From IMG/VR virus record IMGVR_UViG_3300025122_000012, positions 1 through 64,000 of that record: 64,000 bases of DNA; one strand, written 5' to 3'. Shown here piece by piece: positions 1 to 64,000 of this stretch. This DNA is from a virus. Position 1 is the stretch's first letter. Each line of letters starts with the position of its first letter. Both the position numbers and the translations under genes were made by a program. The notes beneath the pieces were generated by a model, which worked only from the letters and a program-made list of their open reading frames with translations, did no database searches and had not been told where the DNA came from.

Positions 1-298
1 CATCTACCACTGATTGAGAGTGAGAATTCATAGAGCCCGACTTATCAATCAGCCAAACAATATCAATGCCGTCAATGGTATAAGGCTGATCGAATGAGTC
101 AACCCAAACATCGCCGCCTTCGCCGGGGACTTCTACAATCACTTCTACCGGGACTTCTACAATCACCTCTACCGGTACTTCGACGGGGACTTCTACCTCA
201 ACAATCTCCGGGGGGTGCATATCATAAATTGTATAATCGCCTTCGCATCCGGTCACGGCAAAAGCGGCTAGAATGATAAAAGCAACTACCCGTTTCAT
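1..298 (-). CDS. Lipoprotein with von Willebrand factor A (vWA) domain, C-terminus cut by window edge
   Basis: Reads from ATG at 298 to the window edge without a stop (99 codons visible). The start is MKRVVAFIILAAFAVTGC: a short basic n-region, a hydrophobic core and a VTGC lipobox, so Cys18 is the predicted lipidation site and the protein should sit on a membrane. Next comes a low-complexity linker alternating EVPVEV and EVIVEV units (about residues 33-57), then the beginning of a vWA-like domain with the sequence IVWLIDKSGSMN, a good match to the MIDAS metal-binding motif DxSxS. vWA domains mediate metal-dependent protein-protein contacts. It begins 4 nt after the stop of the protease lipoprotein gene, so the two are probably co-transcribed. 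The rest of the domain is outside the window, so its partner and role are unknown. Confidence 0.75.
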   Translation of the reverse strand, partial: MKRVVAFIILAAFAVTGCEGDYTIYDMHPPEIVEVEVPVEVPVEVIVEVPVEVIVEVPGEGGDVWVDSFDQPYTIDGIDIVWLIDKSGSMNSHSQSVVD

Positions 299-302
299 TT
301 TT

Positions 303-1136
303 CTAATCCCGGGTGCCGCCGCGGCGGGGAGCCCTCGCCCCCGGAAATGCGTTAATAGTATCGGGCACTGTTGCGGTCATTATTCTGATTTTAAGCATCT
401 CGTGATCTATGTGGCTGACAGGCGCGACCCATACAATAGACTCAAGAGGAATGCGGTACCCCATAACTCCGATGTTTCCTACGTCTATGCCCGAAACTAC
501 TCCGACTAGTCTGCCGCGGCGGTCAAAGGCGCCCGAACCAGATGATCCAAACCATCCGAACATATTGGTTACAACCATTTCGTGCTCCAGGGACGCAACA
601 TATCCCCGGATAGTGAGCAAATCGTGATGCGAGGGGAAGCCCGTATACGTAAGGTTAGTGCCGAGCAGCCGCTCGTCATACGATTTTAGCGGACGGTACC
701 GTATAGCGGTGCGAGTTTCCATCTCTGGAACAACCAGAAATGCCAAATCATTTTCTGTGTCAACAAAGACAACTTGGCCCACAACCGTCTCGCCGTTTCG
801 GCCATCGATGGCCATGACGCTCTCGCTCCGGACAACGTGAGCGGCAGTAACAACGACGCGGCGGTCGTGGGCAACCATATAAGTTCCCGAACCATGGCCA
901 CCTTGTAAAAGAGATCTAACTTTTACGGCGGCGGCGCGGGCTCGTTGTTCCGAGAGCGAAAGATTGGACGCATCCAAAATTTCGAGCACATCACCAAAGG
1001 CAGTCTGTACTTCAACTGTGCCTTGGGTGGAAAGGAAGGGCTGAGCGGACTCAGAAGTAAAGGAGAGGGGGGGAGTGGTACAACTTACTAAAAGCAGTGA
1101 TGCAATAACTATAAAATTTTTAATCCACCTACGCAC
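303..1136 (-). CDS. Trypsin-like (S1/DegP-type) serine protease lipoprotein
   Basis: The frame opens at a TTG (1142), but the GTG at 1136 has GGAGGA 6 nt upstream and is the better start. The N-terminus is a lipoprotein signal (hydrophobic core then LLLVSC), so the mature protein should be membrane-anchored and exported. The body is a chymotrypsin-fold protease. Using TTG-start numbering, GHGSGTYM precedes the catalytic His in TAAHVV (His102), Asp is in ENDLAFL (Asp132) and Ser is in GSSGSGAF (Ser201), so the full triad is present. The YRIPLESI stretch near the C-terminus fits the last strand of this fold. Length (about 277 aa) is usual for a single trypsin domain plus leader. It is paired with a vWA lipoprotein. 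The target is unknown; envelope modification or superinfection exclusion are guesses. Confidence 0.85.
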   Translation of the reverse strand: MRRWIKNFIVIASLLLVSCTTPPLSFTSESAQPFLSTQGTVEVQTAFGDVLEILDASNLSLSEQRARAAAVKVRSLLQGGHGSGTYMVAHDRRVVVTAAHVVRSESVMAIDGRNGETVVGQVVFVDTENDLAFLVVPEMETRTAIRYRPLKSYDERLLGTNLTYTGFPSHHDLLTIRGYVASLEHEMVVTNMFGWFGSSGSGAFDRRGRLVGVVSGIDVGNIGVMGYRIPLESIVWVAPVSHIDHEMLKIRIMTATVPDTINAFPGARAPRRGGTRD

Positions 1137-1178
1137 GAACAATCCTCCGTGTGAGGTTACTTTACCACTACATAAGTG

Positions 1179-1186
1179 TATTTATA
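1179..1186 (-). promoter_or_regulatory. Possible late-type promoter element TATAAATA
   Basis: On the minus strand TATAAATA lies 43 nt before the GTG start of the protease lipoprotein, in one of the few intergenic stretches of the window (1143-1287). It matches the T4 late -10 sequence exactly, and TTGGCA lies 19 bp further upstream. A single short match could be chance. Confidence 0.3.
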
Positions 1187-1230
1187 CCTGCATACTCCCT
1201 AGGGATGCCAAATTGCATACAACCTTGAGT

Positions 1231-1269
1231 CCTTTCTAACCCTTGTTTGTCTATTAGTAATTAGAAAGG
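1231..1269. repeat. Intergenic inverted repeat (9-bp stem, 21-nt loop)
   Basis: CCTTTCTAA (1231-1239) and TTAGAAAGG (1261-1269) are perfect reverse complements downstream of the 1288-3042 gene. No U-run follows on the minus strand, so it is not a classical terminator; an RNA-processing site or binding site is possible. Confidence 0.35.
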
Positions 1270-1287
1270 AATAAGGCTTTCCTGGAA

Positions 1288-3042
1288 TTATTTAATAATT
1301 TGTTGCCAACGCTGTATAATGCGCGATTCGGATAGCCCATAGTCGAGGTCCATTTCTCCTGCTGACTGGCGGAGGGGGAGGTCCAGCTGGTCCTCGCGAT
1401 CGCGTTCGTCCTCTGCATCGATCTCGGCCGCAATGTCACGATAGACACCATATGCTTCTAATCTTTCCTCGACACCTTTCCAAAAACCATTGTAGTCAAA
1501 CTCTGCGTCTTCGGGTGCGGCTTCGACGCTGACGAGGTAACCCGATATCTCGGCAATCTCCGATAGATAGCTGTCGAGCCGTTCAAGCTCGCTCTTTACG
1601 GTTTCTTCGTCATCGTCATTGGGCTGGAAGTCATCCTCCCACACCATCTCAACACGGAGCATCGCGGCTTCGGAATCTTGAACGCCTCTCGCGAATACCT
1701 CGGCAGTGCGGATCCGCGGGTTGGGATAAAGAGTATCGTCCGCAATCGACTGGGCATCCTGACGGATCTCCCAACGCAGTCGGTGAGTATCCTCATCAAC
1801 AATAATATCTTTGACGGGCCAGAACGCTTGATGGCGCAAGCCCACGCCGGCGGATCCGGCATCGTCCGGTGCACCGGGCCACTCAATTTCCAAAAAGGTT
1901 TGACTATCGGTTTCAATGCTGGATTCCCATTGTTCCAGCAGCTCGGTCGCCTCAGCGACCCACACATCCTTAAACTTCACGTCTGGATGTTTCTCCTCAA
2001 GGTACTCTAATATGCCAGCACCATCATCGGTGAAGGGATGCCACCCGCCGCCCTTCTCTACCACCTTTTCAACCCCCATGTTCTCAATAAACCAATCAAT
2101 GTAAGACCACAGATCAGGCCCGGGAGCACTGTTCGCTTTGCCTTTAATTTGATAAATGGTGGTCCCGTCAAACTCTATCGTTACAAACGGCTTCATTTTG
2201 CGTTTCTCGCCGGAGCGCAAGGAATAAAGAGTGCCAGATTCGCCGCGTCCACAGTGGGCCATTTCCTTTGCTTCAAAATCACAAGCATGGCTCTGGATAT
2301 CATACCAGAAGTAGCCGTTATCAAAAGTGTGAATGACTTTGTCGGGATCCTTCGTGGGATTGTCGAGGAATATTTGGGCTATGCGATACGCTTCTCTGAA
2401 AGTCTCGGCGCCCTTAAGCTCCTCGTCATAATAAACAGGATCCAGCGCAAGGACGGTCATAATCCGCCGCAGTCTAAGCCGGAGATCATCACTGTCTGTA
2501 AGACGTGAGAGGAGGCTGTGGTCAAAAATAGTTTGCGCAGTCTGTATCTCGCCGTCGGGAAGGCCCACTCGTTGGAGGGCCCGCGTCATACGTTTTCTCA
2601 GCGCCTTCATATCAGCCAGAGTTTGGAGATCTTCCGGTGAGTCGCTGTGGACGCCCATAGCCCAATCTATAATAGGGCCAATGGCGTCGATTATGCGCTC
2701 TCCTAAGGCTTCTCGTTCTTCCTCTGAGGATGAAGCATCCACACCGCTGGTCTCGCGGACTGCTTTTTTAATAAAGTGCGCCAGGTTTCTCGCGTCAGTG
2801 ACATCAAAAAGTTTCATGTCAAACTTTTTAAGAAGCTGACCCAACCATGTAAGGTGTTTTTCGTCTATCTTTTGGAGTTCCACGCCACGTTGATTGGCAA
2901 GCGTGGCGGCGTGCGCGTCACTATGAACAGTGGACGCTGCTTTACGCCTAATAAACGTAACTACCCGCGAAGGGAGACCGATATTTTCGATCGCCTCCGC
3001 GAGTAGATAGTCGTTCCATTTGTTGGATTGACATAGATACAT
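1288..3042 (-). CDS. Hypothetical protein with PcfJ-like central segment
   Basis: ATG at 3042 is preferred over the in-frame TTG at 3045. The product is about 584 aa, acidic in its C-terminal third. The middle contains the ordered motifs MAHCGRGESGTLYSLR, then VTIEFDGTTIYQIKGKAN, then a DLWSYIDWFI helix. This arrangement (Met-x-His-Cys, YSLR, a beta-hairpin ending in QIKGKxN) resembles the C-terminal part of PcfJ-like proteins found in phages and conjugative elements; this is recalled family resemblance, not a search. No enzymatic residues can be assigned. It follows the hsp20 gene by 22 nt and probably shares its promoter. A CTATTTA element lies 6 nt before the start, and no clear Shine-Dalgarno is visible. 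Confidence 0.6.
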   Translation of the reverse strand: MYLCQSNKWNDYLLAEAIENIGLPSRVVTFIRRKAASTVHSDAHAATLANQRGVELQKIDEKHLTWLGQLLKKFDMKLFDVTDARNLAHFIKKAVRETSGVDASSSEEEREALGERIIDAIGPIIDWAMGVHSDSPEDLQTLADMKALRKRMTRALQRVGLPDGEIQTAQTIFDHSLLSRLTDSDDLRLRLRRIMTVLALDPVYYDEELKGAETFREAYRIAQIFLDNPTKDPDKVIHTFDNGYFWYDIQSHACDFEAKEMAHCGRGESGTLYSLRSGEKRKMKPFVTIEFDGTTIYQIKGKANSAPGPDLWSYIDWFIENMGVEKVVEKGGGWHPFTDDGAGILEYLEEKHPDVKFKDVWVAEATELLEQWESSIETDSQTFLEIEWPGAPDDAGSAGVGLRHQAFWPVKDIIVDEDTHRLRWEIRQDAQSIADDTLYPNPRIRTAEVFARGVQDSEAAMLRVEMVWEDDFQPNDDDEETVKSELERLDSYLSEIAEISGYLVSVEAAPEDAEFDYNGFWKGVEERLEAYGVYRDIAAEIDAEDERDREDQLDLPLRQSAGEMDLDYGLSESRIIQRWQQIIK

Positions 3043-3048
3043 CAACTA

Positions 3049-3056
3049 TAAATAGT
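3049..3056 (-). promoter_or_regulatory. ACTATTTA motif before the 1288-3042 gene
   Basis: One copy of the recurring intergenic motif, here only 6 nt from the ATG. The closeness and lack of a Shine-Dalgarno would imply a very short or absent leader if it is a promoter. Confidence 0.3.
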
Positions 3057-3064
3057 TGTGTATA

Positions 3065-3469
3065 TTACTTAATGTCAATTGTAATGGAGTTGGTCGCAGG
3101 GGTTTCGCGGGGAACGAAAACGGCCAAAATGCCCTGCTTGTATTCGGCACGGATAGTATTATAGTCAGCATCGGTGGGAAGCTTCCAAAAACGACTAAAA
3201 GATTTATACTGAACGGTCGTATCAGTATTGTTCTCACTATTATAAGTTACATAAAGGTGATTGTTTTCTACCTTCACGCCTAGGTCGTCCTTGTCGAGTC
3301 CCGGGGCAATAACATCAATCTTGTATTCCTCATCAGTACTGGACACATTGGTCTTTACCGAATAATCATCAACAAGTTGATTGCCAAAATTAATAAAGTC
3401 ATCTCCAAAGATGGTCTCAAAGAGTAAGCTGCGCGGAGACCTCGCGCTGTTGCGTAGAACTGGATTCAT
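3065..3469 (-). CDS. Small heat shock protein, Hsp20/alpha-crystallin family
   Basis: 134 aa, normal for a small heat shock protein. The N-terminus is short and variable (through about residue 35). An alpha-crystallin beta-sandwich follows: a YKIDVIAPGLDKDDLGVKV strand pair typical of the family, LYVTYNSE, then FSRFWKLPTDADYNTIRAEYKQGILAVFVP, which matches the usual F-x-LP...A..+.GVL.+.+P signature. The C-terminus contains ITI, the IxI motif that docks dimers into oligomers. Such proteins hold unfolding proteins for refolding. AAGGAGG lies 11 nt upstream of the ATG and a near-consensus sigma70 promoter at 3496-3523. Together with GroEL, GroES-like and ClpP it forms a proteostasis set, probably supporting virion protein folding. 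Hsp20 proteins are known from other marine phages. Confidence 0.93.
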   Translation of the reverse strand: MNPVLRNSARSPRSLLFETIFGDDFINFGNQLVDDYSVKTNVSSTDEEYKIDVIAPGLDKDDLGVKVENNHLYVTYNSENNTDTTVQYKSFSRFWKLPTDADYNTIRAEYKQGILAVFVPRETPATNSITIDIK

Positions 3470-3495
3470 AGGTGTTCTAACCTCCTTCGCTTCAT

Positions 3496-3523
3496 ATTAT
3501 AACACTCTGTGCTGGAGTGTCAA
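3496..3523 (-). promoter_or_regulatory. Sigma70-type promoter of hsp20
   Basis: On the minus strand TTGACA (3518-3523), a 16-bp spacer, then TATAAT (3496-3501): both hexamers are perfect consensus. The spacer carries a 6-bp inverted repeat, ACACTC and GAGTGT, which could be an operator. The sequence just before and at the -10, GTGTTATAAT, is identical to that of the groEL promoter. Confidence 0.85.
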
Positions 3524-3536
3524 GCGAAAAAGTAAA

Positions 3537-3938
3537 TTATTTTCCACTAGTAGGTGGAGGAGTGGGGATATGAGAAATACGTTTATAGTCGTCCTCAAGG
3601 CGGACTATGTCGTGGGTCTCCGGGGTGCTGACTTCCACAAGGCGCACATCGCCCCCCTCCGCACTAAATCGGTGGATCGTCCCCGGCGGAACATGAAATA
3701 TCTCTCCGGGATGCATTATATGCGAGTGAATAGTGTCTCCATCAAAATAGGGGCCCGCTTCACATATCAAGGTACCCTCTAGGACCATAATGGTTTCTTC
3801 TTTTACTCGATGATATTGACGTGAAAGACGATGGCCTTTTTTAATAAATAAGATCTTTCCGACGTATCCGCGAGAGCTTTGGGCCCACAGTTCTTCGTGG
3901 CCCCACGGTTTGTCAACGATTGTAGCTTTTTTTAACAT
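3537..3938 (-). CDS. Cupin-fold protein, mannose-6-phosphate isomerase type II-like
   Basis: 133 aa forming a single cupin barrel. It starts with KPWGHEELWA, the conserved opening of the C-terminal isomerase domain of bifunctional GMP/PMI enzymes. RQYHRVKEETIMVLEG is the first cupin motif (His-x-x-x-x-E spacing, metal ligands), and HPGEIFHVPPGTIHRFSA is the second, with the PPG-x-x-H metal ligand. VEVSTPETHDIVRLEDDY matches the family C-terminus (VE..TP...DIVR..DDYGR). The family interconverts sugar phosphates using a bound metal, so a role in sugar-nucleotide or glycan metabolism is plausible. A nucleotidyltransferase-like protein is encoded at 17857-18711 and could supply a partner activity; that link is inference. 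It ends 2 nt before the next gene in the operon. Confidence 0.8.
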   Translation of the reverse strand: MLKKATIVDKPWGHEELWAQSSRGYVGKILFIKKGHRLSRQYHRVKEETIMVLEGTLICEAGPYFDGDTIHSHIMHPGEIFHVPPGTIHRFSAEGGDVRLVEVSTPETHDIVRLEDDYKRISHIPTPPPTSGK

Positions 3939-3940
3939 CT

Positions 3941-4249
3941 TTATCCTTTCAGCAGAGTTCGACTATCTCGGTTTAGGCGCCCGGCCACAATGTCAGGGGC
4001 CCCCACCACCACGTGGGTCTCCATCACCCCGCAATTATTAAGAGTAATAGAGGTAAAATTATGCTCTGCGTTCAACTCTTCTCCCATTAAACCATCACGC
4101 AAGAGCTGTTTATAGCCCGTTGCGTTTCGTATCTTTACAACTGAGTCCTCGTTAATCCAGAGTTCTCCCAGCGAAAATTGAGGAATCGCTGTTCGTTCCA
4201 TCCGCGGATTAAAGTTGGTTTCATTGATTACTTCAATAAACTTAATCAT
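3941..4249 (-). CDS. Small hypothetical protein
   Basis: 102 aa with ATG start and AGGATAGAAA upstream as a reasonable ribosome site. The layout (short N-terminal strand, ELWINEDSVVKIR, a variable insert, then FTSITLNNCGVMETHVVVGAPDIVAGRL) loosely resembles small FlbD-like beta proteins, with a final G-x-P-x-x-V-x-x-R-L helix. This is structural impression only. It is spaced by 1-4 nt from its neighbours, so it belongs to the same operon as the cupin and GroEL genes. Confidence 0.6.
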   Translation of the reverse strand: MIKFIEVINETNFNPRMERTAIPQFSLGELWINEDSVVKIRNATGYKQLLRDGLMGEELNAEHNFTSITLNNCGVMETHVVVGAPDIVAGRLNRDSRTLLKG

Positions 4250-4252
4250 TTT

Positions 4253-4483
4253 CTATCCTAATTTATATACTTTACTATCCTTTACCGCCCAGTAGGCACC
4301 ATCGCAAAAAATGCGAACATACCCTCCCGACGAGACATATGTCACAATTCCTACCCGGGGGCGTTGAGTTTGTTCCACTCTGAGCGGGATAGTAAGCTGT
4401 GGGTCGGCTTCGATAGGACAATCTATTAGATGCACTGCTTGGGGAACGTGTACTAGGTCCCCGATTTGATATGTGTCTTTCAT
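4253..4483 (-). CDS. Small beta-rich hypothetical protein
   Basis: 76 aa. Alternating hydrophobic strands and Gly-rich turns (YQIGDLVHVPQ, RVGIVTYVSSGGYVRIFCDGAYWAVKDSKVYKLG) suggest a small SH3/KOW-like barrel, a common form of small phage accessory protein. No catalytic residues are visible. Its start overlaps the stop of the upstream gene by one base, so the pair is translationally coupled. I cannot assign a function. Confidence 0.6.
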   Translation of the reverse strand: MKDTYQIGDLVHVPQAVHLIDCPIEADPQLTIPLRVEQTQRPRVGIVTYVSSGGYVRIFCDGAYWAVKDSKVYKLG

Positions 4484-4806
4484 TATTCGGAGGACTCAGA
4501 CGGGAGGTCAGCGGGAGCAACGAGCGAAGAGTCCCGAGCCGGAAGGGGGCGCTTCTCGTAGGCTGTCAAAATTTGGGTTATCTCTCCGGCGCGAACATCG
4601 AGTTCTACCAGAGCCTCCCTAAAATCACCTACCAGTTCTCCCACTTTGGTGCTGTTAACAGGCTCATCCCCCGGACTGAGCGCTTGTTGAATATTTTGAA
4701 AGAGATCGATAAGTTTTTGAACTGTGGGGGCTTTAAGCCCGAGAAGCTTACCCGCCTCTTCAAACACGTTCTCTTCATCGACCGTGTAAAATAATTGAAA
4801 TTGCAT
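4483..4806 (-). CDS. Small hypothetical protein, mostly helical
   Basis: 107 aa with AAGGA upstream of the ATG. The sequence is predicted mainly helical with amphipathic stretches (VQKLIDLFQNIQQAL and KVGELVGDFREALVELDVR) and a disordered acidic/serine C-terminus. No recognisable domain. It sits in the operon downstream of GroEL and the small membrane protein gene, 13 nt after that gene's stop. Confidence 0.55.
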   Translation of the reverse strand: MQFQLFYTVDEENVFEEAGKLLGLKAPTVQKLIDLFQNIQQALSPGDEPVNSTKVGELVGDFREALVELDVRAGEITQILTAYEKRPLPARDSSLVAPADLPSESSE

Positions 4807-4819
4807 CTTTTTTCCTTTC

Positions 4820-5107
4820 TTAGAACAGAGTTGCCCACATCGTTTTAGCCATCAAGCCTACAACCGCCGCCACTACAATCCATAAAATTTTAGTGTTGTT
4901 GTTTTTCCACGTTTCTAAAGCGTCGAGGCGGGAGCCAAGACTACTCAAACGAGCGTACAGACCATTGTCTGGATCGTAAACGGCTTCCTTGATTTTAGAA
5001 ATATTTTCTGCTAGCTCGTCTTGCTTATCAAGAAGAACTTGCATCTTGGTAGCTATCTCTGCCATCATTACAGTAAGATTTTGGGTCGCGACGTCGGGAT
5101 CGGGCAT
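4820..5107 (-). CDS. Coiled-coil protein with C-terminal membrane anchor (XhlA-like, possible holin accessory)
   Basis: The frame opens at a TTG (5128), but ATG at 5107 has TGGAGA 8 nt upstream and is preferred, giving 95 aa. Residues through about 75 form heptad-like helices (KMQVLLDKQDELAENISKI; LYARLSSLGSRLDALETWK), followed by a single hydrophobic segment (ILWIVVAAVVGLMAKTMWATLF) reaching the C-terminus. A coiled coil, then a W-K-basic hinge, then a C-terminal membrane helix is the layout of XhlA-type proteins that act with holins, and of many phage small membrane proteins. Lysis function is therefore possible but unproven; no endolysin gene adjoins it. It begins 32 nt after the groEL stop. 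Confidence 0.65.
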   Translation of the reverse strand: MPDPDVATQNLTVMMAEIATKMQVLLDKQDELAENISKIKEAVYDPDNGLYARLSSLGSRLDALETWKNNNTKILWIVVAAVVGLMAKTMWATLF

Positions 5108-5129
5108 TTTTAATTCTCCATTGCTCAAC

Positions 5130-5136
5130 TAAATAG
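5130..5136 (-). promoter_or_regulatory. CTATTTA motif between groEL and the small membrane protein
   Basis: One copy of the recurring intergenic motif, 22 nt upstream of the preferred ATG at 5107. Confidence 0.35.
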
Positions 5137-5138
5137 GA

Positions 5139-6710
5139 CTATACTTCTAGAATAGCATGAGAAGTAGTAATTAAAGTACCAGCCGCAGAAGCCGCATTCT
5201 CCAAAGCTGTCCTGGTGACCTTCAGGGGGTCAATAATGCCCGCCTCATACATATCTACCTCGCAAAAGTCTCGAAAATTGTGACCGTAATTTTCAGGCGC
5301 CTTTCGGGTTTGAGCTTCGATAAGATCGGCGGACAGGCCGCAATTCTCCGCCATTTGTCGTAGCGGAGCTATTGCCGCGGCCGTGATGATATCTACTCCA
5401 TACTGTTGGTCCTCATTCTCGACTTCCACCACTATGTTTTCAGCGGCACGTAGAAGGGCGACGCCGCCTCCCGGCACGACACCTTCCTGCTGCGCTGATT
5501 TAACTGCTTCTAGGGCATCTTCAACCCGATGTTTCTTTTCGATCATCTCTACTTCGGTGGCGGCGCCCACATTAATTACTGCGACTCCCGCGGCCAACTT
5601 AGTGATACGTTCCTGAAGTTTATCACACTCTCCCAGCTCATCGGTGTTCTTAAGTTCTACTTTTAGTAACTCGATACGCTTATCCACCTCGGCGGGATCT
5701 CCTCGACCGCCAATAACGGTGGTAGTGCTCTTGGTAATATCAATGGAGCGCGCCTGCCCAAAGTGCTTAAGCTTTGCTTGGCGCAAGGGGACTGCGGATT
5801 CCTGCGATAAGAATTCAGCTCCTGTGGAGAGGGCAAGATCGGCAAGAATATTTCTTCGGCGATCGCCATAAAAAGGTGCCTTCACAGCAACAATTTTCAT
5901 TGATCCTCGAACCGTGTTCATAATCAAAGCTGCGAGGGCTTGGCCCTCTATCTCCTCGGCAACAATAATCAAGGGGCGCGCGTCGCGTGACACTAATTCG
6001 AGAGCGGGAAGAATCTGATCAACGGTATCTATCTTTTGGTCTGTCACAAGAATGAGGGGCGTGTCATAATGAACAGCTCCCCGCCTTTCATCTGTCACAA
6101 AAGCTGTCGCAGCATAGCCTGCCTCCAACCTAAAGCCCTCGATGATGTCCAGGGTGGTATCTACTGTTTTAGATTCCTCAATAGTGATGGCTCCATCTTT
6201 GCCAGCTTTATCGACGGCCGTAGCAATCAGCTTGCCTATTGTGCGATCATTGTTGGCTGAGATGGTGGCCACATTCTCTACGTCGTCGAGCGTTTCAATA
6301 TGCTGCGCCATCTCCTTGAGATTGTGGACGATTGCGTCCACTCCTAAATCCATTCCGCGTTTAATTTCAACCGGCGAAGATCCGGCAGCGATGTAACGTT
6401 GGGCCTTTACCATTATGGCGCGGGCCAGAACGGTAGCCGTAGTCGTGCCGTCCCCCGCTGTGTTGTTGGTTTCTTGGGTAGCTTGTTTAAGTATCTGCGC
6501 TGCAGCATTCTCGAACTCATCATCTAAATGTACAAAGGCAGCAACCGTGACGCCGTCCTTAGTAATAAAGGGGTCTTTGCCCTGCTGTTGCAAAAGCACA
6601 TTGCGGCCTTTAGGCCCCAGTGTGGCGGCGACGTTATCAGCCAGCACATTGACGCCTCTTAAGGTTTTGGTAGTTAATTCAGAACGGGACTCAAATTTAC
6701 ATTTGGGCAC
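5139..6710 (-). CDS. groEL: Chaperonin GroEL
   Basis: 523 aa, close to full bacterial length (about 545). Starts at GTG 6710 with GAGAGGTGA just upstream; the nearby ATG at 6702 is out of frame. ATP-site motifs are present: ATLGPKGRNV (29-38), KDGVTVA (51-57), and AGDGTTTATVLA (85-96) with Asp87 at the same position as the catalytic Asp of E. coli GroEL. The apical domain is present (VTDQKIDTVDQILPALE region), as is the late equatorial motif VVPGGGVALLRA. The C-terminus ends TSHAILEV with no GGM-repeat tail. It assembles into a ring that folds proteins with a GroES cap; a GroES-like gene lies 13 kb away at 19473-19748 rather than adjacent. It has its own near-consensus promoter. Phage GroEL homologues are known, for example in phage EL. 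Confidence 0.97.
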   Translation of the reverse strand: MPKCKFESRSELTTKTLRGVNVLADNVAATLGPKGRNVLLQQQGKDPFITKDGVTVAAFVHLDDEFENAAAQILKQATQETNNTAGDGTTTATVLARAIMVKAQRYIAAGSSPVEIKRGMDLGVDAIVHNLKEMAQHIETLDDVENVATISANNDRTIGKLIATAVDKAGKDGAITIEESKTVDTTLDIIEGFRLEAGYAATAFVTDERRGAVHYDTPLILVTDQKIDTVDQILPALELVSRDARPLIIVAEEIEGQALAALIMNTVRGSMKIVAVKAPFYGDRRRNILADLALSTGAEFLSQESAVPLRQAKLKHFGQARSIDITKSTTTVIGGRGDPAEVDKRIELLKVELKNTDELGECDKLQERITKLAAGVAVINVGAATEVEMIEKKHRVEDALEAVKSAQQEGVVPGGGVALLRAAENIVVEVENEDQQYGVDIITAAAIAPLRQMAENCGLSADLIEAQTRKAPENYGHNFRDFCEVDMYEAGIIDPLKVTRTALENAASAAGTLITTSHAILEV

Positions 6711-6736
6711 ACGTCACCTCTCTTTCAATTATGTCT

Positions 6737-6764
6737 ATTATAACACAAATATTCAAATTGTCAA
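6737..6764 (-). promoter_or_regulatory. Sigma70-type promoter of groEL
   Basis: On the minus strand TTGACA (6759-6764), 16-bp spacer, TATAAT (6737-6742). Both hexamers are perfect. The last spacer bases plus the -10 read GTGTTATAAT, identical to the hsp20 promoter, so the two chaperone genes are likely co-regulated. Confidence 0.85.
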
Positions 6765-6771
6765 TCTTTTT

Positions 6772-8430
6772 CTATTCCCGGTCCGGGAGAACGGTCGCAA
6801 TTTTCTCATCCACTACCCTCTTGAGGGTGGCAGCATCTTTGATTGCGTCGTGGCCCGCTGTCGAACGCATAGAAGAATCTTTTTCATCACACGTTTGAGC
6901 TTCTTCCTGCGGATCACCACAATCAATTAAGAAGAAGCGACCCACATTATCTATCAATGCGCTTAAAGCGTTAAACATTTCAGTTAATTCGCCGCCAATC
7001 ATTTCGGCGCCTCGTGCAAAAGTTTCGTCCATCGCCGAAGGAAGGATGTTTATAGAGCCGATGTCTCCTGATGAAGCTGCCGCCTGGTAGGTGGAACCAA
7101 TTTCAAATTGTTCTTTGCCCCAATAGCCGTGGGCTCCTTTGGGGGCAAAGGGCACTTCTCTTAGCATCTCTTCTTCGCTGAGCGCTGGCGGCCCCGCGGC
7201 ATCTTCGTCTTTGATTCGAAGGAGTTGTGGCCCGCGGACATACTGCCAAAACTTAGGATCATTAGGCATTGATTTCCAGAGTGCATACCACTCGGCGTAC
7301 TGATCTGGGGTGCCCCATATCCTCCCCGCCGCGCCCTGCCTTTCGGCGTGGCGTTTCTCGCCAGGGGCGCCGGGGATTTTCGTTGCGGTTTTCATTTGTA
7401 TTTCATATGTTTCCCCGGGAACAATTATCGACCCGTCGCCCCTTAATGGAACTAGAGCCCCGTTTTTCTCAACCCTCGTAACGACCCATCCGCTTTCAAG
7501 AGGGCTCTTGTCGGAAGCAAGATACATTTCTAAGTCCTTGCGCCCCCAATGTGAAGGGGCGTCCGGCGCGGTCTCTTTGTCTCGGGTTGGGGGTGGTCCG
7601 GCGTCTTCCGCATGTTCATACTCTATTGTCTTCCTTTGAATCGCGAGCTTGGGAGGGCCAATCCACTTAAAAAATGATTCCTGTGAAATCGTGAATTGCC
7701 AAAACACCATACTGGCTTCTTTGATATCCTCGCCGGCTTTAGTTTTGCCGGGCATTTTTCTAATCACCACATACACCATCGGCTGGTCTGGGTTTTTTGC
7801 AAAATGGTTCACGAGATCAATAAAGCTGCCCCCCACCGCGCCGGTAGGGCTTAAAATCTTAAGGCTTACGCGCTGCAGGCCACCGCCGCCGGGTTGGTCC
7901 ACCAGGATACTGTATTCCAATTTAACATCCGCAATGTCCCCCTCTTCGGTATGGACCTGAGTCGACTTCCCTCCAAACATAGCAGCCAGGAAAGGCTCCC
8001 ATAAAAAGCCCGCAACAGAAGCATTAAACTCCCTGATCATAAAAGAGAACGTTTGTAAAAACATTAAGTAAGAAAGAGTAGTTGCAACAGTCATCCCTTC
8101 CGGTGGAGCATCGATGAATTGCTGAATGGAGGCTATCTTCTCTTTAAGGCCTCCGGTGGGGGCTATCTTCGACATCCAAGCTTCGAATGTTGCCCGATCT
8201 TCGCTGCCTTGTTCGGCAGTATACTGTCCTACGCTCTGCTCTGTAGGAATCATAAGAGGAAAGCGCAGCATGCGCTCCCGGCGGGGTTTCCCAGGTCCCG
8301 AAGGGAAGGGGTCCTTGGTCTTTTTTTTCTTGGTCTCTTCCTCCTTGAGCAGAAAGTTCATCACCTCATTTATCAGGTTTGCGTCCTGCGCCTGCTTATA
8401 AAATCTCTCTACAAGTGTATCAATATTCAT
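6772..8430 (-). CDS. Hypothetical protein with possible PD-(D/E)XK nuclease-like segment
   Basis: ATG at 8430 (AGAGGA 6 nt upstream) is chosen over the TTG six bases earlier. The product is about 552 aa. A central segment reads WEPFLAAMFGG, then EEGDIADVKLEY, then RVSLKIL, then GGSFIDLVNHF. Ordered Glu, Asp and x-x-Lys on predicted strands resemble a restriction-endonuclease fold core in which the usual E-x-K is replaced by S-L-K. This is pattern inference. The rest has no motif I recognise and is rich in acidic and proline segments. It lies between groEL (with its own promoter) and clpP, 26 nt after the clpP stop, so is likely read from the clpP-side promoter. A virion or packaging role cannot be excluded. 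Confidence 0.55.
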   Translation of the reverse strand: MNIDTLVERFYKQAQDANLINEVMNFLLKEEETKKKKTKDPFPSGPGKPRRERMLRFPLMIPTEQSVGQYTAEQGSEDRATFEAWMSKIAPTGGLKEKIASIQQFIDAPPEGMTVATTLSYLMFLQTFSFMIREFNASVAGFLWEPFLAAMFGGKSTQVHTEEGDIADVKLEYSILVDQPGGGGLQRVSLKILSPTGAVGGSFIDLVNHFAKNPDQPMVYVVIRKMPGKTKAGEDIKEASMVFWQFTISQESFFKWIGPPKLAIQRKTIEYEHAEDAGPPPTRDKETAPDAPSHWGRKDLEMYLASDKSPLESGWVVTRVEKNGALVPLRGDGSIIVPGETYEIQMKTATKIPGAPGEKRHAERQGAAGRIWGTPDQYAEWYALWKSMPNDPKFWQYVRGPQLLRIKDEDAAGPPALSEEEMLREVPFAPKGAHGYWGKEQFEIGSTYQAAASSGDIGSINILPSAMDETFARGAEMIGGELTEMFNALSALIDNVGRFFLIDCGDPQEEAQTCDEKDSSMRSTAGHDAIKDAATLKRVVDEKIATVLPDRE

Positions 8431-8456
8431 GATCAATCCTCTTTGGCCAATACTAA

Positions 8457-9083
8457 TTAGATGATTTCATCAACAAAACCCATTTCAAGTGCTTCCTCGG
8501 CCGAGAAATATTCATCCGTGTTTTGGGAAAAGATATTATAAATTTCTCCCACTGTCAACTTGGAGTTGTCAGCGAGTGCTTGAATCATCATTTCCTCCAC
8601 GTGGGTGGCCTCTTTATAAACCGTTTTAAGATTGGGTACGGGCCCCGACTCTGCGGCCGAGCAGTGATGAATCATCAGTCGTGTATTTCTAGAGATAAAC
8701 CGCTTCCCGGGAGTGCCTGCGGCGAGGAGTACCACTGCAGCAGACGCTACTTTTCCGAACGCGTAAGTACGGACGTCGCGGTTCTTCTTCACCACGCGCA
8801 TCAAATCATACACAGCAAACATATCTCCCACCGATCCCCCGTTGGAAGAGATAAAAAATTCTAAATCTTCTTCATCTTCAAAATCATCTGGATCTACATT
8901 AAGTATTCTGTTGTGGTTGGCAGCAATAAAGGCAGCAGATAAATCTTGGAGGCTCTCCTCGTTTATCTCCCCGCACAAACCAACCAAGGCTGGGGTTTCA
9001 CTGTCCTCTTCGGGCACAACCACGCCGTCGGAGCCTTCCGCCTCTTCTTCGCGCGGACTTTCCTGGTCTTCGTTCTTAATCAT
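8457..9083 (-). CDS. clpP: ClpP-like serine protease
   Basis: 208 aa, the usual ClpP length, with an acidic N-terminal extension (about 30 residues) in place of a propeptide. Motifs in order: FISSNGGSVGDM (oxyanion-site loop, equivalent to INSPGGSV), GKVASAAVVLLAAG with the nucleophile Ser114, RLMIHHCSA with His139, and NTDEYFSAEEALEMGFVDEI with Asp190, matching the D-x-x-x-S-A-x-E-A-x-x-x-G-x-x-D ending of the family. The catalytic triad is intact. ClpP forms chambers that degrade proteins delivered by an AAA+ unfoldase; no ClpX/ClpA is in the window, so it may use a host partner. A prohead-protease role is less likely because a gp21-like protease is encoded at 61543. Overlaps the upstream membrane protein gene by 8 nt. 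Confidence 0.9.
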   Translation of the reverse strand: MIKNEDQESPREEEAEGSDGVVVPEEDSETPALVGLCGEINEESLQDLSAAFIAANHNRILNVDPDDFEDEEDLEFFISSNGGSVGDMFAVYDLMRVVKKNRDVRTYAFGKVASAAVVLLAAGTPGKRFISRNTRLMIHHCSAAESGPVPNLKTVYKEATHVEEMMIQALADNSKLTVGEIYNIFSQNTDEYFSAEEALEMGFVDEII

Positions 9084-9480
9084 TATCGCCTCGTCTCTCT
9101 GCCTTTAAAAATTTCATCGCCCCGGTCCAATCGTCGAACGGCATTAGCGTACGAAACGAAGGGGGAGCTTTACTTACTATAGACAGTATAGCGGAGTCTT
9201 TCCAGTTTGTCAAGGTGTGTTCCCAAACGTTTTCAAATTCTCGAATTTGTTTGTCGTTAAACTCAGCTTCATGCATTGCTTTAACTTTAAGAGTATTTAA
9301 AAACTCTACGTTCTCCACGATACTCAAACACATAAACAACAAATGGGCGATGACCTGTCTCACCAAGCGCCACATATGCACCAACTCTAGCAGGCGCGCC
9401 AAATAAAAAGTGGCGAATACTCCAGAGCAAAACCCCAACACCACAAACACTGCAAGCTCTTGCGTGCTTACCTCATACAT
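9076..9480 (-). CDS. Hypothetical membrane protein
   Basis: 134 aa; ATG with TTGGAGGTTAT upstream. Residues about 9-30 form a hydrophobic helix (LAVFVVLGFCSGVFATFYLA), and a second hydrophobic stretch (VIAHLLFMCLSIV) at about 43-55 may be another membrane segment. The remainder is soluble and helical. It is the first gene of the clpP operon, reading through an 8-nt overlap into clpP, and is preceded by a probable sigma70 promoter. A ClpP membrane tether would fit the pairing but is speculation. Confidence 0.65.
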   Translation of the reverse strand: MYEVSTQELAVFVVLGFCSGVFATFYLARLLELVHMWRLVRQVIAHLLFMCLSIVENVEFLNTLKVKAMHEAEFNDKQIREFENVWEHTLTNWKDSAILSIVSKAPPSFRTLMPFDDWTGAMKFLKAERRGDND

Positions 9481-9493
9481 ATAACCTCCAAAT

Positions 9494-9521
9494 AGAAAAG
9501 GCCGTGATCTCTCACAGCCTT
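9494..9521 (-). terminator. Intrinsic terminator after the acidic-protein gene
   Basis: On the minus strand AAGGCTGTGA, loop GAGA, TCACGGCCTT (10 bp with one G-U pair) is followed by TTTTC. It lies 33 nt past the stop of the 9554-10471 gene and just downstream of the -10 of the next promoter. Confidence 0.7.
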
Positions 9522-9550
9522 ATTCTATCAGAATATGATCTAATGATCAA
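9522..9550 (-). promoter_or_regulatory. Probable sigma70 promoter of the membrane protein-clpP operon
   Basis: TTGATC (9545-9550), 17-bp spacer, TAGAAT (9522-9527) on the minus strand. The -35 overlaps an inverted repeat, TGATC-ATTA-GATCA. Transcription would begin inside the terminator hairpin. Confidence 0.55.
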
Positions 9551-9553
9551 GTA

Positions 9554-10471
9554 TTATTTTCGTAGCGCACTCTTAAGGATACGCGCAGCAACACGCTTAG
9601 TAATCTCTTCAACCAGATCGTTAGTGGATCCAACAGATTCGTCTTTCTTCTCGTATGCTTTATAATGACCTCCAACGTCGCCGGCCTTCTTGCCTTCGGG
9701 ATGCTCCGCGCTCTTGCCGCGGCGCTTATACTCACCCTTCTTGCTGCCTTCATCATCATCGTCGTCCTCTTCCTTCACGAGGCCGGGGCCCTGCGAGGCG
9801 AGTCCGCCCTTGGAGTTCTTCTTGTTGCGGTGGTCCGGGTGCTGCTTGGAACCCTTATGGGTGTTGGCGGCGCCAGTGGCAGACTTGGGATGCTCCCAGC
9901 CTTCCTGCATCGCTTCTTCGTCGCCCATTTCAACATCGGCTACGACCTCTTCGCCCTCGGGGGCAAAATCGTCGACCTCTTCCTCGGCTTCCACCTCGTC
10001 AGAGTCAATCTCAACTTCATCACCGATCGCATCTTCAAGTGCAGTCTCTAGCGCAGCTAGGAAATCGTCAACAGAAACCATACGACCTTCGTCGGCTCCC
10101 ACCTCGGGCTCCATCTCGATGTCAGCCTCTAACTCGCCGCCGGCTTCAAGCTCATCGTCGGCAGCTTCGCCGGGGTGGCCTCGCTCAAGGTCGCCCGCAG
10201 CATAATCTTCTAGAGCGCCGGGATCAGCCTCGGCCTCTTGAAACAGAGAGCCATCGGCTGCCTCACCTTGTCCGCGGCCGTGGCCGGGGTTCGCTCGGCC
10301 CGACTTGGGACCTAGTGCTCCCGTGCGCCCGGTTCGCAGTTCGTCTAAGTTATCATCGTCATCCCGATAATCCATCTCATTAACAAAGCTGCTAGCAAAC
10401 GGCCTCAAGTTAGCAAGCTTCATAAACTTTCGAACTTGCGCTTCATTCAGAAGGTTCTTTTTGCCTGACAT
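9554..10471 (-). CDS. Highly acidic hypothetical protein
   Basis: 305 aa with ATG and TAGGAG upstream. The N-terminus (NLLNEAQVRKFMKLANL) is a basic amphipathic helix of a kind I associate with phage head or core proteins. Residues about 35-190 are extremely Asp/Glu rich and Gly/Pro rich. Residues about 195-285 switch to Lys/His/Gly-rich, disordered sequence, and the C-terminus ends in an amphipathic basic helix (DLVEEITKRVAARILKSALRK). Such polyampholytes are typical of scaffold, internal head or DNA-mimic proteins; which of these is unclear. A CTATTTA element lies 39 nt upstream and a terminator downstream, so it may be a separate transcription unit. The antisense frames are long only because of the biased composition. 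Confidence 0.65.
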   Translation of the reverse strand: MSGKKNLLNEAQVRKFMKLANLRPFASSFVNEMDYRDDDDNLDELRTGRTGALGPKSGRANPGHGRGQGEAADGSLFQEAEADPGALEDYAAGDLERGHPGEAADDELEAGGELEADIEMEPEVGADEGRMVSVDDFLAALETALEDAIGDEVEIDSDEVEAEEEVDDFAPEGEEVVADVEMGDEEAMQEGWEHPKSATGAANTHKGSKQHPDHRNKKNSKGGLASQGPGLVKEEDDDDDEGSKKGEYKRRGKSAEHPEGKKAGDVGGHYKAYEKKDESVGSTNDLVEEITKRVAARILKSALRK

Positions 10472-10489
10472 AATTTATTTCTCCTACAA

Positions 10490-10503
10490 CATACTGCAGT
10501 ATG
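10490..10503. repeat. 14-bp perfect palindrome CATACTGCAGTATG
   Basis: Lies between the CTATTTA element and the ribosome site of the acidic-protein gene. Could be an operator or a small RNA hairpin in the leader. Confidence 0.4.
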
Positions 10504-10509
10504 CTACTT

Positions 10510-10752
10510 TTAAATAGTATTTTCTTTCACTAATGTCTTTTTTAATTTGACGAGGGTGGCATCCAAGATTTGTTTAACGCGGACGGTACTTATCTGGTGT
10601 CTCAACCCTATTTGTTCCAACGTCATTGGGCCGTGGCGCCCTAGAGCGATCAACGTACAGTTAAGGTCTTCTTCATACTCAATGTGGAGGCGACATTCTC
10701 CCTGTGCGCACGGGGTGCGCGCTAAATAACAATCTTTTGCGCATTCTTTCAT
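10510..10752 (-). CDS. Sigma-70 region 4-like helix-turn-helix protein with Cys-rich N-terminus
   Basis: 80 aa. The C-terminal half, GPMTLEQIGLRHQISTVRVKQILDATLVKLKKTL, matches sigma region 4.2 (T-L-E-x-I-G followed by the V-R-x-I-x recognition helix and a basic tail), the part that binds the -35 element. The N-terminal 32 residues hold five cysteines (4, 8, 15, 20, 32), possibly a metal-binding knuckle. No region 2 is present, so on its own it cannot be a complete sigma factor. It could act as a late-transcription co-factor, like T4 gp55-class proteins, or as a repressor. It overlaps the upstream gene by 4 nt (ATGA). It is a natural candidate reader of the CTATTTA motif. Confidence 0.75.
   Translation of the reverse strand: MKECAKDCYLARTPCAQGECRLHIEYEEDLNCTLIALGRHGPMTLEQIGLRHQISTVRVKQILDATLVKLKKTLVKENTI
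10511..10518 (-). promoter_or_regulatory. ACTATTTA motif before the acidic-protein gene
   Basis: Exact copy of the recurring motif, 39 nt before the ATG at 10471; overlaps the stop of the sigma-like gene. Confidence 0.4.
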
Positions 10753-11081
10753 AACTCTGGTAAATCCTCTTCTAGTATATCGAATATATTCTGCACCTCG
10801 TCGTGGGTGAGTGCCAGTTCGTCCATAAGTTGTTTGCCTTTGTCCCTGAGCAGCTTCGACTTGCTGGTGCGCGCCTTGGACTGAACCTGTCGCGCGACCT
10901 TTTCCTCATCGAAGAACTTCATAAACAAGTTGTTCTGTGCCAGGTATGACTCCACACACATCCGAAAAAATTCACTTTGATTTTTTACCTGGTCATAGTA
11001 TAAACGTATACGAAAATCCTCGTGCAATTTAGCATCCAAGTAAAAACTTAATACCGACTGTTCGTTGGTGAGTTGCCTCAT
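10749..11081 (-). CDS. Hypothetical protein, possible DNA-binding
   Basis: 110 aa. The N-terminal part (SVLSFYLDAKLHEDFRIRLYYDQVKNQSEFFRMCVESYL) has the strand-helix-helix look of ribbon-helix-helix regulators, followed by a basic central helix (RQVQSKARTSKSKLLRDKG) and an acidic C-terminus. Assignment is tentative. It overlaps both neighbours by 4 nt (ATGA), so it is translated with the IMPDH-like and sigma-like genes. Confidence 0.55.
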   Translation of the reverse strand: MRQLTNEQSVLSFYLDAKLHEDFRIRLYYDQVKNQSEFFRMCVESYLAQNNLFMKFFDEEKVARQVQSKARTSKSKLLRDKGKQLMDELALTHDEVQNIFDILEEDLPEL

Positions 11082-12088
11082 AATTTAAGTATGTGGGTAG
11101 AACTTTCCAGCTGCCCGCTTGCAGTTTGACGTACGAATTGAGCATTCATTTGAAGTTCGTGAAGAGTTCGGGCTCCGGAGTATGAAAACCCACTTCGAAT
11201 TCCTTTTTCTAGATTTTGTAACACGGTAGCTACGGGGCCCTTACACCTAACTGTAGTCGAGATGCCCTCCAACGACGCGGTCCGGTCGCGCCACTCTATC
11301 TGGGCCTTCTCGCTGGCCATCCCCCGGTATGATTTGAATTTGCCATCCAGCGCGTTAACTACGTCGCCAGGAGTTTCATCAGTACCTGCAAGCATAGACC
11401 CAAGCATAACGAAGTCAGCCCCAGCCGCCAGAGCTTTGACAATATCGCCGGCGCTCCGGATTCCTCCGTCGGCAATAATTGGTACTTGCCGTCCTGCTTC
11501 CGCGCAGTCCAATACTGTTTGAAGACCCGGGACACCGTGCCCAGTCTGAATCCTAGTTGAACAAATAGAACCGCCGCCAATATTGCAGCGCACACTATCG
11601 GCTCCCCAGTTGACCAAGTCATTATAACCCTCCTTAGTGGCAATGTTTCCTGCCATAATATGAACTTTGTTACCCAATACTATACGAAGTTTTCTTAACG
11701 CTTCCTTCATCAATATATGATGACCGTGCGCTACATCGATACATAAGAGGGCAACGCCCGTATTAACAAGCGCCGTTGCTCTCTCTAAATAGTCTCCAGA
11801 AGTCCCGATCGCCGCTCCCACCATAGCGTCTGCCGGGAGGCTCCCGACATGGTTACACTGAGTGTCTATGGAATTATACCTGTGTATAATCCCCAGACCT
11901 CCGGCTGCATCCATAGCCGCGGCCATTGGCGACGTCGTTACGGTATCCATTGGGCTGGCGATGATAGGAAGTTTAAATAATAAATCTCCCAGATATGATT
12001 CGAGGGAGATGCTGGCGCGACTTTTAATCTCAGAATACTGGGGCACGAGCAATACGTCATCGTAGGCTAGTCCTTCTTTAATGTTCAT
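11078..12088 (-). CDS. guaB: IMP dehydrogenase/GMP reductase family enzyme lacking CBS domains
   Basis: ATG at 12088 gives the standard opening NIKEGLAYDDVLLVPQYSEI and has GAGG upstream; an ATG 12 nt earlier is less likely. About 336 aa, shorter than cellular IMPDH (about 490) because the CBS pair normally inserted after strand 2 is absent. Key motifs: GNIATKEG, the catalytic loop NIGGGSICSTR with Cys176, ADGGIRSAGDIVKALAAGADFVMLGSMLAGTDE (phosphate site), YRGMAS, and the IMPDH-type ending GFSYSGARTLHELQMNAQFVR. The family oxidises IMP to XMP (guanine nucleotide supply) or reduces GMP to IMP; the C-terminus favours IMPDH. It works alongside the dUTPase, RNR and deaminase genes of the window. 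Confidence 0.85.
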   Translation of the reverse strand: MNIKEGLAYDDVLLVPQYSEIKSRASISLESYLGDLLFKLPIIASPMDTVTTSPMAAAMDAAGGLGIIHRYNSIDTQCNHVGSLPADAMVGAAIGTSGDYLERATALVNTGVALLCIDVAHGHHILMKEALRKLRIVLGNKVHIMAGNIATKEGYNDLVNWGADSVRCNIGGGSICSTRIQTGHGVPGLQTVLDCAEAGRQVPIIADGGIRSAGDIVKALAAGADFVMLGSMLAGTDETPGDVVNALDGKFKSYRGMASEKAQIEWRDRTASLEGISTTVRCKGPVATVLQNLEKGIRSGFSYSGARTLHELQMNAQFVRQTASGQLESSTHILKL

Positions 12089-12326
12089 TTGTAACCTCAT
12101 TTACTGTCTTCCAACAGGTAGGACACGTGAGGCGCACCACCTTCTTTTCTTGTAGCACCGTTACGTGCCACGTTTTAACTGTTTCTTGTGTTCGTTCAAA
12201 GGGTGCCCGACAGAGACAACACTCGGTTGGCTGCTTCATCATCAGCGCAGCTTGTTCTGCCACCCGGCGCTGGGCTGCTTTGGCTGTCTTTCCTTTTTTG
12301 GTGACAACCTTGCGCAGCTTTTTCAC
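12078..12326 (-). CDS. Small zinc-ribbon-like protein
   Basis: 82 aa: a very basic N-terminal helix (MKKLRKVVTKKGKTAKAAQRR), then two CxxC pairs, CCLCRAPF and LTCPTCWK, separated by about 30 residues, which is a zinc-ribbon arrangement. Likely binds nucleic acid or protein. It overlaps the dUTPase gene by 4 nt (ATGA) and the IMPDH gene start by 11 nt. Confidence 0.65.
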   Translation of the reverse strand: MKKLRKVVTKKGKTAKAAQRRVAEQAALMMKQPTECCLCRAPFERTQETVKTWHVTVLQEKKVVRLTCPTCWKTVNEVTNEH

Positions 12327-12787
12327 TTTCCGGTCGACCCAAGCGCACCGTCGCCTCGGTCAGAAATGGTAATAGGATACCATTCATAAATGTCGGGCGA
12401 CGCGGAGGCCACAAATCGTGCATGCACGACAGGCACCACTACGGCCTGAGCTATCTTATCGCCCGGTGACAACATCTGGCTGATGGTGCCTACGTTATGG
12501 AGGTTCACAAAGACCTCCCCCTCGTAACCACTGTCTACCACAGAGGCGCCGACAAGCAGGTGCTGCTTCGCTGCCATACTTGAGCGATTCTTAATCTCTA
12601 GCATATAGCCATGAGGAATAGCAAACTTACACCCCGTAGGTAGTACTTTGCTTTCTCCAGGCTCAATCCGCACGCCGCGGACCGATGCATCTTCTGGACT
12701 CCACCTTAGGTCGAGCCCTGCGTCGCTCGGGTTAGAGCGAACCGGTGCGTGCACATTGCCGTGCACCATATAGTATTGTAATATCAT
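12323..12787 (-). CDS. dut: dUTP diphosphatase (trimeric dUTPase)
   Basis: 154 aa, normal for the homotrimeric enzyme. All five motifs are visible: SDAGLDL (21-27), NRSSMA (67-72), GASVVDSGYEGEVFVNL (80-96), PGDKIAQ (108-114) and RGDGALGSTGK (144-154, the C-terminal P-loop-like arm that closes over the site). Hydrolyses dUTP to dUMP and pyrophosphate, keeping uracil out of DNA and feeding dTMP synthesis. Its start overlaps the stop of the small basic peptide gene by 4 nt (ATGA), and its stop overlaps the zinc-ribbon gene likewise. Confidence 0.95.
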   Translation of the reverse strand: MILQYYMVHGNVHAPVRSNPSDAGLDLRWSPEDASVRGVRIEPGESKVLPTGCKFAIPHGYMLEIKNRSSMAAKQHLLVGASVVDSGYEGEVFVNLHNVGTISQMLSPGDKIAQAVVVPVVHARFVASASPDIYEWYPITISDRGDGALGSTGK

Positions 12788-12930
12788 TTTCCTTGTCCTC
12801 GATAGGGCTTCTTGTACCGCTTGTTCCCCCCGTGGGGGCCCGGGTGACTAGTCTTTGTAAACTTACTGTGCCCGATACTAGTCTTCTTTTTCTTCGTCTC
12901 ACGTTTTCGTGCGGCGTTCTTCTTAGCCAT
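12784..12930 (-). CDS. 48-residue very basic peptide
   Basis: ATG at 12930, TGA at 12784, in the otherwise empty space between the methyltransferase and dUTPase genes. Sequence begins MAKKNAARKRETKKKKTS and ends NKRYKKPYRGQGK, with HPGPHGG in the middle. It is almost half Lys/Arg and lacks acidic residues in its second half, like ribosomal-protein tails or nucleic-acid-binding peptides. It overlaps the methyltransferase gene end by 8 nt and the dUTPase start by 4 nt (ATGA), which supports it being a real gene. Confidence 0.7.
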   Translation of the reverse strand: MAKKNAARKRETKKKKTSIGHSKFTKTSHPGPHGGNKRYKKPYRGQGK

Positions 12931-13807
12931 TTGTTTCACCTTCAATTCTTTCCATCATTTGATCATACATCTTTTTACGAAGTTCGCACCCCCTAAAGCT
13001 GCGACTCGTATTGATCGCCGCCACAGCAGTGGTGCCGGCCCCTAAGAAAGGATCCACAATGAGATCCCCCTCATTAGAGTGTTTTATAATTAAATCTTCG
13101 CAGAGTCCCAGGCTTTTTTGGGTAGGCATTATACGCCACTTCCCTCCCTGGATAGGGTAACGATAGACAGCGTTGTCGTACTTACTATTAAAAGTAGGGC
13201 TGCCTTTCTTCACCCCCAGCAATGCAATCTCTCGACAATTAGTGAGATAATTCCTACTGCTGTTAAGGGGCTGCGGGTTCGTCTTTACCCATTCAATAAA
13301 TCTGATCTGCTTAAACTTATGCCTCTCCATTATTTCTTTGAGATAGGAAATTTTCCAGATGTCAAAGAAGATGATGCACGTCCCCCCGGGCCTTAGAACG
13401 CGATAGAATTCTTTAACAAAGTCTTCCATCTCTTCCATTGTAAACTCGGAGTCCCACTTTCCGTAGTCAGTGCGCACCGCATACTTCTCGCCATAAATCG
13501 AACCATACTTAAGATAATTCTTTTTGGCGTTCCGCAGCGCTCCGAGTCGTTGTTTGCCGGGAGAATATCCCCCCGTTCGTGTCCACGTCTTCCACTCTTC
13601 GGCGGTCTTAAAGGCGCGCCACTCTGCTTCGGTACGCACCAGTGCGTGAGTCTTTTGCACGCTAGCACAATGGTCTACCCATCGATCCATCCCGCTGTCG
13701 CGCGAAGTAATGTAAGGAGGGTCGGTTAAAATCAAATCAACCGTCTTGTTGTTAATGGTTTGAAGGAAATCTAAGCCTTCGCAATTTTTGAGTTCGAAGT
13801 CGGTCAT
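12923..13807 (-). CDS. DNA methyltransferase, N4/N6 amino group, beta-type motif order
   Basis: 294 aa. The catalytic motif IV DPPY occurs at residues 29-32 (VDLILTDPPYITS) and the S-adenosylmethionine motif I at the C-terminus (DLIVDPFLGAGTTAVAA), so the order is IV...I, the beta class. Between them FYRVLRPGGTCIIFFDIW is motif V-VI-like. The family methylates adenine N6 or cytosine N4 in a short recognition site, which cannot be read from sequence. It is translationally coupled (4-nt ATGA overlap) to the upstream putative nuclease, giving a restriction-modification-like pair. Alternative: an orphan methyltransferase protecting phage DNA from host restriction. Confidence 0.88.
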   Translation of the reverse strand: MTDFELKNCEGLDFLQTINNKTVDLILTDPPYITSRDSGMDRWVDHCASVQKTHALVRTEAEWRAFKTAEEWKTWTRTGGYSPGKQRLGALRNAKKNYLKYGSIYGEKYAVRTDYGKWDSEFTMEEMEDFVKEFYRVLRPGGTCIIFFDIWKISYLKEIMERHKFKQIRFIEWVKTNPQPLNSSRNYLTNCREIALLGVKKGSPTFNSKYDNAVYRYPIQGGKWRIMPTQKSLGLCEDLIIKHSNEGDLIVDPFLGAGTTAVAAINTSRSFRGCELRKKMYDQMMERIEGETNG

Positions 13808-14388
13808 CTATTCTGTCTTCTGAGGGGGTAAACTTGGATCCCGTGTTGTTTAATCTCTGTCATACAGAGTGTCGCGCTCAGCCGCGGGTCAGCCCTGTGC
13901 TTAGGGTCGTGATATGTTTTGTGCAGCTTCTTGGTTAGAACTTCGAGAACACAGTCGGCTGAGAGTTCCCAAATCTCTGCGATCTCAGACCCCTCAAACC
14001 GTGCGATATAGTGAAAGGGATAACACCCAATCTTTTCGTTCTTCAAATACGCTAGCTGTTCGGCCCAGGTTGCCTTATTAGAGAGGCCCGAGTATAGCGC
14101 GGCGATCCTCTTCTGGATAGTCGTTTTATATTCCGCCTCTATGCCGTCTGGCCTCGTTGCATCTGGGCCGGCTAGCTTAGGAGCCAACGTGTGGCCCAGA
14201 GTCAATGCCATCAGAGCTTCCCTGCTCCGGGCATAACTGAAAATGTCGCCCAGTTTTAGCACCCCAGCAAAGTCCCCAAAGGTTTTAAAGAAAAGGATAA
14301 AGGCGTCCGCTCTTTGTTGGGGTGTCATATTCTCAACATACCCGGGCTCAGTCACGAGCTGTGAAACAAACCGTATTGAATTAATCAT
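13804..14388 (-). CDS. Putative PD-(D/E)XK restriction-type endonuclease
   Basis: 194 aa. Around residues 76-88 the sequence DATRPDGIEAEYKTT places Asp76 on one strand and E86-Y-K88 on the next, across a short turn, which is the metal-binding core of the PD-(D/E)XK nuclease fold. KIGCYPFHYIARFEG then EIAEIWEL resembles the strand-rich region following the core in small type II restriction enzymes. It overlaps the methyltransferase gene by 4 nt (ATGA), the classical layout of a restriction-modification operon. Nuclease identity is inference from motif and context. It could instead be an inactive specificity partner. Confidence 0.5.
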   Translation of the reverse strand: MINSIRFVSQLVTEPGYVENMTPQQRADAFILFFKTFGDFAGVLKLGDIFSYARSREALMALTLGHTLAPKLAGPDATRPDGIEAEYKTTIQKRIAALYSGLSNKATWAEQLAYLKNEKIGCYPFHYIARFEGSEIAEIWELSADCVLEVLTKKLHKTYHDPKHRADPRLSATLCMTEIKQHGIQVYPLRRQNR

Positions 14389-14419
14389 ATTCTTATATTA
14401 CCACTTTCTTCTGTAGCTG

Positions 14420-17400
14420 TCAACCTAATAATCTCAAATTTCTTCGAATGGAGCGCGTGGAGAATCCCCACGCAGGGTCATAGTCGAGGCGTCCCATGTA
14501 GGGATGGTTCAAATGAATTCTGTCCTTCCCTTCTACTATACCCCAGCATCTAAACTTTGTCAACATCGAATTTGAATCTATTACAGATACAATCCAATAA
14601 ACTTTGCCGTGTTTGGTTTTCTTTTTAATAACCTCACGAGGAATAAACCACACAAGTTGCAGCTCGGGATCATAATCAGAAATGGGAGGCACATAATAGG
14701 ACTCCAATCTATTCCGGACAGTCTCTGTCATCACCAAGTGCATCGGAAAGATGCCGGTGAGAGTGGTAAGATTATCAATCTCTTCCTCATTGGTGAACTC
14801 CCCTTCATCCCGATAGGTTTCGATGTTCTCTAAAAACTTCTTCTTACTATACACGCGGTCAACAGCGACTGCTGACCAGTAGTGCTTGCGGCCGCTGAAC
14901 CGTACGTCCATCAGGCTATTCATAGCCCCCGACCGCACTAGCACATCTAATGCTTTCTTGTTTAGCTTACTGTATACAATCTCATCGTGGAAAAGGAATT
15001 CCTCAATGTCATTAAATGGACGGTTGGCTACAATTTGTTCAATGGCTGCATCCCCCAATCCCTTGAGGCCACTTAGCGGCTGGTAAAGGCGGTGCTCATC
15101 ATTGGGATCAATCTCCCAGACGAATGACGACGTGTTGATGTCTGCTTCCACAATCTCAAAGCCGTTCGACTTTGCAATATTGATGGCGCGCTCCTTGCGC
15201 TTCTCCGGCTCCTTATCAAGGAATGAAGCCATCCACTCCACTGGGTAGTAATTGTATAGCCATGCGCACTGGAATGAGATTGCCGAGTATGAAACTGCAT
15301 GCGACTTATTGAAACCATAACCCGAGAAGTACTCGAACCTCTCCCACATATCCTCTGCTTCACTATGGCTGATGCCTTTCTCTACGCAACCGTCGACGAA
15401 CTTAGTGCGGAGGGTTCTCTTAACTCTCGCTTCCTTCCCCGTCCCCTTCTTGGTGAGCACCTTCCTTAGTAAGTTTCCCTCATCTAGAGTTAGGTCCTTG
15501 CCTAACTTGTGAGCAAGCAGAGCAATCTGCTCCTGGAAGATAAGGAACCCGTAGGTTTCCTTTGTAACCTCCCTCACGTGCTCATTAAGATAATCGATGT
15601 CACCGGGGTTCGCCTTGGCTTGAATGTATTGCTCGTGCACATTGGCCGATAGGGGGCCCGGTCGATAGATCGAAGTGATGGCAGAGAGATCAATCAACGA
15701 CTTGGGCTTTGCGTTCGCACAGAACTCCTGTGCGCGCTGCTCCGTAAATTGAAAAATTCCCGCGAAGTTTCCCTTCTGAAAAACATTCCTATAAACGCTT
15801 GGATCCTTAAAATCTATCACGTCGGGATGGAGGTGTGTATTATAAAACTCTTTTACATCCTCGAACGTCGGCTCAGGGTGGTTGTGGTGTCGTTTCAAAA
15901 TATGTCGAATCGCACCCTCAATCATTCGAAGTGTCGAGAGTCCCAGCAAGTCAAACTTAATAAACCCTAACGGCTCCAAGTGTCGAACGTGCTGCCCCTC
16001 GGCCCACGGTGCCTGTCGCACGCCTCCCGAACTGATGATCGGCATGTGCTCGTTCAAGTTGTCGGCAATCAAGACGCCCCCCGCGTGACGGGAACAGGAG
16101 CGAACCTGTCCAACCAGCGCCTCGACGTGTGTCTTAATGTGCGGGTACTTTATTAGGTAGCCGCGCAAGGAGGGGGAGAGTTCCATAACTTCTTCCCACG
16201 TGGGAGCATACACTCCAGCCTTAATACCGTGCTTCATCTTCGCTGCGGGAGTTGCTTCCGCAATCATCGTTGACGTTACCTTATTAACTTCTCCAAACTC
16301 CACACCGTAAAACTTTGAAATATCCTTAATCAAAGACTTTAACTGAAGTGTGTTCCAGTTTGAAATTGGGATGACCGAGTTCTTTCCCCAGTCCTCCATC
16401 AGCATTTCCTTTAATTCCATCGGCTCTGCGACATCATAATCGATATCAGGATAGTCTGTGGCGTCCTTCCGCAAGAACCTCTCGAACAGTAGCCCATATT
16501 TAATGGGATCAATCTGTGTGATTCCCAGAGCGTACGCGACTAGGGAGCCCGCCGCGGAACCTCGGCCGGGGCCCGTCAACTGAGCAGCGTTAGCCTTGTC
16601 CGAAATTGCTTTCATCGTCAAAAAGTATTTACTAAATCCTCGGTCCTCGATAACGTCCAACTCCTGCTGGAGACGTTCAGCATACATATCATCTTCGTGT
16701 CGCATGAGGCCTCGCAGCCCCTCAAGCGCGTAGTGCACCAACGCCTCACTATCAGTGAACCCGGCCGGAACTACAAAGTCTGGAAGTTTAACAGTTGTGT
16801 TTGGTGTGAAGTCTTCGATTCTATTGAATGCAATATTGTGCGTTTCAGTAATTGAGTCCATTACAAGCTGATCATCATACTCAACCCCACAGGTCTTGGA
16901 GTAATATTTATAGGAATCCCACATCTGGTTTCCGTTCTTAGGATACAACTCATATCCGATCTCTTCTACGCCGGCGGGCAGTTCTGTGTTATCCTCGGCC
17001 CAGGCGGGGGCTCCCTTCCCAAGCCAACCAAGTCGCTTGTACAACTCGCGGTCCTTCCAAGCATCACCATTGGGGTAGTGACTATCAGCTGTGGAAATAA
17101 GTGTAACCCCAAATTCCTCGCACACTTCGATGATGTATTGATTGAGTTCGTGTTGTTCTGCAATGTTGTTCCACTGCAGTTCTCCGTACCAGCGGTCTCC
17201 GAAGATGTCCACAAAGCGCCGGGTAGTTTCCCTCATTGCTTCCCTCACAGCATCGGGCCCTTCCTCTCGGTTAGCCCAGTAGTTTCCAGCGTAAGGTCCG
17301 CCCAAGCATGCCGACGCGGCGATCACCCCTTCGGAGTGACGGTCAAGCATATCATAATCCACACGCGGGTAACGGTAGAAGTTCTCTTCCTTATAAGACT

Positions 17401-17860
17401 CCGACACAATCTTAAAGAGATTATTTAATCCGGTCTGGTTTTGTGCCAGCAGAATCAAATGTCGTCGACGATTGATCACAGACTTGATGGCCTTCTTAGA
17501 AGCCTCTTCGTCCTCAACAGTCGCGCCAGAAGTGTCCCCTTCTTTTGCCAATGATTTCGCCTGCTTGGCGTCTTCCTTGATGCGATTGTAATCATCACGC
17601 CATTCGTCAATGGACGGAAGGAAGTATGCTTCTACTCCGAAGATGGGCTTAAATTCCTTCCCCTCAGACTTCATCTTCTGCCAGTGTAAAAATTGGTGCG
17701 AGAACCCATTCATGTTCCCGTGGTCTGTGAGGGCAAGTGCTTCGCCCCCGTTCTCATAGCAAAAATCCATATGCTCATCTGGATATCCGATGGCATCAAA
17801 AATTGAGCCGGCTACGCTGTGTGCATGCAGGCCTACGAAAGGAATCTTTTTCTCGCTCAT
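14420..17860 (-). CDS. dnaE: DNA polymerase III alpha subunit-like (family C) polymerase
   Basis: 1146 aa, near the length of bacterial DnaE (about 1160). N-terminal PHP domain: HAHS (His12, His14) and TDHGN (Asp46, His47). Polymerase core: GPGRGSAAGSLVAYALGIT (430-448), the two catalytic aspartates in PDIDYD (Asp472, Asp474) and the third in FIKFDLLGL (Asp637), so all three are conserved. The fingers region and helix-hairpin-helix (GLKGLGDAAIEQIVANRPF) follow, then an OB-like C-terminus (LVWFIPREVIKKKTKHGKVYW). Replicates DNA; the proofreading and clamp partners are not in the window. GAGGGAGAAACAA precedes the ATG, and the start overlaps the nucleotidyltransferase-like gene by 4 nt. A phage with DnaE plus a separate family-A polymerase is unusual. 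Confidence 0.95.
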   Translation of the reverse strand: MSEKKIPFVGLHAHSVAGSIFDAIGYPDEHMDFCYENGGEALALTDHGNMNGFSHQFLHWQKMKSEGKEFKPIFGVEAYFLPSIDEWRDDYNRIKEDAKQAKSLAKEGDTSGATVEDEEASKKAIKSVINRRRHLILLAQNQTGLNNLFKIVSESYKEENFYRYPRVDYDMLDRHSEGVIAASACLGGPYAGNYWANREEGPDAVREAMRETTRRFVDIFGDRWYGELQWNNIAEQHELNQYIIEVCEEFGVTLISTADSHYPNGDAWKDRELYKRLGWLGKGAPAWAEDNTELPAGVEEIGYELYPKNGNQMWDSYKYYSKTCGVEYDDQLVMDSITETHNIAFNRIEDFTPNTTVKLPDFVVPAGFTDSEALVHYALEGLRGLMRHEDDMYAERLQQELDVIEDRGFSKYFLTMKAISDKANAAQLTGPGRGSAAGSLVAYALGITQIDPIKYGLLFERFLRKDATDYPDIDYDVAEPMELKEMLMEDWGKNSVIPISNWNTLQLKSLIKDISKFYGVEFGEVNKVTSTMIAEATPAAKMKHGIKAGVYAPTWEEVMELSPSLRGYLIKYPHIKTHVEALVGQVRSCSRHAGGVLIADNLNEHMPIISSGGVRQAPWAEGQHVRHLEPLGFIKFDLLGLSTLRMIEGAIRHILKRHHNHPEPTFEDVKEFYNTHLHPDVIDFKDPSVYRNVFQKGNFAGIFQFTEQRAQEFCANAKPKSLIDLSAITSIYRPGPLSANVHEQYIQAKANPGDIDYLNEHVREVTKETYGFLIFQEQIALLAHKLGKDLTLDEGNLLRKVLTKKGTGKEARVKRTLRTKFVDGCVEKGISHSEAEDMWERFEYFSGYGFNKSHAVSYSAISFQCAWLYNYYPVEWMASFLDKEPEKRKERAINIAKSNGFEIVEADINTSSFVWEIDPNDEHRLYQPLSGLKGLGDAAIEQIVANRPFNDIEEFLFHDEIVYSKLNKKALDVLVRSGAMNSLMDVRFSGRKHYWSAVAVDRVYSKKKFLENIETYRDEGEFTNEEEIDNLTTLTGIFPMHLVMTETVRNRLESYYVPPISDYDPELQLVWFIPREVIKKKTKHGKVYWIVSVIDSNSMLTKFRCWGIVEGKDRIHLNHPYMGRLDYDPAWGFSTRSIRRNLRLLG

Positions 17861-18711
17861 TTGTTTCTCCCTCTATACATAGTGTTTGTGTTCGGACGTT
17901 TGGTTTTCTGCCCAAGTTCCGATGATATAAATTTAACATATCCAGCCCACGAAGTCAAGTCATAAAACTCTTTTAACTCTTGAGTGGTGCCCTCCGGGCC
18001 GCCTCCAAAAACATCTTGCAGCCCGTACTCTAAAGAGAGGTGTCGCTCATCGATGGGCAGCAACTCCGAGGGCATCTCCCCGGGGGGAGGGGCCTTGTAG
18101 TAAGAAGCATTCGTGGTGATAGTATGCTTCGCGCGGCGCCACTCGTCGGCGTCCATTACGAAACTCAAGGGAAGGCCATCTTTTACTGTCTTGCCCTTGT
18201 GAGAAAAATAAAAAGGAACGTTCTTGCGTAATACAGAGCGACTAGCCAACACTTCCTTGGGGTCCATCATCCCCAACGGAAAAGAAACATAATAATGGTG
18301 TGGCTGGGTCCACCGCGAAAACTTTGTTTGAATCCAGTAGGCCACGTTGGCGCCATAAATCGCAGACCACGCATAGTTGTCTACCTTGCCTCGATGTTTA
18401 GGGTGGATAGGAACGTAGTAAATAGGAACTTCTATATGCTTGGTATTCCCAAACATAGCAAACACGCCTCTTTGAATACTGTCAATGTCTGTGGCATACA
18501 CGCCAAGCCTATGGCGCAATAGTGGTGCCACATCATCGTTCGCCACAATCCATATGGAGGTACACCCGGCGTGTAAGCACTCATAGACAGTGGCTTCTAG
18601 TGCAGTATAGTTGGGAGCCACCGGTACAAGGGAGGAATCCCATTCCATCCCAAACTCTGTCTGCATCCCAGCTACCGGGATGATAGCAGGCATATTAAGT
18701 TTCTTAGCCAT
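17857..18711 (-). CDS. Nucleotidyltransferase-like (GT-A fold) protein
   Basis: ATG at 18711 is chosen over a TTG 9 nt upstream; about 284 aa. The first 75 residues follow the sugar-nucleotide transferase pattern: strand then IIPVAGMQTEFG, a conserved LVPVAP, a helix with LEATVYECLHAGCTSIWIVAND. The signature lysine after the Gly loop is not evident, so activity is doubtful. The remainder (YYVPIHPKHRG, HYYVSFPLGMMDP) is unfamiliar. It overlaps its upstream neighbour and the dnaE start, so it is expressed with the polymerase. Whether it acts in glycan metabolism or replication is unknown. Confidence 0.5.
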   Translation of the reverse strand: MAKKLNMPAIIPVAGMQTEFGMEWDSSLVPVAPNYTALEATVYECLHAGCTSIWIVANDDVAPLLRHRLGVYATDIDSIQRGVFAMFGNTKHIEVPIYYVPIHPKHRGKVDNYAWSAIYGANVAYWIQTKFSRWTQPHHYYVSFPLGMMDPKEVLASRSVLRKNVPFYFSHKGKTVKDGLPLSFVMDADEWRRAKHTITTNASYYKAPPPGEMPSELLPIDERHLSLEYGLQDVFGGGPEGTTQELKEFYDLTSWAGYVKFISSELGQKTKRPNTNTMYRGRNK

Positions 18712-19432
18712 ACAAAACAATCCGCGGGTCTAGCTCGCCCACTATCTCAAAATAAAAATCCCTTTTAATGGCCTGCCGCTCTGCGTGTCGCACCTTAAGA
18801 GGAAGCCCATTTTCTGTTTGAATGTTATGTTCTTTTAGCTTACGCTCAAGCTTGATTCTCACTATGGTCTCCGAAAAATCAAAACTCCTCAAGTCACAGT
18901 CGCTAATACAACTGCGTACAATAATATCTTTAAATTCGCCGTGATGATTCTGGTCTATTCGATTGGAGGGAACAAATTTAATACTTTGAAGCAACTCCTC
19001 ATTGCAAAGGAGGGTAAAGTCCTCTCCCAGTCGCGACCCCTGTGTTACATCAAACAAGTCATACACCAGATGATCTTTGATGATCTCTTCTACTTCAAGG
19101 GTTTCAAAATTGTCGGTGTCAAAAATATGTAACGTTTTAAAGTCAATAAGAACCTTTGTATTTCCCTCGGTTATAATTTTTAGGTCTCCATCCTCGAAGG
19201 CAATCGTTCGAACTTCAAACGGAACCGGCAAGCGGGCGTTCATTCCTAAATCATAAATGCTATCTAACCATTTGCTTTTAACATCTTGGTGGCCCACCAG
19301 ATAATGAAAAGGTCGTTGTTCGCTGTTGACAATCAGGTGGTAGCAATTTGCGCGAGCAAATTCCACGGCCTCTTCGCGCCAGCCAATAACAACGTCCGAA
19401 AATTTAAAGCGAATAGGAGACAAGAAGGTCAT
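18704..19432 (-). CDS. Hypothetical protein, first gene of the dnaE operon
   Basis: 242 aa of mixed alpha/beta composition. N-terminal FSDVVIGWREEAVEFARANCYHLIVN has a strand-helix-strand look; no motif I can name. The gene starts 6 nt after the -10 box of a strong promoter, so its mRNA may have no leader. It overlaps the nucleotidyltransferase-like gene by 8 nt. Function unknown. Confidence 0.6.
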   Translation of the reverse strand: MTFLSPIRFKFSDVVIGWREEAVEFARANCYHLIVNSEQRPFHYLVGHQDVKSKWLDSIYDLGMNARLPVPFEVRTIAFEDGDLKIITEGNTKVLIDFKTLHIFDTDNFETLEVEEIIKDHLVYDLFDVTQGSRLGEDFTLLCNEELLQSIKFVPSNRIDQNHHGEFKDIIVRSCISDCDLRSFDFSETIVRIKLERKLKEHNIQTENGLPLKVRHAERQAIKRDFYFEIVGELDPRIVLYG

Positions 19433-19438
19433 AGTGTC

Positions 19439-19467
19439 ATTCTAGCACCCAATGACTCCCAAGTCAA
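19439..19467 (-). promoter_or_regulatory. Sigma70-type promoter of the dnaE operon, predicting a leaderless transcript
   Basis: TTGACT (19462-19467), 17-bp spacer, TAGAAT (19439-19444) on the minus strand. The ATG at 19432 begins 6 nt after the -10, at the expected transcription start. An inverted repeat, TGACT-TGGG-AGTCA, overlaps the -35. Confidence 0.7.
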
Positions 19468-19472
19468 GAAAT

Positions 19473-19748
19473 TTATTTCGCCAAAATACCGATTACGTGG
19501 TTTTCCTTGATGACGGTGAAGGTCTCGCCGTTGTGCTGGATATCGCGGAGCATTTGTGCTTCCACAATAATCTGCAATCCGGTGCTCCATATGGTTCCGT
19601 TCTCGCCCGAGCAGTTGACTACTTCAACCACCGCAAATGGGCTTTCTACTGCGCGGTAATCCTGGGGCAAGAGAATTGCACTCTCTTCTGTGCCTGTGTC
19701 TTCTACAGTCTTCACGTAGAGGTAGTTATTGACTGGTGTAAAATTCAT
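19473..19748 (-). CDS. GroES-like co-chaperonin (T4 gp31 type)
   Basis: A longer frame exists, but ATG 19748 (AAGGAACAAA upstream, start just after the preceding gene) gives 91 aa, GroES-sized. It begins MNFTPVNNYLYVK, matching the GroES N-terminal strand (N-x-x-P-x-x-x-x-x-x-V-K). A variable loop follows at TVEDTGTEESAILLPQDYR, where GroES has its mobile loop. The ending GLQIIVEAQMLRDI, then GETFTVIKENHVIGIL, reproduces the strand order of the GroES C-terminus (V-G-D-x-V, then the E-x-x-x-x-x-x-x-x-D-I-L-A ending). The similarity is weak but consistent across the chain. It would cap the phage GroEL ring. Terminal gene of the deaminase-RNR operon. Confidence 0.7.
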   Translation of the reverse strand: MNFTPVNNYLYVKTVEDTGTEESAILLPQDYRAVESPFAVVEVVNCSGENGTIWSTGLQIIVEAQMLRDIQHNGETFTVIKENHVIGILAK

Positions 19749-19773
19749 TTTGTTCCTTTCTGTTTTTGTTTTT

Positions 19774-20223
19774 TTAATCTGTTCTATATAAAACGCGATA
19801 TAGGGACTGATAGTTAAATTCTTCGCCGCGGCGAGATCTAAAATTGAGTTCATTGAGCCTGAGAACTTGCGCTGCAACGGTGTTGTACCCTTCATTCTTC
19901 AACTTTTCACTAACAGCTTTAATATGAAAGTTAAATTTCTCGGCATTTGATTGTCTAACGGCAATAGCCTTAGCGCCTTGCTCAGCATAGAGATTGGGAT
20001 TGCCAAACTTCAAATCGGGGTCCTCTTCTCTGCGGCGGCGAAATGACTCCTTAACAAGTGCTGATGTAGTCATGTTTTTGTTTCTGTGGTGTGCGTACGC
20101 GTGACATATCCCGCAAAGCGGCACTGTTTGAGTGCCCGAGCGGCTGCGGGGCACTACGTGATGGCGGTGTAACTCGGTGCCTTTGTACCCGCACTCAAAA
20201 CATTGGTTGTCTACTATCCGCAC
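19774..20223 (-). CDS. HNH endonuclease with C-terminal DNA-binding-like region
   Basis: 149 aa starting at GTG. The N-terminal domain is a compact HNH/zinc finger: CFECG, ELHRHHVVPRS, VPLCGICHAYAHH, with two CxxC pairs and the conserved His-His. The C-terminal 80 residues (basic helix, YNTVAAQVLRLNELNFRSRRGEEFNYQSLYRVLYR) resemble the short helix-turn region in recombinase-type proteins (new minimal gene target, R-G, then Y-x-x-V-x-x-x-L). It overlaps the RNR stop by 10 nt. Free-standing HNH enzymes between nucleotide-metabolism genes are often homing endonucleases; a packaging role is another option. Confidence 0.8.
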   Translation of the reverse strand: MRIVDNQCFECGYKGTELHRHHVVPRSRSGTQTVPLCGICHAYAHHRNKNMTTSALVKESFRRRREEDPDLKFGNPNLYAEQGAKAIAVRQSNAEKFNFHIKAVSEKLKNEGYNTVAAQVLRLNELNFRSRRGEEFNYQSLYRVLYRTD

Positions 20224-22631
20224 TTGGCAAAACCGCAGTTTTTACAAGTAACGCAGCCCTCAACATATATGAGGCCCTCGGTTCCACACTCGCTACAAGT
20301 ATGTTCAGTTGCCTCTTGACCATCCGGGATGTAGTTCTTTAAAATTCGTGCAATACACTTAGCAAAGCTAAACATATCTGAGTCCCGATCCTTCTGGAGT
20401 TGTTCTACTACATATTGAATGTTCGCTCCATGACGCATCCCAAGTGAAATCATACGAGTGAATGCGGAGTGGTTAGGATTATCGAAAGCCTTAACGAGAT
20501 CCTTGATAATTACGGTGTCGCCGTTCTTCCCAACTTGCAAATCATAAACAGAGTTCATGGTCTTCCTAGGGTGTTTCACCAGAATGCCTTCGACTTTATC
20601 TTTTGGAATCTCAATTAGGTTTGAGAGTCCCCCCATAACTTCATATGGCTTTTGGTCCATTAGACCCACCACTATTAACCAGCGCTCTCCCTTAATCGTA
20701 GTGTGGTGGATGTTGCACGCTAGCTCAATAGGACGTTTGGGTGCCTTGTGCTGTGGGAAATGGTCATCTTCCGTCAGCAAAACTCCAGACCGACTACCGT
20801 CCACATACACAGTGAGTCCTTTTAATCCTTGGCGCCAGCCTTCCATATAAAGTCTGCCCACCAACTCAGGAGCCGTATTCTTTGGGAGATTGATCGTCGA
20901 ACTGATGCTGTGATCAATGCTTTGTTGAATGGCTGCTTGTACAGCAATACGAGCTTCCCAATCAATGCTGTTTGATTCTACAAAAAATGCAGGAAGGGGA
21001 GCCGAGTCTTGAAGTGTTTGTGTTTCCATCCACGTCTTGATGTTGTGGTGGAACACCTCATACTCTACCCAGCGGTCGCCTAGGGCGTCCACGTGATCGG
21101 CGTCTAGGTGTTGCTCATCATGAGAAAGTTTTCGCCGGCGAACATACGAGTTCCTGAATACAGGCTCCAGACCGGACGAAGTCTGAGACATTATAGAAAC
21201 CGAGCCAGTTGGCGCGTTCGTAAGGATTGAGATGTTCCGGCGGCCGTGTTTGGCAATTAAGTCTCTAAGTCTTGCCGGCAGTCTTTGAATAAAGTTGTTG
21301 TTTTCTTCGACGCTCCACTCAAATGCAGGAAATGCGCCGCGTTCTTGAGCAAGATAGACACTCTCTTCGTACGCTGCATCGCGCAAGGTACGATAGATTT
21401 TCTCAATAATTACAAGAGCTTCGGGGCTATCGTATGCTAAATTTAAGCACGCCATAGCATCAGCCAAGCCGTGAGTACCCAAACCAGTCCGACGCCCATT
21501 GTAAGCAGCTTTAAATAGCTTACTCCATAGCTCTTGCTCGTCCTCCGTATCTGCCCACTGTCGAATGTTTTCCAGCTTCTCAAGCTCAAGTTCTACCAGA
21601 TCATCGGACAAGCGCATACCAATAGCAGCAACTTCTCTTAACTTACCGAAGTCAAAGTCTGCATTTTTTTGGAAAGAATTTTTTACGAGACTTTTTAAAT
21701 TCAAAGAAATGAGCCTACAGCTATCGTAGGCCGAAAGGGGAATCTCCCCGCACGGATTAGTGGTCTTGGTTTTAAAGTCGTCGTACTCATGAGCAGGCAG
21801 GTTCTTAGTAATATTGTCCCACATAAGAAGACCAGGCTCCGCAGTCTTCGTGGCGCACTCCACGATGCTATCCCAAAGAGTCGATGCGTCTACCTCCGCA
21901 GTATATTCTGGCTGCTCAGCATCAACTGGAAACTGTAAAGTGAATGATTGGTTGTTCTCTACCGCTTCCATAAAGCTGTCGCTAATCTTTACTGAGATGT
22001 TCGCTCCCGTAACCTTGTTGATGTCTTGCTTCATCGTAACAAACTTTGCAATATCTGGGTGGCGCACATCCATTGATACCATTAGCGCTCCGCGGCGTCC
22101 ATTCTGTCCGATCATTCGGCAGACGTACGAGTAGAAATCAGCAAAAGACCACGCACCAGTAGTAGTCCGAGCGGAATTATTAACAGGGGCCCCTTCAGGA
22201 CGCAAACTAGATATATCAACCCCAACACCGCACCGACGTTTAAAAAGATTCGCAAGATCTTTGCCAGCATCCATAATACTCGATACGGAATCGGCGGGAT
22301 TATCAACAACAACACAATTAGAGAGAGACACATTAACATAATTATTTCCTATCCCCATCATGGGAGAGCCTTGGGGTACAATGTATTTAAAATTTTTGAG
22401 GAAAGAATAGATCTCTGTCTCTGTAAGATGATTAGATTTACGTGTGATGAACTTATCTTCCATTCTCGCGAACTCTCGTGCGAGGCGATGGTGCATATCA
22501 TCGGGTGTCTTTTCAAGAAAATTACCTTTCTCGTCGCGCAAACAGTACTTTGTTATAAAAACATTGGTAGCTAATTCATCATCATCAAAATATTCCAGAG
22601 TGGCTTCTCGTACTTCAGTCTCCTCGAACAT
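20214..22631 (-). CDS. nrdJ: Ribonucleotide reductase, class II (adenosylcobalamin-dependent)
   Basis: 805 aa. Motifs: SLSNCVVVDNPAD with the first redox cysteine (Cys106), RRCGVGVDISSLRP, TNPCGEIPLS with the thiyl-radical Cys294 and Glu296, GLGTHGLADAMA, TNAPTGSVSIMSQTSSGLEPVF, and a C-terminal zinc ribbon/redox tail (CSECGTEG, then CVTCKNCGFAKCG). This combination, with no separate NrdB gene nearby, marks the B12-dependent class II enzyme. It makes deoxyribonucleotides for phage DNA without needing oxygen. It depends on host cobalamin, which says the host makes or imports B12. It is 3 nt downstream of the helicase gene and shares the deaminase promoter. Confidence 0.95.
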   Translation of the reverse strand: MFEETEVREATLEYFDDDELATNVFITKYCLRDEKGNFLEKTPDDMHHRLAREFARMEDKFITRKSNHLTETEIYSFLKNFKYIVPQGSPMMGIGNNYVNVSLSNCVVVDNPADSVSSIMDAGKDLANLFKRRCGVGVDISSLRPEGAPVNNSARTTTGAWSFADFYSYVCRMIGQNGRRGALMVSMDVRHPDIAKFVTMKQDINKVTGANISVKISDSFMEAVENNQSFTLQFPVDAEQPEYTAEVDASTLWDSIVECATKTAEPGLLMWDNITKNLPAHEYDDFKTKTTNPCGEIPLSAYDSCRLISLNLKSLVKNSFQKNADFDFGKLREVAAIGMRLSDDLVELELEKLENIRQWADTEDEQELWSKLFKAAYNGRRTGLGTHGLADAMACLNLAYDSPEALVIIEKIYRTLRDAAYEESVYLAQERGAFPAFEWSVEENNNFIQRLPARLRDLIAKHGRRNISILTNAPTGSVSIMSQTSSGLEPVFRNSYVRRRKLSHDEQHLDADHVDALGDRWVEYEVFHHNIKTWMETQTLQDSAPLPAFFVESNSIDWEARIAVQAAIQQSIDHSISSTINLPKNTAPELVGRLYMEGWRQGLKGLTVYVDGSRSGVLLTEDDHFPQHKAPKRPIELACNIHHTTIKGERWLIVVGLMDQKPYEVMGGLSNLIEIPKDKVEGILVKHPRKTMNSVYDLQVGKNGDTVIIKDLVKAFDNPNHSAFTRMISLGMRHGANIQYVVEQLQKDRDSDMFSFAKCIARILKNYIPDGQEATEHTCSECGTEGLIYVEGCVTCKNCGFAKCG

Positions 22632-22634
22632 GGC

Positions 22635-24002
22635 TCAGCCTCCGTTATTCTTTTTAAATTTCTTATACTTCTCAACCAAATTCTCTTTTTGTTTCCTAAC
22701 GCTTACTTCCACCAGTTCGTCCTCCCCGTAGGGGTCGAGCACCTTAATGTGCACATTGGATGTGTCCATAAATAAGGGAAACACAATCCCGTCCGGGCCG
22801 TTCCTATTCTTGGCTACAAAAAGGCGCCCCCCATTAGCGTTCTTGTCTTCTACTGTACGGGAAATACTAAAAATAAAATCTGCGATGAAACATTTATTGA
22901 ATGCCTCAGAAATAGATTCCATTGTGATAACTTCGGCGTTAAGCCCCGACCGATTAGTCTGCGATGCTGTCCACACTGGTACCTCATACTCTGCAGCGAT
23001 AGCGCGCAGCTCTTCATAAATAGATTCTAATTCGTTTCTCTTCTCTTTAAGATATCGAACAGGTCGTAATAAATCCCCATAGTCAATAATAATAATGTCA
23101 ACTACAATATTTCGCATCTTCAATTTTTCCAGGTGGGCGCGTACTGTCTGGGTGGATGCTGTTTTGGTGGGATACTCTTTCACAATAAGAGTACCCTCGA
23201 TATCTTGAACCTCTTCGTAGATTTTTTCCTTAAAGGATGATAAATTTTCAAGGGGTATCTTGGTAAGACACGCATCATAGCGCGAAGCTACCACCGTATC
23301 CTGGAGTTCGAGAGTATAATGAACAACGGTCTTGCCTTCGCGCAAAGCGTGGGCCCCCAGGTGTACCAAAGCCATAGACTTCCCGGCGCCCGTTGGGGCG
23401 ATAACAACGCCTAACTCCTTCTGGCCTAGGCCCCCCTTACAAATGCCGTCAATAAGATCCCACCCAGTGGAGACTGGGTTGCGAAACCGTGGCTTAAATC
23501 TTTCTTCAAAATCTTTTTTATAGTCGTAGCCGCTGTCGTTGTCCACCCCTAACTTAAGCGAGTCATTAATAACCTGCGAAATCTCATCAAAGGAGGAGTT
23601 CTGAAGGAGGCCTATCGACTTCACCATCGCGGACTTAAGATTCTGTTTCTTACAAAAGTCTAAAGAGGTGTCTTTGATATACTCTGTGTCGGTAACAGCG
23701 GTAACCTGACTGCGAACGTAAAACTCTCGCGCTTGTTTGGCTGTTAGTTCGTTCTCGTTGTCAAGTTCGGACCGGAGAATTGTTTTGACAATATCGCGTG
23801 AAGGGTGGACTCCATACTTTTTACGATAGTTAAAAATTTTATTGAGAAAAAGCTTAAGATAGTTAAGCTCTAGAAAGCTAACATCTAATACTTCTTCAAT
23901 CTGATCGGCGAAGGAGCGGTCATCCAAAATCACCATACATAATTTCTCTTGGAACGACTTACCGTACTTGGAGAAGCTACCACGCTCACCATTTAATTTC
24001 AT
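22635..24002 (-). CDS. Replicative DNA helicase, DnaB/gp41-like
   Basis: ATG 24002 has GAGGGA 6 nt upstream and is preferred to the ATG 12 nt before it; about 455 aa. The N-terminal helical domain (through about residue 150) is followed by a RecA-type ATPase: Walker A IAPTGAGKS (about 201-209), TVVHYTLELQ (motif H2-like), Walker B VDIIIIDYGDLL, then WTASQTNRSG. It unwinds DNA ahead of the polymerase. No primase gene is visible in the window. Sits in the same operon as 5'-3' exonuclease and RNR. Confidence 0.92.
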   Translation of the reverse strand: MKLNGERGSFSKYGKSFQEKLCMVILDDRSFADQIEEVLDVSFLELNYLKLFLNKIFNYRKKYGVHPSRDIVKTILRSELDNENELTAKQAREFYVRSQVTAVTDTEYIKDTSLDFCKKQNLKSAMVKSIGLLQNSSFDEISQVINDSLKLGVDNDSGYDYKKDFEERFKPRFRNPVSTGWDLIDGICKGGLGQKELGVVIAPTGAGKSMALVHLGAHALREGKTVVHYTLELQDTVVASRYDACLTKIPLENLSSFKEKIYEEVQDIEGTLIVKEYPTKTASTQTVRAHLEKLKMRNIVVDIIIIDYGDLLRPVRYLKEKRNELESIYEELRAIAAEYEVPVWTASQTNRSGLNAEVITMESISEAFNKCFIADFIFSISRTVEDKNANGGRLFVAKNRNGPDGIVFPLFMDTSNVHIKVLDPYGEDELVEVSVRKQKENLVEKYKKFKKNNGG

Positions 24003-24025
24003 AGCTTCCCTCATGACTAATATTA

Positions 24026-24991
24026 CTACTTTGCAAGTGCCTTGTCAAGACAAATCCGATTCATTGTGGCGTGTAGATCGTCCCAGTTGAATACACCAAA
24101 CCCATCTTGATTCATCATTCGGATAACCTCGGTTTTATTATAGTCGTACTCAAAGTTATCCAAGGCATAGTGCACTTTCTCGCGGCAATGCAAAGATAGC
24201 GCCGGAGCGTACAACTGCATCAATTTATAGTTCTCTATAATTACATCTCTGTACTCCAAAACGTTCGTGAAAAACTTAGCCTTAGAGTCGCTAGCGAGGC
24301 AGAAATCAAAAATCTCCTGCAATGTTACATCCTTATCTTCCCTAAGAAATTTTAAGTTTTTTGAAATACTTTTTAGGCCGGCGCGAGGTACCCCTTTGAG
24401 ATTGTCCGATGGGTCCCCAGCGATGGCTCTCGCCATCGCAAAATTGCGAGGATGGATATCAAAATCTTCCACAATGTTTAACTTATTATGAATCTTCTTT
24501 TGAATGGGGCGGAACAAAACGGTTTCGTCGTCGCACAGCTGAAGGAAATCTTTATCACTGGAGATAACTACCTTTTGCCAGCCCTTGAATTGTTCGGTCT
24601 GAGTTGCAAAAGCAATAACGTCGTCGGCCTCTACCTCATCGAAGCGCAATTGAATCACGGGCAGCTCATTAAGATACTCCATCAGGCGCAGCTGCTGCCA
24701 CGCCATGTTGGCGCGCTGTTGCTCGTCAGTCAAGTCCGTCTGGCGGTTGACGCGAATGGGCTTACGGCCGGCCTTATAATTCTTGTTTTGCTCTCGCCTT
24801 TTGCGGCTACCGCCCGGGCCATCCCAGATGATCATCACCGTGTCGGGCTTAATGTCTCGACAGAGCTTCTGTAAGATGCCCAGGAAGCCCTTGAGGCCTC
24901 CGATGGGGTGGCCGTGGACCGAGAGGCTAGGGTTGACGATGAAAGCCCTGTAGTAAGCGTTCAGGGCGTCGACAATCATTACTCTTTTCAT
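24026..24991 (-). CDS. 5'-3' exonuclease (flap endonuclease family)
   Basis: 321 aa. N-terminal metal-site Asp in MIVDALNAYYRAF, IWDGPGGSRKRREQNKNYKAGR (arched helical region), EVEADDVIAFA, and ISSDKDFLQL, all signature blocks of the Pol I 5'-3' exonuclease/T4 RNase H family, then the helix-hairpin-helix stretch GDPSDNLKGVPRAGLKSISK. It removes RNA primers and 5' flaps during lagging-strand maturation. Its start overlaps the deaminase gene by 4 nt (ATGA). It is a stand-alone protein, matching the window's family-A polymerase, which lacks this domain. Confidence 0.93.
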   Translation of the reverse strand: MKRVMIVDALNAYYRAFIVNPSLSVHGHPIGGLKGFLGILQKLCRDIKPDTVMIIWDGPGGSRKRREQNKNYKAGRKPIRVNRQTDLTDEQQRANMAWQQLRLMEYLNELPVIQLRFDEVEADDVIAFATQTEQFKGWQKVVISSDKDFLQLCDDETVLFRPIQKKIHNKLNIVEDFDIHPRNFAMARAIAGDPSDNLKGVPRAGLKSISKNLKFLREDKDVTLQEIFDFCLASDSKAKFFTNVLEYRDVIIENYKLMQLYAPALSLHCREKVHYALDNFEYDYNKTEVIRMMNQDGFGVFNWDDLHATMNRICLDKALAK

Positions 24992-25371
24992 AGTCTCATA
25001 CTCTCAATCTTGCCGTTCTTATCTGTATAGACCACGCGCTTGACACCAACGTGACGCAGCGCGCTCTCACACATAGGACAAGGCTTGCTGATACGGGCCT
25101 CTCCCTCTCTGTTAATACGGGCTACGTAAACTGTGGACCCGCGTGTGGTAGAACGGTCCACTCCTAAAATGGCTCCCAACTCTGCATGGAGGGTGGCTTC
25201 GCCACGGCCCTCTTTACGAAATCTCGCACCGAAACTACAATGCCGGTGCTTGTTGCAGGAAATATTACGAACGGAACTGCCCTTCACAAGGACGGCGCCG
25301 TGCCTAAACTTTCCATAATCTGATTGTTCCGCCACCCTCTTGGCGAACTCTATATATCTCTTGTTCTTCAA
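24988..25371 (-). CDS. Cytidine/deoxycytidylate deaminase-like enzyme
   Basis: 127 aa starting at TTG 25371 with AGGGGAT upstream. Zinc-site motifs are clear: LHAELGAIL (His-Ala-Glu, ligand and proton shuttle) and SKPCPMCESALRHVGVKRVVYT (Pro-Cys-x-x-Cys). The chain is short but complete. Deaminates dCMP or a related nucleotide to feed dUMP and dTMP pools, in line with the dUTPase; free-base or tRNA deaminases share the fold, so substrate is inferred. First gene of the operon driven by the 25402-25430 promoter. Confidence 0.85.
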   Translation of the reverse strand: MKNKRYIEFAKRVAEQSDYGKFRHGAVLVKGSSVRNISCNKHRHCSFGARFRKEGRGEATLHAELGAILGVDRSTTRGSTVYVARINREGEARISKPCPMCESALRHVGVKRVVYTDKNGKIESMRL

Positions 25372-25389
25372 CTGTATCCCCTAACGTAT

Positions 25390-25422
25390 GAAGCTCCTAT
25401 GAGTATACCTCACAGGAGCTTC
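25390..25422 (-). repeat. Long inverted repeat overlapping the deaminase-operon promoter
   Basis: GAAGCTCCT (9 bp) with AGGAGCTTC, extended on minus-strand RNA by G-U and TGAG/CTCA to a 14-bp stem with loop GTATA. It covers the spacer and the -10 box, so it could be an operator. No U-run follows, so a terminator is unlikely. Confidence 0.6.
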
Positions 25423-25430
25423 AGAGTCAA
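25402..25430 (-). promoter_or_regulatory. Sigma70-type promoter of deaminase-exonuclease-helicase-RNR operon
   Basis: TTGACT (25425-25430), 17-bp spacer, TATACT (25402-25407) on the minus strand, in the only non-coding gap (25372-25445) of this block. Confidence 0.7.
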
Positions 25431-25445
25431 GGGTTTAGTTTGAGT

Positions 25446-26375
25446 TTATTTGACTTTCGGCTGTGCTCCGGCCTTGTTATAGGGAGGGTTAACATTAACC
25501 TCTCCCCCTTGGAGCGCTTTAATGGCCAATTTCGATGCCGGCTGGACCGGACCATCCTTGTCATCGATCACTGGCATATCGGAGCGAGGGTTGCTCGTTA
25601 ATACGGCCCCATCGCTGACGCCCGGAACCCCTTTAACATTGTTCACCATAAAGTTGGCCATGGCTTTAATAGCCTCGGCGCCCTCTTTTCCGGTTTTTGC
25701 TTGCATTACTTCTAATGCTTTGCCCTTGTCGAACGCGTTGGGCACGCCACTAAAGAATTTGCCTTTTCCATCAGGCTGTTTGTCAACGGCCAAGGCAGCT
25801 AAAACCTTCTCTACGGCGCCCACATCGTGGAACTGCTTGAAGTTACCTGTGCCGGGCTTGCCCTTGTTTACCCCCAAGATACCCTTCGTAATTGTATTAA
25901 GAATGGCAACCAATTGAGTGCCCGGGAAATCTACTTCGTATCCACTAATTGCCGCGCTGGGGTCGGCCATGGCTGTTGCGAGCCAACGATGGTGGCCATC
26001 CATTAGAAAGTTGTCCTTTGAGACAAACGCGGCGATGTTTCCTCCTGGGCCTCCAGAGCCAAACATAGTACCATTTAACATTCCCAAAGCAAACCAAGCA
26101 GCCTTGCCTAAATTCATAGAAGTTTGTGACGGGAACAAGTCGCGCGCGGCCCACTTACCGTTTAGGTTAACAGGGATAACATCGTCTTTTGCGTCGCCGT
26201 CGAATGCCGCGGGGCCACTAGTTGCATTAGTTTTGGCCTGATTTGGATCAACTGCCGATAAAGCAATTGGAAACATCTTTGTATCAAGTTCGGCCGCGTT
26301 GGCTTTTTCATTTACAAACTTGCGCCAGTTCTCTGTAATCAACTGGGCTTTTGGGTAACTTGACCATTTGCTCAT
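25446..26375 (-). CDS. ParB/sulfiredoxin-like domain protein
   Basis: 309 aa; ATG with GGAG 7 nt upstream. The core motif is NFLMDGHHRWLATAM (Asp126-Gly-His-His-Arg), the nucleotide-binding signature of the ParB/Srx fold, within a strand-helix context (AAFVSKDNFLMDGHHRW, then GTQLVAILN). The N-terminus starts with a short ITENWRKFVNE helix and the C-terminal third is probably disordered. ParB-fold proteins in phages act as nucleases, nucleotide hydrolases or partition proteins; no ParA is near. A CTATTTA motif lies upstream, unlike the rest of the replication block, so it may be expressed late. Confidence 0.7.
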   Translation of the reverse strand: MSKWSSYPKAQLITENWRKFVNEKANAAELDTKMFPIALSAVDPNQAKTNATSGPAAFDGDAKDDVIPVNLNGKWAARDLFPSQTSMNLGKAAWFALGMLNGTMFGSGGPGGNIAAFVSKDNFLMDGHHRWLATAMADPSAAISGYEVDFPGTQLVAILNTITKGILGVNKGKPGTGNFKQFHDVGAVEKVLAALAVDKQPDGKGKFFSGVPNAFDKGKALEVMQAKTGKEGAEAIKAMANFMVNNVKGVPGVSDGAVLTSNPRSDMPVIDDKDGPVQPASKLAIKALQGGEVNVNPPYNKAGAQPKVK

Positions 26376-26399
26376 CTTATATCTCCGTGGAATATATAA

Positions 26400-26407
26400 T
26401 AAATAGT
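26400..26407 (-). promoter_or_regulatory. ACTATTTA motif before the ParB-like gene
   Basis: Exact copy of the recurring motif, 24 nt upstream of the ATG, in the 33-nt gap after the recA-like gene. Confidence 0.4.
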
Positions 26408-26408
26408 C

Positions 26409-27530
26409 TTATTTTTTATCTACGTCGTAGAAATCTTCGGCATTCCCCTCGCGCGTATCAAACTTACGAATGATCTGTTCATCCATAATCTCAAGCACCC
26501 GGGTTTTGAACTTCTTGTCTTTAAGTTTTTCAATCCAATGAGCGCTCTGGAACTTCTCTTCCGTTCCATCTTTATAGACCAGGGAGAACCAAGCGCCGGC
26601 TTGCTTGAGATTGTCGGAGCCCTTGATTGCTTCCAGCCAACTCTCTTGGTCCTGGATACCAACCTTGTCGGTTCCCCACAGAATCTTGAAGGCGCAGTTG
26701 CGCCCCTGTGTACCGAAGCGAGACTTCTCAAGCTTAACCTTCACCTCTGAACCAATACGGAAACCACTTTCATCTTCGATAAAAGCAGACTTGGCTTTGC
26801 GCCCCGTCAACCATACCCGAAGGGAATATACATAATGCATAGCCTTCCCGCCGGGGGTGATGAACGGAGTCGTCATTGCGACGATGCGTGCGTTTGGGCC
26901 CTGTGGAATATTGGTCTTCAACTGGTTGAGAACCAGGAAGGCAGACTTGGTGTTGGCGATCGGAATAGTCAGCTTAGACATTCCCTTTGATAAAATGCGC
27001 GCCTTCATAGCCATCGTGGATTGCGGATTGAAGTCTCCTTCCACGTCGGTAATAGTCGGAGTCATAGCCAGCGAGTCCCAGATAAACAAGGTTCTTTCCG
27101 CTCCTGACTTTAAGACGTTCTCAACAGTTTCTAACACGTGCTCAACTGATTGTGCTTGCACGTAAATAAGTTCACCTATATCACAGCCAGCGCGCTCCAG
27201 GAACCCGGGGTCGATAGCAGACTCCGAATCCATATAGATAACAGTCATTCCCATACGTTGGGCATTCCCGGCAATCTGGGCAGCCATAAAGGACTTCCCT
27301 GTGGATTCTAGTCCGGCAATCTCAGTAAACTTACCCACCGGTACTCCAGCCAATTGGCCGCGACAAACAATAGAATCCAACCAGCGCGAGCCGGTTGGAA
27401 TCCATTCTTTTACCTCTGTTGGGTTGGCGTGGTTGAGGTTATGCGCTACTTCCAGACCGGAAGTCTTATTGATTAAGGTGCGCAATCCATCAATAGAAAT
27501 TTTTCCAGCTGTGGATTTACTTTTTGCCAT
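26409..27530 (-). CDS. RecA/UvsX-family recombinase
   Basis: 373 aa. RecA core: Walker A AGLESTGKS (72-80), VIYMDSESA, Walker B ERTLFIWDSLA, then AFLVLNQLKTN (Q-containing signal motif) and the DNA-binding loop region PFITPGGKAMHYVYSLRVWL. It is closer to RecA in length (about 350) but has an extra C-terminal segment ending EDFYDVDKK. It pairs homologous strands for recombination-dependent replication and repair, working with the gp32-like SSB. It starts 0 nt after the upstream gene ends (27531), so they are coupled. Confidence 0.92.
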   Translation of the reverse strand: MAKSKSTAGKISIDGLRTLINKTSGLEVAHNLNHANPTEVKEWIPTGSRWLDSIVCRGQLAGVPVGKFTEIAGLESTGKSFMAAQIAGNAQRMGMTVIYMDSESAIDPGFLERAGCDIGELIYVQAQSVEHVLETVENVLKSGAERTLFIWDSLAMTPTITDVEGDFNPQSTMAMKARILSKGMSKLTIPIANTKSAFLVLNQLKTNIPQGPNARIVAMTTPFITPGGKAMHYVYSLRVWLTGRKAKSAFIEDESGFRIGSEVKVKLEKSRFGTQGRNCAFKILWGTDKVGIQDQESWLEAIKGSDNLKQAGAWFSLVYKDGTEEKFQSAHWIEKLKDKKFKTRVLEIMDEQIIRKFDTREGNAEDFYDVDKK

Positions 27531-28022
27531 CTAAGACAAGTCCAAAGTCAATAGACCATTCGATGTCTGTACTATCACATCGAAGCCGTCAACAAACTCG
27601 TCGGCGCCTCCGTTTAGACTGTAAAGATCTCTGGCATGCACTTTTACATTGGCCGCGATCTCGCACGTGCCACGCTTATGATCGTGGCGCTCTGTAGAAA
27701 TGGTCAAAAGATCATATTCATATGCTTCTTTTTTGAGTGTTTGCGTAAGATACTCTTCGAACCAGTGTGCTCGATCATACTTTTCTAACAACCCGCCATC
27801 GCGCATCGTGTCTAAAATATCTTCCTCGTAGCGTGAATACACTGTGATGTAAGGCGTGGCCAATAACTTAGCCAATCGCTCCGCTGTATCCGTTTGCTCC
27901 AATGCGTTCTCAACATAATCGTCCGAGATGTGCCATACACTGGCAGCATCTTCATAGTTTAAATAAACAAAATCTTTATCTGTAATATTAAGGTCCTGAA
28001 GTGTTTCCACGATATTTCCCAT
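27531..28022 (-). CDS. Hypothetical protein in recombination cluster
   Basis: 163 aa, acidic, mixed alpha/beta. Contains EYDLLTISTERHDHKRGTCEIAANVKVHARDLYSLNGG, with several His and Asp residues that could bind metal, but no motif I can name. It abuts the recA-like gene with no gap, suggesting a shared role in recombination or simply operon packing. Confidence 0.55.
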   Translation of the reverse strand: MGNIVETLQDLNITDKDFVYLNYEDAASVWHISDDYVENALEQTDTAERLAKLLATPYITVYSRYEEDILDTMRDGGLLEKYDRAHWFEEYLTQTLKKEAYEYDLLTISTERHDHKRGTCEIAANVKVHARDLYSLNGGADEFVDGFDVIVQTSNGLLTLDLS

Positions 28023-28057
28023 TTTTGATTTTCTCTTTTCTACAATATGTTTCGAAC

Positions 28058-28246
28058 TTATTGTGAGTTCTTGGTGTCTTGAATATGTGTGCGTAGTTCT
28101 TGTGCAAGGTTCTTTACTTCTTGCATGGTCTTGCGTACGCGGGTGCCAGCGGCATTGTTGCTGCGGCTGAAAAACTTCTCATGATCTTCTCGGGTATTCT
28201 CCAGAAGGGTGATTAGCTTCTCAAGATAATTATTTTCAGTACTCAT
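28058..28246 (-). CDS. Histone H1-like (Hc1-type) small protein
   Basis: 62 aa. FFSRSNNAAGTRVRKTMQEVKNLAQELR matches the conserved block of Hc1/histone H1-like bacterial proteins (F-F-x-x-x-N-x-A-A-G-T-R-x-R-K-x-x-Q-E-x-K-x-L-A-Q). The family is small, helical and DNA-associated. It lacks the long Lys/Ala tail of chlamydial Hc1. Possibly binds phage DNA. A structured leader (28268-28292) and an AAAGGAG ribosome site precede it. Confidence 0.7.
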   Translation of the reverse strand: MSTENNYLEKLITLLENTREDHEKFFSRSNNAAGTRVRKTMQEVKNLAQELRTHIQDTKNSQ

Positions 28247-28267
28247 ATAACTGCTCCTTTATAATGT

Positions 28268-28292
28268 GAGGCACCTGATAACCCTGTGCCTC
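28268..28292 (-). promoter_or_regulatory. Conserved RNA hairpin, copy 1
   Basis: Minus-strand GAGGCAC, 11-nt loop containing GGGTTAT, GTGCCTC: a 7-bp perfect stem between the small gene at 28309 and the Hc1-like gene. It is matched by copy 2 at 28541 with compensating base changes. Confidence 0.6.
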
Positions 28293-28308
28293 CCTGTGGG
28301 TCAAGGCT

Positions 28309-28512
28309 TTACTTCTTTTGAACGAAGGCGTAAAGCTTTTCAGCTTCCGTTAAAATTTCCTCAGTCGTGTAAGGAGCAACAGCCTCGCGCTGGCCCTCCG
28401 GCTTTAGAAATTCATTATCAACACAGCGCTGGTTGCGCTCGCCGACAATTCCAATTGCCATTCCTAGCAAATCGGTGCGGAGTTCGTATCCGCTTTTGTT
28501 TGTATCACTCAT
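28309..28512 (-). CDS. Small hypothetical protein
   Basis: The reading frame runs further upstream, but ATG 28512 with AAGGAG 5 nt upstream is clear; 67 aa. The sequence MSDTNKSGYELRTDLL, then EEILTEAEKLYAFVQKK is acidic and helical, without a recognised domain. It lies between the SSB gene and the Hc1-like gene, flanked on both sides by the two similar hairpins. An ssDNA or SSB-associated function is only a guess from position. Confidence 0.6.
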   Translation of the reverse strand: MSDTNKSGYELRTDLLGMAIGIVGERNQRCVDNEFLKPEGQREAVAPYTTEEILTEAEKLYAFVQKK

Positions 28513-28540
28513 AATATCTCCTTTGTGTGTGTATAAGTGT

Positions 28541-28564
28541 GAGACCCCTATAACCCCGGGCCTC
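28541..28564 (-). promoter_or_regulatory. Conserved RNA hairpin, copy 2
   Basis: Minus-strand GAGGCCC, 10-nt loop containing GGGTTAT, GGGTCTC: 7-bp stem with one G-U pair, immediately after the SSB stop and before the small gene at 28309-28512. The flanks GGGAGG and CTCACA are shared with copy 1. Confidence 0.6.
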
Positions 28565-28579
28565 CCTGCGGGGGGGATA

Positions 28580-29350
28580 TTAAAGAGCGCCGAGCTCTGC
28601 GAAAGCAGCGTCAACAGCATTGCCGTCGCCCTCTGTGGTCTTCCCATACTTCTCGGTTTCGCTACTAACCGTCTCGGGATCGTCAACCTGTGCGTTGACG
28701 AAAGTGTCGAGAATAGTCTGGACATCGCTGGTCGCCTTTCGCTCGAACAGTCCAGTGAAATCTGGAATGCTATCGAGAAGCTCTGCGCACTTCTCGGGCG
28801 TCAGTTCCTCGCAAAGCGGGGAGGACCGGCGGCGAGGCACAAGCTTCGTCTGTGGGAAGGAAGCGCCCGGAGGCTTTCCGTAGGTCATCTGCAGGTCGGT
28901 GCCTGTCTCGGTGTCGGTGATATCACCATACTCCGGATTCAGCACGAGAGTCAGAAGATTCTCGTAGGCGGTCTTACCATAGCCCCACACGCGCACACCC
29001 TTCTCTTCCTCTCCACGAACCATCACGGGGCTGAAGAAACGCTGTCGCACAAAGAGAGACTTTGCAGTCTTCTTACTGTGGTCGTCGTTGTTGTCGACTC
29101 CCTCTCGCCAAAGTTGTGAGGCGAACTCACATACAGGACACTCGTCACTGTAGTTGCGCTTGGGGCAGAGGAAACCACCCTTCTCGATGTTGTAGTGAAA
29201 CCACATCTCCTTGAAGGGATCGCCGTCTGCCGTCGGAACGATTCGAATAGTCTGGTCGCCGTCATCAGGACGCCAGAATGTGTCATTTGAGTTGCCGTCT
29301 CCACGTAGTGACGAGAGCTTTTCTCTCATCTTGTCTAAATTGATACCCAT
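28580..29350 (-). CDS. Single-stranded DNA-binding protein, T4 gp32-like
   Basis: 256 aa. N-terminal basic region (MGINLDKMREKLSSLRG), then an OB-fold core with the gp32-type zinc site: FHYNIEKGGFLCPKRNYSDECPVCEFASQLW, His52, Cys62, Cys71, Cys74. Aromatic-rich strands follow (KSLFVRQRFFSPVMVRG; GVRVWGYGKTAYENLL). The C-terminus is acidic and ends in a short hydrophobic segment (AVDAAFAELGAL), the protein-interaction tail expected for phage SSBs. It coats ssDNA in replication and recombination, with the RecA-like and helicase proteins. It has an AAGGAG ribosome site. Confidence 0.9.
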   Translation of the reverse strand: MGINLDKMREKLSSLRGDGNSNDTFWRPDDGDQTIRIVPTADGDPFKEMWFHYNIEKGGFLCPKRNYSDECPVCEFASQLWREGVDNNDDHSKKTAKSLFVRQRFFSPVMVRGEEEKGVRVWGYGKTAYENLLTLVLNPEYGDITDTETGTDLQMTYGKPPGASFPQTKLVPRRRSSPLCEELTPEKCAELLDSIPDFTGLFERKATSDVQTILDTFVNAQVDDPETVSSETEKYGKTTEGDGNAVDAAFAELGAL

Positions 29351-29382
29351 TTTTATCTCCTTATAGTTGGGTTAAAGTACGA

Positions 29383-30231
29383 TCAGCCAATATCCTGATC
29401 GTCTAGTTCTGTATATGATTGTACCACAGATGAATACTTAATGCAATAACAAAATTTCTGATCGTATGTTGTCTTAAAGACTCCGTACGAAATGTTGGTC
29501 CCCTCATCGAGCTTGGACTTTACATAATCAGTAATCTTGCGGTATAGTGCACCCTCTTCCATTAGGTCGTTCTCATTAATACCATAGTAGTATACCACAT
29601 CGCGCGCACATTTCAAGTCATAAAACCACTTTTCTTCATCATCATCTACACTGAGAACGCCGAAGGTTCCGATGCGACTGAGGTCCGAGGGCTTAATGAA
29701 GTTGCCAATGATGGGCTCTGAATTCTTAAAAACATTAATCATATGTACGGTGTTAACGATCGCCTGATTGACTACATCAAAGTATCCCAAAATGGAAACA
29801 TTCCCTACGCCACTCTCCACCAATAAATTATCGATGAGATAGACACACTCTAGGAGCCCGGAACGCGCGTACTCCTGTACAACGTTCCTTACAATTTTCT
29901 CCTGCATCTTTTGGGTTTCGCTCAAAAGGGCCAAGTCGGGCTGAACATACAGGACAGTTATGGTATTAGTTTTTAGTTGCTCAAGGAGACGAAGGGTGGC
30001 TCCCGATATCTGGCCGCTCCCTCCGATAATGACCAATACATCCTCCTTGTTAAAGTTGAGCTTCTTTTTTAAAGAAGGGAAATGCTTCTCATATTCTTCA
30101 TGACTATCTCTTTTTTTAATGGTGATGTCTGCGTCTTTGGTCACATCAATACTATAGGTTGTGTACTGGGGGAATTTAGAAAATACCCTGGTAACGTTGT
30201 GTCCCACTTTACCGAGCCCCACTACAATCAC
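29383..30231 (-). CDS. FtsZ/tubulin-like protein
   Basis: 282 aa from a GTG that overlaps the MazG gene stop by 4 nt. The N-terminus MIVVGLGKVGHNVTRVF matches the first FtsZ strand and Gly-rich turn (G-x-G-x-x-G-x-N). Residues 63-100, VLVIIGGSGQISGATLRLLEQL then NTITVLYVQPD, align with the tubulin signature loop (GGGTGTG in FtsZ; here GGSGQISG) and the following helix-strand. VYLIDNLLVESG parallels the FtsZ IPNDKLL strand, and YFDVVNQAIVNTVHMINV, then GNFIKPSDLSRIG matches its last GTPase-domain helix and the N-V-D-F-x-D-V segment. It is shorter than FtsZ with a diverged loop, so GTPase activity and filament formation are uncertain. Confidence 0.65.
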   Translation of the reverse strand: MIVVGLGKVGHNVTRVFSKFPQYTTYSIDVTKDADITIKKRDSHEEYEKHFPSLKKKLNFNKEDVLVIIGGSGQISGATLRLLEQLKTNTITVLYVQPDLALLSETQKMQEKIVRNVVQEYARSGLLECVYLIDNLLVESGVGNVSILGYFDVVNQAIVNTVHMINVFKNSEPIIGNFIKPSDLSRIGTFGVLSVDDDEEKWFYDLKCARDVVYYYGINENDLMEEGALYRKITDYVKSKLDEGTNISYGVFKTTYDQKFCYCIKYSSVVQSYTELDDQDIG

Positions 30232-30545
30232 TTGTCTTCAACCCATTCTAAAATGAAGCCCATATCAAACGACCCCTTTGTTACCCATTTGGAAAGGCGA
30301 GCTGCCTCCACCTCGGAGGAGCGAATGCCTTCGCGTTCGCAAATAAAATTCAAAACTTCCTGGATATCTCCTGCTTCTTCGGCACATGGATTATCAATAA
30401 ACTCTTCTACCTCTTCACGTAATTTTTTCAACGCGTAGGCGCGCAAAGTATGGGGGTCTACCTGGTGAACCCGGGCGACCTTCTGGGCTTCTTCGATAAG
30501 TTCCGGAATCTTATCCCGAACGAGCTTGTCGTAATGTTGTTTCAT
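30228..30545 (-). CDS. MazG-like nucleotide pyrophosphohydrolase
   Basis: 105 aa. HYDKLVRDKIPELIEE is the typical start of the phage/archaeal MazG-like family, followed by ALKKLREEVEEFID and EEAGDIQEVLNFI, giving the E-E-x-x-E and E-x-x-D metal-binding helices. These enzymes hydrolyse (d)NTPs to monophosphates; in phages they are thought to adjust nucleotide pools or lower stress alarmones. It overlaps the polymerase gene and the FtsZ-like gene by 4 nt each. Confidence 0.82.
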   Translation of the reverse strand: MKQHYDKLVRDKIPELIEEAQKVARVHQVDPHTLRAYALKKLREEVEEFIDNPCAEEAGDIQEVLNFICEREGIRSSEVEAARLSKWVTKGSFDMGFILEWVEDK

Positions 30546-31741
30546 AACTTGAGATCCTTAAGGTCGCCCAGATTCTTCCCGGCAGCAACGTTTACCTTAA
30601 AGATATCATACCGTGTTTTTTTGAAGGTGTCAAGCAAATTTAAAATTTCATATCGATCTTCTTCGGCCAAATCAATGTAGACCGCATCGTGAATTAAAAA
30701 GGAAATATAACTTTTTCTCCCCCTAAGTGCTTGATACACTTTATAGGCTTGCTCATGTACCATATCAATGGTTGTACTCTGAATTATATAATTCAAGGCG
30801 TGATGTTCGTCCACGTTTTCAATTATGCGACCATACTCTGTCTTAATCGTGCTACCGTCCCAGTATTTTTCTCGCACCACTTCCTTGTTGTACATCTCCT
30901 CTAGGGCCGCATGCGGACGGTCAGAATACAGCCACGCAAATGTCTTAGTCTTTGCTTTCTCGCGGCTTAAGTTGCCGCCAAAGACATTCTGGGCGTTCCA
31001 CGCGTGGATATCATTGGTGGGCTGGCTCTTGCCCGCCAAGGCTAACAGGGTCCGCAGTTCGGCGGCATTAAAATCTAACTCAAGAAGCCAATCATTATGA
31101 GGCCTGATGCATTGGCGAAATTCTTTGTTCATTGTAAGGATGGGAAAGGTGTGCGGCTGGGTTGCGAGGCGACCCGTGATGGTGCCCCACGGATTATAGT
31201 CGCACGTCGGGCGTACAGTTTGGAGCGTCTTTATAAAGTTTTTACCGCGGACCGAACCTAGAAGATGCTGAATGGGCCTCACATCAATATTCAGAGAGCG
31301 TTCTCGAATCGCGGTAAGCATCTCCAACAACTGATACATCTGTTTATAGTTCTCGGGGCGACGGATGGTGTTAAGAACATGTTGAGTAATACTATTCTTG
31401 GCGCTAAGAAACTGGAATAAGAAGTATTCGGGGACTACATCGTAAAAACAATTATGTTGTAGAGAAAGTTGCGCCTTTTCAAAAGCGCGAAGGCATGCAC
31501 GTACTCGTTGTTTGATAGCCTCCCACTCTTCTTGAAGATTTTCGGGGCACATCTCTGTGAGCGTGGCTCCGTTGCTATAGATGCGCGCGATCTCATACCC
31601 ATCGCCCGTTAGGTGAGATGAGTAGTCCCACGTTTTGCCAATACGAGGGAGCGGCGAACGAGGATTAATCATGTTGTTGGCAAAATATCCCACACAATCG
31701 GCGTTGCTATCCAGAACTTGAAAGAGGGGCGCTTCATCCAT
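30542..31741 (-). CDS. Family-A DNA polymerase, polymerase domain only
   Basis: 399 aa. Contains the polA core: TGRLATQP (189-196), motif A LELDFNAAELR with catalytic Asp223, motif B with the exact R-x3-K-x3-F-x3-Y spacing (Arg260, Lys264, Phe268, Tyr272) and motif C IHDAVYID with Asp352. The usual HDE of motif C is HDA, so the glutamate is replaced by alanine. No 3'-5' exonuclease motifs and no 5' exonuclease are present; the N-terminal 150 residues are helical. It cannot proofread. The main replicase is probably the DnaE-like protein; this one may fill gaps or do repair with the stand-alone exonuclease and RecA. Confidence 0.88.
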   Translation of the reverse strand: MDEAPLFQVLDSNADCVGYFANNMINPRSPLPRIGKTWDYSSHLTGDGYEIARIYSNGATLTEMCPENLQEEWEAIKQRVRACLRAFEKAQLSLQHNCFYDVVPEYFLFQFLSAKNSITQHVLNTIRRPENYKQMYQLLEMLTAIRERSLNIDVRPIQHLLGSVRGKNFIKTLQTVRPTCDYNPWGTITGRLATQPHTFPILTMNKEFRQCIRPHNDWLLELDFNAAELRTLLALAGKSQPTNDIHAWNAQNVFGGNLSREKAKTKTFAWLYSDRPHAALEEMYNKEVVREKYWDGSTIKTEYGRIIENVDEHHALNYIIQSTTIDMVHEQAYKVYQALRGRKSYISFLIHDAVYIDLAEEDRYEILNLLDTFKKTRYDIFKVNVAAGKNLGDLKDLKL

Positions 31742-31773
31742 CTACACTACTGTATCATTAGAGAGGGCGCCCG

Positions 31774-33105
31774 TCAAGAAGATTTTGTCTTTTTCTTCGG
31801 TAAGGAGCCTGCTATATGACTTTCGCGCATCAGAACGCTCACGGGCTTTCCGGCTAATAGGGGCAATGTAGAGGGATAAATATATTTTCTATATTCCTTA
31901 TTGATCTCCTTGGCGGCGCGCTGGTATGGTGTCATCACCGTGGGGGCCCGAAGGGTGTACAGTTCGTATGCGCGGTTGCGGATGCGCAGAAGGTCGATCT
32001 TTTTCACGGCGTGTTGAGATTCTACTTGTCTCAAGTCAATATAAAGATCGATCATTTCTTTAGGGTCGAGGCGCCCAGTCATTGCTTTTAGATTATACTG
32101 TTCACGGATATGGGTCGTATAGTCAAACCCTCCGTCTTTGCAAATTTTATGCTTCTGATAGAGCGGGGCAGATGTCGAAAGAAATCTATAGGCCCGCAAG
32201 AAAATAGCCAGCAGATCATCGAAGTCAGTAAGATAGGTTTGTTTATAAAACACTTTAAAAAAATTATCTTTTGTAACGGGATCATAAGTTATAGGATCCA
32301 AATACATTTGAATTTCCTCCATCGCCGCATCAGTAAAAAGGTCTGCCGTTAAAACCCACGGTCGATTCTTAGCTACGCGTAGCCCAAATTTTTTGGCCGC
32401 ATTATTATAAAACAGGAAATTAGGATCTTGAATCCACGCCTCATACTTTAGTTTATCGTCGGCAGGATCACTATCTGATAGGCTAATAGATAGGCCCGTT
32501 CCCATTAGCCCCATCCGATAAGATAAAACTAAATTTGTTTTAGTTACTGGAAAGAAGGCCGCCATTCTTTTTAAGAAACGACTGTAATAATAAATAAAGG
32601 TTTTAAAATTATCAATTGGTCGCGAGGATGGCGCCTTAAAGCTCGTTACAAAAGCCTCCGCGAGCATATCATGAAATCGAGTATAGCGTTGGCTCGGGTC
32701 TTCGTAGCCTCCTTTCGCCTGCGGAAACAAGATTTCTTTGTTGCCCGTCTTAGACACAGCCCCCACTAAATACGCCTCCGACATATGGTTAACGAATGCG
32801 CTAAAAGAATTTGTAACAAAAGCCAACGCAAAAAGGGGAAACGTTGCTTCCTGTACTTGAGTGAGGGCCGCTGCGGCCGGGATCACAGTATTCTGTTGAA
32901 CATCTACTTTTCCAAAGTACCCTTTTTGGTACCATGTGTCCAAGGGTGCGGGGATACCTTCTGAGCGGGTGGGGAATATACGATCCCGATAGAGGCTGCG
33001 CTGGAACGACGACGCAAAAGCGGTTAAGTTATTGCGGCCATCGGGGTTGCGCAGCTCGCGCTCGCTGAAAAAATAACCTTGGCTATCACTTATTTTAACT
33101 GTCAT
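31774..33105 (-). CDS. Putative virion structural protein
   Basis: ATG at 33105 follows the hub gene stop by 1 nt and is preferred to the in-frame start inside the hub gene; about 443 aa. The N-terminus resembles an oligomerisation arm (MTVKISDSQGYFFSERELRN). Rich in aromatic residues (FIYYYSRFLKRMAAFFPVTK), with a basic disordered tail (PKKKTKSS). No enzyme motif. Position at the end of the tail/baseplate cluster suggests a baseplate wedge or tail-associated protein; I do not recognise the family. Confidence 0.6.
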   Translation of the reverse strand: MTVKISDSQGYFFSERELRNPDGRNNLTAFASSFQRSLYRDRIFPTRSEGIPAPLDTWYQKGYFGKVDVQQNTVIPAAAALTQVQEATFPLFALAFVTNSFSAFVNHMSEAYLVGAVSKTGNKEILFPQAKGGYEDPSQRYTRFHDMLAEAFVTSFKAPSSRPIDNFKTFIYYYSRFLKRMAAFFPVTKTNLVLSYRMGLMGTGLSISLSDSDPADDKLKYEAWIQDPNFLFYNNAAKKFGLRVAKNRPWVLTADLFTDAAMEEIQMYLDPITYDPVTKDNFFKVFYKQTYLTDFDDLLAIFLRAYRFLSTSAPLYQKHKICKDGGFDYTTHIREQYNLKAMTGRLDPKEMIDLYIDLRQVESQHAVKKIDLLRIRNRAYELYTLRAPTVMTPYQRAAKEINKEYRKYIYPSTLPLLAGKPVSVLMRESHIAGSLPKKKTKSS

Positions 33106-33106
33106 T

Positions 33107-36100
33107 CTAGAACCCGCCGAGTAGGCGCGCTTCTTCGGGAGGCGCTTCGGCCATCGCAATCGCTTTCTCTTGGGAGATATCGCTCGATTGTACGAACCCC
33201 ATGAAGAGACGAATTTCATCTTGGGTGTACCCATTCGCTGCCATCTCTGCGGCAAGATCCCGCGAATCCTCTCCCGTTCCTACGATTAAGGTTAGATCAT
33301 CTATGTCGGTGCTAAACTTTTCAGGCGCTGGGGCTAGAATAGCATCTGTTTCTGGGGCCGTAGCAGGCACCAGGCTTTGCTTTTTCTCTATCTCTTCTGC
33401 AGCGTGCTCTTCGGCCGGGTTAAGGTTGAGAGGCTCAATAGTCTCCCCTAGTAGCTCTGCGGCAGTGAAGCTTTCTATCTTAACCACCTTCTCGTTGAAG
33501 TTCGTATCGAAGGGAACCATTTGTTGGATCGCCTTAACTGATGTAGTATAGCCCTCGGGACCTAATTGATGATTCACACCTGTGACCAAGAAATAGCCCC
33601 CCAAACCAATCAGGCGCGCGATGTTGGGAATGCCCCCAATGGCTTTAGCAGATCCGGCGCCGATTGCAATAGGATCAATGTAAACAAACGTACCGTTCTT
33701 ATGAAAGTTGTTTCCTATCATATTCATATTTACGCTATATAGTTCTTTTAACTGCTGGGCGCCGAGAGAACCGTCCTTGTCAATCCGGGCCTCGCGATAG
33801 CCGGGCATATCCTCTCGGTTAAATACAATCTCCTTGGCCAAACCACAGCGGCCGCCCAAGAAATAATGGTAAATACCTTCTTTAAGATCAGACATACGAT
33901 CGCCGGTGTCGGGTCGCGAATCCACGCTATATAAAACGGTGGTGGGTATGAGTGTGTTAACACTCTGGGCGTGAAGGCTGAACTGATCCAACTTTCTGGC
34001 GGCGATATGGGCTGCGGCGAGGCCCTCTTCGCCATCAAGGGGAATATTATTCTTCCCTTTAAAACTTTTGTTTAACCTAAAGTTGGCAGTGTCAAAACGC
34101 AAATTAAAGCTAAGGTCTTCAAAGCACGCCTCATTAAATGCCGTTCCAAGCAGCCCTGCACATACGTCTTTAATAAAGTTCAACAAAAAATAAGAGTCCT
34201 TTTTTTTGCGAATCACTGTGTCTAAGAACCATTCATTAAACTTGTCAAGAGAAATGGGAATACTTCCAATGTCCATATGAGTGGTGATCCCGGCTAATTT
34301 TTTGAAACGGAGGGGGTCAATATCGCGCAGTCTCTTAAGTGCTGTTTCGCTTTTGCCGGGGCACTCGTAAGTGACTTGCTTGATTTGATAGGCCGCAAGA
34401 GGGTCTATTAACTCAATCCTCCCCAATACCATTTGCATTTGAGCGGCGTCAGCGCCGTTTTCTTGGACAAGGTGTTGTAACTGAATATCAAAGACCGCAT
34501 CAAATAAGTCGCCCAAATACATATAAGGAATAAGAACATTGTCTTGACCGCCTGTCGCAAAAATACCCACATTGTCTGCCATTTCCTTGAGTTCGGCGCT
34601 TCGGGTATCTGTATCTTCCTCCTTCGGAGGGGTTGTTTCGTCCTTTGAGACCTCTGTAACTACCGTGGTCACCTCTTCGGTCGAAGCCACCTCCGCAGCT
34701 GGGACCGGCTCGGGGCTCAAAGTCATCTGTGATCTTTTCTTAGCCTCTTCGGCGCGCATGGCAGGAGTCATCTTACCAAGTGGATTGAGTAGTTGCTCCG
34801 ACGGTATCCTAATACCATAAATCTGATCGCGATCATACAGAGATTGTAAAAATTTATTATACTTACGCAAGCGATCCAACTTCATCAAAGAAATAACCTT
34901 TTGCTGCTTCTCTCGAATCTTGTCATCGAAGGTCGGATCCCCCTTCCCTTGTCGTTGTTTCTTTTCGAGAGCCGCTATTTCCTCTTCTAGCTTTTTTACG
35001 TCCTCGGAATTTAATTCTTTAGCAATAAAGATATCAGCACTCGGTGATCTCATTATACCAGATAACGATGCCTGATAATCAATCGATAGTTCAATGGTGC
35101 CATTCTGTTCAAAGCGCAGCTCGTGACTAACAATCTGCAGATGAAGGGCTATTCGGCTTTCATCGATCGCCTTTTGTACCATTGAGATTTTTATTTGATC
35201 CTGATCAAGAATATCTAGCTGGCCAAAATCAGGAGGCGTGCTCCACCCCACCAATGCCTTAATACGATAGGCGGCGCCTTCATATACCTGTGCATCAATA
35301 TTACAAGGAGGGCTTAGATCAGGTTCGTCATCAAGTTTAGCTCCGATTTTCCCCTCTTCCTCTTGGGCTTCTCGTTCGGCCTGCGTAACCGTAGTGCCGG
35401 AGCCAATTATTAAATCAAGGTATCCGGGTTGATCCGGAATACCTCCCTGGTAGCCGCCGGCGGCATTTTTGTTAAATCTAAAAAGATCAAATACGCTTTG
35501 AAAATGGAGAACCAAATTAGCTGAGATGATGTTATCCACTTCCGCGGGCTGTACACCATCCAAACTCCATGTAAACGACTTAATCCCCGCGCCCCCGATA
35601 CGTCCATATTTCCCCTTTGTTATTTGAGAAACATCGTTAGGGTCTATAAAGTTAGAAAAAGGAATACGTAACTCTTGATAAGGAACGTATTGATCACTTC
35701 CAGGACGGATCGGTTTATAATCCACCCGGAACAATTCAATGTGGGGAACCAATAGGGCCCACACATCGGGACACAATGCTTGGAGCGCTAAAATTTTATC
35801 ATCGTTAAAGAGGCCCTGGCCGTGATTGATCTTAGATATAATATTGCCAGGCTGGGCCATCCCCATTTTTCCAATGTGAGTGTAAGAATCCCCAGCATGC
35901 GCAACTGCTAGCTTTCTAAGATGCTCAAGGAGATAGCATTGAACATCCACCGCGTATACTTCGCCCTCACGTAATGCTCTTTTATCTTGGGGTGCTAAGG
36001 GCTCTGGAACAGGGGGGGTGGAGGTGCCAGTGCGTGAGGGGCGGCCGCCGAGGTCTGGGCCTCCCTTGCCGGGAACTCCCTCGTCGCCTTTCATCACCTC

Positions 36101-37597
36101 GCGAACAGCATTCACGAAGGCCGGGTTTTGGAGCGATGCACCGAAGGCCAATATGGTGCGTTGCCATTCCCAGAACAACGAAAGATAATCAATATACAAA
36201 TACTGAGGCTGCGGGCGCCCTCCCCACTGGTTATCTTCCGCCGCCTTATAGCCCATAAGCACTAGGTTTCCCGCGCCCCACCGGGTGAGGCCGTGGTGCT
36301 TGCCGTAGTGGCCGTAAGAAGTTATAGCCATGTAGGTAGGGAAGCCACCAGAGTGCCCACCACCTTTGTTGAACTTTGACTTTAGACGATCATAGTATAT
36401 AAAATTATTAGCGCCGTTCATGACCTGACGTGCATAAGAGGGAATATTGGGACCTACACTGCCCCCCTGGAGGCCTTTTTCATCAGTATTAATGGGGGTG
36501 CAGCCCCACTTATAACCCTGATCCTTGATATTCTTTTGGGTCAGTTTCCCGCCCAGATTAAATTGTTTGCCGTCCCAGCTCTTGTCCCAGCCGTAATCAA
36601 TTATTTCCTTCTCCGTGACGGTCTTGTAGGGGCCGCTCATAAATGCCGCAATCAGAGGGGCTGTATTCTTGTTCTTGTGTTTTATGATTTTCCAGCCAGC
36701 CGCATTCATCTTCGTTGGATCTTCCGGGCCGTCCAGGGCGTCTGCGGTAAATTTAGAGCCGTAGCTCGAGTTGCCAAACATACTATTCATTACAAGGTTA
36801 AAGCGTACATAGTCATTAATGGTATCATTGTTATGCTTCCCGGTCTTGGTAACCCACCCCAGACTCTTGGTAGGGTCGACGCCGCCCTGTTTCACAAAAA
36901 ACTTCTGTTGGCTTGAGCAAATCCAAACTCCCTCATTCTTGGATGTCCGCATATCCGGAAACCAGGACGTCATATCGCCGCTCACAAGCTCCCGACAAAC
37001 CTCAGCAATTTCAGACTTCGCTAATTTTTTATAATCATACTGGCGGCTCTGCCAGTACTTAATATTCCCGCCGTAGCCTTGGTCGTCTCTGATAACATCT
37101 TTGTAGCTGGAGTGGCTTTGATTGGAGCCCGGGCCACCCTGATAATCCATAAATGCATCTCGTATGTTAAGGATTTTCTCGCTGCCGCGGCCATCGGATC
37201 CGGTCTTGAAAATTCCGTGCTTAGGATAGGGAGGGTCGACATCGATCGTGTCGCCCATGCCGTCGACCGAGCTTGATCTGTCGCCCATAAGGGGGTTCCA
37301 GGAATAGCGCCCCTCGTTCAGCGCCATCCCGATCAGCAGCTGCTGGGAGGTTCCGTCGCCCTTCCAATCATTGGTGGTCGAATCCTTCTGGGGATTCTGC
37401 CTTTCACTATTTTTATAGCCGTTGTAACGGAAATCTCCGTGTGAAAAATAGTACTGAGCTGCATACCGGCCGCAGGCTGGCAAGAACCGCTCGAACCACC
37501 ACTTCGCCCACTTCTTGCTTTTGTTACCAATGAGGCCTGTACTAATCCAACCTAATGCATCATCTGGGTCAAAGCCGGGAGGCTGGTCACTACTCAT
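33107..37597 (-). CDS. Very large baseplate hub-like protein
   Basis: 1496 aa, far larger than T4 gp27 (391). The N-terminal third is Gly/Ser/Asn/Lys rich with repeated Trp/Tyr (YYFSHGDFRYNGYK; LLIGMALNEGRYSWNPLMGD), without a clear fold. The middle has ELRIPFSNFIDPNDVS, then GAGIKSFTWSLDGVQPAEVDNIISANLVLHFQSVF, hub-like beta domains. A Lys/Glu-rich coiled coil follows (VKKLEEEIAALEKKQRQ). The C-terminal region ends with GGYFLVTGVNHQLGPEGYTTSVKAIQ, a gp27/gpD-type closing motif. It should form the centre of the baseplate around the spike. The reason for the large size is unknown; a lysozyme-like N-terminus was looked for and not confirmed. Confidence 0.75.
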   Translation of the reverse strand: MSSDQPPGFDPDDALGWISTGLIGNKSKKWAKWWFERFLPACGRYAAQYYFSHGDFRYNGYKNSERQNPQKDSTTNDWKGDGTSQQLLIGMALNEGRYSWNPLMGDRSSSVDGMGDTIDVDPPYPKHGIFKTGSDGRGSEKILNIRDAFMDYQGGPGSNQSHSSYKDVIRDDQGYGGNIKYWQSRQYDYKKLAKSEIAEVCRELVSGDMTSWFPDMRTSKNEGVWICSSQQKFFVKQGGVDPTKSLGWVTKTGKHNNDTINDYVRFNLVMNSMFGNSSYGSKFTADALDGPEDPTKMNAAGWKIIKHKNKNTAPLIAAFMSGPYKTVTEKEIIDYGWDKSWDGKQFNLGGKLTQKNIKDQGYKWGCTPINTDEKGLQGGSVGPNIPSYARQVMNGANNFIYYDRLKSKFNKGGGHSGGFPTYMAITSYGHYGKHHGLTRWGAGNLVLMGYKAAEDNQWGGRPQPQYLYIDYLSLFWEWQRTILAFGASLQNPAFVNAVREVMKGDEGVPGKGGPDLGGRPSRTGTSTPPVPEPLAPQDKRALREGEVYAVDVQCYLLEHLRKLAVAHAGDSYTHIGKMGMAQPGNIISKINHGQGLFNDDKILALQALCPDVWALLVPHIELFRVDYKPIRPGSDQYVPYQELRIPFSNFIDPNDVSQITKGKYGRIGGAGIKSFTWSLDGVQPAEVDNIISANLVLHFQSVFDLFRFNKNAAGGYQGGIPDQPGYLDLIIGSGTTVTQAEREAQEEEGKIGAKLDDEPDLSPPCNIDAQVYEGAAYRIKALVGWSTPPDFGQLDILDQDQIKISMVQKAIDESRIALHLQIVSHELRFEQNGTIELSIDYQASLSGIMRSPSADIFIAKELNSEDVKKLEEEIAALEKKQRQGKGDPTFDDKIREKQQKVISLMKLDRLRKYNKFLQSLYDRDQIYGIRIPSEQLLNPLGKMTPAMRAEEAKKRSQMTLSPEPVPAAEVASTEEVTTVVTEVSKDETTPPKEEDTDTRSAELKEMADNVGIFATGGQDNVLIPYMYLGDLFDAVFDIQLQHLVQENGADAAQMQMVLGRIELIDPLAAYQIKQVTYECPGKSETALKRLRDIDPLRFKKLAGITTHMDIGSIPISLDKFNEWFLDTVIRKKKDSYFLLNFIKDVCAGLLGTAFNEACFEDLSFNLRFDTANFRLNKSFKGKNNIPLDGEEGLAAAHIAARKLDQFSLHAQSVNTLIPTTVLYSVDSRPDTGDRMSDLKEGIYHYFLGGRCGLAKEIVFNREDMPGYREARIDKDGSLGAQQLKELYSVNMNMIGNNFHKNGTFVYIDPIAIGAGSAKAIGGIPNIARLIGLGGYFLVTGVNHQLGPEGYTTSVKAIQQMVPFDTNFNEKVVKIESFTAAELLGETIEPLNLNPAEEHAAEEIEKKQSLVPATAPETDAILAPAPEKFSTDIDDLTLIVGTGEDSRDLAAEMAANGYTQDEIRLFMGFVQSSDISQEKAIAMAEAPPEEARLLGGF

Positions 37598-37600
37598 AAT

Positions 37601-37939
37601 TTACCTTAGGTAAAATCCCAACACTATGGACAAGGGCAAAGGAATATAAATTACATCCCCAGCGCTTAAGTCCGATTCAGTGGGGCGCTTGTTGTACTGG
37701 GCGATCACCCACCAATATTCAGGAGCACTGTAGTACCTCGCTGCCAATTTATAGAATCTATCCCCGACTCTCCACACATGCTGAACGCGAGTAAGCTCCC
37801 GCAGCTGTGCTATGGTGGGGTACTTCATATTCGGGGTGCCATATTGACGAATAAATTTAACATCACGACGCTCAAGAAGATTATCATACATCTCGTTGTC
37901 GTTTTTATATACCTTGCGATCGTCGTATCTGTTGCTCAT
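37601..37939 (-). CDS. LysM-containing baseplate wedge protein (T4 gp53-like)
   Basis: 112 aa. HVWRVGDRFYKLAARYYSAPEYWWVIAQYNKRPTESDLSAGDVIYIPLPL is a degenerate LysM, as in gp53 and related baseplate proteins that bind the baseplate periphery. The N-terminus (MSNRYDDRKVYKNDNEMYDNLLERR) is polar and helical. It overlaps the next gene by 4 nt (ATGA) and ends 3 nt before the hub gene, a typical baseplate cluster position. Confidence 0.8.
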   Translation of the reverse strand: MSNRYDDRKVYKNDNEMYDNLLERRDVKFIRQYGTPNMKYPTIAQLRELTRVQHVWRVGDRFYKLAARYYSAPEYWWVIAQYNKRPTESDLSAGDVIYIPLPLSIVLGFYLR

Positions 37940-38739
37940 TTCTCTTCGACCTCCTGGACTGCAGCCGCCTCCTGGTCGGCGTTGGCGCCCTTCCCGGTGG
38001 GGTCAGGGTTAACCTGCACCGGCGCTGGGGCGGCGAAGCCGTCAGCGGGGGCAAAGCGATTGGTGCCACCATGGGGAAAATTATCGAGATTGGCGGTGGT
38101 GCTCTCAGCACGCTGGGCCGCGTTCTCGCTCGACTTTCCAAAATAATATGTATTCTCTCCCCCTTCAACCCACCCTGTCATATGAGTATGCAGCACCGTA
38201 AAGCTTAAATTAAGGCTTATAAGCTGATAATAGATCGAGCCCACGTCGCCACCGCCTTTATAAAAACCCGAGTCCTTACTATTGGGTTCGGCGCCCCCAA
38301 AAAACTGGCCGCTGTTGATATCCGGCGCATAATCTACGCCCTCCAAATACCCCACAAGGCCCCCCTGGTCGAGGTTGCTCTGCAACTCATTGGCCCATTG
38401 AAGCTTCAAGAGGGGGGCAGCCGAAATAATCTGTTCGTCGGCCCTCTCCCTATTATCATAAACGGGATATAAAAACTGAATTAGTCTGTTGATCTTGCGA
38501 TCATTTGTGTAAGCCTCTTCCTGGCTGGCGGCCACTATATCAAAAGTTAAATTAATTTTTCGGGTGGTACTTTGAAAAGTAGTGAGAGGGTCCATTCGTC
38601 CGTAAACCGGCACATCATTCCAGGTTGACATAAACGAGTCGCTGAAGCCCGTGACCCATCCGGGAAAGGTGACGTCGTGCCCCGTAGCAATATGCTCAAA
38701 GCGAATATTATAATTTCTTTCTAGTCCCGGTACCAACAT
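37936..38739 (-). CDS. Baseplate/tail-tube-associated structural protein
   Basis: 267 aa with AGGAGG before the ATG. Beta-rich N-terminus (YNIRFEHIATGHDVTFPGWVTGFSDSFM; VPVYGRMDPLTTFQSTTRKINLTFDIV) and helix (NDRKINRLIQFLYPVYDN), then LLKLQWANEL, LNLSFTVLHTHMTGWV. The tail-tube-like beta pattern and the P-V-Y-G-R-x-D-P...Q motif recall T4 gp48/gp54-class tube initiators. The C-terminal 60 residues are disordered and acidic. Assignment rests on neighbours: tape measure upstream, LysM protein downstream. Confidence 0.7.
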   Translation of the reverse strand: MLVPGLERNYNIRFEHIATGHDVTFPGWVTGFSDSFMSTWNDVPVYGRMDPLTTFQSTTRKINLTFDIVAASQEEAYTNDRKINRLIQFLYPVYDNRERADEQIISAAPLLKLQWANELQSNLDQGGLVGYLEGVDYAPDINSGQFFGGAEPNSKDSGFYKGGGDVGSIYYQLISLNLSFTVLHTHMTGWVEGGENTYYFGKSSENAAQRAESTTANLDNFPHGGTNRFAPADGFAAPAPVQVNPDPTGKGANADQEAAAVQEVEEK

Positions 38740-38749
38740 TTATACCTCC

Positions 38750-41700
38750 TTAGCGCCGCGCTAGCGGGCCCCACTTCTTCTTTGCGTAGTCACTATCCAT
38801 CGCGTCCACCACAAACTTTTGAAGCAGCGGGCCATTTTCGCTCAAATAAAGCTTTATTTCAACAGGCTGCTTACCGGCTGCCGCGGTTCCTTCTGCTCCT
38901 TTGCCCCTGAGGGTGGTCGCGAGGACACCTGTGAGAGTCTTGGCGAGCGCTGCCTCGATGGATCCCCCTGCCTTCGCACCGAACAACTCATCCTCCGAAT
39001 TAATCGGAGTTATGGTGCCTGGGCCCAGCTCTCCCTTGCCGCGGTAGATAAAGTCGTCGACCTTCAGGCGCCCCTGTTCCCGGGCGAGGGCCTCCATATT
39101 TGCCGGAGACAGAAGGTCTTCCCCGGGGTCAAAGGCCCCCCCGGATCCGCCCCCGATCTTTCCGTAAGCCTTTTGCCGTGTTCCGAATTTACTAAGAGCA
39201 CCCTCTCCCACACCGAGCGACGCCAGATGGGGGGCCATCTGTTCAGTCATCATTCCGTGCTCGTCGCGGACTTGCTCGGTACCCATTCCGGTCCATTTCC
39301 CAAGCCTCCCCCAGTTCGCTTGAGCTCCCTCATCGCGGAGCCAGCCCATCCCCGGAATCTTAGAAATCTTGATGCTCAGCCAATCGAACGCGCCTACAAT
39401 CATATCAATAAAGTCAACAAAAGAGCCAACAAATAATCGACAAACTTCGATGATGCGCATACCAAGGGTGCTGAAAATAGCACCGATCTTCTGCAGGGGA
39501 GTCAGTGAGCTTTCGAATACGACACTTAGGTCCTTAATCCACCCAATAAGACCTTCAAATATTGCTAGAAAGAATGCAACGGGAGCAAAGCGCTTAAGAA
39601 AGCCCTTTATTCCGGCAAATGACTTCAACGCGAGGCCTTTGCCACCGCCGCCTCTTTTGAACACGTCCCTTAGGGGGCCCAGGAAGTTCCCTATCTTAAG
39701 TTTTAAAGCCTTCCAGTTCAACCATGGAGGCCTTTTTAAGGGGAACATCTTGGAAATCCATTCGGGTTTTTGGAAGATCTTGGAAATCCATTCGGGTTTT
39801 TGGAAGATCTGCTTCCACTTGCCGGACGTGAACCACTTGAATGCGCCCTTAAACATGGACTTCCATCTTAGAGGATTAAATATACGCAAGACTCGCCTTA
39901 TGATGCCTGGTTTTTGTCCGGGCGTAACATTTCTTGCGCGCATCTGGGCTAGCCGCTCATAGGAGCCACCTGTACCGGAGCGCGCTATCGCGCTGGCGCC
40001 GCGCGCAGACCTTGCGGCATTTATAGAATCTCTTGAGGCCTTACCAGCCGACCAAGGACTCTTCCCTCTAAGAAGATTCCTCCATCGGACTGACCCGGCG
40101 CCGCGGGCGGCCTCGGTGGCGCGTTGGCCCATACGTGTGCGCAGCGCGAGTTGGCTCCTCAGTCCCCTCATGGCCGCGGGGCCCCCAATGAGAGCCGCGG
40201 CCGAGACGGCGAGGGCCGGCTTGGTGTGTTTGTCAAAGAAGCCCATAAACTTCTTGACGAGGCCCTGAATTGACTTCAAGACGGAATGTAGGCTCTCCAT
40301 CCATTCGATAAATTTGTCGCTCGCGAACTGCTCCATAATATTAAGAAGACGTTCTGTTAAGGTCAGCATGCTATTTTGGCGACGCTTAATCTCATCTTCT
40401 TCCATCGCCTGAATTTTATCTTCTTCGGTCTCGGCGCCAAATAACTTACGAGCTTCAGCAACTTCAACGCCCAATGACTGCGCGATCATCTGCTGTTCAT
40501 ACTTACCCATCTGTTTAAAGTTCATACCAGCCTGCTTCATTGATCGCTGGAGGATTTCAATTCTTTCCTCTTCCGTGGCATTTAACATATCAATGGAGTT
40601 GAGGTATGGGCCACCCATAATCGCATTAAGTTTGCCAACCGCTTTGCCGGCGCCTTCAAAAGTATCAAACTGAGTTACAAATCCAAGAAGCTGATCGATA
40701 GATAGTCCTGTCGCCTTCGCTTGCTGTTCGAGTTTTGCAAACACTCCGATTACATTCTTACCATAGAAGGCTAACTTTTTCGAAACATTGGCAAAGTCTT
40801 TCATTACCACATCGAAGGGCATCTTCAAGGAATTGGCTACGCCGGCGACCTCTTCCAAAACGCCCTTTACTTCGGTAAAACCAAATCCCAAACTACGCGT
40901 CGCTTCGTTGGTAATCTCAGCAACATCCCCCTCCGCAACGCCTAGCTCCCGCAAGTAGGCGGTCATCTCCGCTAATTCACGACGCACCGCCGGCGATTGC
41001 TTCGTAAAATCTACGGCGCCCCTGTAGAGGGCTCTGAATGATTGCTCATATTCTGCCATCCGGATGCCAGTACCCTTGAGGGCTTTCGCGTTCTCGAAGA
41101 CTTCGTCTCCGAAGGCCTTCGACGCCCCGGTGGCGGCCATAAACGACATACGAGCTGAGTCGAGTTGGCCATGCAACATCACCGATGACTCAAAAATGGT
41201 GGTAAGAAGCTTCGCCAACAGCTTCAGGGGGTTAAGGGCACTCACAACGCCCTTCATAAATGCCTTGAAACCGCCTTTGGTCTCAAACAGCTTCTTTGTA
41301 AAGTCGCCTAATTTAGAGTTGACACCCAGCAAATTGTGAGAGAATTCTGCGCCCTCAGCATTTAGCTCTTCGAGGGCGTCTCCGTGCTTTTTGGTTTCGG
41401 CCGCGGCACGGCCGTGCAATTTTGTTTTAAGTTTCAGCGCCTTGACTTCAAGCTTCCAGGTCTTTAGGTTTTCCAGCTGCTGCTCGTCGACGTCTTCGTT
41501 GGCGAGTACGAGGCGTTCGAGGTCGCGGATCATGCGCTGGCGCTCGGTGAGACGCTCCTGCATGTTCTCGGCCTCTAGTGCCATGGCGGCGACCTTTCGC
41601 TCGTGTTCGGTGCGGTCGAGGTCCGCCGTTTCCTTAACAACGCGCCACTCTTCCTTTCGAAGTTCAATGCGCTCTAGAAGGAGCTTACGCCTCTCTTCAT

Positions 41701-41752
41701 GCTCCTCCGGAGTTAGTTCTGTGCCGTCGCCATTACCGTTACCGTTTGCCAC
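38750..41752 (-). CDS. Tape measure protein
   Basis: 1000 aa from a GTG with GGAG upstream. Residues 1-150 are a long charged coiled coil (RRKLLLERIELRKEEWRVVKETAD; TERQRMIRDLERLVLAN). A helical middle part contains the usual tape-measure alternation of amphipathic helices. Two hydrophobic segments occur near residues 740-790 (RFAPVAFFLAIFEGLIGWIKDL and IGAIFSTLGMRIIEVCRLFVGSFVDFIDMIVGAFDWL), the membrane-active part expected to help DNA entry. The C-terminus carries a short flexible region. It sets tail length and plugs the tube. It contains a recent 10-residue in-frame duplication (see the repeat). Preceded by tail-chaperone genes as usual. Confidence 0.9.
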   Translation of the reverse strand: MANGNGNGDGTELTPEEHEERRKLLLERIELRKEEWRVVKETADLDRTEHERKVAAMALEAENMQERLTERQRMIRDLERLVLANEDVDEQQLENLKTWKLEVKALKLKTKLHGRAAAETKKHGDALEELNAEGAEFSHNLLGVNSKLGDFTKKLFETKGGFKAFMKGVVSALNPLKLLAKLLTTIFESSVMLHGQLDSARMSFMAATGASKAFGDEVFENAKALKGTGIRMAEYEQSFRALYRGAVDFTKQSPAVRRELAEMTAYLRELGVAEGDVAEITNEATRSLGFGFTEVKGVLEEVAGVANSLKMPFDVVMKDFANVSKKLAFYGKNVIGVFAKLEQQAKATGLSIDQLLGFVTQFDTFEGAGKAVGKLNAIMGGPYLNSIDMLNATEEERIEILQRSMKQAGMNFKQMGKYEQQMIAQSLGVEVAEARKLFGAETEEDKIQAMEEDEIKRRQNSMLTLTERLLNIMEQFASDKFIEWMESLHSVLKSIQGLVKKFMGFFDKHTKPALAVSAAALIGGPAAMRGLRSQLALRTRMGQRATEAARGAGSVRWRNLLRGKSPWSAGKASRDSINAARSARGASAIARSGTGGSYERLAQMRARNVTPGQKPGIIRRVLRIFNPLRWKSMFKGAFKWFTSGKWKQIFQKPEWISKIFQKPEWISKMFPLKRPPWLNWKALKLKIGNFLGPLRDVFKRGGGGKGLALKSFAGIKGFLKRFAPVAFFLAIFEGLIGWIKDLSVVFESSLTPLQKIGAIFSTLGMRIIEVCRLFVGSFVDFIDMIVGAFDWLSIKISKIPGMGWLRDEGAQANWGRLGKWTGMGTEQVRDEHGMMTEQMAPHLASLGVGEGALSKFGTRQKAYGKIGGGSGGAFDPGEDLLSPANMEALAREQGRLKVDDFIYRGKGELGPGTITPINSEDELFGAKAGGSIEAALAKTLTGVLATTLRGKGAEGTAAAGKQPVEIKLYLSENGPLLQKFVVDAMDSDYAKKKWGPLARR
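39751..39810. repeat. Perfect 30-bp tandem repeat inside the tape measure gene
   Basis: Two identical adjacent 30-bp units (39751-39780 and 39781-39810) encode KIFQKPEWIS then KMFPLK-side continuation after a second FQKPEWIS. The copies have not diverged, so the duplication is recent. Confidence 0.95.
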
Positions 41753-41763
41753 GGGTACTACTC

Positions 41764-42087
41764 CTAATTAGTGAAGGGCCAGCGAAGGCCGGTCTCTCTT
41801 TCAAAGCGAGAAACCGCCGTTCCCAGGCGCGCACGGCTAGAAAGGGTGCGCTCATCATCGAGGCCGTGACGCAGAAAAGAGTCCATGTATCTTTTCTCTC
41901 CACCCAATGCATCCATAAACGAACTAATTTGGGGTGGGGTGCCTCGAATTTTGGCCTTGGGACTCATTCCTCCAAACATATACTTAAGCAATAGTTTGGT
42001 CCAACCGCCAAACATTTTAAGCCAGCTTTCGTCTATTTTGTTCTTGTCGACATTTAAATCAATTATAATGGGTACGAGGTCGCTCAT
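41764..42087 (-). CDS. Small tail protein of unknown function
   Basis: 107 aa from ATG 42087; the reading frame continues upstream inside the previous gene but that part overlaps a better candidate. MSDLVPIIIDLNVDKNKIDESWLKMFGGWTKLLLKYMFGG is hydrophobic-helical, then basic residues (ARLGTAVSRFERETGLRWPF). It lies between tail chaperone and tape measure genes, so a tail assembly role is likely, but no family is recognised. There is no strong ribosome site, and a CTATTTA element sits 5-6 nt upstream. Confidence 0.6.
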   Translation of the reverse strand: MSDLVPIIIDLNVDKNKIDESWLKMFGGWTKLLLKYMFGGMSPKAKIRGTPPQISSFMDALGGEKRYMDSFLRHGLDDERTLSSRARLGTAVSRFERETGLRWPFTN

Positions 42088-42092
42088 ATAAC

Positions 42093-42100
42093 TAAATAGT
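42093..42100 (-). promoter_or_regulatory. ACTATTTA motif before the small tail gene
   Basis: Exact copy, 5-6 nt before the ATG at 42087. Confidence 0.35.
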
Positions 42101-42121
42101 CGACACCCCAAAAGGAGCGCA

Positions 42122-42283
42122 TTATTTGCGGGACCCCTTACCTTTGGAAGTTTGGGCCTCCATCGCCTTGGCCTCTTTCTCAAACTCTTTTACTAGGCGG
42201 GTAAGAAACCAGCGCCTCAGTTGGATAGGAAGATTGTACAGCTCGAAAAAAGACCACCCACCGTGATGTTTCAAGAGAAACAT
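42122..42283 (-). CDS. Short tail assembly chaperone-like protein (second of a pair)
   Basis: 53 aa from ATG 42283 to TAA at 42122; the frame stays open upstream to a TGA at about 42336. It reads MFLLKHHGGWSFFELYNLPIQLRRWFLTRLVKEFEKE then a basic tail. H-G-x-W-S-F-x-E-x-Y-N-L-P-x-x-L-R-R-W-F is characteristic of small proteins following the large chaperone in contractile-tail clusters. It could be made as an independent protein or as the C-terminal part of a frameshift product with the upstream gene, since the frames overlap around a run of seven T. Confidence 0.7.
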   Translation of the reverse strand: MFLLKHHGGWSFFELYNLPIQLRRWFLTRLVKEFEKEAKAMEAQTSKGKGSRK

Positions 42284-42308
42284 TTCTTCATAGGCGCTTT
42301 CTTGGTAT

Positions 42309-43178
42309 TTAGAGCTCAGGCCAAAAAAAGTCTGCCGTCAAAGGGACAGAAATTCTCCCCTCATGATCACACTGTGAACAGCTAATCTCTTGAGTAAGGT
42401 CTACGTTTGGCATCAGAGCCTCATATATGGCGCGAATCTCACGGGAAGCAGTAGTGGGGATAGCATCAATAAATTTCGCGATCAGGCCGCCATCATCCAC
42501 ATCGTTAACCGCCACAACCACCAGCTTAAGTTGGCCCGTGATCGCAGCTTCGGGTAACTTAAGCTTTTTTTTCTTTTCTCTGGACGCGCTGAATACTTTT
42601 TCATCGTTACCCTTTAAGAGCCTAAGCTCTACGGTAAATCCATCAATCGTCTCCAGAGTTGCCTTAAAATTACCGTTAGGAAGGAGTTCCACATTAGGGG
42701 GCAACTCAGTGGCTGATACCAAGTCTAACTCATTAAGATTAAAAGAGTTATCAATAGTTTCTCCGCAGGAGGGGCAGCCAACTTTCGTTTCGTAGTGGGG
42801 CCCGAAGCCTGTGATTCGAGCAGCAACCAGCAGAGCGTTCTTGTCGCCGATCAAAAGCTCACCAAGTTTAAGACTTTTATCTACCACCAAGGACTGGAGC
42901 ATCCGGTCGACCGCAATGCCCTTTTTCAGAAGAGATTCAGAAGTTAGAATATCCTCTTCTTTGGCCGTCATATGACGGATTTCAACAGTTAGAGAATTAT
43001 GGAGAGGGTGGCCCTCCGCATAAAATCTCCCCTGGCTAGGAAGATCAACAAACTCCGTCGGAGTTACAAATGAAAATAGTTCTTGGCTGCTTTCTTGTGC
43101 GGCTGCCGGGGCACTTTGGTCCGGCTCCACTTTTTTCTTTCCTGTCAGGGCACGTTCTAAATTATTCCTTTGTGCCAT
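42309..43178 (-). CDS. Tail assembly chaperone/baseplate hub assembly protein with zinc knuckle
   Basis: 289 aa. N-terminal disordered region (Gln/Ser/Ala rich), then FSFVTPTEFVDLPSQGRFYAEGHPL and LTVEIRHMTAKEEDILTSESLLKKG, which matches T4 gp26-type baseplate/tail assembly proteins. A four-Cys zinc site is formed by VGCPSCGE and ISCSQCDHEG, at residues about 130 and 270. The gene ends FFWPEL, a common C-terminus of this family. It precedes the tape measure as expected for tail chaperones. Its 3' end contains a TTTTTTT run just before the stop. Confidence 0.75.
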   Translation of the reverse strand: MAQRNNLERALTGKKKVEPDQSAPAAAQESSQELFSFVTPTEFVDLPSQGRFYAEGHPLHNSLTVEIRHMTAKEEDILTSESLLKKGIAVDRMLQSLVVDKSLKLGELLIGDKNALLVAARITGFGPHYETKVGCPSCGETIDNSFNLNELDLVSATELPPNVELLPNGNFKATLETIDGFTVELRLLKGNDEKVFSASREKKKKLKLPEAAITGQLKLVVVAVNDVDDGGLIAKFIDAIPTTASREIRAIYEALMPNVDLTQEISCSQCDHEGRISVPLTADFFWPEL

Positions 43179-43203
43179 TCATTACCTTCTTTCTTTTTCA
43201 AGC

Positions 43204-43764
43204 CTATAGCTTACCGTAGTCACCCGTGGGGCTCTTGTTGGCGGTGTACTGAGCCCAATCATACCTCATACCAATCTCGATATTAAGTAAATCATCGCCT
43301 TCATAGTCTAAATCCCCAAAAGTAGCCGATTTAATAAAAGCATTGTGCAGAGTCCACAGACCCACCTTGTCACCGTTCCCGTCCATTTCGGTGATGGTAA
43401 CTGATCCCAAGCCCTGATCGCTGGTCGCGTCAACTTTATTAATAGTTCCCACCTTATCCTGAGCCTGCGCAGTATCTTGGTTCGGTGGAAAGAGATACCC
43501 AGATGCTTCAAGAGCCTTCAACAGGGTGGACTGGCCGTCCGGATTAACGGAATTAACGATCGTCAGCGTGACCTCGTTCCAGGTAAGACTGCCCGGGTAA
43601 TAATAGGTGTTACCTAGAAATTTGTGTTCTGTCTCTGAAACCTCAAATGAGGGCTTCGTAACACTCTTAGCCAGATAGGACTCAAACGCCCCCGCCAAAG
43701 ACATATTAACAATCCACCTATGTTGTCTTTTAGGTTCTGATGATGCTGCGCTCCAAAAGGTCAT
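43204..43764 (-). CDS. Tail tube protein (gp19-like)
   Basis: 186 aa; GGAG 9 nt upstream. Beta-rich, with KRQHRWIVNMSL, then VTKPSFEVSETEHKFLGNTYYYPGSLTWNEVTLTIVNSVNP, the usual gp19/tube fold start (K-P-x-F-x-V-x-E-x-E-H-x-F-L-x-x-x-x-x-Y-P-G). VTITEMDGNGDKVGLWTLHNAFIKSATFGDLDYEGDDLLNIEIGMRYDWA matches the tube C-terminus (W-x-L-x-x-a-f-i...G-x-L-d-Y-x-d-D-l-x-x-i-x-x-x-x-r-Y-D-W). Hexameric rings stack to form the inner tail tube; neighbours are the sheath gene upstream and the chaperone downstream. Confidence 0.9.
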   Translation of the reverse strand: MTFWSAASSEPKRQHRWIVNMSLAGAFESYLAKSVTKPSFEVSETEHKFLGNTYYYPGSLTWNEVTLTIVNSVNPDGQSTLLKALEASGYLFPPNQDTAQAQDKVGTINKVDATSDQGLGSVTITEMDGNGDKVGLWTLHNAFIKSATFGDLDYEGDDLLNIEIGMRYDWAQYTANKSPTGDYGKL

Positions 43765-43832
43765 TTTACTGGTCTCCTATAAACTCTGTACTAACTAGAG
43801 TACTCTGTTGAAAAATCTTTTTCTTTGTGTTC

Positions 43833-46751
43833 TTAATCATTGAAGGAAGCTCCCGTTCTCGTGATATTAAAATCAATGGCAATGAACTCAATAGACCGCG
43901 TAGGCTTCAAGAAGATTTGTGCATACATCACATTTCGATCCACCAAATCGGGGGTTGTCGTTGTCTCATCAAGAACGACCCTAAATTCCGATAGACCGAA
44001 TTGTGTCTTTACCTCTCCCAAGAAAGGATTAACTGCCCCCAGGAAACGGTTCCAGGTGGTCGCCACATTCGGGGAGAACAAGAGGCGCGCAGCAATCTGC
44101 GAGATACGCTTCTTGATGAAAATCATAAGTCGACGCACATTAATACGATCCAAGGCAGACGGAGTTACCTGCAGCGTCTTCTGTCCGAAGATAACAATGC
44201 CCTCCGCAGGGAACTTCGCAATGGGATTAATGCTGGCAGCGTAGAGGTCGTCTCGGTCGACGCGACGTAGCTGGTGCGATACATCCACAACCGGAATGCC
44301 GGCTGCGCCTTCTGTTAAGCCGCCACGATTGAAGCCCGCCGGAGCAAACCAAACCTGTGTCCGGCGCTGCGAGCTTGAGAAAGTACCCAGCGCTGCAATC
44401 GAGGGAGGCAGCCATACAAAGTTGCCACCGATCGTATCGCGGGCGCGAACCCACGGATAGAAAGCACAACCATAAGAGGAATTCAGCGCTCGGTCACGAA
44501 GATTATTAATAATCGTGGTAAGAGTTGATGCCGTATTATTCCTTTGAATTTCGGTGCTATCCTCACGGGGCTGGAAGCCTCCCTTCAGATCAATTACGGC
44601 CAAGGCATCGGCTCGGTCTTCACAAACATTGATGAGATGTCCCGTTAGCCCCTCATGGGTCAAACCCGGGATAGAAGCCAGATTCATTTCCACCACCTCA
44701 GGATCGGCAGTAGAATCAATGGCCCTCTTAATTGAGTTAAACTGATAGCTATTCTGCTCAGTGATGCTAGAAATCCCGTTAAGGAGGCGGCTGTTGAACG
44801 GATCCATCTCTGTAATGTCCAGGCCATCAAATCCACCATAGAGTGGCACAGTAAAGCGATCGAAGCCTTTGCCAAGAACGCCGGAAATAGCACCACTCTG
44901 ATTAGTAAGAGAGGTTCCAGCTGCGTGTGAGCCCGAAACCCAGTAGGCAAAATCGCCTGAGCCCGTAACATCGTCGAGAGTGAAGAACATTGACACATCG
45001 CGGATTCCGCTAGAGGCTCCATTAAACATCTCTGTCACCATACCTCCGCGCGCTAACAGGAGATCAATCGTTGAAGAATCAAAGGTAGAGCTGCCTGATG
45101 TTCGCGTAGTTTGGAGGCCGAAGTACGAATCCGTCGCGGACGGCAGATTGCCTGCCGAAGCACTCACTCGAAGTTCGGGGGCCGGATAAAGAACCGAAGC
45201 GGTTAAGGCCGATCCACTAACGGAAAAGACAGACGTGTTACTGTTCTGGTTTCCCTGCGGTCCATTGGTGTCAGTAGAGGCACTATAGCGACCCGTGGTA
45301 CCAATGGTGGAGGATGCAGAAACCCAGTTTCCGGCAGACTCATTGGTCGTAAGAGTGCTTTCGTCCGCGTACTTGGTGATTCCCTTAAAGCCAAAAGGCA
45401 CCACCGCAGCGTCGACAGCATAATTTTCGACGTCACTTGCAACCTGGACTCGAATAAAGTCTGAACGGTTGTTATAGTTGCCCTCGACGCGGTAGCGTCG
45501 TTCGTCTGCAACCCACACGCGGCGTCGGTCGCCGACCTTGCGGGCCACATAATCTAAAGAATCTGGGTTAAGGTTGCAATTAGTAAATTGCTCAACAATT
45601 TTTACCACATTATCACTATCGTCCAGCTTTCGAACAATAAGGGCAAATGATCCAAATGCATTTGACTCATTGGTCGATATCTTAATGTCCTGAACAGATA
45701 CTTTCAAGTTTTTGTTCGTCCAGGAGCCCGGCTCTTCTAAAGCATGAATAGTAAATAGGCTCGGCATTAGCTCCACATTGAATGCGTTGGCCGCGGTGCC
45801 CCGGTTAGCCGTGTCGCATCCGATAACAATGGGACTCCGTGCGCTTTGCAGAGGGTCTCGATGGCCGTCAGCATCACCATTTGTGGTATTGGTCAGTTCG
45901 ACTACGGCTGCCCATGTACTGCGGCCAGAAGGGATGTTCGCCTTCATGTGGCGATCAAACGACTCTCCCAGCCAATAGTTAGCAGTCGTATTGGAAATCG
46001 TGCTGTTCGTTTTCTGAGGGTTGGTGTTGAAAACCTTGCGAATATACTTAGAATCGCCCTGGTTAAAGTTAAAAGAGGAAGTAAGAGTCGTGCCGGATCC
46101 GTCATAACTATTGATGAGCATCTTAAATTCGTACGGGACACCTGTGTCCTTCACGATGACGGAGGAACCGGTGGCGGTCGTGCCCTCGGTAGCATGGGAC
46201 CCTGTTGCGGCCAGGATGTTGCCAGATAATTGAAGAGTGGTCGAGGCGTTAGTGGTGTAAAATACAGCCGCAAGAGCTCCTTCTACTGAACCAGTACCAT
46301 TAGATCCAGATGCATAGGAAGCGCTTGCCGCAGTCCAAGGAAGAACCTCAAAGACTACGAGACCCCATGCTTTACCGCTTGTGCCGGCATCCCAGCCGGC
46401 TTCTCCTTCGCCCGACAGGGTGCCCGGGCCCTCAGCACCAAGAAGGCGCACGTAACTAAGTGGTGAGCTGTTACGAAGATAGGCCTGTGCGGCGTACGCT
46501 CCATAGGTGGGTGCAGTTGTGCTTGCGCCGGTGCGCCAAACATCGCTGCCGCCAGCGCCGGCGCCGGGGGCGCCAAAAACATTAACAAATTCTTCAAAAG
46601 AATTGACAGTAATGGGCCTTAAGCCCGGGCCCTTCTCTGCTCGGCCGATGATTACCGGGCCGATGCCGGCGGGGGATGCTGGAATCTGTGAATTGTCAAT
46701 TTCATCAACAAAAACTCCCGGCGAAACAAATCTAAAGTTTTTAACGGACAT
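43833..46751 (-). CDS. Tail sheath protein (gp18-like)
   Basis: 972 aa, larger than T4 gp18 (659). Begins MSVKNFRFVSPGVFVDEIDNSQIPASPAGIGPVIIGRAEKGPG, the classical sheath opening (S-P-G-V-x-x-x-E-x-D-x-S, then G-P-V-I-I-G-x-A-x-x-G-P). A long, surface-like Ser/Thr/Gly-rich insertion occupies the middle (about residues 110-600). The C-terminal core is typical: NRGGLTEGAAGIPVVDVSHQLRRVDRDDLYAASINPIAKFPAEGIVIFGQKTLQ, then DRINVRRLMIFIKKRI and NRFLGAVNPFL. The sheath contracts to drive the tube through the envelope. It is preceded by a CTATTTA element and a hairpin. Confidence 0.95.
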   Translation of the reverse strand: MSVKNFRFVSPGVFVDEIDNSQIPASPAGIGPVIIGRAEKGPGLRPITVNSFEEFVNVFGAPGAGAGGSDVWRTGASTTAPTYGAYAAQAYLRNSSPLSYVRLLGAEGPGTLSGEGEAGWDAGTSGKAWGLVVFEVLPWTAASASYASGSNGTGSVEGALAAVFYTTNASTTLQLSGNILAATGSHATEGTTATGSSVIVKDTGVPYEFKMLINSYDGSGTTLTSSFNFNQGDSKYIRKVFNTNPQKTNSTISNTTANYWLGESFDRHMKANIPSGRSTWAAVVELTNTTNGDADGHRDPLQSARSPIVIGCDTANRGTAANAFNVELMPSLFTIHALEEPGSWTNKNLKVSVQDIKISTNESNAFGSFALIVRKLDDSDNVVKIVEQFTNCNLNPDSLDYVARKVGDRRRVWVADERRYRVEGNYNNRSDFIRVQVASDVENYAVDAAVVPFGFKGITKYADESTLTTNESAGNWVSASSTIGTTGRYSASTDTNGPQGNQNSNTSVFSVSGSALTASVLYPAPELRVSASAGNLPSATDSYFGLQTTRTSGSSTFDSSTIDLLLARGGMVTEMFNGASSGIRDVSMFFTLDDVTGSGDFAYWVSGSHAAGTSLTNQSGAISGVLGKGFDRFTVPLYGGFDGLDITEMDPFNSRLLNGISSITEQNSYQFNSIKRAIDSTADPEVVEMNLASIPGLTHEGLTGHLINVCEDRADALAVIDLKGGFQPREDSTEIQRNNTASTLTTIINNLRDRALNSSYGCAFYPWVRARDTIGGNFVWLPPSIAALGTFSSSQRRTQVWFAPAGFNRGGLTEGAAGIPVVDVSHQLRRVDRDDLYAASINPIAKFPAEGIVIFGQKTLQVTPSALDRINVRRLMIFIKKRISQIAARLLFSPNVATTWNRFLGAVNPFLGEVKTQFGLSEFRVVLDETTTTPDLVDRNVMYAQIFLKPTRSIEFIAIDFNITRTGASFND

Positions 46752-46784
46752 TAGTGTAACTCTCCTAAGACTGAATGGTCTTAT

Positions 46785-46792
46785 TAAATAGT
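46785..46792 (-). promoter_or_regulatory. ACTATTTA motif before the tail sheath gene
   Basis: Exact copy, 33 nt upstream of the ATG. Between it and the ribosome site lies a 6-bp hairpin, TAAGAC-CATTCA-GTCTTA (46766-46783), directly followed by AGGAG, which could influence translation. Confidence 0.5.
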
Positions 46793-46857
46793 ATCTTATA
46801 TCGGCAACAGACCTATTCTCTTTTAAAGTGAAGAAAATGACAATTTAACTAAATTTT

Positions 46858-47820
46858 TTACGATTTACGATACCATCCATCTTTTGTCGTGTCTGGAATC
46901 TCCCCGGGGATCTCCCCAAAAACCGTGCGTTCTCTTCCGAAACTAAATTCAACTGCGTTTTGGCGCGTAACAATCCCGGGGGGTTCTTGGTTTTCCCCCT
47001 CCCCAATCAAATAACCCAAAACCTCAATGCTAACGATCGTCTCATAGTTACGCTGTTCCATACTAAGAGCCGTCTGATTCGAATTATCAGCAAAATCACC
47101 AGCAATAAAAACTTCATACGCGTGACCCATCGCTGTAATTCTTTTAGGCATCCGCGAGTTCCCAGCGATTGTAAAGAAAGGTCGCTGCAGCTCATTCATT
47201 TGGTGCTGGTACTCCGTTCGTATTGCAATTTCGTAGTTGACGGTGACCCACGTTGGCAATGGCATCGTAATCGTATCATAAACCACTTTTGCGGGGGTCA
47301 TTGAGTCTTTATTAGAATTATATCGCCTTGAGCGCATGCGCCCATTGGGACCATATGTTTTATTAGCCATAGCATTCTGAAATTCTGCAGTCTTTTTTTG
47401 GTTGATCTGACGAGCAATCGTTATTGTGCCCCCCTTTGCGTCGTGCACAGGATAGAGATTGGCAAACGGAATGCCCCGCTGGCTCGGGTCTTTGTTAACC
47501 CCAGTGCGCGCTATGGTGATGAGAGGTAGAATCAAGGTCCCCTCTTTATCTCTTATTTCCTTATTATCCTTTACTTGATAGGCGCGTTCTGTCGTCGTCC
47601 ACAAAACAGGTACTTTTTTAAAACCTTCATTAGATCCGATCTGCAGATCCAACTCTACATTAACAAATCTATACATTGCGCGGTCGATTGTTTCAAGACC
47701 CGATGGTTGAAGTTTTATTTCTCCAAGCCTATCCTCCACCGTTTTGTCTTGAACCTGAGCATATCGCTTATCCGGCGTTTTCGCTTCAATTTGTTTTTGG
47801 GTTCTTTTACTACGTGCCAT
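46858..47820 (-). CDS. Tail sheath stabilisation/neck protein (T4 gp15-like)
   Basis: 320 aa. KLQPSGLETIDRAMYRFVNVELDLQIGSNEGFKKVPVLWTTTERAYQV is typical of the gp15 family N-terminus. The core TMPLPTWVTVNYEIAIRTEYQHQMNELQRPFFTIAG, then GHAYEVFIAGDFADNSNQ, then YETIVSIEVLGYLIGEGENQEPPGIVTRQNAVEF matches proximal tail sheath stabilisers (P-x-Y/W-V-x-V-x-Y-x-I-x-I-R-T-E-Y-Q-x-Q-M-N-x-L; V-L-G-Y-L-I-G-E-G-x-N). It caps the sheath and joins tail to head. Located between sheath and neck genes, as in T4-like modules. Confidence 0.8.
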   Translation of the reverse strand: MARSKRTQKQIEAKTPDKRYAQVQDKTVEDRLGEIKLQPSGLETIDRAMYRFVNVELDLQIGSNEGFKKVPVLWTTTERAYQVKDNKEIRDKEGTLILPLITIARTGVNKDPSQRGIPFANLYPVHDAKGGTITIARQINQKKTAEFQNAMANKTYGPNGRMRSRRYNSNKDSMTPAKVVYDTITMPLPTWVTVNYEIAIRTEYQHQMNELQRPFFTIAGNSRMPKRITAMGHAYEVFIAGDFADNSNQTALSMEQRNYETIVSIEVLGYLIGEGENQEPPGIVTRQNAVEFSFGRERTVFGEIPGEIPDTTKDGWYRKS

Positions 47821-47831
47821 GGCACACTCCC

Positions 47832-49100
47832 CTAACCTACCCAGATACCAGCGGGAACATTCTGCAATACCTTTTCGGCAGCGTCCTGAAGCGCGCTGTC
47901 GGCGGCAGCGAGCTTGTCATACGTAAGCTCGTTGAGAAGTGTCTTAAGTTCCTCTCGTAGCGCGCTTTGCTCGGTGGCAGCTTGCGAAAGCAAGTCCGAA
48001 GCATTGAGAGTAATGCTCTCTCCCGGAATAGGGACAGACGCAAACTTGCCCCGAATCTGCCCCAACATTTCTTTTGTAAGCGCTAGTGCAAACCGGCGGA
48101 TCCATTGCTTTCCTATAGAATTAATACTAGAATACGGTAAATTATTAAATGGCAAAGTATTGATATTGTTAATCCCTTTAATGCCTTGTTCGCCGCGACC
48201 CGTTTCCTCCCACGGATTATATTGGTTGTCTATAGTAAACTGAATCCAGAACTTCTCCGGACTCGTCATATCGGGGGTGGGATAAATACGCAAGTAATTA
48301 TCCTTTATCTCATAAGAATAATGAGACGTGCGAGTATAAATAGCATCTTCATAAGCCATCGCTTGAAGTTTGTTTTGCCAGACCGGCACAATATCAAATG
48401 TAGAATCATCCGCAAATTGTCCATAAGTACGCAGATTGCCTACCACAGAAAAACCACCGTAATAACCATAGAATCTCCACATCGCGCGCGGGGTTTCATA
48501 AAATACCTTACGTACAACGATACGGTTTCCTTTCACCTGATCGTAATAAGGAAGAGAAGTGTCTGAGGATGCGGATGAAGAAATTAACGTCTGGAGATCA
48601 TAGTCCTGCCGGCCTGATACAGTTCCTAAGGAGGCAGAATAAATCGGAGTAAGGCCCCCAAAGCCCGCTTCGGTAGCTAGGCCTTCGGAGATGCGTCTCA
48701 CATATCCATAATCAAAACGAGGATATCGAAGTTCAATATTGGAACCGGAGAGGCCGTCCCCCCCTACAATTTGTCCATCTTGGTTAAAAGAGGCTGTTTG
48801 GGCTCCTAAAAGGTCCGTCAAACTATTTTTGGTTTGATGAATATTAACCAAATAGGAGTATTCTAATACGGCTTCCTCATAGGCCGCATAAACATTTCCC
48901 TCGCTCAATTCAATATCTAAAACATCTCCGCCCAGCTTTTTATAAGTATATGCAACCTGATCAACGGCGCCAGAGAGAAAAGGGTCCGATGTTACATAGA
49001 TCCCAAAAGGCAACGAACTTGAAACATTCGCTATAGCTCCAGTTACCGGTAAGATATTAGAAGTAGTAGTAGATGCTGGATTTAAATTGGGGATCGCCAT
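47832..49100 (-). CDS. Neck protein (T4 gp13/gp14-like)
   Basis: 422 aa. The central part is aromatic rich (FDYGYVRRISEGLA; PRAMWRFYGYYGGFSVVG; EDAIYTRTSHYSYEIKDNYLRIYPTPD), and the C-terminal helix RRFALALTKEMLGQIRGKFASVPIPGESITLNASDLLSQA, then ELTYDKL recalls T4 neck protein 13/14 (K-x-x-L-G-x-x-R-x-K-F-x-x-x-P-x-P-G). Placed between the capsid and sheath-stabiliser genes. Identification rests on position and partial motif match, so it could be another connector. Confidence 0.65.
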   Translation of the reverse strand: MAIPNLNPASTTTSNILPVTGAIANVSSSLPFGIYVTSDPFLSGAVDQVAYTYKKLGGDVLDIELSEGNVYAAYEEAVLEYSYLVNIHQTKNSLTDLLGAQTASFNQDGQIVGGDGLSGSNIELRYPRFDYGYVRRISEGLATEAGFGGLTPIYSASLGTVSGRQDYDLQTLISSSASSDTSLPYYDQVKGNRIVVRKVFYETPRAMWRFYGYYGGFSVVGNLRTYGQFADDSTFDIVPVWQNKLQAMAYEDAIYTRTSHYSYEIKDNYLRIYPTPDMTSPEKFWIQFTIDNQYNPWEETGRGEQGIKGINNINTLPFNNLPYSSINSIGKQWIRRFALALTKEMLGQIRGKFASVPIPGESITLNASDLLSQAATEQSALREELKTLLNELTYDKLAAADSALQDAAEKVLQNVPAGIWVG

Positions 49101-49124
49101 TAAGAATACCTCTTCTTTCTCTAC

Positions 49125-49132
49125 TAAATAGA
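49125..49132 (-). promoter_or_regulatory. CTATTTA motif before the neck gene
   Basis: TCTATTTA, 24 nt upstream of the neck ATG, immediately after the capsid-gene terminator stem, so the element also serves as its U-rich tail. Confidence 0.4.
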
Positions 49133-49162
49133 AAGCCCCGGCTCTTTCGAGCCGAGGCTTTC
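49131..49162 (-). terminator. Terminator after the major capsid gene
   Basis: Minus-strand GAAAGCCTCGGCTC, loop GAAA, GAGCCGGGGCTTTC: a 14-bp stem (one G-U) with a GNRA loop, starting 24 nt after the capsid stop and followed by TATTTAG. Partial read-through to the neck gene is likely. Confidence 0.75.
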
Positions 49163-49185
49163 AGAAAAGTTGACCGAAGTCAGCT

Positions 49186-51009
49186 TTAGACTAGATCTTG
49201 TACAATCACAAGACCATACATGTCTGGACGCACCATCTTCTTGGCGTATCGAGTCATGACTCCCTTGCGGGGCACGAAATCTTCAACACCGAAGATAGTA
49301 GGCGTAGTCTGTAGTGGCACGTACGGAGCGTAAACGTAGCCGCTTTCGAGGAAACTACCTCCGCGTCGACCAACAAGGATCAAACTACGGGGGAAGTATG
49401 GATCGACATAAATGTCGAACTTCTTGGAAAGCGAACCGACCTTCACGGTTCCGATATCACCACGATCGCTATCAGCAGTCACGTTAGCGCGGAAGCCAGC
49501 CGTGAACTCAAGGATGTTGGCAACTTCAGGTCCGCAGACAACAAAGTTGGCAGCACCGCGTAGAGTCTTGCGGTGGATCTGGGCAGAAACATCGTTGATT
49601 GTCTCAACGAGAGTCTCATACCACTCACTAACGTTACCAGTGAAGTCAGGCGTCGTCGACGCACCGATTTCCACACCGGTCTCCCGATTGACGAAGCGTC
49701 CAGCTGCACGGGACCAGTACCGAGTACCAGCCGTAGAGCCACGAACGAGATCTTCAACAATCTCACGATCGATTTCAAGAGCGATCTGCTCAGACAGAAT
49801 CTGAGTAAGCTCGACCTCGGCATCAAGGTTGTGGTAGGCGTTAAGATCCTGTCCTAACTCCGGAGTCCACTTAGCCTTGAGCTTCTTGGTAACCGCGGTG
49901 ACGGCCACACTGTCGACCTTGATGTCGATCTCAGGAATGTTTGGACTATTCTCTAGTCCCCACTCGCTTCCACCAACAACAGAACCAAGGGCTCCGCCAT
50001 TATCAAAGTCATCAGTCTCGGGATAAGACCACGTGTTGGCACCTGCGGCGCCGCCAGTGACCTGCATCGCTAGCGGGCTCGTACCCCCACTATCCGTGGT
50101 CGAAAACGTCATTAGTATATAATCCGAACTTCGATCGCCGACTGCGGCCCCATTTGAGGACGAACCGAACATCGAAAGGCGTCGAACCAGACGACCGGTA
50201 ACAGTATTGGCACTACCGGAAGCATTCAGGATGTTAAATCCACCATGGCCTGCAGTACCAGAAACCTGGATGGCCACAAGGTCATCAAGGTTGAGACGGC
50301 GCCCTTCGGCGTCGAAGTTGGTTACCAAGGTCTCGGCAACAATCACAGACGAACCAGAAAGATCCGGGTCGAACTGGGTCAGGGACCCAAGCGTGACATG
50401 ACTGTCGACGCCACTGGTACTACCCGTCTTGTTATTATCAGTTCCGGCGGTACCGGAAACGACAACACGCCAGAGACTACCAGCGAGGCCGCTTGAGCCA
50501 GTTGGAGACGAATAGCCGTTGTTAAGGGCATACGGGCCCTGCTGCGGGAGTGCACCCGAAGCGAGATCCACACCACCGGTGATCTGCGCACCAACAACTC
50601 CACCACCATACAGTGACGAAGAAGCGGGATAACCCAGACGTCCAGGTGAACTGGAGCGATCCCCAATCTCACCAGAAACGGTGAAATCCAGGAAGAAGAT
50701 GAGGCCCGAAGGCAAACTCATCGGTTGAACGCTGACGAGATCGTTAGCGATCAGTGAGCCGAATACACGGCGGACGAGGGGGAATGCGACAGCCGCAAAA
50801 CCCTCGACGTCGCCAGCTTGCATAGAGCTGGACTCTCGGAGTAACTCTTTTGCTTGATTTTCAAGCAGTCGAGCCATCCCATTCCGAATCGTATCATCAC
50901 CTAGTCCCTCTAGAAGACCGGTACTTTCCCACTTATTAATAAGTGTAGCACCTTCCTTCGCGAGGTCCCGATTAACGATACCTTCGGTTAATTTTTGTAC
51001 GATAGACAT
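49186..51009 (-). CDS. Major capsid protein (gp23-like)
   Basis: 607 aa (T4 gp23 is 521). Opening region ATLINKWESTGLLEGLGDDTIRNGMARLLENQAKELLRES, then FAAVAFPLVRRVFGSLIANDLVSVQPMSLPSGLIFFLDF, the signature of the gp23 family (L-x-x-x-Q...L; P-L-V-R-R-V-F-x-x-L-x-A-N-D-L-V-S-V-Q-P-M-x-x-P-x-G-x-I-F). A Gly/Ser/Asn-rich insertion (about residues 130-350) precedes the HK97-fold core: DLNAYHNLDAEVELTQILSEQIALEIDREIVEDLVRG and FDIYVDPYFPRSLILVGRRGGSFLESGYVYAPYVPLQ. It is likely cleaved near its N-terminus by the gp21-like protease. AGGAGG precedes the ATG. Antisense reading shadows were ignored. Confidence 0.95.
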   Translation of the reverse strand: MSIVQKLTEGIVNRDLAKEGATLINKWESTGLLEGLGDDTIRNGMARLLENQAKELLRESSSMQAGDVEGFAAVAFPLVRRVFGSLIANDLVSVQPMSLPSGLIFFLDFTVSGEIGDRSSSPGRLGYPASSSLYGGGVVGAQITGGVDLASGALPQQGPYALNNGYSSPTGSSGLAGSLWRVVVSGTAGTDNNKTGSTSGVDSHVTLGSLTQFDPDLSGSSVIVAETLVTNFDAEGRRLNLDDLVAIQVSGTAGHGGFNILNASGSANTVTGRLVRRLSMFGSSSNGAAVGDRSSDYILMTFSTTDSGGTSPLAMQVTGGAAGANTWSYPETDDFDNGGALGSVVGGSEWGLENSPNIPEIDIKVDSVAVTAVTKKLKAKWTPELGQDLNAYHNLDAEVELTQILSEQIALEIDREIVEDLVRGSTAGTRYWSRAAGRFVNRETGVEIGASTTPDFTGNVSEWYETLVETINDVSAQIHRKTLRGAANFVVCGPEVANILEFTAGFRANVTADSDRGDIGTVKVGSLSKKFDIYVDPYFPRSLILVGRRGGSFLESGYVYAPYVPLQTTPTIFGVEDFVPRKGVMTRYAKKMVRPDMYGLVIVQDLV

Positions 51010-51030
51010 TTATAACCTCCTAAATATAGT

Positions 51031-52206
51031 TTAGTCTAATCCTGCTAAACGCAGCATGCGATCCATTCTTGGATCATTGGGCGCCTTGCTTTCTTTTTGT
51101 GAGCTAAGGAGTAGTGAAGTAGGACGCGATATGGCTTCACGAAGTGTTTGTGGTCTCGAACTATTCCTAGATTGCGAAACGCCCACTGCGTTTTGAATTG
51201 TTGCGAACAATACTTCAGTTTCCTCAACAGAATTGGCACGACTAACAGCTTCGACAATTTGGTGTTTTTGTCGCTCATTCAAGGAGGTGCTGCCTAATGC
51301 CTTGTTTTGGTAAACAAGCTTGGCATTTGCCAGGTTCAACTTTCTAAGCTGAACTTTGGCCTCTTGTAACAAAGATTTTAACTCTTTAACAGAAACATTA
51401 AGATTCATGATTCTTCCCTCATAGAGGTCGACGTCAGATTCAGTCGAAACTGAACTCGCCTCCTCTTCTAATTCCTCACCGTCTTCGCTGAGGTGTGCCG
51501 CTGAGGCTGCGGCAATTGCATTGTTGTTGGCTTCCTCGGTGCTATTATAAGCAGACCCGAGCGAAGACCATCCCTGGAGTTCTGGTGACATGTCTACATT
51601 GAGAAGTTCGCTAACTAATGAGTCGAGCATCTCTTCAGACAAATCAATTTCGTCATCTAAGCCTTCTTCCACGGCGGCCTTCTCAATATCTTCATCGCTC
51701 TGAGATTGTGACTCTTTCTCGGCCGCTTGGCTGACCGGGTCATCTTCCAGACTAGCTTCTCCGGGGGTTTTAACCCCCAAAAAGCCAATTCCATCCTCCT
51801 GCAGTTCCATTGCGGTTTCTTCAGAGCCCATTAACTCATCCGGGGAGGCAGAAATTCCCTCGGCTTCTTCTTCTTCAAGACGAGCCTTCAATTGATCGAA
51901 ATTAATCTCTACGATTTCATCCTCGGCGGGGGCATCCAACTCTTCAGTTTGAAAAGCAAAGGGAGTTTCTTCCAAAAATGAGGCATCACCCGGTGTAACA
52001 GGTTCGGCGCCGCCGCCGGCCGGTTCAGCGCCCAGGTCGCCGCCCAGCTCATCGCCTAGGCCTAGATCATCTTGCTCTAATAGACGCGTTAGTGCACTTT
52101 TCACTTCGGACGAATACTTTTCTAATACCACATCCTCAGCATTTTTCAATGCTGCTTCCTTAAGTGCTTTCGCATCAATTATTGCTTCTTCTAACAACGA
52201 AGACAT
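51031..52206 (-). CDS. Prohead core scaffold protein (gp22-like)
   Basis: 391 aa, acidic. N-terminal helical stretch (EEAIIDAKALKEAALKNAEDVVLEKYSSEVKSALTRLLEQ), a long Asp/Glu/Gly/Ala-rich central region (residues about 50-260) and a C-terminal helical domain: NLNVSVKELKSLLQEAKVQLRKLNLANAKLVYQNKALGSTSLNERQKHQIVEAVSRANSVEE, as seen in prohead core/scaffold proteins of large myoviruses. Gene order (scaffold immediately before the capsid protein) matches T4 (22, 23). It guides prohead assembly and is then degraded by the protease. Confidence 0.8.
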   Translation of the reverse strand: MSSLLEEAIIDAKALKEAALKNAEDVVLEKYSSEVKSALTRLLEQDDLGLGDELGGDLGAEPAGGGAEPVTPGDASFLEETPFAFQTEELDAPAEDEIVEINFDQLKARLEEEEAEGISASPDELMGSEETAMELQEDGIGFLGVKTPGEASLEDDPVSQAAEKESQSQSDEDIEKAAVEEGLDDEIDLSEEMLDSLVSELLNVDMSPELQGWSSLGSAYNSTEEANNNAIAAASAAHLSEDGEELEEEASSVSTESDVDLYEGRIMNLNVSVKELKSLLQEAKVQLRKLNLANAKLVYQNKALGSTSLNERQKHQIVEAVSRANSVEETEVLFATIQNAVGVSQSRNSSRPQTLREAISRPTSLLLSSQKESKAPNDPRMDRMLRLAGLD

Positions 52207-52239
52207 AGAATTAACTCCAATTCCGATAGGTAATCAAAA

Positions 52240-52247
52240 TAAATAGT
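52240..52247 (-). promoter_or_regulatory. ACTATTTA motif before the scaffold gene
   Basis: Exact copy, 33 nt upstream of the ATG in the 124-nt gap that follows the 52331-53116 gene. The rest of that gap shows no gene. Confidence 0.45.
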
Positions 52248-52330
52248 ATGTAAGACAGGGAAATGACTAATAGTTGTGATTTCAATGCAGGGAGAAGTTG
52301 TTTTATTGATCATTGGGGGGCCCGGGCCGT

Positions 52331-53116
52331 TTAGTTATCAGACAATCTCCACACTCGTAACGAATCGATATTGTTTGAAGGTCCGGTGGAGACGGCGTGG
52401 TAGCCGGCCGCAGTTAGAACAACGCGCGCGGTTGACGGCTTTGTAAGCAACCCTGTGGAGAGGTCTGCGCCGCGGCCTCTCATATTGGGGCCAGTAACAG
52501 AAGCCCAGAGCGTACCCCGCTTTGTTCCGCCGTCTACAGTGGCATCCTGTGAGTCGCTTGTATAACAGGTCCAAAGACCACTGCTTTCTAAGTAAACCCA
52601 ATATGTTTGCTCGCTTCCGGTAAAGCCGGCGCTGGAGTCGCCAGTCTCTTCTGCCGCTCCCAAGAAGAAATAAATCGCATCGACTCCATTATGATAAGTT
52701 CCAAAAAGCGGGCTATAGCCCTTGGTCTTGGCGGCGGTATTATAGAATCCAAAGAGCATGCGCGCGTAGTTCCCGGCGGGGCTTTGAAAACCGGGGGTAA
52801 TTATTTGCACTGCATATCTGGATGAATCAGTAAGACTGCTATCTAGGTCGCTAAGGTCTATCGCTAGCGCAGGCGTGTCCTGTTTGGCCCCATACCAGTC
52901 GCACACCCCTGTTCCTTTGGGGTGCAATACAAGAGTGCTGCCATCTGGACCGAAGGTATTTGCATTTCCGCCGTTTTGGATATCCCAAGTTTTTCCGTCC
53001 AAGGAAACCGAAGTCTCGCCGGTCCAATCAGCCGATGACAAAGACGTAAAATCAATCTCTGTTAATAATACAGAACCATCTAACTCCACTCCACTAATGC
53101 CTTTTATTCTGCTCAT
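52331..53116 (-). CDS. Virion fibre-associated protein, lectin-like beta protein
   Basis: ATG 53116 has TAGGAG close upstream; the longer frame start at 53146 is unlikely; about 261 aa. All-beta sequence with VELDGSVLLTEIDFTSLSSADW, WYGAKQDTPALAIDLSDLDSSLTDSSRYAVQIITPGFQSPAGNYARMLFGFYN and C-terminal NIDSLRVWRL, suggesting a concanavalin-like/jelly-roll module of a tail fibre or head decoration protein. It is the last of four fibre-like genes, before the scaffold gene. Confidence 0.6.
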   Translation of the reverse strand: MSRIKGISGVELDGSVLLTEIDFTSLSSADWTGETSVSLDGKTWDIQNGGNANTFGPDGSTLVLHPKGTGVCDWYGAKQDTPALAIDLSDLDSSLTDSSRYAVQIITPGFQSPAGNYARMLFGFYNTAAKTKGYSPLFGTYHNGVDAIYFFLGAAEETGDSSAGFTGSEQTYWVYLESSGLWTCYTSDSQDATVDGGTKRGTLWASVTGPNMRGRGADLSTGLLTKPSTARVVLTAAGYHAVSTGPSNNIDSLRVWRLSDN

Positions 53117-53149
53117 TTCTACTCCTAGTATGCTCGTAGCTCCCATTTT

Positions 53150-54079
53150 TTAACCTATCTCAACATATGTTGCGTCCGGATTAAAATAGATTACATTTGT
53201 TGTATCCGTGCTATAACCTACGGTCCTTACATAAGAATCGCTGGCTGACGGAACTTGATCGCTTATGTACCCGTTGCTTCCGGAATGTACATAAACCGGT
53301 CCCCCTTTTACAAAAGAACCTGAATAATAAGTGTGGACATCAAAAAATCCACGAATCAACATTCCATCTTCGGCCGGTTTGGCGCCCATTGAAATCCCAA
53401 GAAATTGAGTGTGACCGCTGCCCGTGGCTTCGGCCGAGGCCGATGCCCATCCGCCATCACTGTTAAGATAATAGAGGGCCCCTGTTTCGAGTCCCGCAGA
53501 CGAAGTCCCAAAAAATACCACCTCGCCGCCTCCTTCGTCATTATCAAGGTTTGTGGGATCCCCAGATCCGGTGTAATGTATATCAAGCGAGACAGCAGGC
53601 GCCGAAGTGCATATACCGACTCTATCAACTCCCCCCGATACATATAGAGCATAGTCGGTATTGGTTGTCATAACCTTAAAGTCGGTTGCGTCGCCCGAGG
53701 TACCAATTGATACGGTATCTAGACCATTCTCGTCTAGAGTCAGCATGGCTTTACCGCCGCACGTAAAGAGCATTCCATCAACCCCGGGTGTGCCGCCGCC
53801 CCCAAGTTTAATATGAGTGTCAGTATCATTATTGTTAATGATATAAGCAGTACCTGCCGAGCCGACACTTATATACCCCTCTACATCAAGAGTATAATCG
53901 GGGGAATCTGTGCCGATCCCCACTCTCGCCGTTGAGCCGCTTACAACAAAAACGGTAGTGCCGCCAGCAACAACTCCTACGGCGTCCTCGTTCCAGTCTA
54001 AATACGTATTTCCCTGTGCATCATCCTCATTATAGATGTCGCCGCGCTCTACGGAACCTGTTGCAAACTTATATGCCAT
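53150..54079 (-). CDS. Tail fibre-like protein
   Basis: 309 aa starting MAYKFATGSVERGDIYNE; AGGATAAACGATT lies upstream. Shares its MAYK start with the two fibre genes that precede it. Contains the fibre motif VGIGTDSPDYTLDVEGYISVG and a second degenerate copy (VGICTSAPAVSLDIHYTGSGD), typical of phage tail fibre shafts. The C-terminal part ends with GYSTDTTNVIYFNPDATYVEIG. Likely a receptor-binding or decoration fibre. It belongs to a four-gene fibre block (52331-56291). Confidence 0.7.
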   Translation of the reverse strand: MAYKFATGSVERGDIYNEDDAQGNTYLDWNEDAVGVVAGGTTVFVVSGSTARVGIGTDSPDYTLDVEGYISVGSAGTAYIINNNDTDTHIKLGGGGTPGVDGMLFTCGGKAMLTLDENGLDTVSIGTSGDATDFKVMTTNTDYALYVSGGVDRVGICTSAPAVSLDIHYTGSGDPTNLDNDEGGGEVVFFGTSSAGLETGALYYLNSDGGWASASAEATGSGHTQFLGISMGAKPAEDGMLIRGFFDVHTYYSGSFVKGGPVYVHSGSNGYISDQVPSASDSYVRTVGYSTDTTNVIYFNPDATYVEIG

Positions 54080-54090
54080 AATCGTTTATC

Positions 54091-55269
54091 CTAGAAGATG
54101 TTCCATTGGGTACCGTCGCTGATAAGGAACACAGAGGCTCCGGCAGTCTCCAGCGTTAGCTCACCATTTCCATCAATAACGTCTGCTATGTCGGAGCCAG
54201 TAATAGTTACAGTGCCGCTCATCAGTCCATGGCGCTTAACAGCATATTGATAATTTGCGCCAACACTAGCCGAGGGCAAGATCATCGTAATAGTGGCGGT
54301 GCCTCCGCTAACCACCTGATACATAGTGGCGGTTGAGGCAGTCAAGTGCGTATTGGTGGTAACGGTGGTCACTTTGTATTGGGCGCCACCACTTACCGCT
54401 AGTTGTCCCCCGAAAATTGTGTTGCCCACCACCTGTGCGCCGGCCGAGCTTGAAAGCAGCCCGCTCAATGTGGCCGTTGTTACGCCCGCAAGAGCACCAG
54501 CATTCGTGATTCCCCCCACCTGAAGATTGAGAGAGGTCAGCACGCCGGCTTCCCCTTGAATCCCCGAACCGGATATCGTACTAGAGAATGTAGCAGTTGT
54601 GCCCCCGGCGACAGCGCCGGCATTCGTAATTCCGCCGACCTGAAGGTTGAGAGAAGTCAGTGTACCAGCTTCCCCACTGAGGTTGGCGCCCGAGATGGCG
54701 CCAGTGACATTCAATGTACTACCAAGATTTGCCCCTCCTTGGAACAGAAGATCGCCAGAGCCCGAAAGGGCGCCGGACATGTTAATGTCGGACATGGAGC
54801 CAGTACCGGCGAAAGTGACCGAGCCCGAAACTTTTAGGTAGCCCGAGGTTTCAAGGCCGGTGGACGAATAGTGGCGCGCGGAGCCTGAAACATTTCCAGC
54901 AATACCTGTTAGATTTGAGCCGTCACCATGATAGGCGCCCGAAATTGCAATGTCGCCCGAAGACGAAATGGAGCCGACGAATACACCACCAGCAGAACTG
55001 GAAACTGCACCCGCTAAGGTCGTAGACCCGGTTACTTTGAGATAACCGGATGTCTCTAGGCCCGTTGTCAGTTGTGCAGTCGTACCTGAAATTGACGTAA
55101 CAGTAAGACCGGTAATACCCGCACCATCTCCAAACAACGTTGCTGCATGCACGGCTCCCGTTACGGCAATGTCCCCCGATGAAGACATAGAGCCTACCGC
55201 TCTAATTGTAGATGAGCCCGAAACGAGTCCGGCGAGGTGTGCTGCACCTAATTGAACCTTATATGCCAC
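54091..55269 (-). CDS. Repetitive tail fibre protein
   Basis: The long frame begins at 55314, but GTG 55269 with GGGAG 8 nt upstream gives VAYKVQLGAAHLAGLVSG, the same start as the neighbouring fibre genes; about 392 aa. Built of repeated GLETSGYLKVTGSTTL, SSSAGG and SSSGDIA units, plus paired NLQVGGITNAGA units, giving a beta-helical fibre. The C-terminal domain GSDIADVIDGNGELTLETAGASVFLISDGTQWNIF matches the neighbouring gene's end and probably forms the tip or trimerisation domain. Codon-level repeats allow recombination between the fibre genes. Confidence 0.75.
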   Translation of the reverse strand: MAYKVQLGAAHLAGLVSGSSTIRAVGSMSSSGDIAVTGAVHAATLFGDGAGITGLTVTSISGTTAQLTTGLETSGYLKVTGSTTLAGAVSSSAGGVFVGSISSSGDIAISGAYHGDGSNLTGIAGNVSGSARHYSSTGLETSGYLKVSGSVTFAGTGSMSDINMSGALSGSGDLLFQGGANLGSTLNVTGAISGANLSGEAGTLTSLNLQVGGITNAGAVAGGTTATFSSTISGSGIQGEAGVLTSLNLQVGGITNAGALAGVTTATLSGLLSSSAGAQVVGNTIFGGQLAVSGGAQYKVTTVTTNTHLTASTATMYQVVSGGTATITMILPSASVGANYQYAVKRHGLMSGTVTITGSDIADVIDGNGELTLETAGASVFLISDGTQWNIF

Positions 55270-55293
55270 AAAAGTGTCTCCCGATGTACACAA

Positions 55294-55300
55294 TAAATAG
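55294..55300 (-). promoter_or_regulatory. CTATTTA motif before the 54091-55269 fibre gene
   Basis: GCTATTTA, 24 nt before the GTG, just downstream of the terminator at 55311-55346. Confidence 0.4.
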
Positions 55301-55310
55301 CTTCTTAAAT

Positions 55311-55346
55311 GCAAAAGAGCGTCTACTCCGAAGAATAGACGCCCTT
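55311..55346 (-). terminator. Strong intrinsic terminator with UUCG loop after fibre gene
   Basis: On the minus strand AAGGGCGTCTATTC, loop TTCG, GAGTAGACGCTCTT: a 14-bp stem (two G-U) closed by C-UUCG-G, followed by TTTT. It lies downstream of the 55392-56291 gene. Confidence 0.9.
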
Positions 55347-55391
55347 AAGATTTTGTATCTAAGTTTTATCTTAGAGAGTTTTATCTTCGAC

Positions 55392-56291
55392 TTAGAAGAT
55401 GTTCCATTGAGTACCATCCGCAATCAGGAATACAGAGGCTCCAACAGTTGACAGAGTAATGCTTGCATTTCCATCAATCAACTGTGAGGCCGCATCTCCG
55501 CCGCTACCGGTAATAACAACATTTCCACTCATAAGCGAGTGGCGTTTAATCATATACGAATAGTTCGTGTTACTAGCCGAGGGCATAGTAAGTGTAATAC
55601 CACTCGTTCCTCCACTCACGATCTGATAAGACCGGTCGCTAGAGGCAGTAAGTTCCGTATTGGTAATGATCGTACCTAGCTTGTGTCCTTCGGGACCAGA
55701 GAAAACCGCTGTGGCCTTGACTTGCATAGTATCAGACGTCGAATCGCCGACAACCAGGTTACCACTGACATCCAGATTTCCACCAAAGATGGAGTTGCCA
55801 ACAAACTGAGCACCAACGCCACTTGAAACAAACGTTGCAGCATTGAAAACAATTGCACCGGGGGCGTTAATATCTAGATTTTGCCCTTGATTGGTAATCT
55901 TCGCAGTGTTAGACGAACCGTTGAAGGAGAGCGAGTTGCCCGACTCCATCCGAACCGTACCACTCATCTTCATCGCTCCAACAAAAACTGATGCACCAAC
56001 AATCTCTGCCGCGGCAGAACTCGAAAGTTTGCCGGCGAGTGTAGTAGACCCGGTTACTTTGAGGTATCCGGATGTCTCTACGCCAGTGGTAAGCTGAGCA
56101 GTAGTACCTGAAATTGCCGCAACAGTAAGGCCGGTAATACCGGCGCCACCACCATACAGCTGTGCAGCATGAATTGCTCCCGTAACGGCAATGTCGCCGG
56201 AAGATGAAAGGGACCCAACGGCTTTTACCGTTGACGAACCTGATATAAGGCCATCCGCGTGGAATGCGCCCTTTTGAAATTTGTATGCCAC
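55392..56291 (-). CDS. Repetitive tail fibre protein
   Basis: 299 aa from GTG 56291 (AAGGAGG upstream). Same architecture as the neighbouring fibre: VAYKFQKGAFHADGLISGSSTVKAVGSLSSSGDIAVTGAIHAAQLYGGGAGITGLTV, repeated GVETSGYLKVTGSTTLAGKLSSSAAAE, then a central beta region (GNSLSFNGSSNTAKITNQGQNLDIN) and the C-terminal tip VVITGSGGDAASQLIDGNASITLSTVGASVFLIADGTQWNIF. A terminator follows the gene. Probably a second fibre variant. Confidence 0.75.
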   Translation of the reverse strand: MAYKFQKGAFHADGLISGSSTVKAVGSLSSSGDIAVTGAIHAAQLYGGGAGITGLTVAAISGTTAQLTTGVETSGYLKVTGSTTLAGKLSSSAAAEIVGASVFVGAMKMSGTVRMESGNSLSFNGSSNTAKITNQGQNLDINAPGAIVFNAATFVSSGVGAQFVGNSIFGGNLDVSGNLVVGDSTSDTMQVKATAVFSGPEGHKLGTIITNTELTASSDRSYQIVSGGTSGITLTMPSASNTNYSYMIKRHSLMSGNVVITGSGGDAASQLIDGNASITLSTVGASVFLIADGTQWNIF

Positions 56292-56478
56292 TTTAAATCC
56301 TCCTTGGTTATGGCAAAACGGGTGAAAAATTCATTAAATCATATGATTATGCGCACAATCTGAAAGAGTAAAAAATAAGATATATAAGTACCCACTCCCG
56401 TTTTTCTTCTATAACATATAGTGTGCCGCGTCGCAAACTCCCCTAATTGAAAAGATGTTTATACATATATTTTTAGAG

Positions 56479-59400
56479 TTAGTAGATGAACCAATTTGAG
56501 CCATCTGTGTAAAAGTGGGCGGCCCCATAAGGAGAGTTAATATCAAAGCTCGCAACTCCATCAATAGTTTCTGACCCATCGCCGTCGATCGTGATAGCGT
56601 TGGCGCCGGCTTGGCCGGTCTCATCTTTAATAACATAAGTTTTGCCGGTTCCGGCTGCCGCGGCTACTGGCAGTGTTAGGGTCACGGCGTTAGATGTAGG
56701 ATCAACCCCTATATAATAGTCTGTTACCAATACTGTGTAAGTCGCGGCCGTAATGGCACTTCGAGGATATGTAATACCTCCCCCAAACGTTGAACTACCC
56801 GACACGTTCAGTGCCGCCCCCAAGGTCACGGCTCCCACAGCCTGTAGAGTACTGGATCCAGATATAGAACCGGTGGCCACCACTGACGAAAGGGAGCCAG
56901 TCCCCACCAAAGTTGTAGATCCCGTGACCCGTAGATACCCAGACGTTTCAAGGCCAGTTACAGAATAATGACGCGCGGAGCCTGAGACAGCGGCCGCTCC
57001 AATACCCGTTAAATTTGAACCATCGCCATAATAAGCAGCTGCATGAACGTTGCCTGTGACGGCTGTGTCTCCAGAGGAGGAAATAGAGCCCACGAGGACG
57101 GCGCCGGCCGATGAAGAAACAGCGCCAGCGAGTGTTGTGGAGCCTGTAACTTTCAAGTATCCCGAGGTTTCAAAACCCGCAACAGAGTAATGGCGCGCCG
57201 AACCCGAAACCCCTACGTTGGTCAAATTGGCCCCGTCGCCATAATATGCTGCCGCATGAACATTGCCTGTGACGGCTACATCTCCAGAGGACGAAACGGA
57301 GCTTCCGAAACGTGCTGTACTAGACGCAGATAACGTTCCCGTCATATTTAACGATGACACCGAACCAGTCCCCGCCAGGGTGACCGAACCAGAAGCCTTC
57401 AAATAGCCGGACGTTTCCATTCCTGTTGAAGAGTATTGACGTGCTGAGCCCGAAACGGCGTCGACACCGGTGAGGTTGGATCCGTCGCCATAATAGGATG
57501 CCGCGTGAACATTGCCTGTAACTGCCACATCTCCGGAGGACGAAACAGATTGAACAAAAGCAGCCCCATATGAAGACGAGAGTTGGCCGGCAGAGCCTAA
57601 GACGATGTCACCGGTGCGGCCGTCGGCGCCCAATTGAAGATCCGACGAAGAACCTGCCCTGAGTTCGAGCACTGCATTCGAGACAAGATTAAAGGTACCT
57701 GCTCCAGTAGAAGTAATTTCTGCGCCGCCGCCCGGTGATGTGAAAAGGATCTGTGGCGTGGCGTTGCCGGCGTTTGGAGCTAAAGTGATATCGCCCGCAT
57801 ACACCTGACCACTGGAACTCACGCTACCTGCTACTGTAACAGCCCCTGAAACATTAAGAGTGCTCCCCAGCGTAGTGGCGCCTACGGTTTGCAAAGTGCT
57901 GGAGCCCGATATAGAGCCCGTAGCAACAATAGAAGAAAAAGAGCCAGTTGCCGCCAAAGTCGCAGCCCCCGACACGGCCAGAGTGCTCCCCAAAGTAGTG
58001 GCACCCACAGCTTGAAGGGTGCTAGACCCGGACAAGGTACCAGATGCATTAACTGAAGAAAAAGATCCGGTTCCCCCCACGGTAAGCGTACCCGAAACGC
58101 TCAGTGCGCCCCCAAAAATAGAGTCGCCCACGATTTGCGTTCCCGCCGAACTAGAAAGAACGGCATCGGTGGGATTGTAAACAAGACCCGTGTTGCCCCC
58201 AAGCCCCAAAGAACCATCACTTTGAAAATCTTCTGTGAACACCACTCTATATGATAGATCACCAGTTGAGCTCGTGACGTCTATTCCGTCGGCTGAAAGA
58301 TTAGTAAGGCCTGAGCCGTCGCCATATAAGGTAGCCGCATGGAGGGCGCCACTAAGAGCTACATCGCCGGAAGATGAAAGAGACGACGCCCACGTTGCTC
58401 CCGCCGAAGATGAAAGCGACCCAACTAAAGTAGTAGACCCAGTTACTTTAAGGTATCCCGACGTCTCCACCCCCGTAACTGAGTATTGGCGGGCGGCGCC
58501 AGACATGGAAGTAAGGACACCGGTGAGGCCGGAGCCATCCCCATACAAAGTAGCTGCATGCAAGGCACCCGTCAAGGCCATATCGCCCGAGGAAGAGATC
58601 GACGACCCCCAAACGGCTCCGGCTGACGAAGACAGCGAGTTTGCTAAGGTTGTAGACCCGGTCACCTTCAAATAGCCGGATGTCTCTAGTCCAGTAGCAG
58701 AATATTGACGGGCTGATCCGGAAGCACTGGAGCCCACACCCGCTAAATTCGATCCATCGCCATAATAGGTGGTGGCATGAATGGCACCGGTGACGGCAAT
58801 ATCACCCGATGAAGACACAGAACCAGCCCAGGTTGCGCCGGCCGATGATGAAATGGCACCTTGAAGAGTTGTGGAACCCGTCACCTTCAGATAGCCCGAA
58901 CTTTCAACGCCTGTCGAACTATAAACTAGCGCCGAACCTGATGGCGCCAAATCACCCGTAGCCGCAATAGTAAGACCGCCCCCGGCGCCGCCATCTGTCA
59001 GGGTAATATTGCTCCCAGCAGTCAGTACTCGTTCTTGGGTGAGCGCATCCGTAGCTTCAAGCACCACGTACTGAGCATTGTTGGGGGCTTTGGGAACGGC
59101 AGGAGGTGGTGCCGGGGCGGGCTCTGATGAGGGTACGGCGCCCGGGCCAGATGTCACAATTTGCGGAGTCATCTCACCGCGGATGCGGAAGGTGCCGCGG
59201 CGCGCTTTTATGCACTCCGCACTAATTTGAAATTTGTGCTCTACTTGACCAAAGTAATAGCGCGTATCATTATAGGTTCGAGCAATCTCATAAAACTCAT
59301 CTCCATATTGAACAAAATCTCCAACACGGACAAAAAGATCTTGGTCTTGTGTGAGCCTCTTGCGATTAAAATTAACTGTGAGCTTCGTTTGGTATTCATA

Positions 59401-59670
59401 TCCGTAGCGCTCGTTCGTTTGTTCGTTTTCAACTGTAACGTACGCGTAAACACGCACAGGCGCAAGTGTAACCTTGTCAACAGCTTCGCCATAAATCGGG
59501 TGATAATTAGAATCTTCTAAACTCACGGCGTAATAGGCTATAGTTTGGCCTACTACGCGCTCGGCGAGTTCATCATTTACTTGTTTTACTAGGTCACGTT
59601 CTTTTTTGCCAAAGAACATGGGTGGGGGCGCTGATTCAGGTTGGTCCCACTTATTTACTGGATCTGCCAT
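56479..59670 (-). CDS. Fusion of connector/neck-like domain and long repetitive fibre
   Basis: 1063 aa. Residues 1-170 (FGKKERDLVKQVNDELAERVVGQTIAYYAVSLEDSNYHPIYGEAVDKVTLAPVRVYAYVTVENEQ..., then FVRVGDFVQYGDEFYEIARTYNDTRYYFGQVEHKFQISAECIKARRGTFR) resemble small structural proteins that in other large phages stand alone. A proline-rich linker (SSEPAPAPPPAVPKAPNN) then leads to about 800 residues of shaft repeats GSARQYS-x-TG-x-ETSGYLKVTGSTTL-SSSAGA-SSSGD-HAA-YGDGSGLTG. The C-terminus HFYTDGSNWFIY parallels the tips of the other fibres. The fusion would anchor the fibre directly to the virion. Confidence 0.7.
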   Translation of the reverse strand: MADPVNKWDQPESAPPPMFFGKKERDLVKQVNDELAERVVGQTIAYYAVSLEDSNYHPIYGEAVDKVTLAPVRVYAYVTVENEQTNERYGYEYQTKLTVNFNRKRLTQDQDLFVRVGDFVQYGDEFYEIARTYNDTRYYFGQVEHKFQISAECIKARRGTFRIRGEMTPQIVTSGPGAVPSSEPAPAPPPAVPKAPNNAQYVVLEATDALTQERVLTAGSNITLTDGGAGGGLTIAATGDLAPSGSALVYSSTGVESSGYLKVTGSTTLQGAISSSAGATWAGSVSSSGDIAVTGAIHATTYYGDGSNLAGVGSSASGSARQYSATGLETSGYLKVTGSTTLANSLSSSAGAVWGSSISSSGDMALTGALHAATLYGDGSGLTGVLTSMSGAARQYSVTGVETSGYLKVTGSTTLVGSLSSSAGATWASSLSSSGDVALSGALHAATLYGDGSGLTNLSADGIDVTSSTGDLSYRVVFTEDFQSDGSLGLGGNTGLVYNPTDAVLSSSAGTQIVGDSIFGGALSVSGTLTVGGTGSFSSVNASGTLSGSSTLQAVGATTLGSTLAVSGAATLAATGSFSSIVATGSISGSSTLQTVGATTLGSTLNVSGAVTVAGSVSSSGQVYAGDITLAPNAGNATPQILFTSPGGGAEITSTGAGTFNLVSNAVLELRAGSSSDLQLGADGRTGDIVLGSAGQLSSSYGAAFVQSVSSSGDVAVTGNVHAASYYGDGSNLTGVDAVSGSARQYSSTGMETSGYLKASGSVTLAGTGSVSSLNMTGTLSASSTARFGSSVSSSGDVAVTGNVHAAAYYGDGANLTNVGVSGSARHYSVAGFETSGYLKVTGSTTLAGAVSSSAGAVLVGSISSSGDTAVTGNVHAAAYYGDGSNLTGIGAAAVSGSARHYSVTGLETSGYLRVTGSTTLVGTGSLSSVVATGSISGSSTLQAVGAVTLGAALNVSGSSTFGGGITYPRSAITAATYTVLVTDYYIGVDPTSNAVTLTLPVAAAAGTGKTYVIKDETGQAGANAITIDGDGSETIDGVASFDINSPYGAAHFYTDGSNWFIY

Positions 59671-59730
59671 CTAGTCACCCCGCTTGTCTGCCCACTGGCA
59701 TTTAATAAAAGCTCATGGTAACTAGATAGT

Positions 59731-59790
59731 TTAGCTGTTCCGCTCCTCCCCTTTTGCGTAACGTGCGTGTCGCATACCATCTTCTACCAT
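59731..59790 (-). CDS. Possible tiny peptide gene (19 aa)
   Basis: In the 136-nt gap upstream of the 1063-aa fusion gene: ATG 59790, stop TAA 59731-59733, reading MVEDGMRHARYAKGEERNS. GGTGAGG lies very close upstream (2 nt), less than ideal. Codon usage is plausible but no homologue is known to me. The gap otherwise shows only a variant CTATCTA near 59726. Confidence 0.3.
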   Translation of the reverse strand: MVEDGMRHARYAKGEERNS

Positions 59791-59806
59791 AGCCTCACCG
59801 ATCCCG

Positions 59807-60247
59807 TTACCCTATGCCAGAGGAGCCGGACCAGTTCGAACCACTGGGAGAATTAGCTTTTACCATATTAATGGTGTCGGGGGCGATCCCCGTAAGGCCA
59901 GCAATCACCGAACAGTTATCAGATCCGCTTAAGAATACCTGTGTTACCTTAATGTCAAATCGCACTGGACCCGAGCCACTAGTTGGCGCGATCTCTAAAA
60001 ATCGATTGCCCTGATCAGCGCACGTTGGCACGCCGGCCACTCCGCCGCTAGAAAAGCCAACTCGAAGGGTGGCGTTGGTACTATCAAGATTTGACACCAT
60101 CACCCAGGAGGTAACATTAGGAAAATCAACCTGTGCTATCGCTAATGCGTCAGCCCGACAGCCGATGCTCCCTGTGGCCCACGGTTTACCGCTGACTTGA
60201 TAAGAGCCTACATTTTGAAGACCAACGTTATATTTAAAAGCTGCCAT
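59807..60247 (-). CDS. Virion structural/decoration protein, beta-rich
   Basis: 146 aa, GGAGAG before the ATG. MAAFKYNVGLQNVGSYQVSGKPWATGSIG is a short domain-start style shared by several phage virion proteins; the rest alternates strands (VTSWVMVSNLDSTNATLRVGFSS; GPVRFDIKVTQVFLSG) with a Gly/Ser tail (SPSGSNWSGSSGIG). Two internal cysteines. Probably a capsid or tail decoration. Precedes the fusion fibre gene. Confidence 0.55.
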   Translation of the reverse strand: MAAFKYNVGLQNVGSYQVSGKPWATGSIGCRADALAIAQVDFPNVTSWVMVSNLDSTNATLRVGFSSGGVAGVPTCADQGNRFLEIAPTSGSGPVRFDIKVTQVFLSGSDNCSVIAGLTGIAPDTINMVKANSPSGSNWSGSSGIG

Positions 60248-60288
60248 TATAATTCTCTCCGTTCATTAATTAGTTGTGACTCAGTGCT

Positions 60289-60510
60289 TTAACGCAACAT
60301 TTTTTCTTGTTGGCGCCTTTCCAACTTCTCTCGGGCCCTAATAGCCTTTTTCCGTTTCATCTTTCGGCGCACCGAAGGCTTGATATAATGATTTGTTCTC
60401 TGGCGGTATATTTCTAAAATTTTCTCATTCTTAACTTTTTTAATAAACCTACGAATTAATTTTCCAGACGATTCGTTTCGCCGCAAGTCGACCCGTACAT
60501 TGGTGGCCAT
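60289..60510 (-). CDS. rpsU: Ribosomal protein bS21
   Basis: 73 aa (E. coli S21: 71 aa). MATNVRVDLRRNESSGKLIRRFIKKVKNEKILEIYRQRTNHYIKPSVRRKMKRKKAIRAREKLERRQQEKMLR has the S21 features: an N-terminal strand, E-S-x-x-x-L-x-R-F-K/I-K, a helix, Y-x-K-P-S-x-x-R-K-x-K, and a long basic C-terminal helix. bS21 sits on the 30S platform near the anti-Shine-Dalgarno and is needed for initiation of many mRNAs. Phage bS21 homologues are reported from metagenomic and cultured aquatic phages and can be incorporated into ribosomes. It is embedded among virion genes, so is probably made late and may bias host ribosomes toward phage mRNA. Confidence 0.9.
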   Translation of the reverse strand: MATNVRVDLRRNESSGKLIRRFIKKVKNEKILEIYRQRTNHYIKPSVRRKMKRKKAIRAREKLERRQQEKMLR

Positions 60511-60522
60511 CAGAAGTATACC

Positions 60523-60966
60523 TTATTTCTTTCTCGCGCTCACATCTTGCATGTGGGCTCCCCAACTATTCCCAACAGAGCCAAATAAATTACTAATATC
60601 TACGCCGGCGTCGCCGGCCTCTACACCGGCAAGAGGGGCCGCGGCTGCAGCGCCCTGGAGCTGCTGCGGTCCTGGCGTTGTTCCTTCAAACAAATCTATG
60701 CCATTATAGGCCTGCGAGCCTATCGCTTCCATGAGCTTCTTTTTTTGTGCTTTCATTTTAGATCCCTGTTCCGCACTAAATGTGTTGCGCTGCATACGTG
60801 CTAGCGTTGGATCTACAGGGGGAGAAGCCGCTTCGATTTGCGGGGCGGCAATTCCTCTACTTACTTCGCCAATGATCCCCGAAAGAACACCATCTTCAAA
60901 CATCACCTCCTTGATGCATTCTTTAATCAGCGGCTTCAGAATTTGCTTTAACTGTGATTTTTTCAT
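60523..60966 (-). CDS. Small virion/prohead protein
   Basis: 147 aa. Starts with a basic helical stretch MKKSQLKQILKPLIKECIKEVMFEDGVLSGIIGEVSRGI, a pattern I associate with small head proteins of large marine phages, then Ala/Gly/Pro-rich disordered sequence. It overlaps the next gene by 4 nt (ATGA) and abuts bS21. May be an internal head or core protein. Confidence 0.55.
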   Translation of the reverse strand: MKKSQLKQILKPLIKECIKEVMFEDGVLSGIIGEVSRGIAAPQIEAASPPVDPTLARMQRNTFSAEQGSKMKAQKKKLMEAIGSQAYNGIDLFEGTTPGPQQLQGAAAAAPLAGVEAGDAGVDISNLFGSVGNSWGAHMQDVSARKK

Positions 60967-61538
60967 TTAACGCCCGATAATACCTTCCATCGATTGAGTC
61001 GACTTTCTTCTAGAAGAGCTTCTTCGTAATCGCTCACATCGCCAAGGTTCCCAAAGTCTTCCGGCGTCATATCAAACAGGCGTGCGCCTAGGCCTCCTAG
61101 GCCCTTGGTTTTCTTACCCTGTACATCTCCCGTAACGGGTGCGCCGGGGATATCCTGCGACAACCAGCCGCGGCTTACATACTTCTTTCGGCGGCCGTCA
61201 TCAGTAGCTTTTCGGCCAGCACGGCGGCCGTCAGCAGCTTCTCGATCGCCGCCTGTGAATTTCTTCCACCAGCCTTTCATCCTGCTTCCAACACCATCGT
61301 CAGAAGGGGAGTCGCCGCGGGTGCGGGGGTGTTCCTCCTCGGCTGGAGATGGCAACTCAATATCGTCGTCGGACGGGGGGATGTGGGCACGACTAGATCT
61401 CGGGTCTGGTTCTCCGGGGACGGTGTCAGACTCTACGCTTGATCTTCGACGACGCGGGCGGGAAACCTCAATTTGCAATTCTTCAGCTACCAGTTGGCGA
61501 AGGGCCTCATATTGCGGTGTAGAAGAAGGTTTAGGCAT
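60963..61538 (-). CDS. Hypothetical, highly charged prohead-region protein
   Basis: 191 aa. N-terminal helix (YEALRQLVAEELQIEVSRPRRRR), then a long Arg/Asp/Ser/Pro-rich disordered part, then RKKYVSRGWLSQDIPGAPVTGDVQGKKTKGLGGLGARLFDMTPEDFGNLGDVSDYEEALLEE. No recognised domain. Translationally coupled to the 60523-60966 gene (4-nt overlap) and 4 nt from the protease gene, so likely a head-assembly component or protease substrate. Confidence 0.55.
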   Translation of the reverse strand: MPKPSSTPQYEALRQLVAEELQIEVSRPRRRRSSVESDTVPGEPDPRSSRAHIPPSDDDIELPSPAEEEHPRTRGDSPSDDGVGSRMKGWWKKFTGGDREAADGRRAGRKATDDGRRKKYVSRGWLSQDIPGAPVTGDVQGKKTKGLGGLGARLFDMTPEDFGNLGDVSDYEEALLEESRLNRWKVLSGVK

Positions 61539-61542
61539 ACCA

Positions 61543-62142
61543 CTATTTTCCTATAATATCATCCAAGAGGCCAATGATCTTGTTCTTGCGTTGAATGCTT
61601 TCGTTCATCAATCTACTTTCTGAGATTCCCATAAAGGCATTAGGGGTCGATGGTTCCGAAACAATATCAAAGCAGATCAATTGAAAGTCATCCTCTACAA
61701 TCGTCTTACCCTGCTGCTCGGTCACAGACCCCATTCCGCGAGAGGAGATGCCGATCTTTACACCGGACTCAACAAGGGACCGGAGAATTTGGCCTGAGGG
61801 TGTATTAAGAACCTTCGCTTTGCCCATAACATTCGCCCCGTCCATCCAAACTTCTGTCATCATGTGAGACACATTAGCAAGGTTAATAATAGAAGACTCA
61901 GGATGATCGAGTTCTCCCAGAGCGCGGTTATCTTCTACGAGGCCCGCATATTTCTTCACTTCACGAGTAAGGATTGGGCCCGGGTAGACGCGTCCGTTAC
62001 CATTTTGAACGTCACATTCTTGAAGTTTACCCGTGAGCATCAGGCCCCCCTCACGGACAAAACTCTTCTCCGCTTCTGTCAGAAGATCCTGACAGATGCC
62101 GCCTTCACATAATTCATAGTACTCGCGGAGAAGCTGGGGCAT
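61543..62142 (-). CDS. Prohead core protease (gp21-like, S80 family)
   Basis: 199 aa. Characteristic blocks: LMLTGKLQECDVQNGNGRVYPGPILTREVKKYAGLVEDNRALGELDHPESSIINLANVSHMMTE, where His in ELDHP is the catalytic histidine, and VESGVKIGISSRGMGSVTE, where the serine of ISSRG is the nucleophile; then the C-terminal helix. This is the T4 gp21 fold that cleaves scaffold and capsid proteins during maturation. The order protease then scaffold then capsid matches T4-type heads, with fibre genes inserted between. It ends 4 nt after the 60963-61538 gene begins downstream. Confidence 0.9.
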   Translation of the reverse strand: MPQLLREYYELCEGGICQDLLTEAEKSFVREGGLMLTGKLQECDVQNGNGRVYPGPILTREVKKYAGLVEDNRALGELDHPESSIINLANVSHMMTEVWMDGANVMGKAKVLNTPSGQILRSLVESGVKIGISSRGMGSVTEQQGKTIVEDDFQLICFDIVSEPSTPNAFMGISESRLMNESIQRKNKIIGLLDDIIGK

Positions 62143-62148
62143 TCAGTT

Positions 62149-62796
62149 CTACCTACTCTTCAGGATGTCCGCTATGGTTTCCTGGACAAGTCTCTTGGTT
62201 TCGGAGCGCGAGAGGTCGCTTCGGGCCTCTTGCACAGCGCTTTTCTGGAAGGTGTTTCTTAATTTATCGTTAAGAGCACTGTATATCTTCTGATTTACCT
62301 GCGCGAGTCCATTCTCTTGTAGCCAGGGACCGCCGTCGCCCTGCTCTAAACAGGCTAAGTATCCTACTGCATTCCTCATCAATTCACATACTTCTTCACC
62401 CTCTGGGCACGGAGGGAGGGTCCGGAGTACCTCGCCACATATAGCTGCAGCGGCTTCGCCGCCGCGGGTAGAGCCTCCGCCTCGGCCGAGCTGTAGGGCT
62501 GCAGCCTCGTCCAACTTGTCCACATACTGGGTTATCATTCCTTCCAGATTGCCTCCTGCCACATTTCGAGGAGCTTCATCATCTGGGCGCAGCGCTGCGC
62601 CGGCTCGGGCTTCGGGATCTCTAGATGCAGAAAGAAGGCCCGATTCTAATATGCCCCTTAGCGCTTTCGTGGCGCTCAGCACTATTTGATCAAGCTGCTT
62701 AGCTATATTTGCCGACATCCCCTGCTCAAACAATACTGTCTCATGCAAGAAGTATCTTGGGTCTATTCGTTTTACATTTTTTCTATATCGTGCCAT
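62149..62796 (-). CDS. Hypothetical head-cluster protein with duplicated N-terminus
   Basis: 215 aa. MARYRKNVKRIDPRYFLHETV is an almost exact copy of the start of the small gene at 62839-62967. The rest is helical and acidic (NIAKQLDQIVLSATKALRGILES; AALQLGRGGGSTRGGEAAAA; VQEARSDLSRSETKRLVQETIADIL). No enzyme motif. Located just upstream of the prohead protease, so an internal head protein is likely. GAGGA lies 10 nt before the ATG. Confidence 0.6.
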   Translation of the reverse strand: MARYRKNVKRIDPRYFLHETVLFEQGMSANIAKQLDQIVLSATKALRGILESGLLSASRDPEARAGAALRPDDEAPRNVAGGNLEGMITQYVDKLDEAAALQLGRGGGSTRGGEAAAAICGEVLRTLPPCPEGEEVCELMRNAVGYLACLEQGDGGPWLQENGLAQVNQKIYSALNDKLRNTFQKSAVQEARSDLSRSETKRLVQETIADILKSR

Positions 62797-62805
62797 TATC
62801 TTATT
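62734..62805. repeat. 72-bp direct repeat, copy A (start of the 62149-62796 gene)
   Basis: Matches 62905-62976 with only 4 mismatches in 72 positions, all synonymous in the shared reading frame. Includes the ATG and 9 nt upstream. Confidence 0.9.
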
Positions 62806-62838
62806 TCCTCAGAGTGTGGGGCCCCGGGGCGAGCCTCC

Positions 62839-62967
62839 TCACAAGTTTGTCCGGGATGCTCTCCCGATTGGTCCTCTTGGCCCCCGCCCATCAGCTGATC
62901 GATCTACTGTCTCGTGCAAGAAGTATCTTGGATCGATTCTTTTTACATTTTTTCTATATCGTGCCAT
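62839..62967 (-). CDS. Small gene with a copied N-terminus (42 aa)
   Basis: ATG 62967, stop TGA at 62839-62841. The first 21 residues are MARYRKNVKRIDPRYFLHETV, identical to the next gene; the next 21, DRSADGRGPRGPIGRASRTNL, are basic and different. The four nucleotide differences from the sister copy are all synonymous (CGA/AGA, ATA/ATC, GAC/GAT, CAT/CAC). It has no strong ribosome site of its own. Either a short protein under selection or a decaying duplicate. Confidence 0.5.
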   Translation of the reverse strand: MARYRKNVKRIDPRYFLHETVDRSADGRGPRGPIGRASRTNL

Positions 62968-62976
62968 TATCTTATT
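62905..62976. repeat. 72-bp direct repeat, copy B
   Basis: Second copy of the N-terminal segment, 171 bp from copy A. Confidence 0.9.
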
Positions 62977-63064
62977 CCTAAAAAGCTTAACGTGGACACG
63001 AGCCCACCGATAGTCAGCTTCCTTTGCAGCAACGTCGCACTGGTTGAAGTATCCATTTTTGCAT
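62967..63064 (-). pseudogene. Region upstream of the duplicate, possible broken or leader ORF
   Basis: AGGAGGT (63071-63077) lies 6 nt before ATG 63064, but that frame stops after 16 codons (MQKWILQPVRRCCKGS). A second ATG (63056) opens 29 codons ending at a TAA overlapping the next ATG (TAATG). A third frame, in phase with MARYRKN, is open and protein-like (NGYFNQCDVAAKEADYRWARV). A run of five A lies near the start, so one base gained there would join the strong start to the small gene. Could be a frameshifted gene, a leader peptide or chance. Confidence 0.35.
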
Positions 63065-63075
63065 TTTATTACCTC

Positions 63076-63378
63076 CTAACGATCGTTTTTAATTCCGTTA
63101 TCATCTACCAGCATACTTAAAAAGTACGATGTTCCGGCACTGATGCATCCGCATATAAATGCAGTTACGGGACTATTACTGAATGTAAATAGTTCGGTCC
63201 AGGGGTTAATCCCCCAAAGAAAAAGCCCACTCCAAAATCCCACACAAAGAGGACAATGCAAAAGTGTTCCCCAAAAATGACTTTTTGTAGAAAGAAACCT
63301 TACGCGTTCAAAAATTGATCCGTAAACTATGATGAAAGTTAAGCCGTAAGCAGCAAGAATAAAATGTAATAATTGCAC
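63076..63378 (-). CDS. Small membrane protein (DUF1360-like)
   Basis: Longer frames start upstream inside the next gene; GTG 63378, overlapping its neighbour's stop (TAATGTG), gives 100 aa. Two or three hydrophobic segments: LLHFILAAYGLTFIIVYG, then the conserved HCPLCVGFWSGLFLWG, then AFICGCISAGTSYFLSMLV. The Cys-x-x-Cys-x-G-F-W-x-G motif fits small DUF1360-type phage and bacterial membrane proteins of unknown role. It ends at 63076 beside a strong ribosome site for the following region. Confidence 0.65.
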   Translation of the reverse strand: MQLLHFILAAYGLTFIIVYGSIFERVRFLSTKSHFWGTLLHCPLCVGFWSGLFLWGINPWTELFTFSNSPVTAFICGCISAGTSYFLSMLVDDNGIKNDR

Positions 63379-63379
63379 A

Positions 63380-63886
63380 TTAATAACGATATCTGAGCGG
63401 GTAGTAGTAGTACCCGGGACGCATCGCTCCCTTCTCAGCATATTGTGGTACTTCACCGAACTCTGTGGAATCCTGGTCGTCCGGATGGGTATACATATCT
63501 TCTAGCTCTTTCTCGTATTCGTCAGCTACGCGATCAATGTTTGCCTCATGGTCAATAAATTCTGCAATCACATAGACTGCCGCCTGTAGTGAGTTGATTT
63601 GTTCGTTGCTAAATACAACGGCTTCGAGGGAACGAAAAACGTGGCCCCCTTGAATTGTCGATCTGTCGATAACACCTTTGTCGGCCAGCAGTTCTAGCAG
63701 ACGATTTTGATAATCGTAAACATCTTCTGTAGCCGTTGTTTTTGGAAAGGTCACCACTTTCATCTTTTCGGGGATGACGGCAATATCAATTTTTTTGTGA
63801 TCCATGATGAGCAGTGAGCCATCAAGCGCCTTGCGGGCATTTAGCTCTACTGTTGCTTGTGGTCCGCCGATCTTGATCCTAATCAT
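63380..63886 (-). CDS. Virion/prohead-associated hypothetical protein
   Basis: The first in-frame start is at 63907, but ATG 63886 (preceded by a few GAA codons of the upstream gene) starts MIRIKIGG, the more natural N-terminus; 168 aa. Contains ATVELNARKALDGSLLIMDHKKIDIAVIPEKMKVVTFPK, then YDYQNRLLELLADKGVIDRSTIQGGHVFRSLEAVVFSN, a conserved small-protein pattern I connect with head-gene neighbourhoods of T4-like marine phages. A Tyr-rich C-terminus (GYYYYPLRYRY). Function unknown. Confidence 0.6.
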   Translation of the reverse strand: MIRIKIGGPQATVELNARKALDGSLLIMDHKKIDIAVIPEKMKVVTFPKTTATEDVYDYQNRLLELLADKGVIDRSTIQGGHVFRSLEAVVFSNEQINSLQAAVYVIAEFIDHEANIDRVADEYEKELEDMYTHPDDQDSTEFGEVPQYAEKGAMRPGYYYYPLRYRY

Positions 63887-64000
63887 TTTCGGCGAGTTCC
63901 CGCACAAGCTCTTGAGTCTTAAGGAGCTTCGTTAAGTCCGCGCCCTCAAACTCCCTGCGCCGCAGGCTATCAAGATATCCTACAACATCAGTCGATTTCT
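63879..64000 (-). CDS. C-terminal end of a hypothetical protein (cut by window edge)
   Basis: The frame reads in from the window edge as KSTDVVGYLDSLRRREFEGADLTKLLKTQELVRELAEND and stops with TAG at 63879-63881, overlapping the ATG of the next gene by 8 nt. Helical, charged; too little to assign. The overlap supports coding. Confidence 0.5.
   Translation of the reverse strand, partial: KSTDVVGYLDSLRRREFEGADLTKLLKTQELVRELAEND

Follow-up and report, generated by a model that had tools for sequence, protein, structure and literature searches.

A small gene in the virion block of a T4-like phage encodes ribosomal protein bS21, and we find that this gene is close to a core gene of the lineage to which the phage belongs. 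The gene lies within a 64,000-nt stretch of DNA (hereafter the window), which is part of a 76,206-bp virus record, IMGVR_UViG_3300025122_000012. bS21 is the commonest ribosomal protein known from viruses. The best explanation of our data, and a probable one, is that a functional viral bS21 enters the host 30S subunit and supports Shine-Dalgarno (SD)-dependent initiation while virion proteins are being synthesized.

The open reading frame occupies exactly 60289-60510 on the - strand, starts with ATG and encodes 73 aa with a net charge of +20. A first-pass annotation made from the sequence alone had read this basic product as bS21, and the reading holds. The protein scores above the curated cut-offs of both Pfam PF01165 (39.9 bits against a cut-off of 27, E=3.3e-10) and the NCBIfam equivalog TIGR00030 (30.5 bits against 28.95), and it matches the PHROG 'ribosomal protein S21' with E=1.1e-3. 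Sequence searches of the PDB gave informative matches to bS21 chains throughout. An AlphaFold2 model built from 46 viral relatives (pLDDT 90.5) places helices at residues 15-29, 31-39 and 45-72, and the predicted fold is bS21-like, with an N-terminal helix, a hinge and a long C-terminal helix. When this model was compared with the PDB by Foldseek, the best matches were bacterial bS21 chains at weak E-values (0.28-0.43, prob 0.84-0.89), because bS21 is tiny; such values are to be expected when so short a protein is modelled outside the ribosome. A chance reading frame is excluded since frame, protein and position recur across dozens of diverged relatives. Membership of the bS21 family is confirmed.

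The record is a fragment of a T4-like myovirus. Its genes include those for a gp23-type capsid, sheath, prohead protease, baseplate hub, UvsX, a DnaB-type helicase, a DnaE-type polymerase, ribonucleotide reductase and a gp32-like protein, and the capsid, protease, sheath, UvsX, helicase and gp32-like genes are those by which the T4-like supergroup is recognized. Among isolates its TerL is most similar to those of Flavobacterium phage immuto and Microcystis phage Mel-JY01 (42-45% identity), and the long relatives are records of 100-194 kb. The bS21 gene does lie inside the virion gene block, as had been annotated: it sits between the prohead protease and major capsid protein genes with the portal and TerL genes upstream, all on the - strand. 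The features around it are as follows.

61543..62142, - strand: prohead (head maturation) protease, phrog_207, E=1.8e-55
60963..61538, - strand: hypothetical protein at a variable position, overlapping orf60523 by 4 nt
60523..60966, - strand: orf60523, conserved hypothetical directly upstream of bS21 in nearly all relatives, no family match
60511..60530, - strand: ribosome site of bS21, AATAAGGTATACTTCTG-ATG, with AAGG at 10-nt spacing, weak in the window member
60289..60510, - strand: bS21 (rpsU-like), 73 aa, with the helix-1 signature GKLIRRFIKKVK, a one-residue hinge insertion, the KPS motif and Arg58 at the F. johnsoniae Tyr54 position
60248..60288, - strand: gap after bS21, with CTAATTA; relatives have CTATTTA here, some 17-39 nt before the next gene
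59807..60247, - strand: orf59807, conserved hypothetical neighbour directly downstream of bS21
49186..51009, - strand: major capsid protein (gp23-like), phrog_138, strong SD (AGGAGGT)
43833..46751, - strand: tail sheath, 972 aa

Several other features of the record were noted. A direct duplication of about 66 nt (62700-62800 and 62871-62971, - strand) takes in the beginning of the gene at 62149-62796, from its start through codon 21 (MARYRKNVKRIDPRYFLHETV), and leaves a truncated 42-aa version upstream. The proteins encoded at 60523-60966 and, in the remainder of the record (L012), at 4828-5103 and 11868-12227 resemble one another at their N-termini in a short basic/amphipathic stretch, K-x-x-LKxI-[IL]-x-E, which might possibly be a targeting signal or cleaved leader that they share for the prohead. 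The window further holds, on the - strand, a phage GroEL (5139-6710; phrog_5725, E=1e-137), an IMP dehydrogenase/GMP reductase-type gene (11078-12100; PF00478, E=5e-100) that is a possible purine metabolism gene and, at 14420-17860 and 30542-31741, a DnaE-type (Pol III alpha) polymerase, here in a T4-like phage, together with a short family A polymerase-like ORF (399 aa, PF00476). Searches of the window for tRNAs and Rfam families gave no match.

On nearly every related contig the genes follow one another on one strand in a common order: TerL, portal, two small genes, protease, orf60523, bS21, orf59807, fibres, orf51031, capsid, neck and sheath. This first sample was itself selected for bS21 (80 loci found with a bS21 alignment, plus ten from the first scan), so a second sample was drawn with the protease only. 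In this sample 45 loci extend 3.5 kb or more downstream; bS21 is present in 44 of them, with place and strand unchanged throughout. In the single exception (L165) bS21 was not found nearby or elsewhere in the 43.6-kb fragment, and orf60523 has moved downstream. From our reading of this sample set the lineage is mostly marine. A further sample drawn around the protease of Mel-JY01 yielded bS21 in 32 of 43 loci, always on the same strand; of the 35 loci extending as far as the capsid gene, 31 have it. The bS21 and protease genes share a strand in the window and in every relative where both were detected. Mel-JY01 (PP395634) is a cultured phage and, as in the window, its annotated RpsU occupies the same slot (protease - hypothetical - bS21 - ... 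- capsid) on the same strand. Its protease is 43% identical to that of the window, its bS21 helix 1 reads YMLKIFKRKVKE where the window has LIRRFIKKVK, and it has a freshwater cyanobacterial host. In view of the two protease-based samples and the slot in Mel-JY01 we regard bS21 as nearly a core gene in this T4-like lineage.

A tblastn search of 50,697 phage records with the window bS21 gave no match at an E of 0.01 or better; it missed the Mel-JY01 protein, which was found only through synteny, and Pelagibacter phage HTVC008M was not among the matches either. Flavobacterium phage immuto has no bS21 in the corresponding slot, and the 75-aa protein found there is acidic, unlike bS21.

Positions that are strongly conserved among 69 distinct viral sequences include E13, R20, R21, F22, K25, K27, K44, P45 and S46, and the residues that are kept match cellular bS21 (E13, R20-R21-F22, R/K36, Y/H42, K44-P45-S46); this conservation is partly built in, as LIRRFIKK and the KPS block served as search patterns. 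Variants found via one block alone, for example MIRRFLRK and FIKRFIKK, retain the same core. With cellular bS21 (E. coli, F. johnsoniae 7JIL, MAG RS826) the window protein shares the family score, the RRF and KPS motifs and the long basic C-terminal helix. It differs from them in its LIRRFIKK helix 1, in the Lys that phage bS21 has at position 27 in place of the acidic Asp/Glu of cellular bS21, in the additional hinge residue typical of its clade and in charge, which is +10 and +14 in the cellular proteins. The C-terminus of this clade (60289-60300 in the window, - strand) reads [ML][FL]R, and the terminal Arg is present in 43 of the 44 sequences long enough to show it.

We scanned 84,980 cellular genomes for LIRRFIKK. 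Only one of the 101 stretches found lies in a bS21 relative, and this one sits on a phage contig, with protease, bS21 and capsid in the usual order, that was binned into an Acidiferrobacteraceae MAG whose own bS21 is of a different, ordinary kind. This version of helix 1, which lies close to where the ribosome binds mRNA, therefore looks phage-specific. Host assignment via bS21 similarity was rejected, the only cellular-genome match being this phage contig. The bS21 of HTVC008M, like that of the window, belongs to a marine myovirus, and it has been described as acquired from the SAR11 host (Mizuno et al. 2019, PMC6375957), whereas for the window bS21 no cellular source emerged.

SD signals are abundant in these phages. 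SD matches of 4 nt or longer precede 55-68% of starts in four genomes from the lineage, compared with 13-18% of internal ATGs, and a G peak stands at the classical SD distance upstream of starts. The first-pass annotation had supposed that virion genes often have moderate ribosome sites, and here it must be corrected: in the window record such a match precedes 86% of virion-block genes against 45-50% of the others, with median pairing energies of -6.4/-6.5 versus -3.7/-4.0 kcal/mol, a contrast that may be inflated; start-site choice is less sure for small non-virion genes. Across the four genomes the difference between virion block and rest gave p=0.018, 0.012, 0.0009 and 0.14, the last being a non-significant trend. 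The strongest ribosome site is that of the capsid gene (median -10.9 in 23 loci). The site of bS21 is moderate across loci (-6.0), with a GTG start about half the time, and that of the window bS21 is weak (-4.0). If bS21 acts, it would act on an SD-rich late transcriptome, and a rescue of weak sites is not needed.

The T4-type late promoter TATAAATA is not enriched upstream of virion genes, and sigma-70 promoters and terminators around bS21 are at or below shuffled expectation. Another motif, CTATTTA, is strongly strand-biased in three genomes (17 vs 1, 35 vs 6, 36 vs 3) and concentrated in their few noncoding bases. Several conserved virion genes have it some 17-46 nt before their start; it precedes orf59807 (41 of 50 loci), orf51031 (18 of 28) and the neck gene (10 of 10), compared with none of 62 loci for bS21, 67 for orf60523 and 66 for the protease. 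Before orf59807 the window and its nearest relatives have CTAATTA in place of CTATTTA. Occurrences of CTATTTA on the window - strand include those at 3049, 5130, 26400, 46785, 49125 and 52240, and the relatives G004 and G005 show the same. CTATTTA is a candidate for a promoter specific to these phages that would replace the T4 late TATAAATA, and it may belong to a late or to another class. On the simplest reading bS21 would be the last cistron of a TerL-portal-protease unit, and a new unit would begin right after it.

How might a phage bS21 work? Produced from the final cistron in the run of genes from TerL and portal to prohead protease, it would compete with host bS21 for the exchangeable site on the 30S platform beside the anti-SD. 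It would thereby keep or make 30S subunits competent for SD-dependent initiation, and virion proteins could then be produced in large amounts from SD-rich phage mRNAs. bS21 belongs to those ribosomal proteins that can be replaced on already assembled ribosomes, and the bS21 of HTVC008M incorporates into E. coli 70S (PMC6375957). By analogy with this pelagiphage protein, the window bS21 may well be incorporated into the host 30S. The position of its gene suggests late expression, and a preference of the altered ribosomes for phage mRNAs may follow. In lake Bacteroidetes phages bS21 and structural genes are co-expressed, and a late swap favouring phage transcripts has been proposed (Chen et al. 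2022, PMC9723584). That such a swap favours phage mRNAs is thus a published hypothesis (PMC9723584, PMC6375957), and a plausible one. It might even be that bS21 is obligatory in the core genome of this marine myovirus lineage and that its remodelled helix 1, found only in phages, gives rise to a 30S specialised for the phage and tuned to virion mRNAs with strong SDs. Such a late ribosome programme would differ from the SD-less Bacteroidetes case; we offer this extension tentatively and consider it doubtful in this full form.

In vitro, E. coli ribosomes carrying the pelagiphage bS21 retained only about 5% of their activity in GFP synthesis (PMC6375957); incorporation could therefore inhibit translation rather than favour it. 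In line with this result and with the absence of the phage helix-1 signature from cellular bS21, a phage bS21 in the 30S might poison or dampen host-type initiation; this would release capacity or prevent abortive responses but would not itself favour phage mRNA. We consider such a shut-off of the host unlikely. The bS21 gene stands at the end of the prohead gene run, when virion proteins have still to be made, the phage genes use the same SD signals, and the E. coli result may reflect cross-species incompatibility. Less probable still is that a former bS21 now works in the head, as a DNA-binding internal head protein or an assembly factor. The fixed place between protease and capsid and the high positive charge would fit this, but charge by itself would permit drift, whereas RRF, K-P-S and the aromatic residue before KPS are conserved and the protein still scores as bS21 by curated cut-offs. 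Moreover, viral bS21 is known to bind ribosomes (PMC6375957).

For the lake Bacteroidetes phages Chen et al. propose that bS21 sequesters the 16S 3' tail, with an aromatic residue at the Tyr54 position stacking on the anti-SD (PMC9723584). These phages resemble the window in having bS21 near terminase, portal, prohead protease and capsid genes and a helix 1 that differs from cellular bS21, and the TerL and capsid of the window are closest among isolates to a Flavobacterium phage, though at only 45-47% identity. However, the residue corresponding to F. johnsoniae Tyr54 (sequence checked against 7JIL) is Arg58 in the window and Arg in 57 of 69 relatives, with R, Q, K and A listed and no aromatic. 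The hosts of the lake phages lack SD, whereas SD is strongly enriched at gene starts in the window lineage, and their bS21 lies on the strand opposite the structural genes, not on the same strand as in the window and its relatives. The Arg and the use of SD therefore disfavour anti-SD blocking, which we regard as very improbable here. Least credible of all is a recently acquired host gene carried along without function: the gene is small and viral bS21s have been acquired repeatedly (PMC6375957), but this reading is already refuted by conservation, the gene keeping its place and orientation in 44 of 45 loci with no near cellular match and close pairs showing purifying selection (omega of roughly 0.02-0.12 where dS exceeds 0.1, read from such pairs only, as dS has reached saturation between the window and the nearest of its diverged relatives).

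Earlier work has already described bS21 encoded by viruses, its location close to the prohead protease (in 310 of 900 published cases) and the idea of a late swap (PMC9723584, PMC6375957). To these our analysis adds near-fixation in a mostly marine T4-like lineage, seen in a protease-selected sample, the same-strand placement as last cistron, the phage-only helix 1 and the SD contrast. Because bS21 is near-fixed in a large, SD-using lineage that has a cultured relative, Mel-JY01, and shows a contrast in SD between virion and other genes, the idea of specialised ribosomes becomes testable outside the Bacteroidetes, where the anti-SD is not sequestered. If a functional viral bS21 does enter the host 30S in this way, phages would as a matter of routine alter the host ribosome at its initiation site during particle production.
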